A DNA stretch of 40,870 bases from positions 1-40,870 of the forward strand of contig PLMK01000008.1 in assembly GCA_003142475.1 (NCBI GenBank), written 5' to 3'. This stretch comes from Ignavibacteriota bacterium (GTDB lineage: Bacteria; Bacteroidota; Ignavibacteria; UBA10030). The position numbers and the translations under genes are program-made. Below the pieces are notes generated by a model. The model ran no database searches, was not told the origin of the DNA, and worked only from the letters and a program-made list of their open reading frames with translations. Positions 1 through 40,870 of the stretch are shown here, piece by piece (positions within the stretch are counted from its first letter, which is position 1; every line of letters starts with the position of its first letter).

Positions 1-239
1 TGAAACTGAGCGACGAACAAAGCACAAAAATCATGAAAATTCTCGAAGACCAGCGTGAAGAAATAACCACCGCAATGAATGAAAATCGAGACAATCGTGA
101 TGCGATGCAAACCGCAAGGAAGGAAATTATGAAGAAAACCGACGAACAAATTAAATCCGTTCTTACGGAAGACCAGGCGAAGAAGTACGATAAAATGCTC
201 AAAGAACGTCGTACACGAACGGAACAACGGGCACAGTAA
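1..239 (+). CDS. C-terminal part of a Spy/LTXXQ-like small protein (partial)
   Basis: The reading frame is open from the first bases of the window (codons from position 3), so this is the 3' end of a longer gene rather than one starting at the internal ATG at 33. About 78 residues are visible. They are highly charged and predicted helical, with a segment LTEDQAKKYDKMLKERR near the end that resembles the LTxxQ repeats of Spy/CpxP-like periplasmic chaperones. No signal peptide can be judged because the N-terminus is missing. It ends about 35 bases before a hairpin terminator and so is probably a separate unit from mreD. The family assignment is tentative; any small coiled-coil protein could look similar. 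Confidence 0.55.
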   Translation, partial: KLSDEQSTKIMKILEDQREEITTAMNENRDNRDAMQTARKEIMKKTDEQIKSVLTEDQAKKYDKMLKERRTRTEQRAQ

Positions 240-274
240 AGCGGTAGGTAGATACACAACCGCAGTGTCAACAC

Positions 275-307
275 AAAGCCGGGCCGGTGGACCTGGCTTT
301 TGTTTTT
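275..307 (+). terminator. Rho-independent terminator after the Spy-like gene
   Basis: The arm AAAGCCGGGCC (275-285) faces GGACCTGGCTTT across a short GGT-type loop, with one G-U pair and one mismatch. A T-rich tail (TTTTGTTTTT) follows. It separates the first gene from mreD. Confidence 0.7.
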
Positions 308-413
308 AAAATCCACATTTACATTAATAAATCTTGCGTGAATTTCTTACTGTAGTCGTTCTTGCTTCTCTCTCCATTTCTCGGTACTTTTTTAAATTAT
401 TCTACGGAAAGAA

Positions 414-911
414 ATGCAACCTTACATACGCTCTGCACTTGTTGTCATCGGATTATTGCTACTCCAAACTACCTTTCTCCCATTTATAGCGCTTGGTAGG
501 TATCTTCCAGATCTATTCATACTCTATTTGGTATATATAGCATTGCGGCGTGGACAAATTGAAGCAACAATAAGTGGATTCATCATCGGATTACTGCAGG
601 ATATAATTACGACACAGTTTTTTGGATTAGCTGCGCTTTCTAAGACCACCGCCGGGTTTGTTGTAGGATATTTTTTTAATGAAAACACAGTAGAGCAAAC
701 TCTTGGTTCGTACCGATATGTGTTGCTGGTTGCACTTTGTTCGGTGGTCCATAATTTTATATACTTCACAATTTTTCTTCAAGGGAACAAAGGCTCAGTA
801 TTATTTTCTACGATCGAGTGTACCATAGGAATGACTCTTTATACTTGCGTCATCGGCGTCCTACCAATGTTTTTCTTTTCTAGAAAATTTAATACGCCTT
901 GGGCGCAATGA
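414..911 (+). CDS. mreD: Rod shape-determining membrane protein MreD
   Basis: A 165-residue, very hydrophobic protein with about five predicted membrane spans and few charged loops. Its length and the segment GLLQDI...FGLAALSKTTAGFVVGYFF are typical of MreD, an inner-membrane part of the elongasome that works with MreB, MreC, RodA and PBP2. The ATG at 414 follows GGAAAG closely. The stop overlaps the mrdA start (ATGA at 908-911), which supports translational coupling. mreB and mreC are not immediately upstream, where a terminator and an unrelated small gene lie instead. Assignment rests on length, topology, this motif and the mrdA-rodA neighbours. Confidence 0.88.
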   Translation: MQPYIRSALVVIGLLLLQTTFLPFIALGRYLPDLFILYLVYIALRRGQIEATISGFIIGLLQDIITTQFFGLAALSKTTAGFVVGYFFNENTVEQTLGSYRYVLLVALCSVVHNFIYFTIFLQGNKGSVLFSTIECTIGMTLYTCVIGVLPMFFFSRKFNTPWAQ

Positions 912-2749
912 TGAATGTAGAAGAAATCGGCACCTCATCGCGGAAACGAGTGCTGACAATTATTATTATTTCGGCGTTTGTATTCTTGTTGCTTAGGCTT
1001 TTCCAGTTACAATTATTATATCATACAGAATTTGGTAAGAAATCCGATGAGAACAGTGTGCGCACAATCGTCAAAGAGCCAGTGCGCGGATATATGTTTG
1101 ATCGTAATGGCAAGTTAGTTGTGGATGTCGGTCCGGCATACTCGATCACCGTGACGCCTGCTTCCTTCAACACAAGCACACTCTCTTTTCTAAGTTCGCT
1201 TCTGCAAATGGAACCTTCAGTAATTCAAGAACGTCTCGACCGGGGCATTATTTATTCGCGGTTTTCTCCTGTTCGTGTCAAACGGGACGTTGATTTTAAA
1301 ACGCTTGCCGCGGTGGAGGAAAATCTATATCGACTCCCTGGTGTAACGTATGAAATTGAATCGAAACGCATTTATCCTTATAATGTCCGTGCACCGCATC
1401 TGCTTGGGTATTGCAAAGAAATTACAGACGCACAGCTTGCAAAAGTTGGCAGTGCATATCAGCAAGGAGATATTATCGGTTCCTCCGGTTTGGAAGCGAG
1501 TTACGAAACGTTCTTACGTGGTGAAAAAGGATTTGAGTTTATCTCGGTAAATTCTAAGGGGCAATTATTAGGACCGCTCGAAGGAGGGCGACGTGACATT
1601 CCTTCTAAAGAAGGATTCGATTTGAACCTAAGTGTTGACTTCGGGCTGCAAATGCTTGCCGAATCCTTGATGACAAATTATCGTGGTGCATTGGTTGCGA
1701 TTGATCCGAATGACGGCGGTGTGCTTGCATTCGTCAGTAAACCGGATTTTGATCCATCTGTCTTCAGCGGTGTAATGTCAGTCGAAGTCTGGAATAAATT
1801 GAACACCAACCCCGATAAGTTGCTATTCAATCGCGCCACGATGACGCGTTACCCGCCTGGTTCTACTTTCAAGATGCTAATTGCAGCAGCAGCGCTTGAA
1901 GAAGGAATTATCGACGAACATTATCGTATCACCTGTAGCGGAGCGTTCCGATTTGGAAATAAAGTTTTTAAGGATATGCACGTCCATGGATCCGTGAATG
2001 TGGTAGAAGCTATACAAAGATCATGTGATGTTTTTTTCTATCAACTCGTCCTAAAAGTTGGGTTGGACAAACTATATGAGTACGGTAATAAATTTGGATT
2101 TGGTCAATTAACAAGTTTTGACATTGGGGAGGAAACCGCAGGACTCATTCCATCCGCCGAATATTACAATCGCGTGTACGGTAAAGGAAAATGGACGCAG
2201 GGATATATCGTGAGCCTTGGGATCGGTCAAGGTGAAGTTGGTGTCTCACCTTTGCAGATGGCTCGCTATGCTGCATTGTTGGCAAATGGCGGCACACTCC
2301 TACAGCCGCACGCTGTCAATTCAATTCGCAATAAACGCACAAATAGTCTTGATATCATTGATCACAAAGAAAGTTCAGTCGGAATTGATTCAAGCGTGAT
2401 GAGATTAATCCGTGAAGGGATGCGGCGTGTTGTAGAGGCACCGGGCGGTACAGGTGGGATGGCACGTATCCAAGGCATCGTTTCAGCTGGGAAAACTGGC
2501 ACAGCACAAAATCCGCACGGAGCCGATCATGCATGGTATATCGGCTTTGCACCGTTTGATCATCCTAAAATTGCAATTGCTGTATTATTGGAAAATGCTG
2601 GAATGGGTGGAGTAAAAGCAGCCCCAATTGCAGGCAAGGTGATGCAAAGGTACATCTTTGGCGAATTACCGTTGAAAGCAAATAGTGATTCGTCGGGAGT
2701 GTCGTTGAACGGCACAACAGAACATTCATTTAACACACGAGAGCAGTAA
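908..2749 (+). CDS. mrdA: Penicillin-binding protein 2 (elongation transpeptidase)
   Basis: Class B penicillin-binding protein of about 613 residues that cross-links peptidoglycan during elongation with RodA. There is an N-terminal membrane anchor (about residues 10-32), then the dimerisation/pedestal region including RGYMFDRNGK, then the transpeptidase domain. Active-site motifs are S319-T-F-K322 (SxxK), S372-C-D (SxN position) and K529-T-G. Asp in place of Asn in the second motif is usual for PBP2. I chose the ATG at 908, which overlaps the mreD stop as ATGA; an in-frame TTG at 899 would add three residues but has no advantage. rodA follows one base after the stop. Confidence 0.93.
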   Translation: MMNVEEIGTSSRKRVLTIIIISAFVFLLLRLFQLQLLYHTEFGKKSDENSVRTIVKEPVRGYMFDRNGKLVVDVGPAYSITVTPASFNTSTLSFLSSLLQMEPSVIQERLDRGIIYSRFSPVRVKRDVDFKTLAAVEENLYRLPGVTYEIESKRIYPYNVRAPHLLGYCKEITDAQLAKVGSAYQQGDIIGSSGLEASYETFLRGEKGFEFISVNSKGQLLGPLEGGRRDIPSKEGFDLNLSVDFGLQMLAESLMTNYRGALVAIDPNDGGVLAFVSKPDFDPSVFSGVMSVEVWNKLNTNPDKLLFNRATMTRYPPGSTFKMLIAAAALEEGIIDEHYRITCSGAFRFGNKVFKDMHVHGSVNVVEAIQRSCDVFFYQLVLKVGLDKLYEYGNKFGFGQLTSFDIGEETAGLIPSAEYYNRVYGKGKWTQGYIVSLGIGQGEVGVSPLQMARYAALLANGGTLLQPHAVNSIRNKRTNSLDIIDHKESSVGIDSSVMRLIREGMRRVVEAPGGTGGMARIQGIVSAGKTGTAQNPHGADHAWYIGFAPFDHPKIAIAVLLENAGMGGVKAAPIAGKVMQRYIFGELPLKANSDSSGVSLNGTTEHSFNTREQ

Positions 2750-2750
2750 C

Positions 2751-3968
2751 ATGTTTTCTTACTTGAAAGAATATTTCGATTTCCGAGCATGCCTCATCTG
2801 TCTTGCGTTGGTGATTATTGGCTTGATGTCAATTTATAGCGCAACATTTGACATAAACAACGCGGCAAATTTTTATAAGCAGGTGCTCTGGGCTGGAATT
2901 GGTTTAATCGTAATGCTGGTAACTGCGTTTATTCCTCTCCGCACCATACAACGTTTATCATTTGCGTTTTATTTCACGACGTTCGCTATTCTTATTATTG
3001 TTCTTGTGATTGGAAGTACTGTAAAAGGATCGAAGAGCTGGTTTGGTATCGGCGGCATCGGTGGACAACCATCTGAGTTTGCAAAGGTTGCGACTGTGCT
3101 TGCATTTGCTTCATTTCTTTCAAAAACAGATGTTTCCATTTCGCAGATCAAACACCTTGTCATAGCACTATGCATCTTTGCTGCGCCAATGTTTCTTATC
3201 CTTGCAGAGCCGGATCTTGGAACAACCATAGTGTTTTTTGCTGCTCTACTGCCGCTACTTTACTGGGCCGGTGTCTCAAATTTTATTCTTATTGCCATTC
3301 TCGTCCCAATTCTTGTAGCCTTGGGTGCGCTTTTAGGTACTGCACAATTTTTAATCGTATCTATTCTCGGAGGAGTATTGTTGTATTATTTTCGTGAAAA
3401 TCGATTTGCATTTGCAGTTGCACTTGGAATTGCCCTTGCGGTCGGACTTTCTGTGCAAATTATGTATGAACATATGCATGTCTATCAACAAAAAAGAATT
3501 ACTACATTTCTCAATCCTGAAGCCGATCAATTAGGTGCCGGGTACAATGTGGTACAGTCGAAAATTGCCATTGGCTCTGGCGGGTTTATTGGGAAGGGCT
3601 TTTTAAAAGGAACGCAGACGCAGCTTAATTATATTCCTGAACAATGGACGGATTTTATTTTCTGCGTTCTGGGAGAAGAGTTTGGATTTCTTGGTGCTTC
3701 TATAGTCTTATCTTTGTTCGCAGCATTATCGTTACACGGACTGAAGGTGGCAAATATTTCTAAAAATAAATTCGGAAGTTTATCCGCAATCGGTATTACA
3801 GGGATTCTCACTACACATATAATCATAAACATTGGCATGGCGATGGGATTGATGCCTGTGATTGGCCTTCCACTTCCTTTTATGAGTTACGGAGGCTCTG
3901 CACTTATCGCAAATATGATAATGGTCGGCTTGCTGATGAACTTCTATGCAAATAGAAAAGAATATTAA
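2751..3968 (+). CDS. rodA: Peptidoglycan glycosyltransferase RodA
   Basis: A SEDS-family polytopic membrane protein of 405 residues with about ten predicted spans. It polymerises lipid II into glycan strands in the elongasome together with PBP2. Diagnostic features are GGIGGQPSEFAKVATVLAF near residues 100-118, EPDLGTT, the extracellular loop region with QLGAGYNVVQSKIAIGSGG, and the C-terminal GLPLPFMSYGGSALIA. The start lies one base after the mrdA stop. It is distinguished from the window's other SEDS gene (ftsW at 16667) by its pairing with mrdA. Confidence 0.93.
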   Translation: MFSYLKEYFDFRACLICLALVIIGLMSIYSATFDINNAANFYKQVLWAGIGLIVMLVTAFIPLRTIQRLSFAFYFTTFAILIIVLVIGSTVKGSKSWFGIGGIGGQPSEFAKVATVLAFASFLSKTDVSISQIKHLVIALCIFAAPMFLILAEPDLGTTIVFFAALLPLLYWAGVSNFILIAILVPILVALGALLGTAQFLIVSILGGVLLYYFRENRFAFAVALGIALAVGLSVQIMYEHMHVYQQKRITTFLNPEADQLGAGYNVVQSKIAIGSGGFIGKGFLKGTQTQLNYIPEQWTDFIFCVLGEEFGFLGASIVLSLFAALSLHGLKVANISKNKFGSLSAIGITGILTTHIIINIGMAMGLMPVIGLPLPFMSYGGSALIANMIMVGLLMNFYANRKEY

Positions 3969-4080
3969 ATACAAAAAGAGTTTTGAGTAAAGCGATAGTA
4001 ATTATTTAGGAAGATTAGTTTATGTCGTTTGAACACGACTCAATATTACAAATCAAACAACGAAGATTAATAAATACAAA

Positions 4081-4112
4081 CGCCTCCTTTGTTCGTTAGA
4101 ACTCCGGAGGCG
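4081..4112 (-). terminator. Hairpin terminator, probably for the peroxiredoxin gene
   Basis: A perfect 7-bp stem CGCCTCC/GGAGGCG encloses a smaller GTTC/GAAC stem. On the minus strand it is followed by TTTGTATTTATT, a weak T tract, so it suits the minus-strand gene ending at 4157. On the plus strand no T run follows, so it is a poor terminator for rodA, although it lies between the two convergent genes. Confidence 0.55.
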
Positions 4113-4156
4113 AGCATCATGAACATTTTACAATCTTGCATCTTTATCTGCTCAAA

Positions 4157-4720
4157 CTAAATCTTTCCGACTAAATCCAATCCCGGTTTAAGAGTTTTCG
4201 CTCCCGGTTTCCAATTCATTGGGCAGACCTCACCACCATGTTCGGATACAAATTTTGCCGCTTGCAGTTTGCGAATGAGTTCATCAATGCTTCTGCCGAT
4301 ACTGTTATCATTGATTTCGTATGCCTTCAAAACACCATGTGGATCAATGAGAAATGTTCCGCGCAACGACAGCCCTTCGTCTTCGATGAGTGTGCTGTAT
4401 GCAGATGAAACGCGCCGCGCCGGATCGGCAAGCATCGGATATTTAATTTTTTTAATTGTATCAGAAGTATCGTGCCAAGCCTTATGTACAAATCCCGTAT
4501 CGACACTTACTGAAATTACTTCTGCGCCCTCCGCTTTAATTTCAGTATAATGATCCGCCAATTCGCCAAGCTCTGTTGGACATACAAAAGTAAAATCTGC
4601 CGGGTAGAAAAACAGAATAACCCACTTGCCGCGATAATCCTTGAGGGAAATTTTTTTAATTTGATCGTTGATATACGCATCTTCTGTAAAGTCAGGTGCT
4701 GGAGTATTAATCTTAATCAT
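4157..4720 (-). CDS. ahpC: AhpC-type 2-Cys peroxiredoxin
   Basis: A 187-residue thiol peroxidase that reduces hydrogen peroxide and organic peroxides in the cytoplasm. The peroxidatic cysteine is C47 in ADFTFVCPTEL and the resolving cysteine is C166 in GGEVCPMNWKPG. These positions and the total length match classic AhpC (187 residues, C46/C165). On the minus strand AAGGA lies about eight bases before the ATG. It is divergent from the HAD gene across a 154-base gap. No ahpF is in view, so the electron donor is unknown. I saw no clear PerR or OxyR box in the gap. Confidence 0.93.
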   Translation of the reverse strand: MIKINTPAPDFTEDAYINDQIKKISLKDYRGKWVILFFYPADFTFVCPTELGELADHYTEIKAEGAEVISVSVDTGFVHKAWHDTSDTIKKIKYPMLADPARRVSSAYSTLIEDEGLSLRGTFLIDPHGVLKAYEINDNSIGRSIDELIRKLQAAKFVSEHGGEVCPMNWKPGAKTLKPGLDLVGKI

Positions 4721-4874
4721 AAAATATTCCTTTTCAAGTAATGTTAAATTTGAACGATTTATTGTTACGATTCATAACAAAAAAACCGGCAAAAGAAGTT
4801 CCCGTAAATTCCGTTTTTATCTCTTCAAACTTCTTACGATCTTTCATTGTGAGAAGAAGAATGGAGCATGACTC

Positions 4875-5474
4875 GTGGGACAAATAAAAACAGTGTTATT
4901 CGATCTCGGAAACGTTATCGCACACATCGATTTCGATGCGTTTTGGCGGTCAGTGGGATTGTTTACTCCCCGTGAGATCGCTCCATTCAAGGAAGGCTAC
5001 AAGATATGGACGCTTCAGTACGAAACCGGGCATATTCCGACAAGTGAATATCTTAACGGACTTGCCACAGTATTCAACCATCGTTTTACAAATGAACACC
5101 TTGAGCAGGCAGTCGCTTCTATAATAAAGTGGCCTGTTGAAGGAATGGTGGAATTAATAATACAGATTTCCCAAACTCAACAAACAGCACTGGTCAGCAA
5201 CACAAATGAAATTCATTACAACCTTAGTCTTAAACGATTTGCAGCACTTCAAATATTACGTAAACATTACCTTTCGTATGAATTAAGGGTGATGAAGCCA
5301 GATAGTGGTTTCTACCAAACTATCATCAAAGATGCAAGAATCCCTCCGTCAGAAATGCTGTTTATTGATGATCTTGAATCGAATGTAGAAGGGGCGCGCT
5401 TAGCTGGTATGAAGGCAATTCGTTTTGAGAGTGTGGAGAAACTTAAAGCTTCTTTGAAGGTGCTGCTTGGCTAA
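4875..5474 (+). CDS. HAD-superfamily hydrolase, YihX-like phosphatase
   Basis: A 199-residue haloacid dehalogenase family protein. Motif I is VLFDLGNVI with nucleophile D10. The usual second Asp of DxD is Gly, as in the YihX (glucose-1-phosphate phosphatase) branch. Motif II is LVSNTNEIH, Lys of motif III is in RVMKPDSGFY, and motif IV is FIDDLESNVEGARLAGM. A helical cap lies between motifs I and II. The start is GTG at 4875 with GGAG eight bases upstream. It converges with the epimerase gene 18 bases downstream. The substrate cannot be told from sequence; sugar phosphate is the family-based guess. Confidence 0.8.
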   Translation: MGQIKTVLFDLGNVIAHIDFDAFWRSVGLFTPREIAPFKEGYKIWTLQYETGHIPTSEYLNGLATVFNHRFTNEHLEQAVASIIKWPVEGMVELIIQISQTQQTALVSNTNEIHYNLSLKRFAALQILRKHYLSYELRVMKPDSGFYQTIIKDARIPPSEMLFIDDLESNVEGARLAGMKAIRFESVEKLKASLKVLLG

Positions 5475-5492
5475 CCTTGACAACGTTGATTG

Positions 5493-6629
5493 TTAAACTT
5501 TCACAACACCGATACCAGGTCGATCCATCAAAGTCACTTTTCCATTGATTATTTTTGTGCCGTCAAAGATATCATTTTTAATGAGCAATGCTCCATCGAG
5601 GTCTGCCCAATCCACCATCGGTGAGAGATGCGAAGCGGCAGAAATTGCGCAGGAAGTCTCTGTCATACATCCAAGCATTACTTTCATTCCCAGTGATCGG
5701 GCAAGCGTCAGCATTTTCTGCGCCTCGCGCATTCCCGTACTTTTCATCAACTTGATATTGATACCGTGATACACGCCAATAGCATTCTTTACGTCTGCAA
5801 GCCGTTGTACTCCTTCATCGCCGATAATAGGGAGCGGCGATCGTTCTGTCAGCCATGCTAAATCATCAATGCGTTCTTTTGGCAATGGCTGTTCCACCAT
5901 CACCACTCCGCGTTCTTTTAACCAGTGAAGCATCTCAAGCGCTCTTTCCTTATTTGTCCATCCTTGATTTACATCCCCGGTAATAGGTTTATTTGTGACA
6001 GAGCGAATAGTTTCGATCATTTCTTTGTCTGTATCTAGGCCAAATTTCACTTTTAACACTTGAAATTCTTCTGCCTCTTTCGTTTTTTGCCGTACTATAT
6101 CCGGTGTGTCGATACCGATAGTGAAAGAAGTGAAAGGTGTTTTGTTCTTGTCGTATCCCCAGATATTATACCACGGTTGATTCATTAACCTACCAACAAG
6201 ATCATGCAGAGCAATATCCACAGATGCTTTCGCCGCCGGATTCCCTTGCGCAATAATGTCGATGTCATTGAGAATAGTTTCTAGGTCGAATGGATTTTCG
6301 TACCTGCTCAAATCAATCTTGGAGAGAAATGCTTGTACACTTTCATGTGTCTCACCAAGATATGGCGGCATTGATGCTTCACCATAACCAACAATGCCAT
6401 TGAATTCAATCTCTGTCAATATTATCGGCGTTGTTGTGCGAGAATTGGTTGCAATAGTGAAAACATGTTTCAATTGTAATGTATATGGACGATACGTCAA
6501 ATTCATCTTTCCTGTCCGGAATTTATCAGGAATACTTTCGGCAAGAGCTTTATACGGATTGTTCGTCATCATAGCGGCACCAGTTACAAGGGCAGTAGAT
6601 TTTAGAAAATTTCTTCTGTTTTGATCCAT
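5493..6629 (-). CDS. Tat-exported dipeptide epimerase (L-Ala-D/L-Glu type), enolase superfamily
   Basis: A 378-residue member of the mandelate racemase/muconate lactonizing enzyme family. The N-terminus (NRRNFLKSTALVTGAAM) is a twin-arginine signal, so the enzyme probably acts in the periplasm. Catalytic lysines sit in K193-V-K195 and in INIKLMKSTG (about K293). Metal ligands are D219 (GDVNQGW), E246 (VEQPLP) and D271 (GDEGVQ). LGCMTETS and the LDGALLI end are typical of L-Ala-D/L-Glu epimerases such as YcjG/YkfB, which act on murein-derived dipeptides. The usual DES is DEG here, which may alter specificity. Its place between wall-synthesis clusters fits murein peptide turnover, but other dipeptide epimerase specificities are possible. 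Confidence 0.82.
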   Translation of the reverse strand: MDQNRRNFLKSTALVTGAAMMTNNPYKALAESIPDKFRTGKMNLTYRPYTLQLKHVFTIATNSRTTTPIILTEIEFNGIVGYGEASMPPYLGETHESVQAFLSKIDLSRYENPFDLETILNDIDIIAQGNPAAKASVDIALHDLVGRLMNQPWYNIWGYDKNKTPFTSFTIGIDTPDIVRQKTKEAEEFQVLKVKFGLDTDKEMIETIRSVTNKPITGDVNQGWTNKERALEMLHWLKERGVVMVEQPLPKERIDDLAWLTERSPLPIIGDEGVQRLADVKNAIGVYHGINIKLMKSTGMREAQKMLTLARSLGMKVMLGCMTETSCAISAASHLSPMVDWADLDGALLIKNDIFDGTKIINGKVTLMDRPGIGVVKV

Positions 6630-6947
6630 AATTTAAATTCCGTAGGCAGTTCAATGATGTCAAGCTATCGAATTGAAAGGATAAATTCAAAGTTTTTTAT
6701 TGAGTACCTTTTTCAAGATATTATTCTTGTACTGAAAGTTGCAAAGACACTCGCTACACAGATACCCGCAACCGAAACAGTGCGATAAATCTTTTCTGAA
6801 GCGACTAAATCCGGTTTTGCTAAGGAAAGATAATTCATTTGTCATTTAAATCTTATAAACTCACAATAGAGTAATGTAAAGTAATTTGTCCGGTGGGGAA
6901 ATTGTAAAATTGTTTTATATCCTTCAAGTAAAAAAAGCTAATTTCAC
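6630..6947. other. Intergenic stretch without a gene
   Basis: No convincing coding frame lies between the epimerase start (minus strand) and the mraZ promoter. It is AT-rich, with one weak inverted repeat near 6706-6735 (CAAGA...TCTTG, flanked by GTAC on each side) and an isolated TGGGG at 6894-6898 that matches a single MraZ repeat unit. The epimerase promoter must lie in the first part, but I cannot place it. Confidence 0.4.
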
Positions 6948-6975
6948 TTGACTTTCAATGGTATTTCAGTAAATT
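6948..6975 (+). promoter_or_regulatory. Candidate sigma-70-type promoter of the dcw operon
   Basis: TTGACT at 6948-6953 and TAAATT at 6970-6975 are separated by 16 bases. They sit just upstream of the TGGG repeats bound by MraZ in other bacteria and about 80 bases before the mraZ start. The -35 match is good, the -10 match moderate. Confidence 0.5.
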
Positions 6976-6987
6976 TCATCTCCAGCG

Positions 6988-7011
6988 TGGGGAAAAGTGG
7001 GGAATTTGGGA
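6988..7011 (+). promoter_or_regulatory. MraZ-box repeats (TGGGN x3)
   Basis: TGGGG at 6988, TGGGG at 6998 and TGGGA at 7007 form a direct repeat with 10- and 9-base periods, close to the 10-base spacing known for MraZ operators upstream of mraZ. The site lies just after the candidate promoter, so MraZ binding would repress the operon's own transcription. Confidence 0.75.
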
Positions 7012-7054
7012 AGTCGTTTCCCCATTAAAAATTTATGGAAGAAATGAGGTAATT

Positions 7055-7504
7055 GTGTCATCATTTAAAGGCAGATATTCCTATTCAGTAGATGAAAAGG
7101 GGCGCGTCGCGCTTCCGGCGAAATTGCGAAGTAATCTCGTTATAAGTGCAAAAGGGAATTTCGTCATTACGCGCGGTTTTGAACGTTGCCTTTATGTCTA
7201 TCCGCAGGATGAATGGAATAAATTAGAAAAATTTGTGCGGGGTCTTTCATTCTTAGATGCACAACATCGTTTCTATGCGCGCACATTATTTGAGCGGGCG
7301 AATGATTCAAAACTCGATGGCCAATCGCGCATTACAATTCCTCCGGAGCTTATGGAATTTGCCGGAATAAAAAATGAAGTACTAATTCTTGGCGTACTAG
7401 ATCGAATGGAGATCTGGGACCCAGCAGTGTATGAAGAGTATCAGAAAAATCATCCAGACACATACGAGACTGTTGCCGAGCAAGTATTTAAGCCGCAGCA
7501 ATAA
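7055..7504 (+). CDS. mraZ: Transcriptional regulator MraZ
   Basis: A 149-residue protein with two SpoVT/AbrB-like DNA-binding halves: FKGRYSYSVDEKGRVALPAKLR near the N-terminus and KLDGQSRITIPPELMEFAGI near residues 87-106. MraZ forms a ring-shaped oligomer that binds TGGG repeats and represses the dcw operon; such repeats are present upstream at 6988-7011. The start is GTG at 7055, with GAGGT four bases before it. First gene of a 15-gene cell wall and division operon. Confidence 0.95.
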   Translation: MSSFKGRYSYSVDEKGRVALPAKLRSNLVISAKGNFVITRGFERCLYVYPQDEWNKLEKFVRGLSFLDAQHRFYARTLFERANDSKLDGQSRITIPPELMEFAGIKNEVLILGVLDRMEIWDPAVYEEYQKNHPDTYETVAEQVFKPQQ

Positions 7505-7518
7505 TTTATCGGCTTTTA

Positions 7519-8451
7519 TTGGAGGCATACACATATCATATTCCCGTTCTTATGCAGGAGGTTCTTTTTTATCTCCTTACAGCAAGGAACGGGTTTTATG
7601 TTGATGGAACGCTCGGCGGTGGCGGTCATGCAGAAGCAATTCTCGAGCAGCTCAATCTTTCGGGAAATCTGATTGGCATTGACCTTGATGGCGATGCATT
7701 AGAAGCAGCGAGCAAACGTCTGGGGCGCTTTAGAGGTCATACAATTTTTGTAAAAGATAATTTTAAAAATATTAAATCTGTTCTTTCTCAAAATGATGTA
7801 GAGTCAGTTCAAGGCGTCTTGCTCGATCTCGGTGTTTCGTCGTATCAAATTGATGAACCGACAAAAGGATTTAGTTTTCAAATGGACGAAGTGCTCGACA
7901 TGCGTATGAATCGTCATCAGCCGGTGGATGCCAGACACATCGTCAATCATTATGATGAGCAAGCGCTAGTAGATATTCTGTGGGCGTATGGTGAAGAAAA
8001 ACATTCACGACGTATTGCAAAAGCTATTATGCAGCGGCGTGTTGAACAACCAATTGAAACCACGGGCCAGTTTGCAGCTCTTATCGAGCAAACTGTTGGC
8101 GGACGATTTCTGAATAAAACATTGGCGCGAGTTTTTCAGGCAATTCGTATTGAAGTAAACAATGAAATGGAAAATTTACGGCAAGCTTTATGTGATTGTA
8201 TTGAAGTGTTGTATCCCGGCGGGAGACTTGTTGTTATCTCCTATCATTCGTTGGAAGATCGCTTGGTTAAATATGCTTTTCGCGCAGCCTCGGCACAATC
8301 GATTCCTTCGGGAAATAAAATTATCCCGGATACGCCGCTCACACCAGTATTAAAGATGCTGACTCGAAAACCTGTAACGGCGTCGGAAGAAGAAATGGAA
8401 ATGAATCCTCGTTCACGGAGCGCAAAACTTCGCGCTGCAGAGAAATTATAA
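7519..8451 (+). CDS. rsmH: 16S rRNA (cytosine1402-N4)-methyltransferase RsmH
   Basis: A 310-residue SAM-dependent methyltransferase (MraW) that methylates C1402 of 16S rRNA. The SAM-binding loop is VDGTLGGGGHAEAIL. Further family marks are LLDLGVSSYQIDEPTKGFSF and MDEVLDMRM, NKTLARVFQAIRIEVNNE, and VVISYHSLEDRLVKYAF. The only canonical start near the expected N-terminus (TYHIPVLMQEVL) is TTG at 7519. A strong GGAGG occupies 7521-7525, inside the first codons instead of before them, so initiation here is unusual or relies on coupling to mraZ (stop at 7504). Confidence 0.93.
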   Translation: MEAYTYHIPVLMQEVLFYLLTARNGFYVDGTLGGGGHAEAILEQLNLSGNLIGIDLDGDALEAASKRLGRFRGHTIFVKDNFKNIKSVLSQNDVESVQGVLLDLGVSSYQIDEPTKGFSFQMDEVLDMRMNRHQPVDARHIVNHYDEQALVDILWAYGEEKHSRRIAKAIMQRRVEQPIETTGQFAALIEQTVGGRFLNKTLARVFQAIRIEVNNEMENLRQALCDCIEVLYPGGRLVVISYHSLEDRLVKYAFRAASAQSIPSGNKIIPDTPLTPVLKMLTRKPVTASEEEMEMNPRSRSAKLRAAEKL

Positions 8452-8464
8452 AAGAGCATTGTTT

Positions 8465-8992
8465 GTGAGATCTGAAAAACAAAATCTTGGCGAAATTTAT
8501 GCTGAACGTGCGATGGAAGAAATTGAACCACAGGTGTCTACAATTTCTATCCCGAAGATTCGTGAAACACGGGATATGGTGTATAACGGAACTGCTAATC
8601 CACTAGACAATGGCGCGATGTTTATCAACACGCCGCAGGCGGCGCGCAACAAAAAACAAAAGAAACGAAGGGTTTCACCATTTACTATTGTACTGCTTCT
8701 TCTTGGCGGCGCAGTGTCAAGTGTTTTGTATATCGGCAATATTTTAGCTGTTGGACATCTGATGGTGCAGATTAATCAACTCCAAATAAAACACAAGCAA
8801 ATCTTGAATGAACAAGAATTATTAAAAGCACAGATCAATCGAATGTCTGGGTTGGAACGAATCCAGCAGGTTGCACAGGATCAATTGGGATTGCGTAATC
8901 CCAGACAGCTTCCAGTATGGATTGAGGTGGATCCAGAGCGAATTAACGAAGTAGAAGAGGTTTTCCAACAACAGATGAAGCGTGAGCGATGA
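8465..8992 (+). CDS. ftsL: FtsL-like division protein
   Basis: A bitopic membrane protein of about 175 residues. A cytoplasmic tail of some 70 residues, rich in Lys and Arg before the membrane, is followed by one span (FTIVLLLLGGAVSSVLYIG region). A periplasmic coiled coil with Gln- and Leu-rich heptads comes next, then LERIQQVAQDQLGLRNP, the conserved end of the FtsL/DivIC family. FtsL joins FtsQ and FtsB to regulate FtsWI. I prefer GTG at 8465, because AGAG lies eight bases before it; an in-frame TTG at 8459 is the alternative. The stop overlaps the ftsI start. Identification rests on topology, motif and position between rsmH and ftsI. The cytoplasmic tail is longer than in E. coli. Confidence 0.82.
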   Translation: MRSEKQNLGEIYAERAMEEIEPQVSTISIPKIRETRDMVYNGTANPLDNGAMFINTPQAARNKKQKKRRVSPFTIVLLLLGGAVSSVLYIGNILAVGHLMVQINQLQIKHKQILNEQELLKAQINRMSGLERIQQVAQDQLGLRNPRQLPVWIEVDPERINEVEEVFQQQMKRER

Positions 8993-11178
8993 TGGATCAA
9001 GGTACAGAAAATATAAACCCAGAAAAAGGAGCATCATCTCTCTCTCGTTCCCGGTTTTTTATTTTAAAATTATGCTTCCTTGTCTTCTTTGCCGCAATTT
9101 TTGTTCGATTAACAAAGATTCAAGTAATAGATTCGAGCAAATATAAAACATTGGCACGGAAGCAATATGAACGTTCATTTATTCTGCCGGCAACACGCGG
9201 AGATATTTTTGATCGGAACGGCAACGTTATTGTTTCTAATACAATATATATTTCTTTTGCTGCTGATCCCCAAATTATCGGTGACAATCAGGAGTATGTA
9301 GCAGAAACGTTTGCAAGTATTTTCAAAAAACCGTGTGCATTCTATTTGGATAAATTACGTGAGACAGATCAGAATCAGAATAGTAAACGATTTGTCTGGC
9401 TTGAACGCAGAGTGAAACCGGAGATTGCTCACCGAATTGAATCTGCCAAATTAGATGGTATCGTAATAATGAACGAACCTAAACGATTGTATCATTATGA
9501 TGAACTTGCCGGTGCACTGCTTGGATTTACAAATGTTGATAATAAGGGCATCTCAGGAATCGAATTGCAATACGACAGCGAGATGAAAGGTATTAATGGT
9601 TCAGTAGTGATGCAGCGGGATGGATTAGGGCGTGTGCGGCCATCTGCAGATTATCCGCGCCGCGAACCGGTCAATGGAAAAGATATTTGTCTTACGATCG
9701 ATGTAATATATCAGGCAATTGTTGATGAAGAACTAAAACATGGCATTGAGGCAAACAAAGCCGACGGCGGTTGTGCGCTGATCTTAAATCCAAAAACAGG
9801 GGAAGTACTTGCGCTGTCCATTTATCCATGCATCAATCCAAATGATGCCGGTACATCCGATATTGCTGACGCACGAAACAGGGTAGTGAGCGATGTGTTT
9901 GAGCCGGGTTCAGTGTTCAAAGTCGTGACGGCAACAGCAGCGTACGAAAATAATCTCGTAACCCCAGAAATGCGTTTCAACGCCGAGCACGGAAAAATGA
10001 AAGTCTCTCTTGGCGGTAATAAATTTCGCTTCATTAACGATTCACATGAGTTTGATAATCTTACGTTTCAGGAAGCTATTGAAATGTCCAGCAACATTGT
10101 GCTGGCAAAAGTTGGCAAACTCGTTGGCGGCGAAAAGCTTTATCGTCAAGCACGTGATTTTGGATTCGGCATGACGACTGGGATAGATCTTCCCGGAGAA
10201 GTGCGCGGCGTGCTCAAGAAGCCAAGTGATCACGATTGGTCAGGTACGACACTTCAGACTATGTCGTACGGATATGAAATCGGAGCAACGCCGCTTCAGA
10301 TTGCATGCGCTTATGCGGCTGTGGCAAATAAAGGAGTGTTGATGAAACCATTCGTTATAGCCAAGATAAAAAGCGCAGATGGAAAAATGATGGTCGAACA
10401 GAAACCTCAAGCTATCAGGCGCGTGATGTCACAGCAAACTCAGAGCGAACTAATCTCAGCGTTTGAAGGTGTGGTCGAACACGGCACAGGAAAAGAAGCG
10501 CGCATTAACGGTGTACGCATTGCCGGTAAGACAGGAACATCACGTAAATATTTAAACGGAAAATATGTAGAGAATAATTATACCGCCTCATTTATCGGTT
10601 TTTTCCCCGTAGAAGATCCGCAAGTTGTATGTTTAGTAATGATGGATAATCCGAGGACAAAAGGATATTACGGCGGGAGTACAAGCGGACCTGTCTTTCG
10701 TTCGATTGCTGAGCGAATAATAACGACATCATATAAGTTTTCACGTACCGCAATTGCACAAGAACCTGCAATAAACGGTACGGTCTCCGTCCCAGATGTT
10801 CGTATGCTTCAGCCATTGTTGGCGAAGAAGATGCTTTTGAGTTATGGATTGAACTGTCAGACATTTGGAACAGGCGCGATAGTGATAAAGCAAATGCCTG
10901 AGCCGGGAAAGAAAATCGAAAAAGGCGAAGCCGTTTCTCTCATTCTCAATGGTGAATCTATTGTTTCGTCTAATGGAATGATAACCGTGCCGGACGTACG
11001 CGGCATGAGCATCCGTCGTGCAATGAACCGGCTTGTTTCGGATGAATTTGAAATAAAAGTACAAGGATCTGGTGTTGTTACACAACAAATCCCATCTGCA
11101 GGCGAATACGCACGGTCGGGTTCAAGCATCATGTTAATATGCTCGCCGCGAAGTGCAATGCAGGCATCGTTGTATTGA
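8989..11178 (+). CDS. ftsI: Septal peptidoglycan transpeptidase FtsI/SpoVD-type with two PASTA domains
   Basis: Class B penicillin-binding protein of 729 residues with an N-terminal membrane span (about residues 22-42) and a pedestal region with RGDIFDRNGN. The transpeptidase domain carries S308-V-F-K311, S367-S-N369 and K514-T-G. Two PASTA repeats follow, each beginning VPDVR (about residues 597-655 and 664-722). PASTA tails are common in SpoVD/PBP2x-type enzymes and in Chlorobi-Bacteroidota-like FtsI, but absent from E. coli FtsI. It is the division transpeptidase partner of FtsW, encoded further down the operon. The ATG at 8989 overlaps the ftsL stop; a second ATG follows at once. Confidence 0.93.
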   Translation: MMDQGTENINPEKGASSLSRSRFFILKLCFLVFFAAIFVRLTKIQVIDSSKYKTLARKQYERSFILPATRGDIFDRNGNVIVSNTIYISFAADPQIIGDNQEYVAETFASIFKKPCAFYLDKLRETDQNQNSKRFVWLERRVKPEIAHRIESAKLDGIVIMNEPKRLYHYDELAGALLGFTNVDNKGISGIELQYDSEMKGINGSVVMQRDGLGRVRPSADYPRREPVNGKDICLTIDVIYQAIVDEELKHGIEANKADGGCALILNPKTGEVLALSIYPCINPNDAGTSDIADARNRVVSDVFEPGSVFKVVTATAAYENNLVTPEMRFNAEHGKMKVSLGGNKFRFINDSHEFDNLTFQEAIEMSSNIVLAKVGKLVGGEKLYRQARDFGFGMTTGIDLPGEVRGVLKKPSDHDWSGTTLQTMSYGYEIGATPLQIACAYAAVANKGVLMKPFVIAKIKSADGKMMVEQKPQAIRRVMSQQTQSELISAFEGVVEHGTGKEARINGVRIAGKTGTSRKYLNGKYVENNYTASFIGFFPVEDPQVVCLVMMDNPRTKGYYGGSTSGPVFRSIAERIITTSYKFSRTAIAQEPAINGTVSVPDVRMLQPLLAKKMLLSYGLNCQTFGTGAIVIKQMPEPGKKIEKGEAVSLILNGESIVSSNGMITVPDVRGMSIRRAMNRLVSDEFEIKVQGSGVVTQQIPSAGEYARSGSSIMLICSPRSAMQASLY

Positions 11179-11191
11179 TTTAGTAATTTTC

Positions 11192-11238
11192 TTGACATGA
11201 GTTATACTCCTTGTCAATTTGTAGTAACGAAATATTTT
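11192..11238 (+). promoter_or_regulatory. Inverted repeat and candidate internal promoter before murE
   Basis: TTGACATGAG (11192-11201) is mirrored by CTCCTTGTCAA ending at 11217, an imperfect palindrome with GAG/CTC and TTGACA/TGTCAA arms. TTGTCA (11211-11216) and TATTTT (11233-11238) are 16 bases apart and could be a promoter for murE onward. No T run follows, so a terminator is unlikely. This 87-base gap is one of the few real gaps inside the dcw operon. Confidence 0.38.
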
Positions 11239-11265
11239 ATCCTAATGAAAGGTTACTGATTTCGG

Positions 11266-12765
11266 ATGAAGCTTTCTCAACTTCTTGAGGGTGTAACGGT
11301 TTCCAAATTATTTCAGACAATGTACGGCCAAATGGTCATTACACACGAGGTTGAAATTAGTAAGGTACAGTACGACTCAAGAAAAATTCAGCGCAGTGAC
11401 TGTTTCGTCGCAATCAAAGGTACGGCGAGTGACGGACAAACATTTATTCAAAGTGCTATTAATCAAGGGGCAAAGGTTGTCGTGCTTCAAGATGATAAAG
11501 TTCTTCCGGATGCGCTGTGTATGCACGCAGGTGTTATCAAAGTTATTGTACCAGATTCTCGAAGAGCACTTGCTATAATGTCAGAGAATTATTTTGGTCA
11601 TCCATCAAAAAAATTAAAACTTATCGGTATCACCGGAACAAATGGAAAAACCACTACATCGCATTTGGTTAAATCGATTTTGGAGGCGGGTGGGGAAAAA
11701 GTTGGACTGATTGGAACTATTGAGTACAAAATCGGTGAGCAAATTATTTCAGCAACGCACACAACACCTGAATCCTTGGAGTTGAACGAACTGTTTGCAT
11801 TAATGGTAGAAAACAACTGCACATCTATTTCGATGGAAGTATCGTCACATGCGCTGGATCAATCCCGCGTCTATGGATTAGATTTTGATGTTGCTGTCTT
11901 CACAAATTTAACACAGGACCATCTTGATTATCACGTCACGATGGGGAACTATTTTGAAGCGAAGAAAATTTTATTCAGCTACTTAAAACCATCCAGTTGC
12001 GCAGTTATAAATCAAGATGATCAATGGGGAATTCAACTACTTAGGTCTGTTGGAGTGAGAAAAATTTCCTATGGTATCAACTCAGTTGCAGATGTATTCG
12101 CAAAGGAAGTCAGACTCAGTATAAACGGAACAACATTCGTTATTAACAACGATCAACGAGAATGCACAGTTTCAATACCGCTCATAGGTACGTTTAATGT
12201 ATATAATGTTCTGGCGGCATATGCAGCCGGTATAGCGCTCGGACTTTCGCAAGAACAGATTCTTACAGGTATCAGGAATTTAAAAAATGTACGTGGTAGG
12301 TTTGAACGCATTGCTTCTCCCGCCGGATGGACAGCTATTATCGATTATGCGCACACACCGGATGCGCTTGAGAATTGTTTAAAAACTATCCACGATGTTT
12401 TACCAAAAACAAATCGTGGGCGCATCATTACAGTGTTTGGTGCGGGTGGTGACCGTGATAAAACGAAACGCCCAATGATGGGTAGTATTGCAGGTGACTA
12501 TAGCGATCTCGTCATTGTAACATCAGACAATCCACGGACCGAAGTGCCGGAAACAATTATCGACGACATTATGCGAGGAATTACCAATCATGCAAAGGTT
12601 CTTCGTGAAGTGGATCGACAAACAGCAATTGAACGCGCAATCAAGAGTGCACAACGTGGCGATGTTGTCCTCATCGCAGGCAAAGGGCATGAGGATTATC
12701 AAATAATTGGCAAAGAAAAAAAACATTTTAGCGATCGCGAAGTTGTAGAAAATCTCCTGAAATGA
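11266..12765 (+). CDS. murE: UDP-MurNAc-L-Ala-D-Glu:meso-diaminopimelate ligase MurE
   Basis: A 499-residue cytoplasmic ATP-dependent Mur ligase that adds the third stem-peptide residue. The P-loop is GITGTNGKTTTSHLVKS near residues 123-140. TTPESLELN, MEVSSHALDQSRV and FTNLTQDHLDYH are family motifs. The C-terminal SDNPRTE contains the DNPR signature that selects meso-diaminopimelate over lysine, so the wall is of the DAP type. The ATG at 11266 is preceded by GAAAGG about 13 bases upstream, rather far. The stop overlaps the murF start (ATGA). Confidence 0.95.
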   Translation: MKLSQLLEGVTVSKLFQTMYGQMVITHEVEISKVQYDSRKIQRSDCFVAIKGTASDGQTFIQSAINQGAKVVVLQDDKVLPDALCMHAGVIKVIVPDSRRALAIMSENYFGHPSKKLKLIGITGTNGKTTTSHLVKSILEAGGEKVGLIGTIEYKIGEQIISATHTTPESLELNELFALMVENNCTSISMEVSSHALDQSRVYGLDFDVAVFTNLTQDHLDYHVTMGNYFEAKKILFSYLKPSSCAVINQDDQWGIQLLRSVGVRKISYGINSVADVFAKEVRLSINGTTFVINNDQRECTVSIPLIGTFNVYNVLAAYAAGIALGLSQEQILTGIRNLKNVRGRFERIASPAGWTAIIDYAHTPDALENCLKTIHDVLPKTNRGRIITVFGAGGDRDKTKRPMMGSIAGDYSDLVIVTSDNPRTEVPETIIDDIMRGITNHAKVLREVDRQTAIERAIKSAQRGDVVLIAGKGHEDYQIIGKEKKHFSDREVVENLLK

Positions 12766-14174
12766 GACTAACAAAATCTGATATATTAGCAATACCCCAC
12801 TTCAAAGCGATTGGCTTTGAGGAAATGAAAGATTTAAAAGTCATCGGTGTCTCCATTGATTCGCGCGCAATTAAAGCAGGTGAATTGTTCTTTGCTATTC
12901 GCGGCGATCAGTTTGATGGACACAACTTTATCTCTAAAGCAATCGAAGCAGGTGCAGTCAGCATCGTAGTTGAACGACACTGGGCAGAAGTAAATGCATC
13001 GATGATGGTCAGTATAAATGTTCCACGTCTTATCGTCGAGAATACAATTCATGCATTGGGAAAACTTGCCAACATATATCGCCTCAAATTTAATATTCCG
13101 GTTATCGCTATCGGCGGATCAAATGGTAAGACCACAACGAAAGAAATGATCCGGAGTGTACTCAAAAAGAAATATCGGGTGCTTTGCACAGAAGGAAATC
13201 TGAATAATCATATCGGTGTGCCGCAAACACTCTTCCGATTGGAAAAGAAACATGAGGTTGCAGTTGTTGAAATCGGTACAAATCATCCTGGCGAAATTGA
13301 TTACTTATGCTCTATTCTGGAACCAACGCACGGGCTTATCACAAATATCGGCAGGGAACATTTGGAATTCTTTGGTTCGTTGGAAGGTGTTGCTAAATCA
13401 GAAGGCGAATTGTTTGATTGGATAGCAAAACATCACGGCGTCATCTTCGTCAATGCAGACGACGAATATCTCATTCGTTTATCTCAAGAAAATAAAAAAA
13501 TAGTGAGTTATGGATTCTCTACGCGCGGTGTTTCCATCGAAGGAACAATTGATTCGTTAAACGCGGATGCACATGCATTGCTGCATGTGAAACCGAGGGG
13601 CAAAAAGATGTTCGACATCACCGTAGGAGTTTCCGGAGAACATAATGCGAAGAATGCCCTTGCCGCTGTAGCTGTGGGTATAAAGATGAATGTACCGATG
13701 ACGAATATTCAAAAAGCACTCGCATCATTCCAATCTGCGAGTAAACGAATGCAGTTGCAACGCATAGCACACGTAACGATTCTAAATGACACATACAATG
13801 CGAACCCAGATTCTACACTTGCAGCATTAGCAACCTTGCAGGTGATGGAAGCGACGGGAAAGAAAATCGCAGTTCTCGCAGATATGTTGGAACTCGGCGA
13901 GCAAGCAGAAGAGCTTCACCAACAGGTTGGAAAGCATACAGCGCAATGCGGTGTAGACATCCTTCTCACGTTCGGTCCGCTTTCAAAATTTATACACGAT
14001 GCTGCTTCCGTGAAAACCAAAGCGCATTTTGAAAATAAATCTGCGCTCACAGAATACTTGATACACATACTCGCTGATGGTGATATTGTACTGGTAAAAG
14101 GATCACGCGGAATGAAAATGGAAGAAGTCATTATGAATCTCGAGGAACAGCTTTCGCCAAAGGCAGGAATCTAG
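12762..14174 (+). CDS. murF: UDP-MurNAc-tripeptide:D-Ala-D-Ala ligase MurF
   Basis: A 470-residue Mur ligase that joins D-Ala-D-Ala to the UDP-MurNAc-tripeptide. The N-terminal domain has SIDSRAIKAGELFFAIRGDQFDGHNF, typical of MurF. The P-loop is IGGSNGKTTTKEMIRSV, followed by EGNLNNHIGVPQTL and EIGTNHPGEI. The C-terminal region has NDTYNANPDSTLAAL. The ATG at 12762 overlaps the murE stop. No ddl gene is in the cluster, so D-Ala-D-Ala must be made by an enzyme encoded elsewhere. Confidence 0.95.
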   Translation: MRLTKSDILAIPHFKAIGFEEMKDLKVIGVSIDSRAIKAGELFFAIRGDQFDGHNFISKAIEAGAVSIVVERHWAEVNASMMVSINVPRLIVENTIHALGKLANIYRLKFNIPVIAIGGSNGKTTTKEMIRSVLKKKYRVLCTEGNLNNHIGVPQTLFRLEKKHEVAVVEIGTNHPGEIDYLCSILEPTHGLITNIGREHLEFFGSLEGVAKSEGELFDWIAKHHGVIFVNADDEYLIRLSQENKKIVSYGFSTRGVSIEGTIDSLNADAHALLHVKPRGKKMFDITVGVSGEHNAKNALAAVAVGIKMNVPMTNIQKALASFQSASKRMQLQRIAHVTILNDTYNANPDSTLAALATLQVMEATGKKIAVLADMLELGEQAEELHQQVGKHTAQCGVDILLTFGPLSKFIHDAASVKTKAHFENKSALTEYLIHILADGDIVLVKGSRGMKMEEVIMNLEEQLSPKAGI

Positions 14175-14177
14175 CAC

Positions 14178-15302
14178 ATGTTGTTCTATCTCTTCACATA
14201 TCTGCATAAAACATTCAACGTTCCCGGCTTTGGAATATTTCGCTACATTACATTCCGCGCTGGAGCTGCTGCAATTACGGCATTGATTATTTCATTTTGG
14301 CTCGGGCCAAAGATTATTCGTAAGCTTCGTCATTACCAAATTGGCGAGTCAGCAAAACTTGAAGCGCCCAAGACACATTTGGCAAAAGCCGGCACACCAA
14401 CAATGGGCGGATTGATTGTACTCTTATCAATAATTATTCCTGCGCTGCTCTGGACAGATTTAAAAAATGTGTACATCTTGCTCATTCTGTTTGTTACCGT
14501 AACGCTTGGTGCAGTCGGATTTTTAGATGATTTCCTCAAAGTCGTCCGAAAGAAACCCAAAGGACTAATCGGTAAATATAAAATTGCAGGACAAGTATTC
14601 GTCGGCTTAGTGGTTGGCAGTGTCATTTATTTCTTTCCACAATGGATAGATCAAACGCTCGTGCCATTCAAATCGAGCACAACAGTACCGTTCATGAAAA
14701 ACTTAGAATGGAATTTAGGATGGTTCTACATTCCGATTGTAGTCTTTATTATTACAGCAACATCGAATGCAGTGAATCTGACAGACGGCCTTGACGGCCT
14801 CGCCATAGGTACTGTTGGAATAGTCAGTGGAACGCTTGCTATTATCACATATGTTTCTGGGCATGCAGTTTGGAGTCAATACCTAACGATCCCTTTTCTG
14901 CGCGGTAACGGTGAGCTTGCTATTTATTGCGCAGCAATCAGCGGTGCAGCGCTCGGATTTCTTTGGTTTAATTCGCATCCGGCACAGGTATTTATGGGCG
15001 ACACCGGCTCGTTAGCTCTCGGCGGCATTATTGGAGCAATGTGCGTTTTGATAAAAAAAGAATTACTCTTGCCGACACTCGGCGGTGTTTTTCTGATGGA
15101 AACTGTCTCGGTTATTATTCAGCGGATGTATTTTAAATATACAAAGAAACGATATGGCGAGGGCAGGCGTGTATTTAAAATGGCGCCGATTCATCATCAT
15201 TTTGAAATGCTTGGTTGGCCGGAACCGAAGATTGTGACTCGGTTTTATATCATCGCAATTCTATTAATGATTTTAAGTCTAGCAACATTTAAGGTGCGAT
15301 AA
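14178..15302 (+). CDS. mraY: Phospho-MurNAc-pentapeptide transferase MraY
   Basis: A 374-residue polytopic membrane enzyme that transfers phospho-MurNAc-pentapeptide to undecaprenyl phosphate to form lipid I. Landmarks are KAGTPTMGG, the aspartate-rich GFLDDFLKVVRKKPKGL, NAVNLTDGLDGLAIG, VFMGDTGSLALGG and the histidine loop MAPIHHHFEMLGWPE. About ten membrane spans are predicted. It starts three bases after murF. Its order relative to murF and murD is the conserved dcw order. Confidence 0.96.
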   Translation: MLFYLFTYLHKTFNVPGFGIFRYITFRAGAAAITALIISFWLGPKIIRKLRHYQIGESAKLEAPKTHLAKAGTPTMGGLIVLLSIIIPALLWTDLKNVYILLILFVTVTLGAVGFLDDFLKVVRKKPKGLIGKYKIAGQVFVGLVVGSVIYFFPQWIDQTLVPFKSSTTVPFMKNLEWNLGWFYIPIVVFIITATSNAVNLTDGLDGLAIGTVGIVSGTLAIITYVSGHAVWSQYLTIPFLRGNGELAIYCAAISGAALGFLWFNSHPAQVFMGDTGSLALGGIIGAMCVLIKKELLLPTLGGVFLMETVSVIIQRMYFKYTKKRYGEGRRVFKMAPIHHHFEMLGWPEPKIVTRFYIIAILLMILSLATFKVR

Positions 15303-15310
15303 ATTTCATA

Positions 15311-16666
15311 ATGGATATCAACTTACTTCAAAATAAAAAAGTTTCTATTATTGGCGCAGTACGTAGCGGTGTGGCAGTAGCGGCGTTATTAAAATCGCAT
15401 GGTGCAGATGTATTTGTCAGCGATTCGGCCACTGCAAATAAACTCCAAATTTTTATTCCCAATCTTCAAGCAGAAAACATTGATTATGAAGTGGGAAAGC
15501 ACAGCGAGCGCGTTTATAAATGTGAGTTGATGGTCATCAGTCCCGGTGTGCCCAGCAATGCGCCGGTAGTTCTTGAAGCACAGAAGCGAAATATCAAAGT
15601 CGTTAGTGAACTTGAAGTTGGGAGTTGGTTTTGTCGGGCGCCTATGGTGGCAATCACCGGCAGTAACGGAAAGACAACAACTACAACATTAACGGGAAGG
15701 ATACTAAGCGATGCAGCGAAAAAACATGTTGTTGCTGGTAACATTGGAACGGCATTCTCATCTGTCGTTTTGGGATTGGCTGAGACAGATATTGCTGTTT
15801 TGGAAGTGAGCAGCTTTCAATTAGATCATATTGACAAGTTCCGGCCAACAATTTCCGTCCTGCTCAACATCACACCGGATCATATGGATCGATACGACCA
15901 CTCGATGGAAAAATATGCTGCTTCGAAGGCGCGCGTATTTAAAAATCAATTAGCCGACGATGTCCTCATATATAACATAGATGATGATTGGACAAATAAA
16001 ATAATTTTGCAGGCACAGTGCCGTAAGATAGGTTTGAGCGTGCATCAGAAACTGACCAGCGGAGCGTTCGTTGAAGACGGCAAGCTTGTCACTTCAATCT
16101 GTGGAACTAGAACTGAAATTATTGATATTGACCAGATTTTTATTAAGGGTACACACAATCTCTATAATTCGATGGCGGCAGCGCTTGTCGGACAACTACT
16201 TGGAGTTGATAAAAATAGGATTCAGTCAACGTTAAAAACATTTAAAGGTGTAGAGCATCGCCTTGAGTTTGTTCGCACAATCAACAACGTCAGTTACTAC
16301 AACGACTCAAAAGCAACAAACGTCGATTCAGTGTGGTACGCTTTACAATCATTTAAAGAACCGATTGTGCTATTCTTAGGCGGCCGCGATAAAGGAAATG
16401 ATTACTCCAGATTATCAGAACTCGTGCGCAAACAAGTGAAGACAATTGTTGCGATCGGTGAATCAGCAAACCTTGTCGAAAAGTCGTTCAATGGTGCAAC
16501 GGTGATTAAAAAAGCGTCATCAATGGAGGAAGCAGTTGATATGGCGCGCTTTCTTGCGCAACCAGGAGATGTGGTTCTGCTTTCTCCGGCCTGTTCTTCG
16601 TTTGATTGGTTTAAGAACTATGAACATCGCGGTGAAGTATTTAAACAATTGGTGAATAAATTATAA
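15311..16666 (+). CDS. murD: UDP-MurNAc-L-Ala:D-glutamate ligase MurD
   Basis: A 451-residue cytoplasmic Mur ligase adding D-Glu to UDP-MurNAc-L-Ala. The N-terminal Rossmann-like domain has VSIIGAVRSGVAVAALLKSHG, with Ala where the usual family motif is GxxxSG. The P-loop is AITGSNGKTTTTTLTGRIL, with EVSSFQLDHI, LNITPDHMDRY, and YNDSKATNVDSV with FLGGRDKGNDY in the C-terminal part. The stop is immediately followed by the ftsW ATG with no spacer. Confidence 0.95.
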   Translation: MDINLLQNKKVSIIGAVRSGVAVAALLKSHGADVFVSDSATANKLQIFIPNLQAENIDYEVGKHSERVYKCELMVISPGVPSNAPVVLEAQKRNIKVVSELEVGSWFCRAPMVAITGSNGKTTTTTLTGRILSDAAKKHVVAGNIGTAFSSVVLGLAETDIAVLEVSSFQLDHIDKFRPTISVLLNITPDHMDRYDHSMEKYAASKARVFKNQLADDVLIYNIDDDWTNKIILQAQCRKIGLSVHQKLTSGAFVEDGKLVTSICGTRTEIIDIDQIFIKGTHNLYNSMAAALVGQLLGVDKNRIQSTLKTFKGVEHRLEFVRTINNVSYYNDSKATNVDSVWYALQSFKEPIVLFLGGRDKGNDYSRLSELVRKQVKTIVAIGESANLVEKSFNGATVIKKASSMEEAVDMARFLAQPGDVVLLSPACSSFDWFKNYEHRGEVFKQLVNKL

Positions 16667-17854
16667 ATGCTCAAGATACAACGCAATCATATTGATATCT
16701 GGCTGCTCATCGTCGTGCTTGGACTTATGGTCGTGAGTCTCGGTGTAGTGTACAGTGCCTCTGCGGAATGGTCGTTCAAACGCTTCGACACACAGAGTCA
16801 TTACCTTGATCTGCACGCAATTAAAATTTTGTTAAGTATTGCCGCATTATTTGTTGGATTAAGTATTCCTTACAGCATTTATAAAAAATTCACAAAGCCG
16901 GCTCTCATTGTTGCTGTGCTATTTTTGGCAGTGACGTTTGTGCTGGGAGGTGAAACTAAAGGCGCTGTGCGCTGGCTGCGTTTTGGCGGATTGGGATTCC
17001 AACCCTCTGAGTTCGCAAAGTTTGCACTTCTGTTTCATATAAGTCTGTTAATGGCCAAGAAAGGCGAACAAATAAGAGATTTCAAAAAAGGATTTCTTCC
17101 TATCATCATTTGGATTGGTGTTGTAACAGCATTAGTGTTAGCACAACCGAATTTGAGTACAGGGATGATGTTGTTCGCACTAACAATTATCCTTTTATTT
17201 GTTGGACATGTGAGGATGACACATCTGCTCGGAATGATTTTAGTTGCCGCCTGTTTATTCGCTCTCTATGTACTCTTTATGGCATATGTGCTGAAGCGTC
17301 CGTACCAACTTGAGCGCATCATGCATTTCGTGCATGGGGATCCGAAAGGACAACATAATTATCAACTCTGGCAGGGAATTATCGGTTTTGGCAACGGCGG
17401 TTTATTTGGTGTTGGTCCTGGCGAAAGCCGCCAACGAGATTTGTTCTTACCGGAATCGTATAACGATTTTGTTTATTCGATTGTAGGAGAAGAATATGGA
17501 TTGCTCGGTACATTACTTGTGCTGGGCGCATTTCTATTTGTGATGCTACGTGGTTTTAGAATTGCAAAACATGCGAAAGATGATTTCGCAAGATTCCTCG
17601 CTGTCGCTATTGCAAGTACGATCACGTTGTATGCATTGGTAAATGCAAGTGTAGCACTGGGACTTCTTCCCACCACCGGTTTGCCGATGCCGTTTATCAG
17701 TTATGGAGGTTCGTCTCTCATGTTGTCGGCGTTTTCCATTGGCGTGTTGCTGAACATTTCCGCAAATACGGATTTACATCCGCGAACAGCAAAAACAGAA
17801 AGGGAAAATGTGGAAGTACTTGGATCAGAGACTGGGCTCGGAAAAGTGTATTGA
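16667..17854 (+). CDS. ftsW: Division SEDS glycosyltransferase FtsW
   Basis: A 395-residue SEDS-family membrane protein with about ten spans that polymerises septal peptidoglycan in complex with FtsI. Signature stretches are GGLGFQPSEFAKFALLFHISL, the LAQPNLST motif, the loop GIIGFGNGGLFGVGPGESRQ, and GLPMPFISYGGSSLML at the C-terminal end. It differs from the RodA copy at 2751 in its dcw context between murD and murG and in its VGPGESRQR loop. The start codon abuts the murD stop. Confidence 0.94.
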   Translation: MLKIQRNHIDIWLLIVVLGLMVVSLGVVYSASAEWSFKRFDTQSHYLDLHAIKILLSIAALFVGLSIPYSIYKKFTKPALIVAVLFLAVTFVLGGETKGAVRWLRFGGLGFQPSEFAKFALLFHISLLMAKKGEQIRDFKKGFLPIIIWIGVVTALVLAQPNLSTGMMLFALTIILLFVGHVRMTHLLGMILVAACLFALYVLFMAYVLKRPYQLERIMHFVHGDPKGQHNYQLWQGIIGFGNGGLFGVGPGESRQRDLFLPESYNDFVYSIVGEEYGLLGTLLVLGAFLFVMLRGFRIAKHAKDDFARFLAVAIASTITLYALVNASVALGLLPTTGLPMPFISYGGSSLMLSAFSIGVLLNISANTDLHPRTAKTERENVEVLGSETGLGKVY

Positions 17855-17857
17855 AGT

Positions 17858-18952
17858 GTGTCGAACGAGCGACTAAAAATTCTCATAGCGACTGGCGGAA
17901 CTGGCGGGCATGTATTTCCAGCGATTGCCATCGCAGATGAAATAAAAAAACTCAGGTCAAATGCAGAATTCTTATTTGTTGGAACGAAAGGAAAAATTGA
18001 ATCGCGTGTTGTTCCTCAACGAGGTTATTCACTGGTGTTCATTTGGATCAGCGGGTTTCATCGAAGTTTGCAGATTGATAATCTGTTGTTTCCGATAAAA
18101 GTTATTGTGTCGCTTGTGCAATCGTTCTTTCTCATTAAACGATTTCAACCAGATATCGTAATTGGAACCGGTGGTTATGTGTGCGGACCTGTTTTGTATG
18201 TTGCATCGCTGCTTGGAATTCCAATAGTGGTTCACGAATCGAACAGCTTTCCTGGAATTACAACGCGGATGCTGTCAACAAGAGCAACGAGAATCTTTAC
18301 TGCGTTTAGCGCTACAGCTCGTTGGTTGAAACGAAAAGATAATATTGAATTGGCAGGTACACCGACGCGCGATGTGCTCGGGACTGTATCGCGCAAAGAT
18401 GGAATTAAATTTTTCAATCTTGATCCATCGAAAAAGACCGTGTTTGTGTTTGGCGGAAGTCTCGGTGCCGCTTCCATCAATAAGGCAGTAAGATTACTGG
18501 TGAATGATTTTATTGATTCAGATATTCAATTAATCTGGCAGACAGGCAAAACTGATGCGATGTTGGTGAAGGAAATGTCAACGATGAAGAATTGCTGGGT
18601 GAATATATTTATTGATAAAATGGAATATGCTTACGCCGCCGCCGATATGGTTGTTTGCCGCGCTGGTGCAACAACACTGGCAGAATTAACTCGGCTGGGT
18701 AAAGCATCGGTGTTGATTCCATATCCGCATGCAGCTGCTGATCATCAGACGTTCAATGCACAGACATTAGTAGATGCCGGCGCTGCAGTGATGATCGCGG
18801 ATAGAGATGTGCAGGCGAAATTAAAAGTTGTACTTAATTCGATTATAAACGACGATAAAAAACTCACGCAAATGAACGAAGCAAGCCGCGTGATGGGAAA
18901 AGCAAACGCCGGCAGAGAAATTGCCCAGCGAATTCTTGAATTGGTAAAATAA
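17858..18952 (+). CDS. murG: Lipid I GlcNAc transferase MurG
   Basis: A 364-residue GT28-family peripheral membrane enzyme that adds GlcNAc to lipid I to give lipid II. The N-terminal glycine-rich loop is LIATGGTGGHVFPAIAIADE, and GTGGYVCGPVLYVASLLGIP and HESNSFPGITTRML follow. The C-terminal UDP-binding domain has VFGGSLGAASINKAV and VCRAGATTLAELTRLGKASVL followed by PHAAADHQTFNA. The start is GTG at 17858, three bases after the ftsW stop. The only nearby alternative is out of frame. Confidence 0.95.
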   Translation: MSNERLKILIATGGTGGHVFPAIAIADEIKKLRSNAEFLFVGTKGKIESRVVPQRGYSLVFIWISGFHRSLQIDNLLFPIKVIVSLVQSFFLIKRFQPDIVIGTGGYVCGPVLYVASLLGIPIVVHESNSFPGITTRMLSTRATRIFTAFSATARWLKRKDNIELAGTPTRDVLGTVSRKDGIKFFNLDPSKKTVFVFGGSLGAASINKAVRLLVNDFIDSDIQLIWQTGKTDAMLVKEMSTMKNCWVNIFIDKMEYAYAAADMVVCRAGATTLAELTRLGKASVLIPYPHAAADHQTFNAQTLVDAGAAVMIADRDVQAKLKVVLNSIINDDKKLTQMNEASRVMGKANAGREIAQRILELVK

Positions 18953-18964
18953 AAGTGCATAGCA

Positions 18965-20347
18965 ATGTTTAGTTCAATAAAGAAATTACATTTTATCGGT
19001 ATCGGTGGAATTGGTATGAGCGGTATTGCAGAAATATTGCTTGACCAAGGATTTAAAGTCAGTGGTTCTGACCGCGCACTTACCGAAGTTACCGAACGCC
19101 TCAAAGAGCTCGGCGCAATAACATTCGAAGGACATCGCGCAAGCAATATTGCAAATGATGTTGACACAGTTGTTTATTCATCTGCTGTACAGGCGGACAA
19201 TCCGGAAATTCTTGAAGCACAGCGGCGAAAGATTCCAATTGTGCGAAGAGCAGAAATGCTTGCAGAAGTGATGCGTTTGAAATACGGTATAGGCATCGCC
19301 GGTACGCATGGAAAAACCACGACGACATCAATGACAAGTCTTGTTTTGATGGAAGGTGGACTTGATCCGACAGTTATCGTCGGCGGAAAATTAAGCGGGC
19401 TTGGCGGAACAAATGCACGGCTTGGACGTGGAGAATTTATTGTCGTAGAAGCAGATGAGTACGATCGATCGTTTTTGTCTATTTCGCCGACAATTGCTGT
19501 CCTGACGACTCTCGAAACCGACCATCTTGATTGTTATCGAGATTTAGAAGATATCAAAAGCGCATTTATTCAATTCGCCAATAAAGTACCGTTCTACGGA
19601 TTCATCGTTGTTTGTCTCGATGAACCAGCACTTTTAGATATAATGCCAAATTTGAGCAAGAAAAAAATTATAACATACGGCCTAAATCCGCAAGCAGATG
19701 TGCAAGCAGTTGACATTCGGCATAAAGATAATACCACAACCTTCGCGCTTATACACAGCAATAAAGAACTCGGAATAATCACGCTTCAAGTACCGGGTAA
19801 GCATAACGTGCAGAATTCACTTGGTGCAATTGCCGTTGGGCTAGAGCTTGGTGTTCCATTTGAAAGAATTAAGTCAGGTATTGAAAAGTTTGCCGGTGTC
19901 TATCGCAGATGGGAAAAGAAAGGTGAAGTAAATGGCGTTGCGGTTTATGACGACTACGCGCATCATCCAACTGAATGCAGGGCAACACTCTCCGGTGTAA
20001 AGTCTGGCTGGCGTCGTCGTGTCGTGTGCGTATTTCAGCCGCATTTATACAGCCGCACGCGGGACTTCTACGAGGACTTCGGTAAGTCATTTCTCTTATC
20101 CGATGTTCTCGTTGTAACGGACATCTATCCGGCACGTGAAGAACCCATTCAAGGTGTTACAGGTGAGTTGATAGTGAATGCGGCAAAGCAGTTTGGCCAC
20201 AAAGATGTTCATTACATTTCAGATAAAAAACAAGTTCCTGCATTTCTTAAATCCATTGTGAAGAACGGTGACATTGTTATAACGATGGGTGCTGGTGATA
20301 TTTGGAAATATGGTGAAGAGTTTCTAAAACAATATTCATTAAAATGA
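18965..20347 (+). CDS. murC: UDP-MurNAc:L-alanine ligase MurC
   Basis: A 460-residue Mur ligase that starts stem-peptide assembly by adding L-Ala. The N-terminal domain has IHFIGIGGIGMSGIAEILL-like sequence (LHFIGIGGIGMSGIAEIL), the P-loop is GIAGTHGKTTTTSMTSLVL, then EADEYDRSFLSISP and LTTLETDHLDCY. YDDYAHHPTECRATL and VVCVFQPHLYSRTRDF mark the C-terminal part. The stop overlaps the murB start (ATGA). It is separate from murB, not fused to it. Confidence 0.96.
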   Translation: MFSSIKKLHFIGIGGIGMSGIAEILLDQGFKVSGSDRALTEVTERLKELGAITFEGHRASNIANDVDTVVYSSAVQADNPEILEAQRRKIPIVRRAEMLAEVMRLKYGIGIAGTHGKTTTTSMTSLVLMEGGLDPTVIVGGKLSGLGGTNARLGRGEFIVVEADEYDRSFLSISPTIAVLTTLETDHLDCYRDLEDIKSAFIQFANKVPFYGFIVVCLDEPALLDIMPNLSKKKIITYGLNPQADVQAVDIRHKDNTTTFALIHSNKELGIITLQVPGKHNVQNSLGAIAVGLELGVPFERIKSGIEKFAGVYRRWEKKGEVNGVAVYDDYAHHPTECRATLSGVKSGWRRRVVCVFQPHLYSRTRDFYEDFGKSFLLSDVLVVTDIYPAREEPIQGVTGELIVNAAKQFGHKDVHYISDKKQVPAFLKSIVKNGDIVITMGAGDIWKYGEEFLKQYSLK

Positions 20348-21258
20348 TTTCATTAACCGACATACAGAAATTTCTTCGCGGGAACATCGCCGTCGATGTG
20401 CCGATGGCAAAATACACGTGGATGAAAGTCGGCGGGCCTGCAGATTTCTATATCGAGCCAGCTGATAAGAGTGATTTGATTTCAATTATTAAATATTTCC
20501 ATGAACATCACTATTCATGGATGATACTAGGTCGTGGTAGTAACGTGCTTATAAGTGACGAAGGAATTCGCGGTGCTGTCATCAACATTGAAAATTCGCT
20601 TTCAGGTGTCCGCATCGAAAATGATTTAGTATTTGCTGATGCCGGAGTACGTTTGACCAAGTTTGTGGATTTCTGCATTCAAAACGAACTTGCAGGAGTA
20701 GAAATGCTTGCCGGAATTCCAGGAACAATCGGAGGCGCAGTCGCAATGAACGCGGGTGCGCACGGCGGAGAAATTGCAGACCAATTAGTAGACGTAGAAA
20801 TTATTCATGACGGCAATGTGCAGCGAATTCAAAAAGATGAAGAATCTTTTTCGTATCGACACTCTCGTTTTGCTGATGATGTTGTATTGGGCGCATCTTT
20901 CAAATTAAAGCATGGTGATAAAGAAAAACTTTCAGCAATCCGCCGTGAGTTCATTTTAAAACGTAATGAAACACAGCCGCTCGAGTATCCAAATCTCGGC
21001 AGTATATTCAAAAATCCGTCGAATACATTTGCAGCAAAGTTAATTGAACAAGCGGGGCTTAAAGGTAAACGCGTAGGTGATGCACAGGTTTCAGAAAAGC
21101 ATGCCAATTTCATAGTCAATCTTGGTGATGCAAAAGCAGTAGATATAGTGAGACTGATTGATCTAGTAAAGCGCACCGTATATCAGAATTCTGGTTTGAT
21201 GTTGGAATTAGAAGTAAAGATGGTTGGGTTTTCGAATTTCGCAAAGGAAGCGGCATGA
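20344..21258 (+). CDS. murB: UDP-N-acetylenolpyruvoylglucosamine reductase MurB
   Basis: A 304-residue FAD-dependent enzyme that makes UDP-MurNAc with NADPH. FAD-binding segments are TWMKVGGPADFYIEP, LGRGSNVLISDEG and MLAGIPGTIGGAVAMNAGAHG. The YRHSRF segment and the C-terminal NPSNTFAAKLIEQAGLKG with VSEKHANFIVN complete the pattern, which resembles the shorter type II MurB (about 300 residues). The start overlaps murC, and its stop overlaps ftsQ, so all three are likely co-translated. Confidence 0.95.
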   Translation: MISLTDIQKFLRGNIAVDVPMAKYTWMKVGGPADFYIEPADKSDLISIIKYFHEHHYSWMILGRGSNVLISDEGIRGAVINIENSLSGVRIENDLVFADAGVRLTKFVDFCIQNELAGVEMLAGIPGTIGGAVAMNAGAHGGEIADQLVDVEIIHDGNVQRIQKDEESFSYRHSRFADDVVLGASFKLKHGDKEKLSAIRREFILKRNETQPLEYPNLGSIFKNPSNTFAAKLIEQAGLKGKRVGDAQVSEKHANFIVNLGDAKAVDIVRLIDLVKRTVYQNSGLMLELEVKMVGFSNFAKEAA

Positions 21259-22016
21259 GCGAATTAAAACCTAAAATAGCCGGCGTGTTGGTGCTTATCG
21301 CTATTGCGATTTGTCTAGTGTTCGGTGCAAACGCTTGGAAATCAAGTTTGCGAATAAAACAGATTAAAATTGATGGCAACCGAATTGTTGGAGCAAACGA
21401 GATTCTTCAATTGACACAAGTGCAGATGAACACGCTTCTGTATAAAGTTGATTTAACGGCAATTCAGAAGAATGTAATGAGTCATCATTATATAAAAGAT
21501 GTTGTAGTGGAACGCAATCTGCCAAATTCCATTCACATTCAAGTTGTAGAACGTATTCCGATCGCAATTGTGAACCGTCCTGAAACAATGTACTTGGATG
21601 AAAACGGTGTAGTGCTTCCAAGAAGTATATCTCATAGGTTATTTGATTTGCCAATGATTAGCGGAATATCGGCAAGTGAACCTTTGGCATTGGGTTCAAT
21701 CATTAAACAGCCAGATGTAATTGAAACATTGCAGCTGCTCGCAACAATGAAGGCAGTGAATCGTCCGATGTATCATAATATTTCAGAAGTGCAGGTGCGA
21801 AATGGCGGCGACATCGTCGTTTATTCAACGGAAGGCGGCGTGCCCATCATCTTCGGGCGCGATGAAATGTCGAGCGAGCTTGTAAAGTTAGAAACTTTTT
21901 GGAACAATGTAGTGCGCACACGCGGTACACAATCATTGCAGTATGTAGATTTGCGCTATCAAGATCAGGTTGTAGCGCGTTGGAACCCAGAACCATCGGC
22001 GACTAAAAGCCTATAG
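21255..22016 (+). CDS. ftsQ: Division protein FtsQ
   Basis: A 253-residue bitopic protein with a short cytoplasmic N-terminus, one membrane span (about residues 8-28), a POTRA domain (IKQIKIDGNRIVGANEIL onward, including VVERNLPNSIHIQVVERIP) and a beta domain ending YVDLRYQDQVVARWNPE. It anchors the FtsQLB subcomplex of the divisome. The ATG at 21255 overlaps the murB stop. The order murB-ftsQ-ftsA lacks the ddl gene found here in many proteobacteria. Confidence 0.92.
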   Translation: MSELKPKIAGVLVLIAIAICLVFGANAWKSSLRIKQIKIDGNRIVGANEILQLTQVQMNTLLYKVDLTAIQKNVMSHHYIKDVVVERNLPNSIHIQVVERIPIAIVNRPETMYLDENGVVLPRSISHRLFDLPMISGISASEPLALGSIIKQPDVIETLQLLATMKAVNRPMYHNISEVQVRNGGDIVVYSTEGGVPIIFGRDEMSSELVKLETFWNNVVRTRGTQSLQYVDLRYQDQVVARWNPEPSATKSL

Positions 22017-22060
22017 CGGCAAAGCTCTGATGGAAGAACTGTTGACTATAAGGATGTAAA

Positions 22061-23299
22061 ATGGAACAAGATATTGCAGTTGGTTTAGATATTGGAACAA
22101 CGAAAGTATGCGCAATTGTTGCATCGCCGGACGATAATTATCCCGGCAAATTAAAAGTTCTCGGTATCGGTAAAAGCGCATCAGAAGGATTGACGCGTGG
22201 TGTGGTGACGAACATTGAAAAAACAGTTCGCTCCATTCAAGCAGCAGTGCAGGATGCTGAACAGCAGTCCGGAGTAAAGATCACAACCGTCACTGTTGGC
22301 ATCGCAGGTGATCACATCCAAAGCTTTCAAAGCCGCGGCGTCATCAGTATCAGCAGGCCGGAGAATGAAATCACTCAGGACGATGTTGATCGGCTGATCG
22401 AAGACACAAAACGTGTCGCTCTTCCACTCGACAGGAAAATTATTCATGTCATCCCTCAACAATTTATTGTTGATGGACAAGATGGAATTTATGATCCAGT
22501 TGGAATGTCCGGCGTACGAATGGAAGCAGTTGTCCATATCATCACCGGACTTGTGACAGCGGCGCAAAATATTTATAAATGTGTTCAACGAGCCGGTTTG
22601 CATGTAAACGATATGGTGCTTGAACCGCTTGCATCAAGTTATGCGGTATTGGATGATGAAGAAAAGGAAGTCGGAGTGGCACTGTTGGATATTGGAGGCG
22701 GCACAACCGATCTCGCTGTATTTGAAGAGCGCACGATTCGCCATACCGCTGTCATTGGTATTGCCGGCAAAAAAGTAACAGACGATATTCGCAAAGGTTT
22801 TGGTATTCTCACAGATCAAGCAGAAAGAACGAAAGTTGATTATGGTTTCACATATGAGCCGGCAATTGTGGATAACCAGCCGATTCAGCTTCCCGGCATC
22901 GGCGGCCGTGCGCCGATAGATATTGACAAGCGGCTTCTTTGTAAAGTAATACAACCGCGGATGGAAGAGATTCTGGAATTTGCCGCGATGGAGATCAAAC
23001 GCTCTGGATATTCCAAACATCTGTCAGCAGGTGTTGTACTTACAGGCGGCGGCTCGCTTATTAAAGGGACAGCTGATCTTGCCAAAGAAGTGCTTGGCAT
23101 GCCCGTGAAGATTGGAATTCCAGGCGGTTTTAGTTCCGGACTCGTGCGGGAAATTGAAAATCCTATTTATGCAACCGGCGTTGGATTAGTGATGCACGAG
23201 TTAAAAAACCGAGACCGGTCTGGAGTTAAAGCCGTTATTCAAGATGGAAAAGGAAAAACAATTTTCCAAAAAATGAAATCATGGTTTGATGAGTTGTAA
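22061..23299 (+). CDS. ftsA: Cell division protein FtsA
   Basis: A 412-residue actin-fold protein that tethers FtsZ to the membrane. The phosphate-binding loops are VGLDIGTTKVCAIVA and LLDIGGGTTDLAVFEE, and VLTGGGSLIKGTADLAKEVL is the adenosine motif. The last residues, KTIFQKMKSWFDEL, form an amphipathic helix of the kind used as a membrane-targeting sequence. AAGGA lies seven bases before the ATG. The 44-base gap to ftsQ holds no hairpin I can see. Confidence 0.96.
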   Translation: MEQDIAVGLDIGTTKVCAIVASPDDNYPGKLKVLGIGKSASEGLTRGVVTNIEKTVRSIQAAVQDAEQQSGVKITTVTVGIAGDHIQSFQSRGVISISRPENEITQDDVDRLIEDTKRVALPLDRKIIHVIPQQFIVDGQDGIYDPVGMSGVRMEAVVHIITGLVTAAQNIYKCVQRAGLHVNDMVLEPLASSYAVLDDEEKEVGVALLDIGGGTTDLAVFEERTIRHTAVIGIAGKKVTDDIRKGFGILTDQAERTKVDYGFTYEPAIVDNQPIQLPGIGGRAPIDIDKRLLCKVIQPRMEEILEFAAMEIKRSGYSKHLSAGVVLTGGGSLIKGTADLAKEVLGMPVKIGIPGGFSSGLVREIENPIYATGVGLVMHELKNRDRSGVKAVIQDGKGKTIFQKMKSWFDEL

Positions 23300-23406
23300 A
23301 ACGAGAAAACAGAATATAGTTGGCTGAAAAATAATGACAGAGCCATGCATATCAATAAATTTAGTAATGACTAATAAACAACAAACTAACTTAAGGAGAA
23401 TATACC

Positions 23407-24579
23407 GTGCCTATCGAACTTGATATCCCATCTGGTCGAGGAGCAAGAATTCGTGTCATTGGTGTTGGCGGAGGAGGCGGTAATGCCGTCAATAGCATGA
23501 TCGACAAAGGACTTGTCGGCGTCGACTTTGTTTCTATCAATACAGATCTTCAAGCATTGGAGCGCAACAAAGCCGAGCACAAACTTCAAATCGGCAAAAA
23601 TCTCACGCGCGGACTCGGTGCAGGCTCCGATCCCAGCGTAGGTTTCCGTGCTGTTGAAGAGGACAGAGAGGAGATTGCACAATCGTTGAGCGGCTGCGAT
23701 ATGGTCTTTATCACAGCAGGAATGGGTGGTGGTACTGGAACCGGCGGTGCTCCATTAGTAGCAAACATCGCAAAAAGCGTTGGCGCACTTGTAGTCGGCA
23801 TTGTGACAAAACCGTTCAGCAGCGAAGGAAAAAAGCGGAACGAACAAGCTGTATTGGGAATTGAAGAGCTAAAGAAAAATGTCGATACACTTATCGTCAT
23901 TCCAAATCAGAAGCTTCTCGATCTCATCGATCGTCGCACTCCAATTATGGAAGCGTTCGAAATAGCAAATCAGGTACTCTATAATGCCACCCGTGGAATC
24001 TCTGAAGTTATCACTGTTCCTGGATATATCAATGTGGACTTCGCCGATGTTCGTACAATAATGAAAGAAATGGGCGATGCTTTAATGGGTACCGGTATAG
24101 CTACAGGCGATAATCGCGCAACCGAAGCTGCGCAAATGGCAATTTCCAGCCCGCTGCTCGAAGGCGTCTCAATCGCCGGCGCGCAGGGTATTCTTATTAA
24201 TATCACAGGCGGCAAGGAACTCAGTCTGACAGAAGTAGATGAAGCGACGAAGGTTATTCACGAAGCAGCAGGCGAAGAAGCAAACGTAATCCTCGGTACT
24301 GTGATCGATGAAAACATGACGGAAGAAATTATGGTAACCGTCATCGCAACAGGATTCAACAAACGAGCGGCGGCAATACAGCGGCCTGCAAAACCCGCAG
24401 CAAAATTGATCGATCATGTGCCCGTCGGTCCCACTGAACTTCAACGGTTCGATGTGCCAACATATGCACGGCGCGGTGTAGAAATTCCAAATTCACCACT
24501 CCGCGAAGTTGGAATGCGCGAAAAAATTGATAAGTCTGATTCAGAACGTCCGGCATTTCTGAGAAAAATTATGGATTAA
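23407..24579 (+). CDS. ftsZ: Cell division GTPase FtsZ
   Basis: A 390-residue tubulin homologue that forms the Z ring. It has [16 protein letters not shown] at the N-terminus, the tubulin signature GGGTGTGG near residues 107-114, [15 protein letters not shown], and the T7-loop region with [12 protein letters not shown] short linker of about 50 residues ends in [13 protein letters not shown], the conserved tail that binds FtsA. The start is GTG at 23407 with a strong AAGGAGA eight bases upstream, which suggests high expression. Last gene of the dcw operon, with a terminator 80 bases on. Confidence 0.97.
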
Positions 24580-24658
24580 CGACACATTCATTCCATATAA
24601 AAAATGAATTATCATCTCTTCTCTCTTGCACGGTGGGAATGAAGGATGGTTCATATAT

Positions 24659-24709
24659 CTCCGGCCTTCCAGTTCCGAATTGTTATATCTGGGAGGTCGG
24701 AGTTTTTTT
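24659..24709 (+). terminator. Strong terminator ending the dcw operon
   Basis: The 14-base arms CTCCGGCCTTCCAG (24659-24672) and CTGGGAGGTCGGAG (24689-24702) pair fully, with two G-U pairs, and are followed by seven T residues. This isolates the dcw operon from the arsenic/mercury locus downstream. Confidence 0.92.
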
Positions 24710-24742
24710 ATTAGTTTCTAAATAATTTTTATATTTTAGCTA

Positions 24743-24781
24743 TTGCTTTTTTGAAACTTCTATCGTATTATTACGATAGAA
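24743..24781 (+). promoter_or_regulatory. arsR promoter with overlapping ArsR operator
   Basis: TTGCTT (24743-24748) and TATTAT (24766-24771) are 17 bases apart, a good sigma-70 pair. A perfect inverted repeat with 10-base arms, TTCTATCGTA/TACGATAGAA around TTAT (24758-24781), covers the -10 element. Its core, ATCGTATTATTACGAT, has the same ATCG-N8-CGAT form as the site at 25127. It ends five bases before the arsR ATG, so the regulator should repress itself. Confidence 0.78.
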
Positions 24782-24786
24782 AAACT

Positions 24787-25107
24787 ATGGGAACCTCAAA
24801 GAAAGAAGCTTTTAGTAATAGTCAGAATCGCCTTGCTGATTTGGCGAAAGCCTTGGCGCATCCGGCACGTATTGCGATCCTCGAATTTCTCGCCAAGAAG
24901 AATGCATGCATTTGCGGCGACATCGTCGAAGAACTTCCCCTGTCTCAAGCAACCGTCTCACAGCATCTTGCCGAGTTGAAACGTGTTGGACTTATTAAAG
25001 GTGATATTGAAGGACCACGAGTCTGTTATTGCATTAACCAGAAAGCATGGAGCGAGGCGAAACAGCTCCTGTCTCAATTTATGGTTACTGTAAAAAATTG
25101 TTGCTGA
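24787..25107 (+). CDS. arsR: ArsR/SmtB-family metalloid-responsive repressor
   Basis: A 106-residue winged-helix repressor. KALAHPARIAILEFL leads into the helix-turn-helix EELPLSQATVSQHLAELKRVGLI and the wing KGDIEGPRVCYCIN. C41-I-C43-G-D lies where classical ArsR has the CVCDL arsenite site. Further cysteine pairs occur at C80/C82 and at the C-terminus (C105-C106), so the exact sensor site is unclear; As(III), Sb(III) or Hg(II) are candidates. I chose the ATG at 24787, because the in-frame TTG at 24751 lies upstream of the predicted transcription start. It is the first gene of the arsenic/mercury locus, with an operator over its own promoter. Confidence 0.88.
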   Translation: MGTSKKEAFSNSQNRLADLAKALAHPARIAILEFLAKKNACICGDIVEELPLSQATVSQHLAELKRVGLIKGDIEGPRVCYCINQKAWSEAKQLLSQFMVTVKNCC

Positions 25108-25120
25108 TATTTTTTTACCC

Positions 25121-25149
25121 TAATCAATCGCAATATTGCGATATATGTT
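25121..25149 (+). promoter_or_regulatory. Second ArsR-type operator and possible promoter
   Basis: ATCGCAATATTGCGAT at 25127-25142 is a perfect 16-base palindrome with the same outer ATCG and CGAT and the same 8-base centre length as the arsR operator, and 12 of 16 bases agree. TAATCA and TATGTT flank it at 17-base spacing and may be a weak promoter whose spacer the operator fills. It lies between arsR and the nitroreductase gene that begins the arsC-hgcAB run. Confidence 0.65.
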
Positions 25150-25220
25150 TTAGGAGAACAAGTATAAATACTGAACAAGAAATTAGAGAAATAGTGGGTG
25201 AAAAAATACGGGGCTATAGA

Positions 25221-26108
25221 ATGAATAAGTCTATTGTATATATCATCAAACAACGCTTCTCTTGTCGCACATATCTTAAAAAACCAATAGAAGAAGATCA
25301 TCAGCGAGCTCTAATAGAATTTTTAGAATCGAACCACACAGGGCCTCTTGGAACACGGGCACGGTTTGCGCTCATTGCCGCGACCGAGTATGATAGAAAA
25401 TCTCTCAAAGGACTTGGAACCTATGGATTTATCAAGGACGCAGCAGGTTTCATTGTTGGAGCACTGGAACAAGAACCCAAAAATCTTGAAGACTATGGGT
25501 ATCTTTTGGAACATGCCGTTCTCTATGCCACCGATATCGGATTAGGAACATGCTGGCTTGGAGGATCTTTCACAAAAAGCAGTTTCGCAAAGAAGATTAC
25601 AGTAACAAGCACGGAAATAGTACCGGCAGTTGTTGCGGTTGGATACAGTGCGAGCAATGCTGATATCAGAAGTCAGATACGCAAGCGTGCTGGTGCTCAG
25701 CACCGGTTCCCCAAGGAACAATTATTCTTTGATAGATTTTTTGGAAATTCACTCAATAAAGAAAATATTCGTGAGTATGCTGATGTTCTCGAAATGGTTC
25801 GGTGGGCACCTTCAGCTTCAAATAAACAACCATGGCGAATTATCCGAAGTGACGGTGCTTGGCATTTCTATCTTCAACGGACTCAAGGGTATGGAAAGGG
25901 AACTCTGACTTTCAATTTATTACGGCTTGCTGATCTGCAGCGAATAGATATGGGAATCGCTATGTGCCACTTTGAGCTTGCAGCACATGAGTTCAATTTG
26001 CCAGGCAGATGGCTGGTTGATGAACCGGGAATTATAAAACCAGAAAATGTAGAGTATATAGCCAGCTGGACTACTGTTCCGAGTGAACGGTTGATAAATG
26101 AGGCATAG
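25221..26108 (+). CDS. Nitroreductase-family flavoprotein (TM1586-like)
   Basis: About 295 residues. The N-terminal IIKQRFSCRTYLKKPI is the phosphate-clamp motif of FMN-dependent nitroreductases. DIGLGTCWLGGSF is the usual second-half glycine motif, and VRWAPSASNKQPWRII repeats a nitroreductase-type cofactor contact. This gives an internally duplicated layout, as in putative TM1586-like nitroreductases. The frame is open back into arsR, but ATG at 25221 fits the family N-terminus; GTG at 25194 is an alternative. It ends at the arsC start with no gap, so it is in the same transcript as arsC and hgcAB. Its substrate is unknown; a redox role toward an arsenic or mercury species is only an inference from place. 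Confidence 0.78.
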   Translation: MNKSIVYIIKQRFSCRTYLKKPIEEDHQRALIEFLESNHTGPLGTRARFALIAATEYDRKSLKGLGTYGFIKDAAGFIVGALEQEPKNLEDYGYLLEHAVLYATDIGLGTCWLGGSFTKSSFAKKITVTSTEIVPAVVAVGYSASNADIRSQIRKRAGAQHRFPKEQLFFDRFFGNSLNKENIREYADVLEMVRWAPSASNKQPWRIIRSDGAWHFYLQRTQGYGKGTLTFNLLRLADLQRIDMGIAMCHFELAAHEFNLPGRWLVDEPGIIKPENVEYIASWTTVPSERLINEA

Positions 26109-26552
26109 ATGATGTGTATGTCAGAACGTATTCTTATTCTTTGCACAGGCAATTCCTGCAGAAGTCAAATGGCTGAAGGATTTATGAAAAGTCTTGATCC
26201 AACCCTAGATGTATTTTCCGCTGGAACAGCGCCCGCATCTCGTGTAAGTTCCAAAACTATTGCCGTGATGAAAGAAATCGGTATTAGTCTCGAAAAAGCA
26301 TATCCAAAACATGTTGATCAATTTGTTGGCGAGTCATTCGATTATGTTATCACTGTCTGTGATCATGCAAAAGAAACATGTCCGGTTTTTCTTGGAAATG
26401 TGAAACAACGATTACACATCGGATTAAAAGATCCGGCAAATGCGACAGGGACTGAGGAAGAAGTAATGCAAGTGTATAGGCGTGTGCGGGATGAGATGAG
26501 AGAACGGTTCAATAACTTTTATCGTACAATTTTACTTCCTTATCGAGGTTAA
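26109..26552 (+). CDS. arsC: Thioredoxin-coupled arsenate reductase ArsC
   Basis: A 147-residue protein of the low-molecular-weight phosphatase fold that reduces arsenate to arsenite. The P-loop is C12-T-G-N-S-C-R18, with S19. C84 and C91 in VCDHAKETCP form the redox pair. The three cysteines have the same spacing as C10/C82/C89 of the well-studied staphylococcal ArsC, so thioredoxin is the expected donor. GAGG lies five bases before the first ATG; ATGs at 26112 and 26118 are alternatives. hgcA follows after three bases with its own GAGG inside the arsC end, so arsC and hgcA are tightly joined. Confidence 0.93.
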   Translation: MMCMSERILILCTGNSCRSQMAEGFMKSLDPTLDVFSAGTAPASRVSSKTIAVMKEIGISLEKAYPKHVDQFVGESFDYVITVCDHAKETCPVFLGNVKQRLHIGLKDPANATGTEEEVMQVYRRVRDEMRERFNNFYRTILLPYRG

Positions 26553-26555
26553 ATT

Positions 26556-27719
26556 ATGGAATGCTCTGATCAACAATGTTGTGCCGGTAATTCAGACAAG
26601 CTCATATCCATTCAAACAAATGTTTCTGCTCGTACATGCGGCTGTCATACAGCAGACAACGAAACAGATCATGATTTACATGCCAAACATTACATCGTTG
26701 GTACTATTCAAACACCGGCAGGTGTAATTTCGCAGATTTCATCCCGCCTTGACTTGAAAGATTATCTTGGTGCTTTCAGGGTTCGCTGGGGAATTCGACG
26801 AGATCGTTACCGAGTCGATCCAGGGCTGTATGCAGTTGGCACGCCAAATGAACATTCGGATGTTCTCGTTACTGCAAATTATAAACTCTCCTTCGATACA
26901 GTGCGTAAGAATCTCAATGGATTGAATGTATGGCTTCTCATTTTGGATACGAAAGGAGTTAATGTATGGTGTTCAGCCGGAAAAGGAACATTTGGAACAA
27001 AAGAACTTATAAATCGAATACACTTAAGTTCTCTTGACAAAATTGTCCAACATAAGCGAATCATTCTTCCACAGCTTGGTGCGGTCGGTGTCGCAGCACA
27101 TCTGGTAAAAGAATCTTCTGGATTTACTGTTATTTACGGACCTGTTCGAGCATCTGATATTCCACCATTCATACGTACAGGTTATAAAACAACTAAAGAA
27201 ATGAGACGTGTAAATTTCGGCTGGTATGATCGATTAAAACTTATTCCGAATGATCTCATCTATAATGTACGATACCTTGTTATATTACTGGCATTCTTTT
27301 CTCTTCTTTCAGGAATCAATGCAGATGGATTTTCTCTTCGACAAGCATCTGCACACATAATATTTCTTTCACAAATAATATTAGCAGGATATATTTCTGG
27401 AATAGTCCTAACTCCTCTACTGCTCCCGTATTTATTTTTTCGCAGTTTTTCTTTTAAGGGATTCCTCATGGGAACTATTATTTCATCAATCATTGTCTTA
27501 GCAGAGACATTTGAAAATACCATCTATGTCATTCCTACGATATTCTTTCTTCTTTCCGGTATTTCCTCGTTTCTTGCAATGAATTTTATTGGAGCGTCAA
27601 CATTTACATCACTTGCAGGAGTTAAGAAAGAAATGAAAATTGCAGTGCCGATACAGATAGCATCAGGAATAATTGCAGTGGTTCTTGTCATACTTAATGC
27701 TCTACTCTCTGGAAGGTAA
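26556..27719 (+). CDS. hgcA: Mercury methylation corrinoid protein HgcA
   Basis: A 387-residue membrane-bound corrinoid protein that transfers a methyl group to Hg(II), with HgcB as electron donor. The soluble corrinoid-binding domain (about residues 45-225) has FRVRWGIRRDRYRVDPGLYAVG, VTANYKLSFD and the cap-helix motif N136-V-W-C139-S-A-G-K143 followed by GTFGT. Cys139 is the expected lower-axial cobalt ligand. ILPQLGAVGVAAH and VIYGPVRASDIP are also family-typical. Five membrane spans follow (residues 240-385). Two oddities: the usual NVWCA(A/G)GK has Ser at its fifth place, and the N-terminus is an extra Cys-rich tail (C3, C8, C9, C28, C30). GAGG eight bases upstream supports the start. 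Confidence 0.95.
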   Translation: MECSDQQCCAGNSDKLISIQTNVSARTCGCHTADNETDHDLHAKHYIVGTIQTPAGVISQISSRLDLKDYLGAFRVRWGIRRDRYRVDPGLYAVGTPNEHSDVLVTANYKLSFDTVRKNLNGLNVWLLILDTKGVNVWCSAGKGTFGTKELINRIHLSSLDKIVQHKRIILPQLGAVGVAAHLVKESSGFTVIYGPVRASDIPPFIRTGYKTTKEMRRVNFGWYDRLKLIPNDLIYNVRYLVILLAFFSLLSGINADGFSLRQASAHIIFLSQIILAGYISGIVLTPLLLPYLFFRSFSFKGFLMGTIISSIIVLAETFENTIYVIPTIFFLLSGISSFLAMNFIGASTFTSLAGVKKEMKIAVPIQIASGIIAVVLVILNALLSGR

Positions 27720-27723
27720 ATCC

Positions 27724-28029
27724 ATGAACAGATTACGATATTATTCTGAGGTTGTAACTCTTCAATTGATTCAAGAGAAATGCAATAATTGCGGTATGTG
27801 TGTTAAAGTGTGTCCGCATGAAGTTTTCGAGTTGAAAGATAAGAAGGTTCGCATTATTGGCCGAGATTTTTGCATGGAATGCGGCGCATGCAAACAAAAT
27901 TGCCCGCAAGGAGCAATTCTGCTTGATGTCGGAGATGGATGCGGATGTGCTGCCGGAATCATTCAAGGTGCATTTAATGGAACAGCTCCAACTTGTGGTG
28001 GCCCGGATGAAGGAACGTGCTGTAATTAG
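27724..28029 (+). CDS. hgcB: Mercury methylation ferredoxin HgcB
   Basis: A 101-residue ferredoxin with two [4Fe-4S] motifs, C20-x2-C23-x2-C26-x3-C30 and C50-x2-C53-x2-C56-x3-C60. Cysteines also occur at C73 and C75 (GDGCGCA), C91, and a terminal pair C99-C100 before the last Asn. An extra Cys after the second cluster and a C-terminal Cys pair are hallmarks of HgcB, where they are thought to bind and pass Hg(II). HgcB reduces the corrinoid of HgcA. GGAAGG at the end of hgcA sits seven bases before the ATG at 27724. The frame is open further upstream inside hgcA, but that part is a shadow. Confidence 0.95.
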   Translation: MNRLRYYSEVVTLQLIQEKCNNCGMCVKVCPHEVFELKDKKVRIIGRDFCMECGACKQNCPQGAILLDVGDGCGCAAGIIQGAFNGTAPTCGGPDEGTCCN

Positions 28030-28032
28030 CAT

Positions 28033-28060
28033 AATGATTTCTGTAAAAAAATCATTTATG
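28033..28060 (+). terminator. AT-rich hairpin after hgcB, possible weak terminator
   Basis: AATGATTT (28033-28040) pairs perfectly with AAATCATT (28049-28056) around an 8-base loop. TATGGTTCTTCTTTT follows, which is T-rich but interrupted. It may end or attenuate the arsR-to-hgcB transcript. Confidence 0.4.
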
Positions 28061-28124
28061 GTTCTTCTTTTATCAATATAATGTTATGGTTTAGAAATAT
28101 TAAAAGAGAAATTCCAAAAACGAT

Positions 28125-28153
28125 TTTTCATCAGAGATTATTATTGCGATAAA
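28125..28153 (+). promoter_or_regulatory. Degenerate third ArsR-type site with possible promoter
   Basis: The sequence AGATTATTATTGCGAT (28135-28150) keeps the right half of the operator. TATTATTGCGAT differs at one base from the TATTATTACGAT of the arsR site, but the left ATCG is lost. TTTTCA (28125-28130) and GATAAA (28148-28153) are 17 bases apart and could drive the flavin reductase-acr3 unit. Confidence 0.45.
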
Positions 28154-28168
28154 ATAAAGGAATTAATT

Positions 28169-28747
28169 ATGAAACTCTTCCTTCCAGCACAAACAATATT
28201 GCTCCCCTCTCCGGTGCTCATCATTGGAACCTATGGTTCTGATGGAAAGCCTAATATCATGAATGCCGCCTGGGGAGGAATCGCATCAAGTAAACCGCCA
28301 TGTATCAGTGTGTCTCTCAGGGAGGCGACACTTAGTTATCACAACATCAAACAGACCGAGGCATTCACAGTGAATATTCCCTCTGAAAAGTATCTCAAGG
28401 AGGCCGACTTTGTTGGTATGGTATCGGGAAGAAAGTACGACAAATTCAAGGAAACCCACCTCACACCGGAAAAGAGCAAATTGATCAATGCCCCAATTGT
28501 AAAGGAATTTCCCTATGCTCTTGAATGCAAGCTGGTTAGGCAGGTCGATCTTGGCCGGCATACAATGTTCATTGGAGAAATTGTTGGAATGGTCGCTGAT
28601 AGCGAGGTTCTAAATTCAAATCAACTTCCCGACATCGAGAAGGTACGACCAATGTTATGGGGTTCATTCGGCAGTATGGCGTATTATAATGTCGGCGACA
28701 AACTTGGCGATGCGTTCTCTGTTGGAAACGAATTACAACGATGCTAA
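28169..28747 (+). CDS. Flavin reductase-like domain protein
   Basis: A 192-residue protein of the flavin reductase-like, FMN-binding split-barrel family. PVLIIGTYGSDGKPNIMNAAWGG is the typical N-terminal strand pair. KPPCISVSLREATLSYHNI and FTVNIPSEKYLKEADFVG give the flavin-contact region, and ECKLVRQVDLGRHTMFIGEI comes later. Such proteins bind FMN and act as NAD(P)H:flavin reductases or as small redox proteins. AAAGGA eight bases before the ATG supports the start. It lies between hgcB and acr3, after a degenerate ArsR-type operator. Its substrate is not known. Confidence 0.85.
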   Translation: MKLFLPAQTILLPSPVLIIGTYGSDGKPNIMNAAWGGIASSKPPCISVSLREATLSYHNIKQTEAFTVNIPSEKYLKEADFVGMVSGRKYDKFKETHLTPEKSKLINAPIVKEFPYALECKLVRQVDLGRHTMFIGEIVGMVADSEVLNSNQLPDIEKVRPMLWGSFGSMAYYNVGDKLGDAFSVGNELQRC

Positions 28748-28766
28748 CTAGAGAAAAGAATACACA

Positions 28767-29834
28767 ATGACTTCTCTGAAAAAGCAATTATCGTTTGTAG
28801 ATAGATTCTTAACACTCTGGATATTTCTAGCAATGTTCATTGGTGTCTTTTCAGGCTATTTTTTCCCAGGAATTGTACATTTCTGGAATTCTTTTCAGAG
28901 CGGGACAACGAACATCCCGATAGCTATAGGTCTAATTCTGATGATGTATCCACCGCTCGCCAAGGTGAAGTATGAAGAACTAGGAGATGTTTTTAAAAAC
29001 ACGAAATTGCTTCTCCTTTCACTTATACAAAACTGGCTTGTTGGACCGGTATTAATGTTCATCCTTGCTGTCATCTTCCTTCGGGGATATCCGGAGTATA
29101 TGGCTGGCCTCATTATGATCGGCCTTGCTCGATGTATTGCAATGGTGATTGTTTGGAACGAACTGGCAAAAGGAGATACAGAGTACGCCGCAGGACTTGT
29201 CGCATTCAACTCAATTTTTCAGGTGTTATTTTTCTCAGTGTATGCTTATGTATTTCTCACCGTGTTTCCTGCTTGGCTTGGTTTGCAAACCTTCGCAGTT
29301 AATATTACGATAGGACAAATAGCGGAAAGTGTTTTTATTTATCTTGGTATTCCTTTCATTGCCGGTATTATCACAAGGTTCACATTGCTCAGACTGAAGA
29401 ACAAGCAATGGTACGAGCAGAAGTTTATTCCAAAGATATCGCCCATTACTCTGATTGCACTTTTATTCACTATCATCGTTATGTTTTCGCTCAAAGGTGA
29501 ATACATCGTTAAAATTCCACTTGATGTCATTCGCATCGCTATTCCACTCATAGTGTATTTTGTGATAATGTTTTTGATCTCGTTTTATCTCGCAAAGAAA
29601 TCCGGAGCCGATTACGCAAAGTCCGCAACACTTTCCTTTACTGCCGCGAGCAATAATTTTGAATTAGCGATAGCAGTCGCAATTGCAGTTTTTGGAATTA
29701 ACTCAGGAGTTGCATTTGCAGCCGTCATAGGTCCGTTAGTCGAAGTTCCGGTTCTCATTTCTTTAGTAAATGTTGCATTGTGGTTTAGAAAAAAGTATTT
29801 TGTAGATGGAGAAGGAATTTCTGTTCCTTCATAA
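28767..29834 (+). CDS. acr3: ACR3-family arsenite efflux permease
   Basis: A 355-residue inner-membrane exporter with about ten predicted spans that expels arsenite made by Ars[22 protein letters not shown] and [14 protein letters not shown] at the N-terminus, [17 protein letters not shown], the conserved cysteine in [19 protein letters not shown] and [20 protein letters not shown] are all ACR3 marks. It is separated from arsC by hgcAB and the flavin reductase gene, instead of being next to it as in common ars operons. Confidence 0.95.
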
Positions 29835-29864
29835 TTTCCGAACAAATTTTAAAAGGATGTCTCG

Positions 29865-30311
29865 ATGAGCACTAAACCAGATCAAGCAGCAGCAACTTAT
29901 ATTAATGGATTTAATTGCGCACAAGCAGTGTTCTCTACCTATGCAGAAGAATTTGGTATTGATCGAACCAATGCGCTTAAAATCTCGTGCGGGTTCGGTG
30001 CAGGAATGGGACGCCGTCAAGAAGTGTGCGGTGCAGTGTCGGGAGCAATTTTACTCATCGGTTGCAAACATGGTAAGACCATAAGAGAAGACAATGCCGC
30101 AAATGATTTGACATATAAGCTTGTAAGAGAACTCTCAGAAAAATTCATTGCCAAACATGGAAGCATTTCCTGCAAGGAGCTACTCGGTTGTAATCTACTG
30201 ACACCGGAAGGCCAGCAATTTTATAAAGAAAACAATTTTCGAGATTGTAAATGTGCCCCGTATGTTCATGATGCAGCTGAATTAGCAGAAGCAATGCTGA
30301 TGAAAGATTGA
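29865..30311 (+). CDS. C_GCAxxG_C_C family cysteine-rich protein
   Basis: A 148-residue protein with the spaced cysteines that define this family: FNCAQAVF, ISCGFGAGMGRRQEVCGAVSGA, LLIGCKHG, ISCKELLGCN and DCKCAPYV. The family is thought to bind a redox or metal cofactor, and members often sit next to transporters or oxidoreductases, but no function is proven. AAAAGGATG upstream gives a ribosome site about seven bases before the ATG at 29865. It follows acr3 by 30 bases and is probably the last gene of the locus, before a hairpin at 30434. Confidence 0.88.
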   Translation: MSTKPDQAAATYINGFNCAQAVFSTYAEEFGIDRTNALKISCGFGAGMGRRQEVCGAVSGAILLIGCKHGKTIREDNAANDLTYKLVRELSEKFIAKHGSISCKELLGCNLLTPEGQQFYKENNFRDCKCAPYVHDAAELAEAMLMKD

Positions 30312-30433
30312 GCTGATGAAAGATGAAGGCGAAAGAATTCTTGGCTCTCTCCTGAAGTTTTCGTATCTTATAAAAGAATGATTATACTTTTCCATAGCAA
30401 ACTTACACCACCGTAACTTTCCCTCTTTTTTCG

Positions 30434-30456
30434 GGGCATATCCATGCCCTGCTTTT
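30434..30456 (+). terminator. Candidate terminator of the arsenic/mercury locus
   Basis: GGGCAT (30434-30439) pairs perfectly with ATGCCC (30444-30449) around ATCC, followed by TGCTTTTC. The T run is short. It lies between the last cysteine-rich gene and prfC. Confidence 0.45.
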
Positions 30457-30501
30457 CATTTATTAAAAGAAAATGAAGCTTTCAATTCCAAACCAATATT
30501 C

Positions 30502-32127
30502 ATGAAAAATAACGAACTCATACGACGCCGAACATTTGGCATTATTAGTCACCCGGATGCGGGAAAAACTACGCTTACAGAAAAACTATTGTTATTTGGC
30601 GGAGCGATTCATACTGCGGGCGCAGTGAAGAGCAACAAGATCACGAAGACTGCCACTTCCGATTTCATGGAAATTGAAAAGCAGCGTGGTATTTCTGTTG
30701 CAACTTCAGTGATGGGTTTCGAATATAACGGATACAAAGTCAACATTTTAGACACACCGGGCCATAAAGATTTTGCCGAAGATACCTATAGAACTCTCAC
30801 GGCCGTGGACAGCGTTATCCTTGTTATTGACTGTGCAAAAGGCGTCGAAGAGCAAACGCGAAAACTTATGAATGTCTGCCGGATGCGAAGCACACCGGTG
30901 ATCGTGTTCATTAATAAACTGGACAGAGAAGGACGTGATCCATTCGCTCTTTTGGACGAACTAGAACGGGAGCTCGGTATCCATACAAGGCCGCTCACCT
31001 GGCCTATTGGTATGGGTGCGCGTTTTCAGGGTGTGTACAGTCTGTTCGAAAAACAATTGAAGCTTTTCTCTCCCAATAAAACCCGCATCTCGGATGATAT
31101 CGTCTCCATTGACGATCTCGCCAGTCAGCTCCTTGATGAACAGATAAGCGCAGATTCTGCCGCGAAGCTTCGTGAGGAAGTTGCAATGATCGAAGGAGTG
31201 TTTGAACCGTTCGATGAAAAACATTACCGCGATGCATATCTAGCCCCGGTTTTTTTCGGCAGCGCCATCAATAATTTTGGAGTGAAAGAACTGCTGGATA
31301 CATTTGTGGCAATTGCTCCTTCTCCGCAGCCGAGAGAAACGAACATCAGAAAAATCGATCCATCAGAAGAAACATTCAGCGGATTTATATTTAAAATTCA
31401 CGCCAACCTTGATCCCCATCATCGGGATCGAATTGCATTTTGCCGGGTTTGTTCCGGTAAGTTTGAGCGTAATAAATATTATCTTCATACACGGCTGGAA
31501 AAAGAAGTACGTTTTGCTACGCCGACGAGTTTTATGGCAAATGAAAAAAGTATTATCGATGAAGCATGGCCTGGCGATGTAGTAGGATTGTATGACACCG
31601 GTATTTTCAAGATCGGTGATACATTGACAGAAGGTGAACAGCTCGTCTTCAAAGGTATTCCGAGATTTTCACCGGAGGTTTTCCGGCAGCTTGTCAATAA
31701 AAATCCGTTTAAAGCAAAACAGATGGATAAAGGCATTCATCAGCTTACCGATGAAGGGGTCGCGCAGCTTTTTGTTCGTCAGCAGGGCAATGTAAAAATC
31801 GTTGGCACGGTCGGTGAAATGCAATTTGAGGTAATAAAATTCAGATTGCTGCACGAGTATGGAGCGGACTGCGATATGCAATCGATGAATATCTATAAAG
31901 CGTTTTGGTTCACCTCTTCAAACAAAGAACAGCTTGAACGCTTTCAAGATCTTCAGAACTACCATATTGCGTATGATAGGGATGACCATCCTGTCTTTCT
32001 TGCTGAAGGAACCTGGTCATACAATACCGCGAAGGAGATGTTTCCAGATATTGAATTTCATTTGACATCAGAGTTTAAACACGACATAGACATTGTTCAG
32101 AGTATCGGACAATGGGGAAAGAACTAG
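30502..32127 (+). CDS. prfC: Peptide chain release factor 3
   Basis: A 541-residue translational GTPase that recycles RF1 and RF2 from the ribosome. GTPase motifs are G1 [17 protein letters not shown]2 in [15 protein letters not shown]3 [13 protein letters not shown] and G4 [12 protein letters not shown]. The N-terminal [10 protein letters not shown] and the [20 protein letters not shown] stretch are specific to RF3 among its EF-G-like relatives. Length is close to the 529-residue E. coli protein. I see no clear ribosome site before the ATG. The next gene is 40 bases downstream. Confidence 0.95.
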
Positions 32128-32167
32128 AGATACTTACCCGGATTACAGCGGAGCCTTTTGAAATAGA

Positions 32168-33046
32168 ATGCCTATGAATCATGCCGATCAAACACTTCAG
32201 CGCCGCTTTGCGCTTTCTCTTGGAATCTCGGTATTCATTTTTGTTGCTGAACTTGCAGGTGGATTCTGGACAGGAAGCCTCGCACTTCTCAGTGATTCTG
32301 CCCATGTTTTCCTCGATATTTTCGCTCTTGCATTCAGCTATATTGCTCTTCGTGTTTCCACTCTCCCTGCTGATGATAGGCATACATTCGGTTGGCATCG
32401 TCTGGAAGTGTTTGCAGGATTAGCAAACGGGATAACATTATTTGCCGTTACCATCACGATTTTTTATGAAGCGTGGCAGCGTATTAAATCGCCGGTTGTA
32501 GTTCATAGTGCAGAGATGCTGGTGATCGCTGTCATCGGATTGATTGCCAATCTTATTACAGCGCAGCTCTTAAAAGAACATCATCAACACGACCTTAATG
32601 TTCGCAGTGCTTTTCTTCACGTCGTTGGAGATGCCTTATCCTCCGTTGGCGTCATCATCGGCGGTATTGTTATGCTCTTCACCGGCTGGATTATCATTGA
32701 CCCCATCATCAGTGTGTTGATTTGTATATTTCTCTTCTTCGGTTCATGGAGAGTTGTACGAAGTTCTGTACATATTCTTTTTGAGGGAACTCCGGAAGGT
32801 ATTTCATTGTCAGATGTCGCTCGTGCCATCAGTGAAATTGATGGAGTCCGCGAAGTTCATGATTTGCATATTTGGAGCATTTGTTCGGGATATCCGGCAT
32901 TAAGCGTTCACGTTTGTGCGGATTTCGATAGAACAACAACCGAACGTTTGTCCGCTATCAAAAAGATGCTTCAAGAGCGATTCGGGATTGAGCACACAAC
33001 GATTCAGATTGATTCAGTAAATTGCGGACAGGGTTTGAGCGTTTAG
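32168..33046 (+). CDS. Cation diffusion facilitator (zinc-type efflux)
   Basis: A 292-residue CDF-family H+-coupled exporter with six spans and a C-terminal cytoplasmic domain. The transport site is H46-x3-D50 in LLSDSAHVFLD, and a second HxxxD lies in SAFLHVVGDALSS. This HD/HD set is typical of Zn(II)-type CDF proteins such as CzcD/ZitB. HTFGWHRLEVFAGL is a family motif. Residues from about 205 (VARAISEIDGVREVHDLHIW) form the metal-sensing cytoplasmic domain. The ATG at 32168 has a second ATG six bases on. Cd or Co transport is also possible. Confidence 0.9.
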   Translation: MPMNHADQTLQRRFALSLGISVFIFVAELAGGFWTGSLALLSDSAHVFLDIFALAFSYIALRVSTLPADDRHTFGWHRLEVFAGLANGITLFAVTITIFYEAWQRIKSPVVVHSAEMLVIAVIGLIANLITAQLLKEHHQHDLNVRSAFLHVVGDALSSVGVIIGGIVMLFTGWIIIDPIISVLICIFLFFGSWRVVRSSVHILFEGTPEGISLSDVARAISEIDGVREVHDLHIWSICSGYPALSVHVCADFDRTTTERLSAIKKMLQERFGIEHTTIQIDSVNCGQGLSV

Positions 33047-33071
33047 ATTTTTAAAAGAAGTAAAGCTATTT

Positions 33072-33099
33072 AGTCAAGCTTGCTGGCTTTTTCTTTTTG
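33072..33099 (+). terminator. Terminator after the cation diffusion facilitator gene
   Basis: AGTC-A-AGC pairs with GCTGGCT across TT (33072-33088), with one bulged A and one G-U pair. TTTTTCTTTTT follows. Confidence 0.68.
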
Positions 33100-33200
33100 T
33101 CATTCCTATCCATTTCAAGCAGGGGCACTACTCCGTCACATTTAAGATTCCTAGCAACGCTTTCAATTTGGAGAATAAAATCTGTAGAAAGGAAGGTTGA

Positions 33201-33719
33201 CTATTTTCTATTTTCTTTCCTAAACAACAAATCCGCTGGACAACCTAATTCTCCCTGTTTACAATATCTACAAGTCAATGTCCCGCGAATAAAACCATTG
33301 CCGATTGTTGTTAATAATACGAGCATCAACAATGCAGAAAACAACATAATATCAAATTTTAAAATCAATATAATAATCCCCAAAACGAATGGTATCAATG
33401 ATATTAACAGATCGGGAATCATATCTTTCCAGGTGAAGTCTTTCATGCAGAATTGAGAACTATCGCCCTTTTTAAAAAACCATGAGCTGAGTCTCCCTTT
33501 TCCAAATCCACAGGTCTTGCCCCAATAAAAACAGTTGGGACAATGATGTCTTATTAATCTAAACTCAAAAATCAAAATATACAGCAGGTAAAGAAAGGAA
33601 AAAGCCAATCCTACTCTAAAAATTATAAGAAAGCCAAGTCCATAAATAGCTAATGAAACAAAGTTGGATAGAATCACAATCCCCATTGGGTAGTTTTCAA
33701 ATCTTTTTATTATTTCCAT
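33201..33719 (-). CDS. Cysteine-rich membrane protein of unknown function
   Basis: A 172-residue protein that I cannot assign. Two hydrophobic segments near the N-terminus (about residues 14-50) are followed by a loop with HHCPNCFYWGKTCGFGKG and QFCMKDF. Two further spans come next (about residues 100-145), and the tail has LTCRYCKQGELGCPADLLF. The CPxC and CRYC-x5-C patterns suggest a metal or zinc-ribbon-like site on the membrane face. The ATG at 33719 fits. It lies in an AT-rich minus-strand accessory stretch with a hairpin element just upstream. Confidence 0.65.
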   Translation of the reverse strand: MEIIKRFENYPMGIVILSNFVSLAIYGLGFLIIFRVGLAFSFLYLLYILIFEFRLIRHHCPNCFYWGKTCGFGKGRLSSWFFKKGDSSQFCMKDFTWKDMIPDLLISLIPFVLGIIILILKFDIMLFSALLMLVLLTTIGNGFIRGTLTCRYCKQGELGCPADLLFRKENRK

Positions 33720-33753
33720 GTTTTATATTTAGCAATAGTGTTTCTTCAATTGT

Positions 33754-33791
33754 AGCTAACGTTCGCGCGTAGCGTTTACGCGTTGTTATAC
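33754..33791 (-). repeat. Hairpin with attC-like ends
   Basis: A perfect 6-base stem CGCGTA/TACGCG (33766-33782) with loop GCGTT sits inside outer core-like ends, AGCTAAC and GTTATAC. At 38 bases it is shorter than a standard integron attC. It is GC-rich in an AT-rich surrounding and lies between two minus-strand orphan genes, so it may also serve as a terminator for the upstream one. Confidence 0.4.
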
Positions 33792-33833
33792 GATTTTATC
33801 CTAGAAAGATGTTCATATAAAATAAAAAACTCA

Positions 33834-34307
33834 TTATTTCCATCCTTGAGATTCATCATCATATATCCATTTGGGAACAGGCATATTTGCTATTTGAAAA
33901 ATATCTATAACCGCTTCTCTCACAACCTTAATTGCATCATCAGCGATTTCAAGATCAGGCCATAATTCTTTTTGGGGTATATTAACATGTGTATACTTCT
34001 TTCTCACTTCCCTTAAATCAATTACATTTTGCCATTTTCCACTTCCCCAATCAATGGAATTTAATCCTTTTTTAGTTATTGCCCCATCCATATCTTCCTT
34101 AAATCTGTATCCTATTTTTGGTTCGTCCAGGGCTTCCCGACAACACATTTCTAATACAGTCCATGAAGTTGTGACTGTCCATCGTACATAAGTACCTTTA
34201 TTCCAATCATCCATAGTCTCGCGTGCAATTTGTCTAGCATGAAGAGCATCATTCCAAAGATGGTATTTTTCTGAAGTAATTAATTTTAATTTAAAAAATG
34301 ATACCAT
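33834..34307 (-). CDS. Small HEPN-like protein of unknown function
   Basis: A 157-residue soluble, mostly helical protein that I do not recognise firmly. LREVRKKYTHVNI contains R102-x4-H107, which matches the Rx4-6H signature of HEPN-domain RNases and nucleic-acid-binding proteins. The flanking helices (VTTSWTVLEMCCREAL and ADDAIKVVREAVIDIFQIA) are placed as in HEPN four-helix bundles. No partner antitoxin gene adjoins it. The minus-strand ATG at 34307 is used. The HEPN call is an inference from one motif and helix pattern; it could be an unrelated helical protein. Confidence 0.55.
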   Translation of the reverse strand: MVSFFKLKLITSEKYHLWNDALHARQIARETMDDWNKGTYVRWTVTTSWTVLEMCCREALDEPKIGYRFKEDMDGAITKKGLNSIDWGSGKWQNVIDLREVRKKYTHVNIPQKELWPDLEIADDAIKVVREAVIDIFQIANMPVPKWIYDDESQGWK

Positions 34308-34389
34308 ACTATTTTTCCATTCTTACCGTTTTCTACCCAATAAATCTTGGAACCTATACATCCATTACCAATCCAAAGGGAATAATTTT

Positions 34390-34506
34390 GTATAACGTTT
34401 CGCATAAAAATGATGTTGTAGTGTGAACTATTAAAAACTCATTATTCTGTGAGCACCACAATGTTATCCGGTTTATACCTTGCCAACATTTTTATACTTG
34501 TTAGGT
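34390..34506 (-). repeat. 117-base imperfect palindrome resembling an integron attC site
   Basis: The ends are GTATAAC (34390-34396) and GTTAGGT (34500-34506). On the minus strand ACCTAAC is a perfect RYYYAAC core, and GTTATAC is one base off GTTRRRY. Inside, ATAAAAATGATGTTG (34404-34418) pairs with CAACATTTTTAT (34484-34495), leaving three unpaired bases on one arm. Its length and its bulged stem are typical of attC. It lies just downstream of the minus-strand PIN-like gene, where a cassette attC would be. Confidence 0.45.
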
Positions 34507-34535
34507 GACAAAACGGGTTAACATTTCTTACAAAG

Positions 34536-35546
34536 TCAATTTGATGTCAAATGTGAATATATTTCATTTAAAAAGGAATTGGCATTATGTACTTTGGTAA
34601 AATTTGGACTTTTAGGATATTGTTTTGCGAGGGACAATAGTGCTTCATCCAAAGTTAATAACTCGCTTACATAAGGCAAGTATGCAATATGAAACGCATC
34701 CAATAGATTACCAGGACTGAATCTCTTTGCAACTTGAGAAGCCATAGTACCCGCCATCCCCACAAGTGGTCCTTTAGAAAGAACAAATCGCATCGGGCCA
34801 TCGAAAATATAGTGAATCCTATTTTCAATACCCGTGATTCCTAAGGCTACCCATAATTTATCAACACTCTCAGGGAATGGAGTTACTCCAACAACGAGGA
34901 CACAAGCTGAGAGAATCAGAATAAAATCGTTTATTGGCCAAGGCTTAGTTCCGCTTATTTTCATTGATTTTAATATTTCAATAACTTGCATTATGGTGGA
35001 CGTAAAATGTTCTGCCGACAGACCGCGATAATCGCCAAGTGTATTAATCGAATTATCTTTTAAGTTACCACCACTTCTATGCCATGCATGTAAGAGATGG
35101 TTAAGGAGCTTGAGATGATAAATCCAGGTACGAATGGAATCACTAAAGATAAAAGTTTTAGAGGGATCAGAGTGAATATCTTTCCATACGTTGCTAAGCA
35201 TGCTGACTGAAAAAGGAGACTTAAGGCGAAGATGATCAAGGGAATCCATTTGCATGTGCTCCGTGATGAAATCAACAAGCAAGGCTTCCGGTTCAGCCAG
35301 AATATTCGGAGCACATATCTCCTGAAGAATTCGAATGATGACCTCACGTCGTAAATCATTCTCAATTTGCAAAATTTCAAGAATGTTTAAGGGAGACAAA
35401 TAAATTCTATATGACCAATGGGAGCCAAAACGTCCTGGCAGAATTGGTATTGGAACATTGTCTGCAATCTTATTATAAACATTAGTATCGAGATATATAC
35501 GAGTAACCATATTTATTTTGGTCTCATAATTATTAACATATCCCAC
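34536..35546 (-). CDS. PIN-like domain protein, putative nuclease
   Basis: About 336 residues. The N-terminal TRIYLDTNVYNKIAD carries the first PIN aspartate (D20). LSPLNILEIL offers the conserved Glu (about E58), and NLLDAFHIAYLPYVSELLTLDEALL near residues 281-305 matches the late PIN motif with two Asp. Between them lies a long helical insert of about 200 residues, so this is larger than VapC toxins. RNase activity is inferred from the motif only. The start is GTG at 35546, or ATG at 35510, which would begin MVTRIYLD. It is flanked by an attC-like palindrome at its 3' end, and no antitoxin gene is next to it. Confidence 0.6.
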   Translation of the reverse strand: MGYVNNYETKINMVTRIYLDTNVYNKIADNVPIPILPGRFGSHWSYRIYLSPLNILEILQIENDLRREVIIRILQEICAPNILAEPEALLVDFITEHMQMDSLDHLRLKSPFSVSMLSNVWKDIHSDPSKTFIFSDSIRTWIYHLKLLNHLLHAWHRSGGNLKDNSINTLGDYRGLSAEHFTSTIMQVIEILKSMKISGTKPWPINDFILILSACVLVVGVTPFPESVDKLWVALGITGIENRIHYIFDGPMRFVLSKGPLVGMAGTMASQVAKRFSPGNLLDAFHIAYLPYVSELLTLDEALLSLAKQYPKSPNFTKVHNANSFLNEIYSHLTSN

Positions 35547-35921
35547 TTTGCCGCATAACTATCGTAAAAACGTATAGCGTATTTGTAATATAATCTGTGT
35601 CATAGGCGAACCTTTAGTACGTTTCTACTTATCACGCTCAAACATTTTTATCATTCTCAAATAGAAAATTCCAATAATCCTATCAACAAGCTTGACACAT
35701 GTTCTTGGGGGGGCGAATGGTTGGTAATTCTAAATCCACTTGCGGGAATGTTACCAAGTATTCCAATGAACATCAAGGTTTGGTACTGTTTCAGTTTAGT
35801 GCAGTCAGGACTTACATCCAGATTGAAACTGTTTCTGTTTCTCTATCGTACAGATGGATTCTCTAAAGTCTCGTTTCCCAAAAACATCACAATTATCATC
35901 TCTTCTAATATTTCAGAAGTT
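35547..35921. other. Intergenic stretch without a convincing gene
   Basis: The 375 bases between the PIN-like gene and the propeller gene hold a small bulged hairpin near 35558-35577 (CTATCGT with ACGTATAG) next to GCATAAC, which may be a decayed relative of the attC-like elements. There is also a run of seven G at about 35706. A short plus-strand frame (35721-35978) runs into the propeller gene on the other strand and looks like chance. Confidence 0.4.
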
Positions 35922-37415
35922 TTATCTAGGGCTAATCAGCCTGTAACTTACGAACGCCAGATTATTGCTGTCAGGTGACCATGAAGGAACATTGATTGTC
36001 CCTTGCCCGCCAAACAATTTTACCAGTACTTTTATTTCTCCACCGCCAACAGGCATCATTCGCAGCATCACATCCTTGTTCGCAGGATGTCCTTTCACAT
36101 CTTTGTCGTATGAAAGAAAAACAATCCATTTGCCGTCCGGTGAAGGATGCGCGAACCAATTGTTGTAATCATCTTTTGTAATTTGCTTCTGTTCGCTGCC
36201 ATCTGTTTTCATACGCCAGATTTGCATGAATCCAGTACGTTCAGAATTGAAATAAATATACTGCCCGTCGGGGGAATAATCCGGACCGTCGTCTAAACCC
36301 GGAGCGGTTGTCAGCCGCTTCTCTTCGCCGCCGGTGATAGGAATAGTATAAATATCATATTGCCCGTTACGTTCGGCACAATATGCAAGTGTTTTTCCAT
36401 CAGGAGACCAGCCATGCCAGTATGACGGTCCAGTTGGAGTTATGAGACGCGGTTCTCCTCCTTCAACCGGCAGAACATAAATAAGCGATTTATTATCTAC
36501 AGATTGGTCACTGATCGCCAGCAATTTACCGTCGGGCGATATGCCATGATCGTTGTTACAGTATTTGGCAAATTTTGTATCGATTAATTGAGGTGTCAAG
36601 CTGTTGACTTCCAACTTATACATGAGGCCATTACTATTGAACAGGAGGTATTTCCCGTCTCGCGACCAGTTGGGCGCCTCTATATGATCCTGTGTTCTAT
36701 ATATTACTTTTCGATCTGTCGATGCGATTGCGATGGTTTCAAGTGTGCTTTCGAGCATTGGCTCTCCTATAACTTTTGATTCTATATTTTTAATTTCTAC
36801 GTTTGAAAAAACCGCTGTTTCAACGACATTGCTGTCATGGGAGCAGACACCGAGTCCGATGTAGAACGGGTCTGTAATTTTTATTCTGATAGATCCGCCT
36901 GCCGGTTGAAGCTCTTCGTTTTCGCGGGCGATCGACATAGAAACATAGTCGCCGTCTTTTTCTATGCGGGCTTTTACCGGCGATTTAACATTGGATTGAA
37001 TCTCATGTGTTAGTTCACCCTGAACTTCGCGGTATTGAAGAGATGTAAGTCCTTCGCTGTGAAGCGCGGCATCTGCATAAGCTGAACTGGCATCTAAACT
37101 TTGTCTGATAACAAGGCAGGCTTTTCTGTGCGGGTGGCCGCCTGTGCCAATCCATTGGATATTTGCGGTGAGCGAAATATTGCCGGATACTTTTTTCCAT
37201 ACGAAGTGGAAAGCGTCTTTCGAGAACCACATATTCTCCCCGCCGCCCGCAACAGTGTAGGTTTTCTTTGTGGAATCATATTGGACAGATCCGGGTTTCA
37301 GAGATATGCCTATGTCGCCATTGTCCTTGAATATGCCTATAGATGCTGATTGGGAAAATGCCAATCCGGTTATGATAAGATTGCAGGTTGTAATAATTTT
37401 CGTAATCTTTTTCAT
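35922..37415 (-). CDS. Secreted TolB-like beta-propeller protein with N-terminal beta-sandwich domain
   Basis: About 497 residues. It starts at the ATG at 37415 ([25 protein letters not shown], a Sec signal peptide), with AGGAG seven to eight bases upstream; the longer open frame to 37511 is ignored. The N-terminal domain (about residues 30-215: [36 protein letters not shown]) resembles DUF1349-type concanavalin-like folds. The rest is a propeller with six WSPDGK-like blades, among them [28 protein letters not shown] and [14 protein letters not shown]. It is probably periplasmic or extracellular and binds a glycan or peptide. No enzyme motif is visible. Confidence 0.82.
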
Positions 37416-37560
37416 ACCTGAACTCCTAAAGGATAAAAGATAATGTCTAAAAAACCCGATACCAATAAAAAAAGGTGAAAAAAGAGTAAAAAAGATTTGT
37501 TTTATTAGCAAGAGTCAAGTCGGGCTATACACTCTCTCACTTTTTATTGACTCAGCTTGT

Positions 37561-37761
37561 TTATACAAAATGAAATCTCGGATCTGTCCCAAAAACTTTA
37601 GCCATTGAAGATAAATTGTCGATTGCAGCGGGGAGCTTCATATCAAATTCTTTTGTCGATTCTATCGTTATTAGAAGGATAATGCCCTTATTGTTCTTCT
37701 GATACCTTTCCGGATGAATCGAATTACATTTCTTCCAATTCTGCAAACCTAAAGCCGCCAT
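37561..37761 (-). CDS. Small open reading frame of unknown function
   Basis: A 66-residue frame on the minus strand, between the propeller gene and nifJ. It has no family I recognise, no signal peptide and only a weak GAG close to its ATG. Sequence such as ESTKEFDMKLPAAIDNLSSMAKVFG looks protein-like, with no odd composition, but length and lack of context leave doubt. It could be a remnant of a longer gene. The remainder of the 490-base gap (37416-37905) shows TCGCAG/CTGCGA (37763-37776) and CATATTT/AAATATG (37797-37826) inverted repeats, perhaps tied to nifJ control. Confidence 0.35.
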   Translation of the reverse strand: MAALGLQNWKKCNSIHPERYQKNNKGIILLITIESTKEFDMKLPAAIDNLSSMAKVFGTDPRFHFV

Positions 37762-37905
37762 CTCGCAGAACTGCGAATTCTATTTGTAGTTGTGGACATA
37801 TTTTGCGAAATTTGAATACAAATATGACCCAGCAGAACGGAACAATTCTTGCCTGAGTACATCGATTACATTTTTATCAACTATAATAGAGAAGAGACGA
37901 ATACA

Positions 37906-40870
37906 ATGTCAGACGCAAAGAATGGACGAAAAAAGGTTACTATTGACGGCAACGAGGCAGCTGCCTATGTTGCTCATAAACTCAATGAAGTCATTGCGAT
38001 TTATCCTATTACACCCTCCTCCAATATGGGAGAGTGGGCGGATGAATGGTCAGCGCAAGGACGCAAAAACCTATGGGGCACGATTCCTCAAGTAGTAGAG
38101 ATGCAAAGTGAAGGCGGTGCCGCCGGTGCTGTTCACGGTGCTTTGCAGGCCGGAGCGCTTTCCTGCACATTTACGGCTTCGCAGGGGTTGCTATTGATGA
38201 TCCCCAATATGTTTAAAATTGCTGGTGAATTAACTTCGACAGTTTTTCATATTGCAGCACGAACATTAGCCACACACGCGCTGTCCATCTTCGGCGATCA
38301 CAGCGATGTCATGGCGACACGGCAATGCGGTTGGGGAATGTTGTCTGCCAACTCGGTGCAGGAAACAATGGATCTTGCACTCATCTCTTATGCCGCAACA
38401 TTTGAATCACGCATACCGTTTATCCACTTCTTCGATGGTTTCCGCACTTCGCACGAGGTGATGAAGATCGAACAATTGAGCGATGCCGATATTAGCGGAA
38501 TGGTTAATGATGAAATGATACGCAAAGTCCGCGAGCGGGCATTGACACCGGATCATCCAGTTCTCCGCGGTTCTGCACAAAACCCGGATGTATTTTTCCA
38601 GGGACGCGAAGCAGCAAATCTATACTACACTGCTGTACCGGACATTGTGCAAAAAGCGATGGACAAATTTGCAAAGATTGTTGGTCGGGAATATAAATTG
38701 TTCCAGTATGTTGGTGTACCGGATGCAGATCGTGTTATTATTATGATGGGCTCAGGCGCAGAGACTGCGCAGGAAACAGTTGAATACTTAATGGAAAAAG
38801 GCGAGAAGATCGGCTTGCTAAAAGTCCGTTTATATCGTCCATTCTCCATTGAACATTTTGTAAAAGCACTTCCTGCATCGGTGAAGAATATTGCAGTTCT
38901 GGATCGCACGAAAGAATCCGGCGCTATCGGCGAACCATTGTATCTGGATGTCATCACAGCATTGAGTGAATCAATTGCCGCAGGAAAAACACCTTTCAAA
39001 TCCATGCCACGTGTCATCGGCGGCCGATATGGATTATCTTCCAAAGAATTTACACCGACAATGGTAAAAGCAGTTTTCGACGAAATGAAAAAATCCCAGC
39101 CGAAGAATCACTTCACAGTCGGAATTAATGATGATGTTTCGCACACAAGCTTGGAATATGATCCGAATTTCAGCGTTGAAAAAGATGATGTTGTGCGCGC
39201 TATATTCTACGGATTAGGCGCCGACGGTACGGTAGGAGCCAATAAAAACTCGATTAAAATTATTGGCGAAGACACCGAGAATTATGCACAAGGGTACTTT
39301 GTATATGATTCAAAAAAATCCGGTTCGACCACAACATCACATTTACGTTTTGGCCCGCGCCCAATTCATTCCATTTATCTTATTGACCATGCAAGCTTCG
39401 TTGCATGCCATCAGTGGTTCTTCCTCGAAAAGTTCGATGTGCTCCAAGCCGCAAATCCCGGCAGTACATTTTTGCTAAATAGCATTTATGGAAAAGATGA
39501 AGTTTGGAATCGTTTGCCCCGCCATATTCAGAAACAGCTCATCGATAAGAAAATGAAACTGTTTGTCATCGATGCTTACGAAGTTGCAAAAAATACAGGT
39601 ATGGGCAGCCGTGTTAATACGATTATGCAAACCTGCTTCTTTGCAATTTCCGGCGTTCTACCGAAGGATGAAGCAATCAAAGCCATTAAGTATTCCATTC
39701 AAAAAACGTACGGAAGAAAAGGCGAAGCAGTTGTTCAGAAAAACTATGAAGCAGTCGATCAGACACTTGCTAATCTCTTCGAAGTAAAAATTCCGTCCAG
39801 TGTTACAAGTAAGATAGAAATGCCGCCGGTTGTTTCCGATAAAGCACCCGACTTTGTCAAAAATGTTCTAGCAAAAATTATCTCTGGTGATGGCGACCAG
39901 CTTCCCGTCTCTGCAATGCCGAATGACGGTACATTCCCAACAGCTTCCGCACAATGGGAGAAACGGAACATTGCTCTTGAAATTCCTGTCTGGGAAATGG
40001 AAATTTGTATTCAGTGCAATAAATGTTCATTGGTATGTCCGCACGCAGCAATCCGTACGAAAGTATTTGATCCTGCAAAACTCGCATCGGCTCCTGCAAA
40101 CTTCAAGTCGATGGATTACAAAGGACCGGAGTACAAGGGGTTGAAATACACCGTACAGGTAGCACCGGAAGATTGTACCGGATGTACTTTGTGCGTGGAA
40201 GTTTGCCCGGCCAAGAGTAAGAAGGAAGCCAAGGTGAAGGCAATTAATATGAAGTCCCAGCCGGAAATTCGCGAACAGGAAAAAGAGAATTTTGAATTCT
40301 TCCTTGGACTGCCGGAGGCCGATCGTCGCAATGTAAAAGTTGATTCAGTCAAAGGTTCTCAATTTTTACGTCCGTTATTTGAATTCAGTGGCGCATGCTC
40401 CGGCTGCGGAGAAACACCATATATCAAATTAGTCAGTCAATTGTTTGGCGATCGCATGATGGTTGCGAATGCTACTGGTTGCACATCCATTTATGGCGGC
40501 AACTTACCGACAACACCGTGGGCACAGAATGATGATGGACGCGGACCAGCGTGGTCGAATTCGTTGTTCGAAGACAATGCAGAATTCGGTCTCGGCATGC
40601 GTTTAACAGCTGACAAGTTAAACGAAATGGCGAAAGAGTATGTTACAAAACTCTCTACCGATATCGGTGTCGATCTTGCCACAGCACTCATTGAAGCCGT
40701 GCAAAAGAATGAAGCTGAAATTTATGAACAGCGTGAACGCGTCAGGATTTTGAAAGACAAGTTAGCATCTAACAACAAGCCGGAAGCTAAACGCCTGTTG
40801 ACACTTGCAGATAATCTTGTGAAACGAAGTATTTGGATCATGGGCGGCGACGGTTGGGCATACGATATCG
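37906..40870 (+). CDS. nifJ: Pyruvate:ferredoxin (flavodoxin) oxidoreductase, partial
   Basis: 988 residues are visible, and the frame is open to the window edge; full-length enzymes have about 1,170-1,200. It decarboxylates pyruvate to acetyl-CoA and CO2 and reduces ferredoxin. The N-terminus has VTIDGNEAAAYVAHKLNEV and YPITPSSNMGEWADEW. The central part carries RFGPRPIHSIYLI and DAYEVAKNTGMGSRVNTIMQ. Two [4Fe-4S] motifs lie at C701/C704/C707/C711 and C757/C760/C763/C767. The cluster and thiamine region begins at C831-S-G-C834-GETPY, with ATGCTSIYGG. The ATG at 37906 follows GAAGAGA. All domains are fused in one chain, as in the homodimeric bacterial type. Nothing suggests a nitrogenase role here. 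Confidence 0.95.
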   Translation, partial: MSDAKNGRKKVTIDGNEAAAYVAHKLNEVIAIYPITPSSNMGEWADEWSAQGRKNLWGTIPQVVEMQSEGGAAGAVHGALQAGALSCTFTASQGLLLMIPNMFKIAGELTSTVFHIAARTLATHALSIFGDHSDVMATRQCGWGMLSANSVQETMDLALISYAATFESRIPFIHFFDGFRTSHEVMKIEQLSDADISGMVNDEMIRKVRERALTPDHPVLRGSAQNPDVFFQGREAANLYYTAVPDIVQKAMDKFAKIVGREYKLFQYVGVPDADRVIIMMGSGAETAQETVEYLMEKGEKIGLLKVRLYRPFSIEHFVKALPASVKNIAVLDRTKESGAIGEPLYLDVITALSESIAAGKTPFKSMPRVIGGRYGLSSKEFTPTMVKAVFDEMKKSQPKNHFTVGINDDVSHTSLEYDPNFSVEKDDVVRAIFYGLGADGTVGANKNSIKIIGEDTENYAQGYFVYDSKKSGSTTTSHLRFGPRPIHSIYLIDHASFVACHQWFFLEKFDVLQAANPGSTFLLNSIYGKDEVWNRLPRHIQKQLIDKKMKLFVIDAYEVAKNTGMGSRVNTIMQTCFFAISGVLPKDEAIKAIKYSIQKTYGRKGEAVVQKNYEAVDQTLANLFEVKIPSSVTSKIEMPPVVSDKAPDFVKNVLAKIISGDGDQLPVSAMPNDGTFPTASAQWEKRNIALEIPVWEMEICIQCNKCSLVCPHAAIRTKVFDPAKLASAPANFKSMDYKGPEYKGLKYTVQVAPEDCTGCTLCVEVCPAKSKKEAKVKAINMKSQPEIREQEKENFEFFLGLPEADRRNVKVDSVKGSQFLRPLFEFSGACSGCGETPYIKLVSQLFGDRMMVANATGCTSIYGGNLPTTPWAQNDDGRGPAWSNSLFEDNAEFGLGMRLTADKLNEMAKEYVTKLSTDIGVDLATALIEAVQKNEAEIYEQRERVRILKDKLASNNKPEAKRLLTLADNLVKRSIWIMGGDGWAYDI

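Follow-up and report, generated by a model that had tools for sequence, protein, structure and literature searches.

In putative methylators the gene pair hgcAB has been described with acr3 and arsC as its flanking genes and arsR and arsM in the vicinity (McDaniel et al. 2020, PMC7438021, as excerpted). In Pseudodesulfovibrio mercurii ND132 an ArsR-family gene lies upstream of hgcAB (Gionfriddo et al. 2023, via PMC10349881 and PMC12953829), and the excerpted text of PMC10349881 cites both an ArsR-like regulator of hgcAB and a response to arsenic as shown in that strain. The same excerpt gives 4 of 35 hgcAB contigs as carrying ars genes, arsR not among them, and treats the reason for microbial retention of hgcAB as an open question; in the MAGs of PMC12953829, again as excerpted, arsR is not near hgcAB. 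The DNA analysed here, a 40,870-nt window (contig PLMK01000008.1 of GCA_003142475.1, forward strand), comes from an uncultured Ignavibacteria-type bacterium. Its hgcAB pair is likewise flanked by acr3 and an arsC-like gene with arsR close by, and it resembles ND132, by description, in the ArsR-family gene upstream. A sequence-only reading of this DNA stated that ArsR-type regulators had been reported next to hgcAB in other methylators. The location of hgcAB inside an ars neighbourhood is already known from PMC7438021, not new. What is new here are candidate switch sites and vestiges of a deleted arsM; compared by description, neither operators nor arsM remnants are named in the excerpted text of PMC7438021.

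Eight co-directional genes, from arsR to a gene for a C_GCAxxG_C_C family protein, are bounded by two predicted terminators, and their order, strand (all +) and coordinates hold as first read. The terminator after ftsZ (24659–24702, +; folding energy −25.2 kcal/mol, z −5.7, equalled by none of 200 shuffles) is followed by a U tract, while that before prfC (30432–30451, +; z −3.4) is weak alone, in a scan that found 6 terminator-type sites across the region where 5.0 were expected. arsR (24787–25107) lies 207 nt from ftsZ and 113 nt from the gene for a TM1586-type nitroreductase (25221–26108; PF14512, 124 bits, cut-off 27), which abuts the arsC-like gene (26109–26552) with a gap of 0 nt. The gaps of 3–4 nt claimed from arsC through hgcB measure 3 nt before hgcA (26556–27719) and 4 nt before hgcB (27724–28029), the tight run being nitroreductase to hgcB. 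A flavin reductase-like gene (28169–28747; PF01613) follows after 139 nt, acr3 (28767–29834) after a further 19 nt and the C_GCAxxG_C_C gene (29865–30311; TIGR01909, 81 bits, cut-off 47.4) after 30 nt, with 190 nt remaining to prfC. Judged as an ars operon, that is regulator, reductase and efflux as one unit, the genes are co-directional between predicted terminators, yet the 139-nt interval, which also holds a weak hairpin and counts against one transcription unit, precedes the flavin reductase and acr3. A sigma-70 promoter scan was uninformative (9 found, 16.3 expected), and no Rfam families were found in the window.

HgcA and HgcB bear the features initially attributed to them. HgcA passed the cut-off of the NCBIfam equivalog NF040863 (411.3 bits, cut-off 275), and its cap-helix motif NVWCSAGK, with Cys at 139, fits N-V/I-W-C-A/S-A/S-G-K; among 83 HgcA rows the motif is NVWCAAGK in 73 and NVWCSAGK in 8, with no match in 2. 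Hydropathy points to a C-terminal membrane domain of five hydrophobic clusters (residues 233–387). HgcB (NF040864, 106.6 bits, cut-off 99) contains two CxxCxxCxxxC (4Fe-4S) motifs and ends in CCN, the expected Cys pair. The two proteins are predicted to methylate mercury. The reported lack of mer genes in the window is borne out for merA, as no protein in the whole genome exceeded the MerA cut-off, the best match scoring as a dihydrolipoyl dehydrogenase. hgcA had no match in 72,556 plasmid records. Acr3, the single Acr3 match in the genome, lies over the TIGR00832 cut-off (461.6 bits, cut-off 282.8). The ArsC-like protein has a thioredoxin-type arsenate reductase fold (PF01451 over cut-off) and is labelled arsC-like because it misses the TIGR02691 equivalog cut-off (118.8 versus 174.3 bits); its Cys 12, 84 and 91 align with Cys positions of B. 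subtilis ArsC (1jl3) that we take to be catalytic. ArsR belongs to the ArsR/SmtB subfamily (NF033788, 72.5 bits, cut-off 55) and has Cys at 41, 43, 80, 82, 105 and 106, of which the CxC at 41 and 43 is at most suggestive of As(III) binding and operator release. We place its start at ATG 24787; a longer frame from TTG 24751 would take in the first candidate operator.

Two 16-bp palindromes flank arsR. Candidate operator 1, ATCGTATTATTACGAT (24762–24777, +), lies within a repeat with 10-nt arms (24758–24781) and ends 9 nt 5' of the ATG, while candidate operator 2, the perfect palindrome ATCGCAATATTGCGAT (25127–25142, +), begins 19 nt 3' of the stop codon and doubles as a small terminator-like hairpin in the terminator scan. 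Palindromes occupy the same places in three other hgcAB-bearing genomes (G003, G004 and G006), and six hgcA-lacking relatives have one, upstream of arsR in an arsR-arsM unit. As the operator pattern was built from the window's two sites, it is tested by the relatives only. The pattern occurs at 3 places in the bacterium's own genome, 2 of them at this locus, and across 15 genomes it occurs at 18 places, 14 of them belonging to the ars operons of 10 genomes, compared with 0 for a reversed-pattern control; at the other 4 places no queried gene was found within the sequence stretches examined. The distance from pattern end to arsR start is 8–9 nt in 9 of the 10 genomes with ars-operon sites, and 151 nt in G029. 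With up to 3 mismatches the window contains 11 matches, of which 4 are both operators on both strands and the other 7 fall within the range of shuffled sequence (mean 3.9, largest 10). A half-site before the flavin reductase gene (28135–28150) was rejected as a third operator, having 3 mismatches. The recurrence of the palindromes at arsR in both hgcAB-bearing and hgcA-lacking relatives indicates that hgcAB most likely lies behind the operators of a resident arsenic repressor; ArsR binding to these sites, the identity of the inducer and the transcript structure we infer from the DNA.

Several metals can trigger ArsR/SmtB proteins that carry Cys sites, and ArsR could be a broader soft-metal sensor for which Hg(II) is the inducer relevant to hgcAB. 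The genome's lack of a MerA over cut-off is in keeping with this, but the same ArsR type and operator are found at the arsR-arsM units of the six hgcA-lacking relatives, and arsenic is therefore the simpler inducer and mercury an unlikely one.

Two sets of related operons were compared with the locus. The arsR-arsM-(arsN2)-arsC-acr3 operon of hgcA-lacking relatives (G024, G028 and G029; also G026, where acr3 is cut at the contig end) has ArsR, Acr3 and operator type as in the window, but carries arsM and a single operator, is without hgcAB and has no nitroreductase or proC-like gene among its matches. In contrast, arsR-arsC-hgcA-hgcB-acr3 units of Bacteroidales (for example L017, L019, L020, L022 and L023) share the core order and strand of the window, and their HgcA falls in the same 46-row clade (starred, 99), whereas their Acr3 and ArsR lie outside the starred Ignavibacteria-family sets, their ArsR motif is CITGD rather than CICGD and they give no nitroreductase match. 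In trees of ArsR and Acr3 (rows below 60 and 400 bits, respectively, were dropped, as were ArsC rows below 120) the window proteins group with their own family's ars operons, apart from those of the Bacteroidales hgcAB-ars operons. Transfer of hgcAB from Bacteroidales to Ignavibacteria is unsupported, as keeping all 7 members of the order together was not rejected (AU p 0.19; 54 of 84 HgcA rows, hand-chosen), and the gene pair may therefore instead be an old inheritance, often lost. The 16S sequences were fragments only and were left out.

It is also conceivable that hgcAB merely sits at a gathering place of metal-resistance genes, outside ArsR control and arsenic physiology. Neighbourhoods were surveyed in the best 80 of 541 confirmed relatives by similarity, a set that leans to Bacteroidota and in which the ars gene calls rest solely on queries from the window and G006, so that more distant ones are missed. 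Of these best 80, 33 loci have no ArsR, ArsC, Acr3 or ArsM on the strand of hgcA up to a distance of 3 kb. On the HgcA tree the arsC-or-acr3 label changes at least 15 times, and in the close relatives G006 and G007 hgcAB lies beside the nitroreductase gene with arsC-acr3 on other contigs, the G006 assembly being split and the contigs of G007, G026 and G027 ending near the operon. No acr3 remnant was detected by tblastn 3' of hgcB in G006, nor any queried ars gene across the 19 kb examined in G445, and G003 and G004 have no flavin reductase gene between hgcB and acr3. Two genomes were rejected as cluster-lacking: in G005 FtsZ was not found and the neighbourhood may be missing from the assembly, and in G008 the stretch was covered in part only. 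Against mere company, 37 of the best 80 loci have arsC or acr3 on the hgcA strand no more than 3 kb away, and the proposed synteny search recovered the order arsC-hgcA-hgcB-acr3 in 14 of them. Within 1 kb, all 25 ArsC and 28 Acr3 of this set share the hgcA strand (0 opposite), compared with 1 ArsC and 2 Acr3 at 3–8 kb, a clustering beyond chance. The 0–4 nt gaps of the nitroreductase-hgcB run and the operator spacing, fixed in four hgcAB-bearing species, make passive company quite improbable.

Operator 2 precedes arsM in G006 and G003, and is retained 3' of arsR in the window and G004 despite the loss of arsM. Directly 3' of operator 2 the window holds a remnant of the arsM 5' end (25164–25217, +), in which, aligned to the arsM start of G006, ATA replaces ATG; tblastn matches ArsM residues 1–14 (71% identity, E 0.04 on its own) and the position is syntenic. 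G004 has such remnants with other end points, and G007 gave no ArsM match. The arsM of G003 was rejected as a pseudogene with one TGA, as its 276-aa frame is intact and an arsN2-like frame stands separately behind it; in G006 ArsM and ArsN2 parts are fused in one frame (ArsN2 part 123.5, cut-off 125). That HgcAB is here selected on arsenic, as a corrinoid-dependent methylation branch able to replace ArsM, would accord with these losses beside intact hgcAB and with ArsM matches in 2 of 5 family genomes that have hgcA versus 23 of 26 that lack it (Fisher p 0.04, kinship ignored), but is very improbable given that arsM coexists with hgcAB in G003, G006, G200 and loci L031, L075 and L089, that HgcA retains the methylator motif and that we know of no arsenic activity of HgcAB.

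The locus is thus probably an ArsR-controlled metal(loid) detoxification operon that includes hgcAB. ArsR would act on the two palindromic operators on either side of its own gene, repressing arsR itself and, through the operator immediately downstream of arsR, the run nitroreductase-arsC-hgcA-hgcB, with probable read-through from hgcB into flavin reductase-acr3-C_GCAxxG. The operators would be freed of ArsR by a thiophilic inducer, As(III) being the likeliest; ArsC would then reduce arsenate, Acr3 export arsenite, and HgcA with HgcB transfer a methyl group from a corrinoid onto Hg(II). The original proposal that hgcAB belongs to an arsenic response stands in part. In its DNA anatomy (conserved ArsR-type operators, tight spacing, bounding predicted terminators) the locus supports an arsenic-responsive unit, and arsenic would be expected to control it; gene order by itself does not establish the joint function that had been proposed, and arsC-acr3 is unlinked in G006 and G007. 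A wider and quite improbable reading is that hgcAB was drawn into the resident arsenic regulon and retained there, whereas arsM, this operon's usual arsenite methyltransferase gene, was deleted (with different scars in the window and G004); hgcAB would then be selected within the arsenic response, as a corrinoid methylation branch acting on arsenic or on accompanying mercury, and would have its methylmercury output set by arsenic exposure. The operator pair upstream of hgcAB and the hgcA-lacking sister operons, a natural comparison, make arsenic control of methylmercury formation directly testable in a lineage only distantly related to the model strain ND132. Should such control hold, arsenic load would count among the predictors of methylmercury formation in places where bacteria of this kind abound.

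The arsR-hgcAB-acr3 locus lies on the forward strand between the dcw cell-division cluster, the last gene of which, ftsZ, ends at 24579, and prfC, with a strong predicted terminator between ftsZ and arsR and a weaker one between the C_GCAxxG gene and prfC. The gene order proposed by the sequence-only reading was borne out, on one strand, at 24787-30311: arsR (24787-25107), a TM1586-type nitroreductase (25221-26108), an arsC-like gene (26109-26552), hgcA (26556-27719), hgcB (27724-28029), a flavin reductase (28169-28747), acr3 (28767-29834) and C_GCAxxG (29865-30311). HgcA and HgcB both pass their NCBIfam cut-offs, confirming the identities first assigned by motif, as do ArsR and Acr3; the ArsC-like product falls below its cut-off, although it has Cys at the places of Bacillus subtilis ArsC. 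The tight spacing described from arsC through hgcB also holds (3 and 4 nt), but the run additionally takes in the nitroreductase-arsC junction (0 nt). The window copy is the only Acr3 match in the genome. The best MerA match in the whole genome is under the cut-off and, by score, matches dihydrolipoyl dehydrogenase. The second PF03599 match (sequence L002) corresponds by score to a part of methionine synthase MetH, which might supply corrinoid-bound methyl groups. A cation diffusion facilitator metal transporter (32168-33043) is located 3' of prfC.

Two near-identical palindromes flank arsR, operator 1 (24762-24777) on its 5' side and operator 2 (25127-25142) on its 3' side. The pattern ATCGNANTATTNCGAT, built from these two palindromes of the window itself, occurs at three places in the host genome, two of them at this arsR, and at 18 places across 15 genomes; 14 of these places belong to ars operons, spread over 10 genomes. 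The reversed pattern gave no place in the same 15 genomes. Two sites each are present at the ars operon in the host genome and its relatives G003, G004 and G006, and one each in G017, G024, G026, G027, G028 and G029, none of which has an HgcA match. The distance from the end of site 1 to the arsR start downstream is 9 nt in eight of these 10 genomes; in G017 it is 8 nt, and in G029 151 nt. The other four places, in G000, G005, G026 and G027, are off ars operons, with no query-gene match in the stretches examined around them, and G001, G002, G007 and G009 have no site. A looser core, TCGYAANNTTRCGA, also present at site 2 of G004, lies just 5' of arsR in five Bacteroidota hgcA loci (L016, L028, L034, L075 and L089), and has six sites in 1.18 Mb versus none or one in each of ten resampled sets. 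This core is not general, since it accompanies only 5 of the 39 ArsR that lie on the hgcA strand at up to 3 kb (hgcA loci of the best 80 of 541 relatives). We interpret the palindrome as the putative site at which the arsenic repressor of this family binds, with hgcAB downstream.

All six one-site genomes carry arsR-arsM (arsM encodes arsenite methyltransferase), followed by arsC-acr3 in G024, G028 and G029. In G026 the contig breaks off within acr3, and in G017 and G027 neither gene was seen after arsR-arsM. Operator 2 precedes arsM in G006 and G003. In the window, operator 2 and AGGAG are followed by an arsM 5' remnant of ∼18 codons, which has ATA at the position of the G006 ATG; the nitroreductase comes immediately after it. 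In G004, ∼12 arsM codons continue into the final 15 codons of a proC-like gene. These differing scars may reflect two deletions, or a single deletion and later erosion. Of 32 family genomes, 25 have an ArsM match (E up to 1e-40), and so do all 17 genera; such matches were absent from the host genome, G001, G004, G005, G007, G008 (covered partly) and G012. Leaving out G008, 2/5 hgcA-bearing versus 23/26 hgcA-lacking family genomes have a match (Fisher p 0.04, kinship ignored), which weakly suggests an ArsM deficit in the former.

Of 98 genomes in the order, seven have an HgcA above the cut-off (the host, G003, G004, G006, G007, G200 and G445), as do 2 of 395 in an even phylum sample; arsR is within the hgcAB unit in the first four (host, G003, G004, G006) and G200, five of the seven. 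G004 and G003, members of the window's genus and family, are arranged arsR-nitroreductase-arsC-hgcA-hgcB-acr3 and arsR-arsM-arsN2-like-proC-like-nitroreductase-arsC-hgcA-hgcB-acr3, respectively. The G006 order is arsR-arsM/arsN2 fusion-proC-like-nitroreductase-hgcA, with the hgcA end and hgcB on a second contig, and that of G200 is arsR-arsM-two genes-hgcA-hgcB. The G007 contig begins within the nitroreductase, followed by hgcA-hgcB, and G445 has hgcA-hgcB without any queried ars gene across the 19 kb examined. In G006 and G007 arsC-acr3 is on contigs other than those of hgcAB (L136 in G006), and in G006 two opposite-strand genes (L134 1829-3637) lie between hgcB and C_GCAxxG, the place of acr3 in the window. 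The nitroreductase is directly 5' of arsC-hgcA or hgcA in all five hgcA-bearing family genomes (window, L013, L015, L135 and L158), has no match in the ars units of six hgcA-lacking relatives, and was matched in 3 of 80 hgcA loci (best 80 of 541 relatives), each from the window's family; it may be part of the hgcAB insertion. The hgcA gene looks constrained, with dN 0.22 and dS 1.5 against G004. HgcB is 96% identical to that of G004 (L013), HgcA 69% and ArsC 65%. The closest named HgcA sequences, among the best 80 of 541 relatives, are from MAGs named Ignavibacteriae bacterium fen_1299 (69% identity) and fen_1254 (58%), and the taxon of the window is deduced from them.

The association of ars genes with hgcA exceeds chance in the 80 top-ranking hgcA loci out of 541 confirmed relatives, which were queried with ars genes of the window and G006. 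Within 1 kb there are 27 ArsR, 25 ArsC and 28 Acr3 on the hgcA strand versus 1, 0 and 0 on the opposite strand; at 3-8 kb the values are 6, 1 and 1 versus 1, 0 and 1. Same-strand ArsC or Acr3 is within 3 kb in 37 loci and both in 22; 33 have none of ArsR, ArsC, Acr3 or ArsM in that range on the hgcA strand. The exact arsC-hgcA-hgcB-acr3 order occurs in 14 loci, 12 titled Bacteroidota plus G003 and G004. Of 82 clustered sequences, 20 carry a member of a membrane protein family (c0, CcdA-like by eye) no more than 5 kb from hgcA. A membrane gene just 5' of hgcA in G200 (L160 7126-7842) gives a weak ArsG match, below the cut-off.

In the 83-row HgcA tree the window groups with other family members (99*), nested in a clade of 46 rows (99*) that comprises Bacteroidota and Ignavibacteria; a single Ignavibacteria clade is not rejected (AU test p 0.19), and the arsC-or-acr3 label changes at least 15 times. 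Both the ArsR and the Acr3 of the window are placed in starred sets made up exclusively of family members, with 10 and seven rows, respectively. The Acr3 set comprises the window, G003, the unlinked G006 and G007 copies and three hgcA-lacking genomes, joined by G004 at 87; Acr3 of family members G009, G011 and G023 is placed elsewhere, and the ArsC tree is without resolution. As ArsR and Acr3 group within the family, and the hgcAB-linked copies of Bacteroidales lie outside both starred sets, the ars genes of the locus look resident. The same grouping suggests either repeated entry of hgcAB into ars operons or an old arrangement that was lost many times.

The locus is real, intact-looking and of a kind described before. 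McDaniel et al. 2020 (PMC7438021) describe several hgcAB that have acr3 and arsC on their flanks and arsR and arsM nearby; the window likewise has arsR, arsC and acr3. PMC10349881 cites experiments confirming, for ND132, control by ArsR and a response to arsenic, and reports that 14 of 31 confirmed methylators have arsR no more than three genes upstream of hgcA; among the 35 hgcAB contigs of that study, 4 have ars genes and none of them arsR. In the MAGs of PMC12953829, arsR is reported not to be near hgcAB. Among the papers listed by searches of an open-access library, no title or opening of an abstract concerned operators upstream of hgcAB or arsM remnants next to it. What is new, and testable, is the comparative evidence that hgcAB may be wired to the arsenic repressor.
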